This document shows, one piece after another, positions 1-6,834 of a stretch of 6,834 bases of DNA. Each line of letters begins with the position of its first letter. Position 1 is the first letter of the stretch. Location of the stretch: NCBI GenBank assembly GCA_024638355.1, contig JAHEKO010000207.1:1-6834 (forward strand), written 5' to 3'. A program made the position numbers and the translations under genes. Origin of the DNA: Acidobacteriota bacterium. Its GTDB lineage: Bacteria; Acidobacteriota; Thermoanaerobaculia; Multivoradales; JAHEKO01. The notes beneath the pieces are model-generated. The model did not search any database. It worked only from the letters and a program-made list of their open reading frames with translations, and was not told the DNA's origin.

Positions 1-2
1 CC

Positions 3-128
3 CCCACCGGGGTCGGCGAGCCCGGGGTGCCGCCGATCGCCCCGGCGGTGGCCAACGCCTACTTCCATCTGACGGGCGAGCGCGTCCGTCGCCTGCCGTT
101 CCGCCGCCTGAGCTCGAAGAGGAGCTGA
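3..128 (+). CDS. iorB: C-terminal end of molybdopterin-binding aldehyde/isoquinoline oxidoreductase large subunit (partial, 5' end outside window)
   Basis: Only the last 41 codons and the stop are present. The visible tail reads [20 protein letters not shown] and ends in a basic stretch. The [15 protein letters not shown] signature, followed by TG-x-R-V-R-x-LPF, is the usual C-terminus of xanthine dehydrogenase-family molybdopterin subunits of the isoquinoline 1-oxidoreductase beta (IorB) type. These form periplasmic or membrane-associated hydroxylases or aldehyde oxidases with a 2Fe-2S subunit and often a c-type cytochrome. The next gene starts 5 nt downstream and is that companion cytochrome, which supports the assignment. 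The substrate cannot be told: this family is broad and the true substrate is often not isoquinoline. Family assignment is fairly secure; the exact name is less so. Confidence 0.75.
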
Positions 129-133
129 CGACG

Positions 134-742
134 ATGACACGACTTCTGGCTACGGCTCTGTCGCTCACGTTGGCCTGCGCGCTCTGGCCGTCCGGCTCGG
201 CAACCCTCGCTGCCGAAGGGGAGGCGCTCGAGGCCGCCGCGGAGTTCCGTTCGATCGCAAACAAGGAGGAGCGCTCGGCGGCGCTCTTCGTCGAAGCGGG
301 CCGGGTGCTGACCCACGCCCGATGCATCAACTGCCACCCGGCGGGCGACGAGCCTCTCCAGGGCGAGCTGGGGTCGCGCCACGAGCCGCCGGTGCGGCGC
401 GGCCGATCCGGGCTGGGGGTGGCCGGCATGGAGTGCAAGACCTGCCACCAGAAGGAGAACTTCGATCCGGGGCGGGTGCCGGGAGCGCCGGCGTGGCACC
501 TGGCGCCGCGCAAGATGGCCTGGGAGGGCCTGTCCCTGCCGGAGATCTGCGAGCAGCTGAAGGATCCGGCGCGGAACGGCAATCGCACGGTCGCCGACAT
601 CGTCGAGCACATGGCCGAGGACGCCCTGGTCGGCTGGGCTTGGACCCCCGGGGCCGGCCGCGAGCCGGCGCCCGGCGACCAGGAGACCTTCGGCGGTCTG
701 ATCGCCGCGTGGGCCAAGACCGGCGCGGTCTGCCCGAAGTAG
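134..742 (+). CDS. Secreted di-haem c-type cytochrome associated with IorAB-type molybdenum hydroxylase
   Basis: A 202-residue protein. Residues 1-27 look like a Sec signal peptide (MTR, then a hydrophobic run ending near ATLAA). Two haem c motifs follow: CINCH (C64, C67, H68) and CKTCH (C101, C104, H105), so it should act in the periplasm. Further conserved-looking blocks are HEPPVRRG (83-90), [16 protein letters not shown] (115-130), QLKDPARNG (141-149) and LVGWAWTPG (165-173). This pattern matches the small proteins annotated as isoquinoline 1-oxidoreductase subunit next to IorB. H122, M128, H159 and M160 are candidate distal haem ligands (inference). Its likely role is to take electrons from the molybdenum hydroxylase to the respiratory chain. 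The start is supported by AGAGGAG at 118-124, 9 nt upstream and inside the previous gene, so the two are probably one operon. Confidence 0.85.
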
Positions 743-752
743 CGAAGAGGGC

Positions 753-766
753 CGGATTCGAGTCCG
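753..766. repeat. Near-perfect 14-bp palindrome upstream of hypA
   Basis: The 36-bp gap between the di-haem cytochrome and hypA contains CGGATTCGAGTCCG. It is self-complementary except for one G/T pair and has no loop. It is therefore shaped more like a protein-binding site than a terminator, and no T-tract follows. It may be chance in GC-rich DNA; no regulator can be named. Confidence 0.2.
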
Positions 767-778
767 TCGGCGGGGCAG

Positions 779-1153
779 ATGCACGAGTACTCGATCGTTC
801 AGGCGCTGATCGCGCGAGTGGAAAGAGAGGCGGCGGCCCACAGCGCGACCGCCGTTCACCGGTTGCGCGTTCAGATCGGCGAGATGTCCGGCGTCGAGGT
901 GTCGCTGCTCGAGACCGCGTTCGAGCTCTTCCGGGAGCGCACGATCTGCGAGGGCGCGGTGTTGACGGTCGTACCCGTGGCTGCGACCTGGCAATGCCCG
1001 AAGTGCGCCACGGACCTGGCCCCGGGTGTCCCATTGCGCTGCCAGGCGTGCTCGACGCCCGCGCGCCTGGTGGCGGGCGACGAGATCGTGCTCGAGCGAA
1101 TCGAGATGGAGGTGGCCGACGCGGCGCCCGAACACCCCGCGGAGGCCGGATAA
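779..1153 (+). CDS. hypA: HypA, hydrogenase nickel insertion metallochaperone
   Basis: A 124-residue protein, within the usual HypA/HybF length (about 113-120) plus a short tail. It begins MHEYSI, so His2 and Glu3, the N-terminal nickel-binding residues of the family, are present. The zinc site is two CxxC pairs, CPKC (C73, C76) and CQAC (C88, C91). The [17 protein letters not shown] block (residues 33-49) is also typical. HypA works with HypB in the cytoplasm to deliver Ni2+ to the hydrogenase large-subunit precursor after the Fe(CN)2CO group is inserted. The gene lies 36 bp after the IorB-linked cytochrome and 2 nt before a nickel-transporter gene, and it faces the hydrogenase structural genes. 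No hypB-F is in the window. The ribosome site is weak (CGGGGC at 771-776). MHE fixes the start because both N-terminal residues are needed for nickel binding. Confidence 0.95.
1141..1145 (+). promoter_or_regulatory. Ribosome binding site (GGAGG) for the GTG-started transporter
   Basis: GGAGG lies inside the 3' end of hypA, 10 nt before the GTG at 1156. It decides the start: the frame is open far upstream (to 322), but that upstream part lies over the cytochrome and hypA frames and has no family-like content. The first membrane segment begins just after this GTG. Confidence 0.6.
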
Positions 1154-1155
1154 CC

Positions 1156-1908
1156 GTGGACTCCGCCTCGTCGCCTCTGATCCTGGGTGCGGCGTCGCTG
1201 GGGCTGGTGCACACGCTCATCGGGCCCGACCACTACCTGCCCTTTATCCTCGTCTCCAGGGCCCGCGGCTGGGGCATGGCCCGAACGCTGCGGCTGACTG
1301 TGGTCTGCGGCGCCGGGCACGTCGGGGCTTCGGCGCTGCTGGGGCTCTTCGGGGTGGCGGCCGGTCTGGCCATCGGCCGCATCGACGCCGTCGAGACGCT
1401 GCGCGGCGGCGTCGCGGCCTGGCTGCTGTTCGGATCCGGCCTCGCCTACGCCGCCTGGGGACTGCGCCAGGCGCTGCGCGATCGCCCTCACGAGCACTGG
1501 CATGAGCACGCCGACGGACAGGTGCACCGCCATCGCCACGTCCACCGCGGCGAGCACGCCCATCCCCACACCGCCGGCGCGGGTGCCGCGGCGCAAAGCG
1601 GCCGCTGGGGCTCCTGGGCGCTCTTCACCCTCTTCGTGGTCGGACCGTGCGAGCTGCTCGTGCCGCTCTTGATGGTCCCCGCCGCGCGCGGCGCCTGGCT
1701 CGACGCGGGACTGACCGCCCTCGCCTTCGCGCTCGCCACGGTTGGAACCATGGTGTCGGCGGTGGCGGCGGGCCGGCTCGGTCTGAACCGGCTGCTGAGG
1801 GCCGGCAGCGGCGGGCGCCGGTCTTCGAGGCTGCTCGAGCGGTACGGCCATGTCCTCACCGGGCTCGTGCTGGCGGCGTGCGGTGCGGCGATGTGGGCCG
1901 GGGCCTAG
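1156..1908 (+). CDS. Putative nickel (metal) transporter, NiCoT/UreH-like, with histidine-rich loop
   Basis: Starting from GTG at 1156 the protein has 250 residues and about six hydrophobic segments (near 8-33, 47-74, 85-107, 152-170, 176-196 and 228-249). The first carries HTLIGPDH (H19, D25, H26), which resembles the HxxxxDH nickel signature of NiCoT/UreH permeases but has one extra residue in the spacer. The second has GAGH (H55), also like that family. A hydrophilic loop (112-138) holds 11 histidines in 27 residues, suited to binding Ni2+ or other transition metals. Segment 4 contains GPCELLVPLL (161-170), a motif shared with broader TauE/SafE- and UreH-like proteins. The gene follows hypA by 2 nt and points at the hydrogenase operon, so nickel uptake for hydrogenase is the best reading. 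Metal specificity and transport direction are inference; another divalent metal or an export role is possible. Confidence 0.75.
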   Translation: MDSASSPLILGAASLGLVHTLIGPDHYLPFILVSRARGWGMARTLRLTVVCGAGHVGASALLGLFGVAAGLAIGRIDAVETLRGGVAAWLLFGSGLAYAAWGLRQALRDRPHEHWHEHADGQVHRHRHVHRGEHAHPHTAGAGAAAQSGRWGSWALFTLFVVGPCELLVPLLMVPAARGAWLDAGLTALAFALATVGTMVSAVAAGRLGLNRLLRAGSGGRRSSRLLERYGHVLTGLVLAACGAAMWAGA

Positions 1909-1937
1909 CACCGAACGTCGACGCCGGGAAGGTCAGG
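1909..1937. other. 29-bp convergent intergenic gap without a visible terminator
   Basis: The transporter gene (plus) and the lipoprotein cytochrome gene (minus) end only 29 bp apart. No stem-loop followed by a T-run is visible here in either direction, so transcripts from the two operons probably run into each other's 3' ends or end by Rho. Confidence 0.5.
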
Positions 1938-2324
1938 CTACTGCGGTCGGGCGACCGAGAGCAGGTACGCCACGAGATCCCAGGTCTGCCGCTCGCCGAG
2001 ATCCTTCCAACTCGCCATGGCGGTGCCGCGGCGGCCGTCCCGAATGACGAGGTAGATCTCCTGCGGCGTCGTGCGCTGGGGCCAGGAGGGGTCGGTGAAG
2101 TCCTGGGGTCGGCTCGAGAGGTTACGTCGAGCTCCCAGCCCGTTGGCCTCTTCGCCGTGACAGAGGGCGCAGTGCTCGAGGAAGATCTCGCGCCCGCGTT
2201 GCCGCGCGCCGTCCGAGGCGAGCCGAGCTTCCGGCACCTCCGGCGGGGGAGCGGGAGAGGTGTCGGCGCTACAGCCCCAGAGCGCGAGCGGCAGCGCTGC
2301 CAGCGCCGGCAGCAACCTCCTCAT
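1938..2324 (-). CDS. Lipoprotein monohaem cytochrome c encoded at the end of the hydrogenase operon
   Basis: A 128-residue protein. Residues 1-17 form a short basic-then-hydrophobic signal ending LWGC, so Cys18 is a probable lipidation site. A Pro/Ala/Glu linker (about 19-40) follows. A small class I cytochrome c domain comes next, with CALCH (C52, C55, H56), HGEEANGLG just after it, and M103 in TAMASW as the likely sixth haem ligand. The C-terminal helix has DLVAYLLSV, as in other cytochromes c. It should sit membrane-anchored in the periplasm. As the fifth gene of the hydrogenase operon it is a candidate electron acceptor for the hydrogenase, or a link to a terminal oxidase (inference). Its first 56 nt overlap the end of the protease gene in another frame. 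No later ATG exists that would keep the signal. The ribosome site is poor, although AGGAGG occurs as codons 2-3 (2316-2321). Confidence 0.85.
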   Translation of the reverse strand: MRRLLPALAALPLALWGCSADTSPAPPPEVPEARLASDGARQRGREIFLEHCALCHGEEANGLGARRNLSSRPQDFTDPSWPQRTTPQEIYLVIRDGRRGTAMASWKDLGERQTWDLVAYLLSVARPQ

Positions 2325-2823
2325 GATCTTCGCGTCGGCGGAGGGGGAAGCCCATTCGACCCGCCTCCTGCGCGATCTCCTCGACCAGTCCGTCCAGGGC
2401 GGCCTCCACCTCGCTCGATCGCCCGAGGCCGAGCTCGAGAGTGCGCGGCACGAGCCCGAGCAGCACCAGGCGGCGGGGCAGGGCGTCGAGCCAGCGCAGC
2501 GCGTCGAGCAGATCGGCGACGCCGACCTGGTGCACCGACAGGCGCTCGCGTACGGCCGGAGCCACCGAGCTTCCTTCGAGCCGGATTGCCGTCCCCGGTG
2601 GCTCGTCGGTACGGACCGCGTCGACCAGGATCGCGTCGTCGGTCTCCTGGAACTGGGTCAGGAGGGTCAGGCCGAGGGTCCCGCCGTCGAGCGCCCGGAC
2701 GGACTCGGGCAGCTCGTAGGAGCGCCGGAGGCGTTCGACGGCGGCGACTCCCAGCCCGTCGTCGCCGCACAGGACGTTCCCGAGGCCGAGGATCAGCAGC
2801 GGGCGTGGCTCTCGTCTCGTCAC
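2269..2823 (-). CDS. hyaD: Hydrogenase maturation endopeptidase (HyaD/HybD family)
   Basis: A 184-residue cytoplasmic protein with the family N-terminus LILGLGNVLCGDDGLG (10-25). The three residues that contact nickel in E. coli HybD (Glu16, Asp62, His93) correspond to D22, D68 (ILVDAVR) and H98 (LSVHQVGVADLL). These proteases check for nickel in the large-subunit precursor and then cut off its C-terminal tail. The natural substrate here is the large subunit encoded two genes upstream, which keeps a 15-residue tail after DPCMACGVH. The start is GTG at 2823, 13 nt after the cytochrome b stop; no other in-frame ATG/GTG/TTG lies closer to that stop. No strong ribosome site is seen, so translation probably depends on coupling. 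The last 56 nt overlap the lipoprotein cytochrome gene. Family-level function is secure. Confidence 0.93.
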   Translation of the reverse strand: MTRREPRPLLILGLGNVLCGDDGLGVAAVERLRRSYELPESVRALDGGTLGLTLLTQFQETDDAILVDAVRTDEPPGTAIRLEGSSVAPAVRERLSVHQVGVADLLDALRWLDALPRRLVLLGLVPRTLELGLGRSSEVEAALDGLVEEIAQEAGRMGFPLRRREDHEEVAAGAGSAAARALGL

Positions 2824-2836
2824 GCGGTTCGCCAGG

Positions 2837-3565
2837 CTAGGCCTCGGGGTGCTCGAATCGATATCCGGGCTTGATGATGTCCTCGCGCGGCACGAACTTG
2901 TGGCCCGAAAAGATCGACTCCACGGTGCCCGTGGCCTCCACCTGGGACATCAGGATGGCGCTGTAGACGTGATGCACGAAGAAGGCCCAGATTCCCCACA
3001 TCACCCCATGGTGAATCCAGCGTGCGGTCTGCAGTCCACCCAGAAAGGGAGCCAAGCCGGCGAAGATCCGCAACGGCGAGTCGACGTGGGCGCTGGTCCC
3101 GTACATGGTGAGGCCGGTGACGATCATGGCCAGGTAGGCCAGGAAGACGAACGCGTAGGTGAGGCCCGCGAGCGGGTTGTGGCCGACGAAGCCGGGCGGC
3201 ATCCGCATGCCGAACATGTAGTAGCGAAAGGTTCTGCGCATGGCGCGCCAGCGCGCCTTCGACGCCGGAACGAGCCGATGCCATCGCGAGTACCAGTTGC
3301 CCATGAACATCCAGGCGATCCGGGACAGCACCGACAGGGTGAAGACGATGGCGGTGTAGAAGTGGATCGCGCGTGCCCAGCCCATCAAGAAGTTGTCGCT
3401 GGCGGCTCCCGAGGCGATCAGCATCGGGTAGCCGATGTAGACGCCGGTGACCGAGAGCACCCATATGGCGATCGCGTTCAGCCAGTGGGTGACTCGCACC
3501 GGCCACTGCCAGACGTAGACGTTGTCCAGCTCGACCTCGCGGACGTGCTTCTTCCAGACCCTCAT
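2837..3565 (-). CDS. hyaC: Ni/Fe-hydrogenase b-type cytochrome subunit (HyaC/CybH family)
   Basis: A 242-residue integral membrane protein. The N-terminus VYVWQWPVRVTHWLNAIAIW (16-35) is the standard opening of this family. Four hydrophobic segments are seen near 29-48, 65-89, 131-152 and 187-207. Histidines in or near them are H27, H68 (AIHFYT), H129 (GHNPLAG), H185/H186 (WIHHGVMW) and H198/H199 (FFVHHVYS); this set would provide the ligands for two b haems. It anchors the small/large dimer to the periplasmic side of the inner membrane and passes electrons to the quinone pool. The start ATG at 3565 shares an ATGA overlap with the stop of the large-subunit gene, with AAGGTG just upstream (3568-3573). 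The frame stays open much further upstream (to 4288), but that part is antisense-like filler over the large-subunit gene. Confidence 0.95.
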   Translation of the reverse strand: MRVWKKHVREVELDNVYVWQWPVRVTHWLNAIAIWVLSVTGVYIGYPMLIASGAASDNFLMGWARAIHFYTAIVFTLSVLSRIAWMFMGNWYSRWHRLVPASKARWRAMRRTFRYYMFGMRMPPGFVGHNPLAGLTYAFVFLAYLAMIVTGLTMYGTSAHVDSPLRIFAGLAPFLGGLQTARWIHHGVMWGIWAFFVHHVYSAILMSQVEATGTVESIFSGHKFVPREDIIKPGYRFEHPEA

Positions 3566-5268
3566 TGCACCTTCACCTTGACCACCTCGCGCCCGTGCGG
3601 ATCGAGCACGTGGACGCCGCAGGCCATACAGGGGTCGAACGAATGAACGGTGCGTAGAATCTCGAGCGGTTGCTCCGGGTTGGCGACCGGGTTGCCGATC
3701 AGGGCCTGTTCGTAGGGGCCGGGCTGGCCCATGGCGTCGCGCGGGCCGGCATTCCAGGTGCTCGGCACGACGCACTGGTAGTTGGTGATCTCGCCGTTCT
3801 GGATGTGCACCCAGTGGCCCAGCGCTCCGCGCGGCGCCTCGTGAAAGCCCGCGCCGGTACAGTCGGCGGGCCAGGTCGCGGGGTCCCACTTCGAGTTGTC
3901 GGCGATCGCCAGCTCGCCGCGGCCCATGTTGTCGGCCAGTTCGTCGAGCCAGCCTTCCATCTTCTCGGCCAGCACCTGGGTCTCGATGCCGCGCGCGGCG
4001 ACCCGTCCCAGGGTCGAGAACAGCGCCGCGGGTCCGACCCCCAGCTGTCCGAGGGCGCCGTCGACCAGTTCCCGGACCCGGGGATGCCCCGAGACGTACG
4101 CCACCAGCATCCTGGCCAACGGCCCCACCTCCATCGGCTGGTCGTCGTAGCGGGGCGACTTGAGCCACGAGTACTTGCCGTCGGTGTTCAGTCGCTCGTA
4201 GGGCGGCTCGGGCCCGGTGTAGTTGGGTTGCGTTTCGCCGGAATAGGGGTGCACGCCGATGCCGTCTCCGCCGCTGTACTCGAACCACGAGTGAGTCACG
4301 TACTCGGTGATCTTGGCGGCATCGAGGGGCTCGATCGCGCTCAGGTCGCGGTCGCGGATGACGCCCGCAGGGAGGTAGAGCTCGGCCTGGCGACCGTCGC
4401 TCTCGGGGTACTCGCCGTAGACCATGTAGTTGCCGACTCCGGCGCCGTAGCCGGCCCAGTCCTTGTAGAACGACGCCACCGCCAGCAGGTCGGGGAGGTA
4501 GACCTTCTCAACGAACTGCCGTGCCTCGCGGATCATCTTGCGCATCGCGCTGACCGACGTGAGGTTGATCGAGGCCTGCTTGTCGGGATCCACCGGCGTC
4601 GCCATGCCGCCGACCACGAAGCTCTGGAGGTGCGGATTCTTGCCGCCGAGAATGGCGTGGATGCGAATGAACTCACGCTGCCAGTCGAGCGCCTCGAGGT
4701 AGTGCGCCACCGCGAGCAGGTTAGCCTCGGGCGGTAGCCGGTAGGCCGAGTGGCCCCAGTAGGCGTTGCCGAACGGGCCGAGCTGGCCCGCCTGGACGAA
4801 TCCCGCCAACCGCTCCTTGACTCCGCGAAAGTAGTTGGGGCTCGAGAGCGGCCAGTCCGAGATCGACTCCGCCAGGCTGGAGGTCGCCACCGGATCGGCC
4901 TCGAGCGCTTGCGTGATGTCCACCCAGTCCAGGGCGTGCAGGTGGTAGAAGTGGATGACGTGGTCCTGGACCATCTGCGAGGCCATGATCAGGTTGCGCA
5001 GCAGTCGCGCGTTGGGCGGTGGCTGGGCGCCGATGGCGTTCTCGACGGCGCGGATCGAGGTGATGGCGTGGACCGTCGTGCAGACGCCGCAGATGCGCTG
5101 GGTGAAGGCCCAGGCGTCGCGCGGGTCGCGGCCCTTGAGAATGATCTCGATGCCGCGGAACATGGTCGACGACGACCAGGCGTTGCGCACCTCGCCGCCT
5201 TCGACCTCGGCCTCGATTCGCAGGTGACCTTCGATGCGGGTTACGGGGTCGACTACCACGTGGGTCAT
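3562..5268 (-). CDS. hyaB: [NiFe] hydrogenase large (catalytic) subunit, group 1 uptake type
   Basis: A 568-residue catalytic subunit, close to typical group 1 length. Near the N-terminus it has VDPVTRIEGHLRIE, with E13 in RIEGHL. The L1 motif RICGVC gives C60 and C63; the C-terminal L2 motif DPCMACGVH gives C547 and C550, with H553 as the cleavage-site residue. These four cysteines hold Ni-Fe(CN)2CO. The block PRGALGHWVHIQNGEITNYQ and then STWNAGPRD is also diagnostic. After H553 a 15-residue tail (VLDPHGREVVKVKVQ) remains for the protease encoded downstream. The enzyme splits H2 and gives electrons to the small subunit; having no signal of its own, it is exported as a passenger. The start ATG at 5268 overlaps the small-subunit stop by ATGA and is preceded by GGAAAGGAG. 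The gene order here suggests group 1f, but subgroup assignment needs a phylogeny. Confidence 0.98.
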   Translation of the reverse strand: MTHVVVDPVTRIEGHLRIEAEVEGGEVRNAWSSSTMFRGIEIILKGRDPRDAWAFTQRICGVCTTVHAITSIRAVENAIGAQPPPNARLLRNLIMASQMVQDHVIHFYHLHALDWVDITQALEADPVATSSLAESISDWPLSSPNYFRGVKERLAGFVQAGQLGPFGNAYWGHSAYRLPPEANLLAVAHYLEALDWQREFIRIHAILGGKNPHLQSFVVGGMATPVDPDKQASINLTSVSAMRKMIREARQFVEKVYLPDLLAVASFYKDWAGYGAGVGNYMVYGEYPESDGRQAELYLPAGVIRDRDLSAIEPLDAAKITEYVTHSWFEYSGGDGIGVHPYSGETQPNYTGPEPPYERLNTDGKYSWLKSPRYDDQPMEVGPLARMLVAYVSGHPRVRELVDGALGQLGVGPAALFSTLGRVAARGIETQVLAEKMEGWLDELADNMGRGELAIADNSKWDPATWPADCTGAGFHEAPRGALGHWVHIQNGEITNYQCVVPSTWNAGPRDAMGQPGPYEQALIGNPVANPEQPLEILRTVHSFDPCMACGVHVLDPHGREVVKVKVQ

Positions 5269-6413
5269 TCGTCGGCTCCTTTCCCGGACGACGTTGCGGG
5301 TGCGGCCGGCTCCTCAGGTTCCGAGTCGTTGTTCTCGGCTCGGGCGTGCATGTAGCGCTTGCCGAGCTGCACGAAGCCGTGGGTCGCGAAGGCGGCCGCC
5401 ACGCCGGCGGTCGCCCAGAGGCCGACGCGGTCGATGCTCGAGTGGACGCCGAAGCCGGGGAAGCCCGCCATGTGCGAGTAGAAGGGCGTCATGGTGTCCC
5501 AGAAGTCGGGCTCGGCGCAGCCGATGCAGGGATGTCCGCAGCCGATCGGCCAATTGGTGCCGCTGTTCCAGCCCACGTTGGGGCAGTTCTGGAAGGTCAC
5601 CGGCCCCTTGCATCCCATCTTGTAGAGGCAGTAGCCGGTGCGGTGTCCCTCGTCGCCCCACGCTTCGACGTACTGGCCCGCATCGTAGTGAGCGCGCCGC
5701 TCGCAGTTGTCGTGAATCGACTTGCCGTACGCGAAGAGCGGCCGCCGGTAGCGATCCGTGGGCGGGAAGCGGTTGAAGGTCAGGTAGTAGACGATCACGC
5801 CCACGAGGTTCTCGGCGTTCGCCGGGCAGGCAGGCAGGTTGATCAGGTTCTTCGCTCGCGGCACCGCGTCGGCGACGGACAGCGCGCCCGTGGGGTTGGG
5901 CGCGGCGGCGGGCAGGCCACCGAACGCGGCGCAGGTGCCGATGGCGATCGTCGCCGCGGCGCCCTCGCACACCTCACGCGCGATGTCGAGCGCCGAGCGG
6001 CCGCCGATCGTGCAGTAGGCGCCGTTGGCGCCGGTCGGGATCGAGCCCTCGACGACTGCGATGTAGCCGCCCGGCTTGTCGCGAACGACTCCCGCCAGGG
6101 CCTCCTCGGCCTGGTGTCCCGCGGCGGCCATGATGGTCTCGTGGTAGTCCACCGACAGGGTATCGAGAACGATGTCGGCCACCGTGGGCCGCCCCGAGCG
6201 CAGAAACGACTCGGTGTTGCCGGCGCAGTCCTGGAACTCCAACCAGACCAGCGTCGGCTTCTCACGGGTCTGGATGGCCTCGGCGATGCGGGCGCCGGCC
6301 GCCTTCGGCAGCGCCAGCACCGTGGCCATCACGCCGCAGAAGCCGGCGAACTCCCGGCGCGTCACACCACGCCTCTCGAGCTCTTCGTTCAGCCAGCTCT
6401 GGCGCTCCTCCAT
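5265..6413 (-). CDS. hyaA: [NiFe] hydrogenase small (FeS) subunit with Tat signal and C-terminal anchor
   Basis: A 382-residue electron-transfer subunit. The N-terminus has a Tat signal (RRGVTRREFAGFCGVM; R19-R20, hydrophobic run to about 36), so the heterodimer is exported folded. Proximal-cluster region: C63, C161 (GTCAAFGG) and C196 (LPACP) are present, but the fourth ligand position is N66 (CAGN instead of CxxC). Distal cluster: H234, C237, C262, C268. Medial cluster: C277, C296, C299, with P289 in NWP as expected for a 3Fe-4S cluster, plus an unusual extra C292. The two additional cysteines of O2-tolerant six-cysteine enzymes are absent (G65 and G166 instead). A hydrophobic helix (about 329-349) anchors the C-terminus, followed by an acidic, Pro/Ala-rich tail. 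The start is supported by GGGAGG 5 nt upstream. It is the first gene of the operon. Confidence 0.97.
   Translation of the reverse strand: MEERQSWLNEELERRGVTRREFAGFCGVMATVLALPKAAGARIAEAIQTREKPTLVWLEFQDCAGNTESFLRSGRPTVADIVLDTLSVDYHETIMAAAGHQAEEALAGVVRDKPGGYIAVVEGSIPTGANGAYCTIGGRSALDIAREVCEGAAATIAIGTCAAFGGLPAAAPNPTGALSVADAVPRAKNLINLPACPANAENLVGVIVYYLTFNRFPPTDRYRRPLFAYGKSIHDNCERRAHYDAGQYVEAWGDEGHRTGYCLYKMGCKGPVTFQNCPNVGWNSGTNWPIGCGHPCIGCAEPDFWDTMTPFYSHMAGFPGFGVHSSIDRVGLWATAGVAAAFATHGFVQLGKRYMHARAENNDSEPEEPAAPATSSGKGADE
5276..5284 (-). promoter_or_regulatory. Strong ribosome binding site for the large subunit
   Basis: GGAAAGGAG on the minus strand lies 7 nt before the large-subunit ATG and inside the end of the small-subunit gene. 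With the ATGA overlap it indicates coupled but independently strong initiation for the two subunits, as expected for a 1:1 dimer. Confidence 0.7.
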
Positions 6414-6418
6414 GGTTA

Positions 6419-6424
6419 CCTCCC
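6419..6424 (-). promoter_or_regulatory. Ribosome binding site for the small subunit
   Basis: GGGAGG on the minus strand ends 5 nt before the ATG at 6413. It fixes the start that gives a complete N-region ahead of the twin-arginine motif. Confidence 0.7.
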
Positions 6425-6461
6425 TACGTGTCAGGGGTCCATCGGGTCGGCTTTGCAGACG

Positions 6462-6491
6462 AAGCTAGGCGACGGGAGGGGCGCATGTCCA
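6462..6491 (-). promoter_or_regulatory. Candidate promoter of the hydrogenase operon
   Basis: On the minus strand TGGACA (6486-6491, five of six matches to TTGACA) is followed after 18 bp by TAGCTT (6462-6467, three of six matches to TATAAT). Transcription would begin near 6455, leaving about 40 nt of leader before the small-subunit ATG. The -10 is weak, which would suit an activated promoter. No convincing sigma-54 element was found in this stretch. Confidence 0.3.
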
Positions 6492-6499
6492 CGCTCCGT

Positions 6500-6572
6500 C
6501 GAACGGTGCAGGCTTCGCGGGCGGGTGGGATCTCCCTACCCGAACGGTCGGGTGGTCGCCGGTCGGTTCGGG
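6500..6572. repeat. Cluster of short repeats in the divergent intergenic region
   Basis: CGAACGGT occurs twice in direct orientation (6500-6507 and 6541-6548), 41 bp apart. An inverted pair CCCGAAC (6539-6545) and GTTCGGG (6566-6572) and a direct pair GGTCGG (6546-6551 and 6561-6566) overlap the second copy. An imperfect palindrome, GGGTGGG...CCCTACCC, spans 6523-6541. They lie upstream of the candidate hydrogenase promoter and also upstream of the promoter of the divergent gene, so operator function is possible. Short GC-rich repeats also arise by chance. Confidence 0.3.
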
Positions 6573-6592
6573 AGACCTGGCGTCGAGGCGGG

Positions 6593-6621
6593 TGGTGGGG
6601 CGGGCCGGTCCAGCCTATACT
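6593..6621 (+). promoter_or_regulatory. Candidate promoter of the TerB/DUF533-like gene
   Basis: TATACT at 6616-6621 matches the -10 consensus in five of six positions and stands out in this GC-rich region. Seventeen bp upstream is TGGTGG (6593-6598), a poor -35. Transcription would start near 6628, giving a leader of only about 13 nt before the ATG at 6641. Confidence 0.4.
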
Positions 6622-6640
6622 CCCGCCGAGGAATGCGGAG

Positions 6641-6834
6641 ATGATCGACGCTGAACGGATGCTCGGCTCGCTGGTTCGCAACGCCATGCGCGGCGGGCGA
6701 AAGAGGGGCAAGCGCCGTCGCCGGGGGCCGGCCTCGATGCTGAGCCGGAGCGCGAAGGGCGGCCTGGCGCTGGGCGCCCTCGGCGTCGCCTTCGGCGTCT
6801 ACGAGCATCTGACCAAGCAGCAGGGGAGCGCGGG
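6641..6834 (+). CDS. N-terminal part of a TerB/DUF533 (YebE-like) family protein (partial, runs off the window)
   Basis: The frame is open from ATG at 6641 to the window end (64 codons). It begins MIDAERMLGSLVRNAM, followed by a very basic stretch (about residues 18-28, mostly Arg/Lys/Gly). A small-residue hydrophobic segment comes next (KGGLALGALGVAFGVYEHL, about 40-58). An N-terminal MIDAxRLLG opening, a basic or glycine-rich linker and a GALGVAxxxYEH helix are seen in many DUF533/tellurite-resistance TerB-like proteins, whose TerB domain would lie in the missing C-terminal part. Function is unknown for most of these. GCGGAG just before the ATG may serve as ribosome site. The gene is divergent from the hydrogenase operon and shares its intergenic region. 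The family call is from N-terminal resemblance only. Confidence 0.55.
   Translation, partial: MIDAERMLGSLVRNAMRGGRKRGKRRRRGPASMLSRSAKGGLALGALGVAFGVYEHLTKQQGSA

Follow-up and report, generated by a model that had tools for sequence, protein, structure and literature searches.

The window, as we call the whole stretch of DNA analysed here (6,834 nucleotides from an uncultured bacterium, likely one of the Acidobacteriota), holds a row of hydrogenase genes that runs from the small subunit through the large subunit, the cytochrome b and the protease to a cytochrome c (Table 1). The small subunit scores 421.2 bits with TIGR00391 (cut-off 179.5), and the protease scores below the cut-offs of the HyaD and HybD models themselves. 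Three further reading frames accompany these genes. Divergent from the hydrogenase genes, positions 134-742 (+) encode an apparently exported protein with two CxxCH motifs, which has no Pfam or NCBIfam match and is a possible dihaem electron carrier. Adjoining hypA, positions 1153-1908 (+) encode a hydrophobic protein with a His-rich loop, likewise without a match in Pfam or NCBIfam, which could be a nickel transporter. At 6641-6832 (+), a short ORF runs off the end of the window; its product is basic and has a hydrophobic stretch towards the C-terminus.

Table 1. Genes of the window and residues of the proximal-cluster site, with coordinates counted from the first nucleotide of the window
Feature	Position	Strand	Basis or remark
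HypA nickel chaperone, divergent strand	779..1153	+	TIGR00100 88.8 bits, cut-off 88.1; PF01155
Small c-type cytochrome, end of gene row	1938..2324	-	PF13442, PF00034
Hydrogenase maturation protease, HyaD/HybD-like	2269..2823	-	TIGR00072 133.8 bits, cut-off 47.45; PF01750
b-type cytochrome subunit of Ni/Fe-hydrogenase	2837..3565	-	TIGR02125 153.3 bits, cut-off 121.5; PF01292
[NiFe]-hydrogenase large subunit, 568 aa	3562..5268	-	RICGVC and DPCMAC motifs; profile matches
[NiFe]-hydrogenase small subunit, 382 aa	5265..6413	-	clean ORF; PF14720, PF01058, TIGR00391
Cys196, fourth proximal ligand position	5826..5828	-	invariant, 105/105 aligned rows
Cys161, third proximal ligand position	5931..5933	-	invariant, 105/105 aligned rows
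C63-A64-G65-N66, first two proximal-cluster ligand positions, CxxN in place of CxxC	6216..6227	-	codons and alignment
AAC codon of Asn66, column of the second proximal Cys	6216..6218	-	codons and alignment
GAC codon of Asp62	6228..6230	-	codons and alignment

The small subunit departs from the usual ligand set at one position of its proximal cluster. Codons 62-69 of the ORF read GAC TGC GCC GGC AAC ACC GAG TCG (D C A G N T E S), with codons 63-66 (6227-6216, minus strand; TGC GCC GGC AAC) specifying Cys-Ala-Gly-Asn. Five alignments with enzymes of known structure match N66 to the second Cys of the proximal CxxC. Where the window has CAGN, CTGC stands in the chains of D. vulgaris and A. vinosum; a Cys also occupies the N66 column in those of C. 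necator and E. coli, both of which are engineered variants. The initial annotation had described CAGN in a clean frame, at a proximal ligand position of a group 1 small subunit and with the other proximal cysteines intact, and codons and alignments bear this out on every point. The remaining clusters are standard, with C277, P289, C296 and C299 at the medial site and H234, C237, C262 and C268 at the distal site. A twin-arginine-type N-terminus (R19-R20-x-F22) forms an apparent export signal, and a predicted C-terminal helix (residues 327-362) would serve as a membrane anchor. The small subunit modelled alone with AlphaFold2 has a mean pLDDT of 73.6, falling to 67 over residues 61-70, so that the motif region is weak, and Foldseek matches the model to the [NiFe] small-subunit fold.

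Asn66 is shared widely among relatives. A protein search returned 7811 homologs, and Asn occupies column 66 in all 121 sequences formed by the window and the best 120 of those 7811. Of 59 related whole genomes, counting that of the window, 27 contain a match to the small-subunit protein. Leaving the window aside, there are 28 such matches, of which 23 carry CAGN (12) or CTGC or CTCC (11), the remaining five being two group 2a enzymes with CSGN (L026, L028), a group 1h enzyme with CDGD (L027) and two motif-free fragments (L025, L029). At the DNA level, an exact QDCxG[N/D][S/T]E-type pattern occurs in 13 of 297 same-phylum genomes (12 with Asn, one with Asp), and 30 of the 297 contain a QECT[G/C]C[S/T]E-type pattern, counts that refer to the pattern only, with hydrogenase identity unconfirmed; a reversed control pattern gave one match in the 297 genomes in the first scan and none in the second. 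When codons were read in relatives, 39 motif matches, in which one genome was entered twice (L007 and L030), comprised 30 Asn, 8 Asp and 1 Cys, and both Asn codons were in use (24 AAC and 6 AAT). Purifying selection acts on the gene (dN 0.084-0.213, dS 0.590-0.952; 8 pairs), and a change from AAC to TGC or TGT requires at least two base changes. Judged by these sequence comparisons, Asn66 is fixed in the close relatives examined and is an ordinary trait of its enzyme group. Genomes of the same order also hold several enzyme types, namely CAGN (L010), group 2a with CSGN (L026, L028) and group 1h with CDGD (L027), and one genome (G024) carries a CAGN enzyme (L010) together with a group 2a enzyme (L028).

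To place the enzyme among the hydrogenase groups, we used a scan of named species genomes in which 80 of 590 related loci were kept; column 66 among the 80 kept is Cys in 54, Asn in 18 and Asp in eight. The tree has 90 rows, 18 of 108 having been left out as near-copies (15 Cys, 2 Asn, 1 Asp), and was built without columns 58-70, so the motif cannot shape its topology. The window lies in a starred 32-row clade (SH-aLRT 97) with 25 Asn, seven Asp and no Cys, whose members include Geomonas (Asp), Nitrospirae (Asp), Chloroploca and Oscillochloris (Asp, Asn), and Acidobacteria and Bryobacterales (Asn, Asp); its nearest subclade is Asn throughout. Asn recurs elsewhere: in all seven rows of a separate, mostly Campylobacterota clade (two rows are titled Thiotrichales and 'bacterium'), which adjoins a Cys-bearing Leptolinea row (support 93); in all four group 2a rows; and in one long-branch Thermotogota row that neighbours the 1d clade, which is of Cys type (unstarred support, 92). 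At least six changes among the Asn, Asp and Cys labels are needed on the 90-row tree; the starred branches by themselves require two changes for Asn, as many for Asp and a single one for Cys, which does not fix the number of origins.

The window's enzyme likely belongs to group 1f, because its clade holds Geobacteraceae, Chloroflexales and Acidobacteria, which papers place in that group. This assignment was made through tree neighbours and the lineages named in papers, on a tree that holds no HydDB reference. In the extracts available of the papers concerned, group 1f of Roseiflexus, Geobacter and Frankia is described as having Asn or Asp for Cys (PMC5364354), and Chloroflexales (PMC6776052) and Acidobacteria (PMC5900883) are stated to carry group 1f. 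The features of that group are found here, with the second proximal Cys replaced by Asn or Asp in 32 of 32 clade rows, a medial site of three Cys and Pro, and a distal site of His and three Cys.

It is instructive to compare the enzyme with the systems it most resembles. First, the group 1f enzymes of Roseiflexus, Geobacter, Frankia and Acidobacterium share with it an Asn or Asp in place of the second proximal Cys, as well as standard medial and distal ligands, and Geomonas, Chloroflexales and Acidobacteria are its tree neighbours; the window differs in coming from an uncultured genome and in an extra Cys292 by the medial cluster, present in 22 of 32 clade rows. Second, the group 2a enzymes Huc and HupS have CxGN at the same column and three proximal Cys. 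Group 2a rows, on the other hand, have a leaderless start (L028), and Gln and Lys replace their distal His and medial Pro, respectively, whereas the window has the leader R19-R20-x-F22, an apparent export signal, together with His234 and Pro289. Third, group 1h also replaces the same Cys with an oxygen side chain. The initial annotation had pointed to an Asp at the proximal cluster of that group, and both PDB 5aa5 and the 1h relative L027, which has 36% identity to the window over residues 116-319, indeed read CDGD at this column; unlike the window, group 1h has Asp rather than Asn, and Cys at the medial Pro position. Fourth, Sulfurimonas, Sulfuricurvum and Poseidonibacter carry an ELQDCAGN- or ELSDCAGN-type motif with Asn at the column but form the separate Campylobacterota clade, with Val292 and, in Poseidonibacter, Gly134. 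We take the hydrogenases of these three genera to be group 1b, the group in which Wolinella hydrogenase is placed in the extract available of PMC4744846. Finally, the O2-tolerant membrane-bound hydrogenases of group 1d (HoxK, Hyd-1) share the overall fold, with 42-48% identity in the Foldseek rows. Their six-Cys proximal site, with CTCC and a second extra Cys, is absent from the window, which has Gly65, Asn66 and Gly166.

The exchange of Cys for Asn at this proximal position is already known and was published in 2014 and 2016. In a table of 2014, proximal position 2 is given as changed from Cys to Asn in N. punctiforme and from Cys to Asp in G. metalloreducens (PMC4070099), and in 2016 the swap was stated, in the portion available of PMC5364354, for groups 1f and 2a and for Methylacidimicrobium. 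The available portions of PMC4744846, PMC6501319, PMC10657181, PMC13111528 and PMC10792529 contain no mention that we found of Asn at this position, and a text search of the HydDB paper gave no hit either. The initial annotation had presented Asn66 as an oddity, and that reading falls away because Asn is the fixed residue of the subgroup relatives examined and had already been described. Its view that an altered ligand set is compatible with function has experimental backing: the C81N and C81D variants of the A. macleodii hydrogenase are functional in H2 evolution, in an engineered background in which the medial Pro and the distal His were also changed to Cys, C81N having been assayed for H2 evolution only, with activities that the authors describe as lowered (PMC4070099).

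What Asn66 does to the cluster is best approached through the following scheme. Three Cys would hold the proximal cluster, with Asn66 at the predicted fourth corner. With three thiolates instead of four, binding of the unique iron would be weak or lost altogether, leaving a [3Fe-4S] cluster in air, as in Huc, or else a labile [4Fe-4S] cluster to which Asn oxygen is a ligand, as reported for HupS. Either cluster type would be expected to have a higher potential beside the active site and so to bias the enzyme towards H2 uptake rather than evolution. Electrons would travel by way of the medial and distal clusters to the cytochrome b and presumably on to quinone. At the N66 column, the HucS chain (7uur) reads GGACSGNTMSF, and all three clusters of Huc were assigned as [3Fe-4S] from a 1.52 Å map and EPR (PMC10017518, in the extract available); the portion available of its main text does not mention Asn or asparagine, and the residue is taken here from the chain sequence. 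According to the same extract, [3Fe-4S] clusters generally lie ~250 mV higher, and the Huc authors tie this to the overpotential of the enzyme.

The strongest competitor, which we hold to be quite possible though short of probable, is a stable proximal [4Fe-4S] cluster, rather than [3Fe-4S], with Asn66 as its true fourth ligand. Such a cluster, ligated by one Asn and three Cys, is what the extract available of PMC6616624 gives for Nostoc HupS, and isolated HupS contains two [4Fe-4S] and one [3Fe-4S] by EPR (PMC4463661, likewise in extract). Furthermore, Asp stands at the column in seven of 32 clade rows and is reported as a ligand there in group 1h (PMC5364354 and PMC7174314, as far as their extracts go). 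Against a stable Asn-ligated [4Fe-4S] stands the complete Huc enzyme, in which the 1.52 Å map and the matching EPR give [3Fe-4S] with Asn at this very position (PMC10017518, in extract). One ligand set has thus been reported with both cluster types, perhaps by way of a labile fourth iron. The Huc and HupS precedents disagree and both belong to group 2a, with a distal Gln, so their transfer to group 1 is uncertain. Our search of the open-licence literature found no proximal-cluster spectroscopy of a group 1f enzyme, and no structure, EPR or potential for the window's enzyme or any member of group 1f. By inference from these precedents, we lean slightly towards a [3Fe-4S] or iron-labile proximal cluster in the window's enzyme under air.

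The surroundings of the site also differ between Asn-type and Cys-type enzymes. In the 105-row alignment, 58 of the 59 Cys-type rows carry Glu at position 62, and 35 of the 37 Asn-type rows carry Asp there. Within the group 1 tree set, Asn or Asp (Asx) rows and Cys rows differ at position 62 (Asp in 38/40 vs Glu in 44/45), at position 59 (Glu in 39/40 vs His in 41/45) and at position 64 (Ala in 33/40 vs Thr in 44/45). A co-variation test on independent pairs yielded one supported pair, with which significance is out of reach; the occurrence of Glu59, Asp62 and Ala64 with Asx66 in group 1 could reflect shared ancestry, coupling not being statistically shown. A Leptolinea small subunit (L050, 6001-6897) reads ELQDCAGC, the Glu-Asp-Ala set with Cys66, and may be an evolutionary intermediate or a reversal.

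A bolder proposal, which we regard as rather improbable, is that group 1 possesses a distinct Asx-type proximal site. In it, a linked set Glu59-Asp62-Ala64-Asx66 would replace His-Glu-Thr-Cys in group 1f and in the mostly Campylobacterota clade, and a [3Fe-4S] or iron-labile cluster would be tuned to one-way uptake of scarce H2, in parallel to Huc with its Asn and group 1h with its Asp. The initial annotation had looked to nearby residues for a substitute ligand, naming E68 and D62. The former is rejected, since Glu68 is equally invariant in Cys-type rows (59/59). The latter fares better in part, as Asp62 does track Asx66 within group 1. Asp62 itself might supply the ligand oxygen or relay protons to the cluster, with Asn66 merely clearing space for it, and the group 1 contrasts at positions 62 and 59 speak for this. 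We nevertheless consider it unlikely: Geomonas pairs Gly62 with Asp66, only a single independent pair is supported, and Asp62 is not needed for an Asn-type site, because the group 2a rows (L028, L112, L113) and HucS pair Ala62 with Asn66.

Alternatively, a spare cysteine, C134, C149 or C292, might take the place of the lost ligand and restore an ordinary four-Cys cluster, and these residues are indeed frequent in the clade (31/32, 30/32 and 22/32 rows, respectively). We consider this very unlikely. C134 is equally common in Cys-type rows (56/59), and Poseidonibacter has N66 yet carries Gly134 and Val292. A Cys is missing from position 149 in 10 of the 40 group 1 Asx rows; according to the weak model, C149 precedes the strand 154-158 that leads to C161, so it is probably far from the cluster. 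Position 292, in the medial-cluster loop, lacks Cys in 10 of the 32 clade rows, counting one gap. As for the individual residues, Cys149 (window 5967-5969), found in 30 of 32 clade rows, is mostly replaced by Ala in Cys-type rows (30/45). Cys292 (window 5538-5540) lies four residues before the medial Cys296 (WPIGCGHPCIGC); it is present in 121 of 121 close sequences (the window and the best 120 of 7811 homologs) vs 22 of 32 clade rows, and might touch the medial cluster. A sequencing error or a decaying gene, to which a fragmented assembly (696 contigs, 82.5% complete) might have pointed, is practically inconceivable, because the codon lies at least two bases from Cys, Asn is found in 121 of 121 sequences (the window and the best 120 of 7811), both Asn codons are used and the gene is under purifying selection, and the neighbouring hydrogenase genes are intact.

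The window very probably encodes an ordinary uptake [NiFe]-hydrogenase, predicted to be membrane-bound and likely of group 1f, in which a published Asn, common to the close relatives examined, stands at the fourth corner of a predicted three-Cys proximal cluster. Neither O2 tolerance nor high H2 affinity can be read from Asn66 alone. To our knowledge, the Campylobacterota with the same Asn are not known as scavengers of atmospheric H2. The group 1f enzyme of Acidobacterium ailaaui oxidises H2 to sub-atmospheric levels, as stated in the extract available of PMC6776052. An altered O2 tolerance, raised by the initial annotation, does not follow and is not adopted here, because the Asn-type Methylacidimicrobium enzyme was O2-sensitive in preliminary tests (PMC5364354, in extract). 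Taken on its own, the sequence finding adds one more uncultured member. The cluster type of a group 1 CxxN enzyme would bear on the disagreement between HupS and Huc, two reports that both concern group 2a, and would test whether the proximal cluster sets the H2 affinity or the direction of these enzymes.
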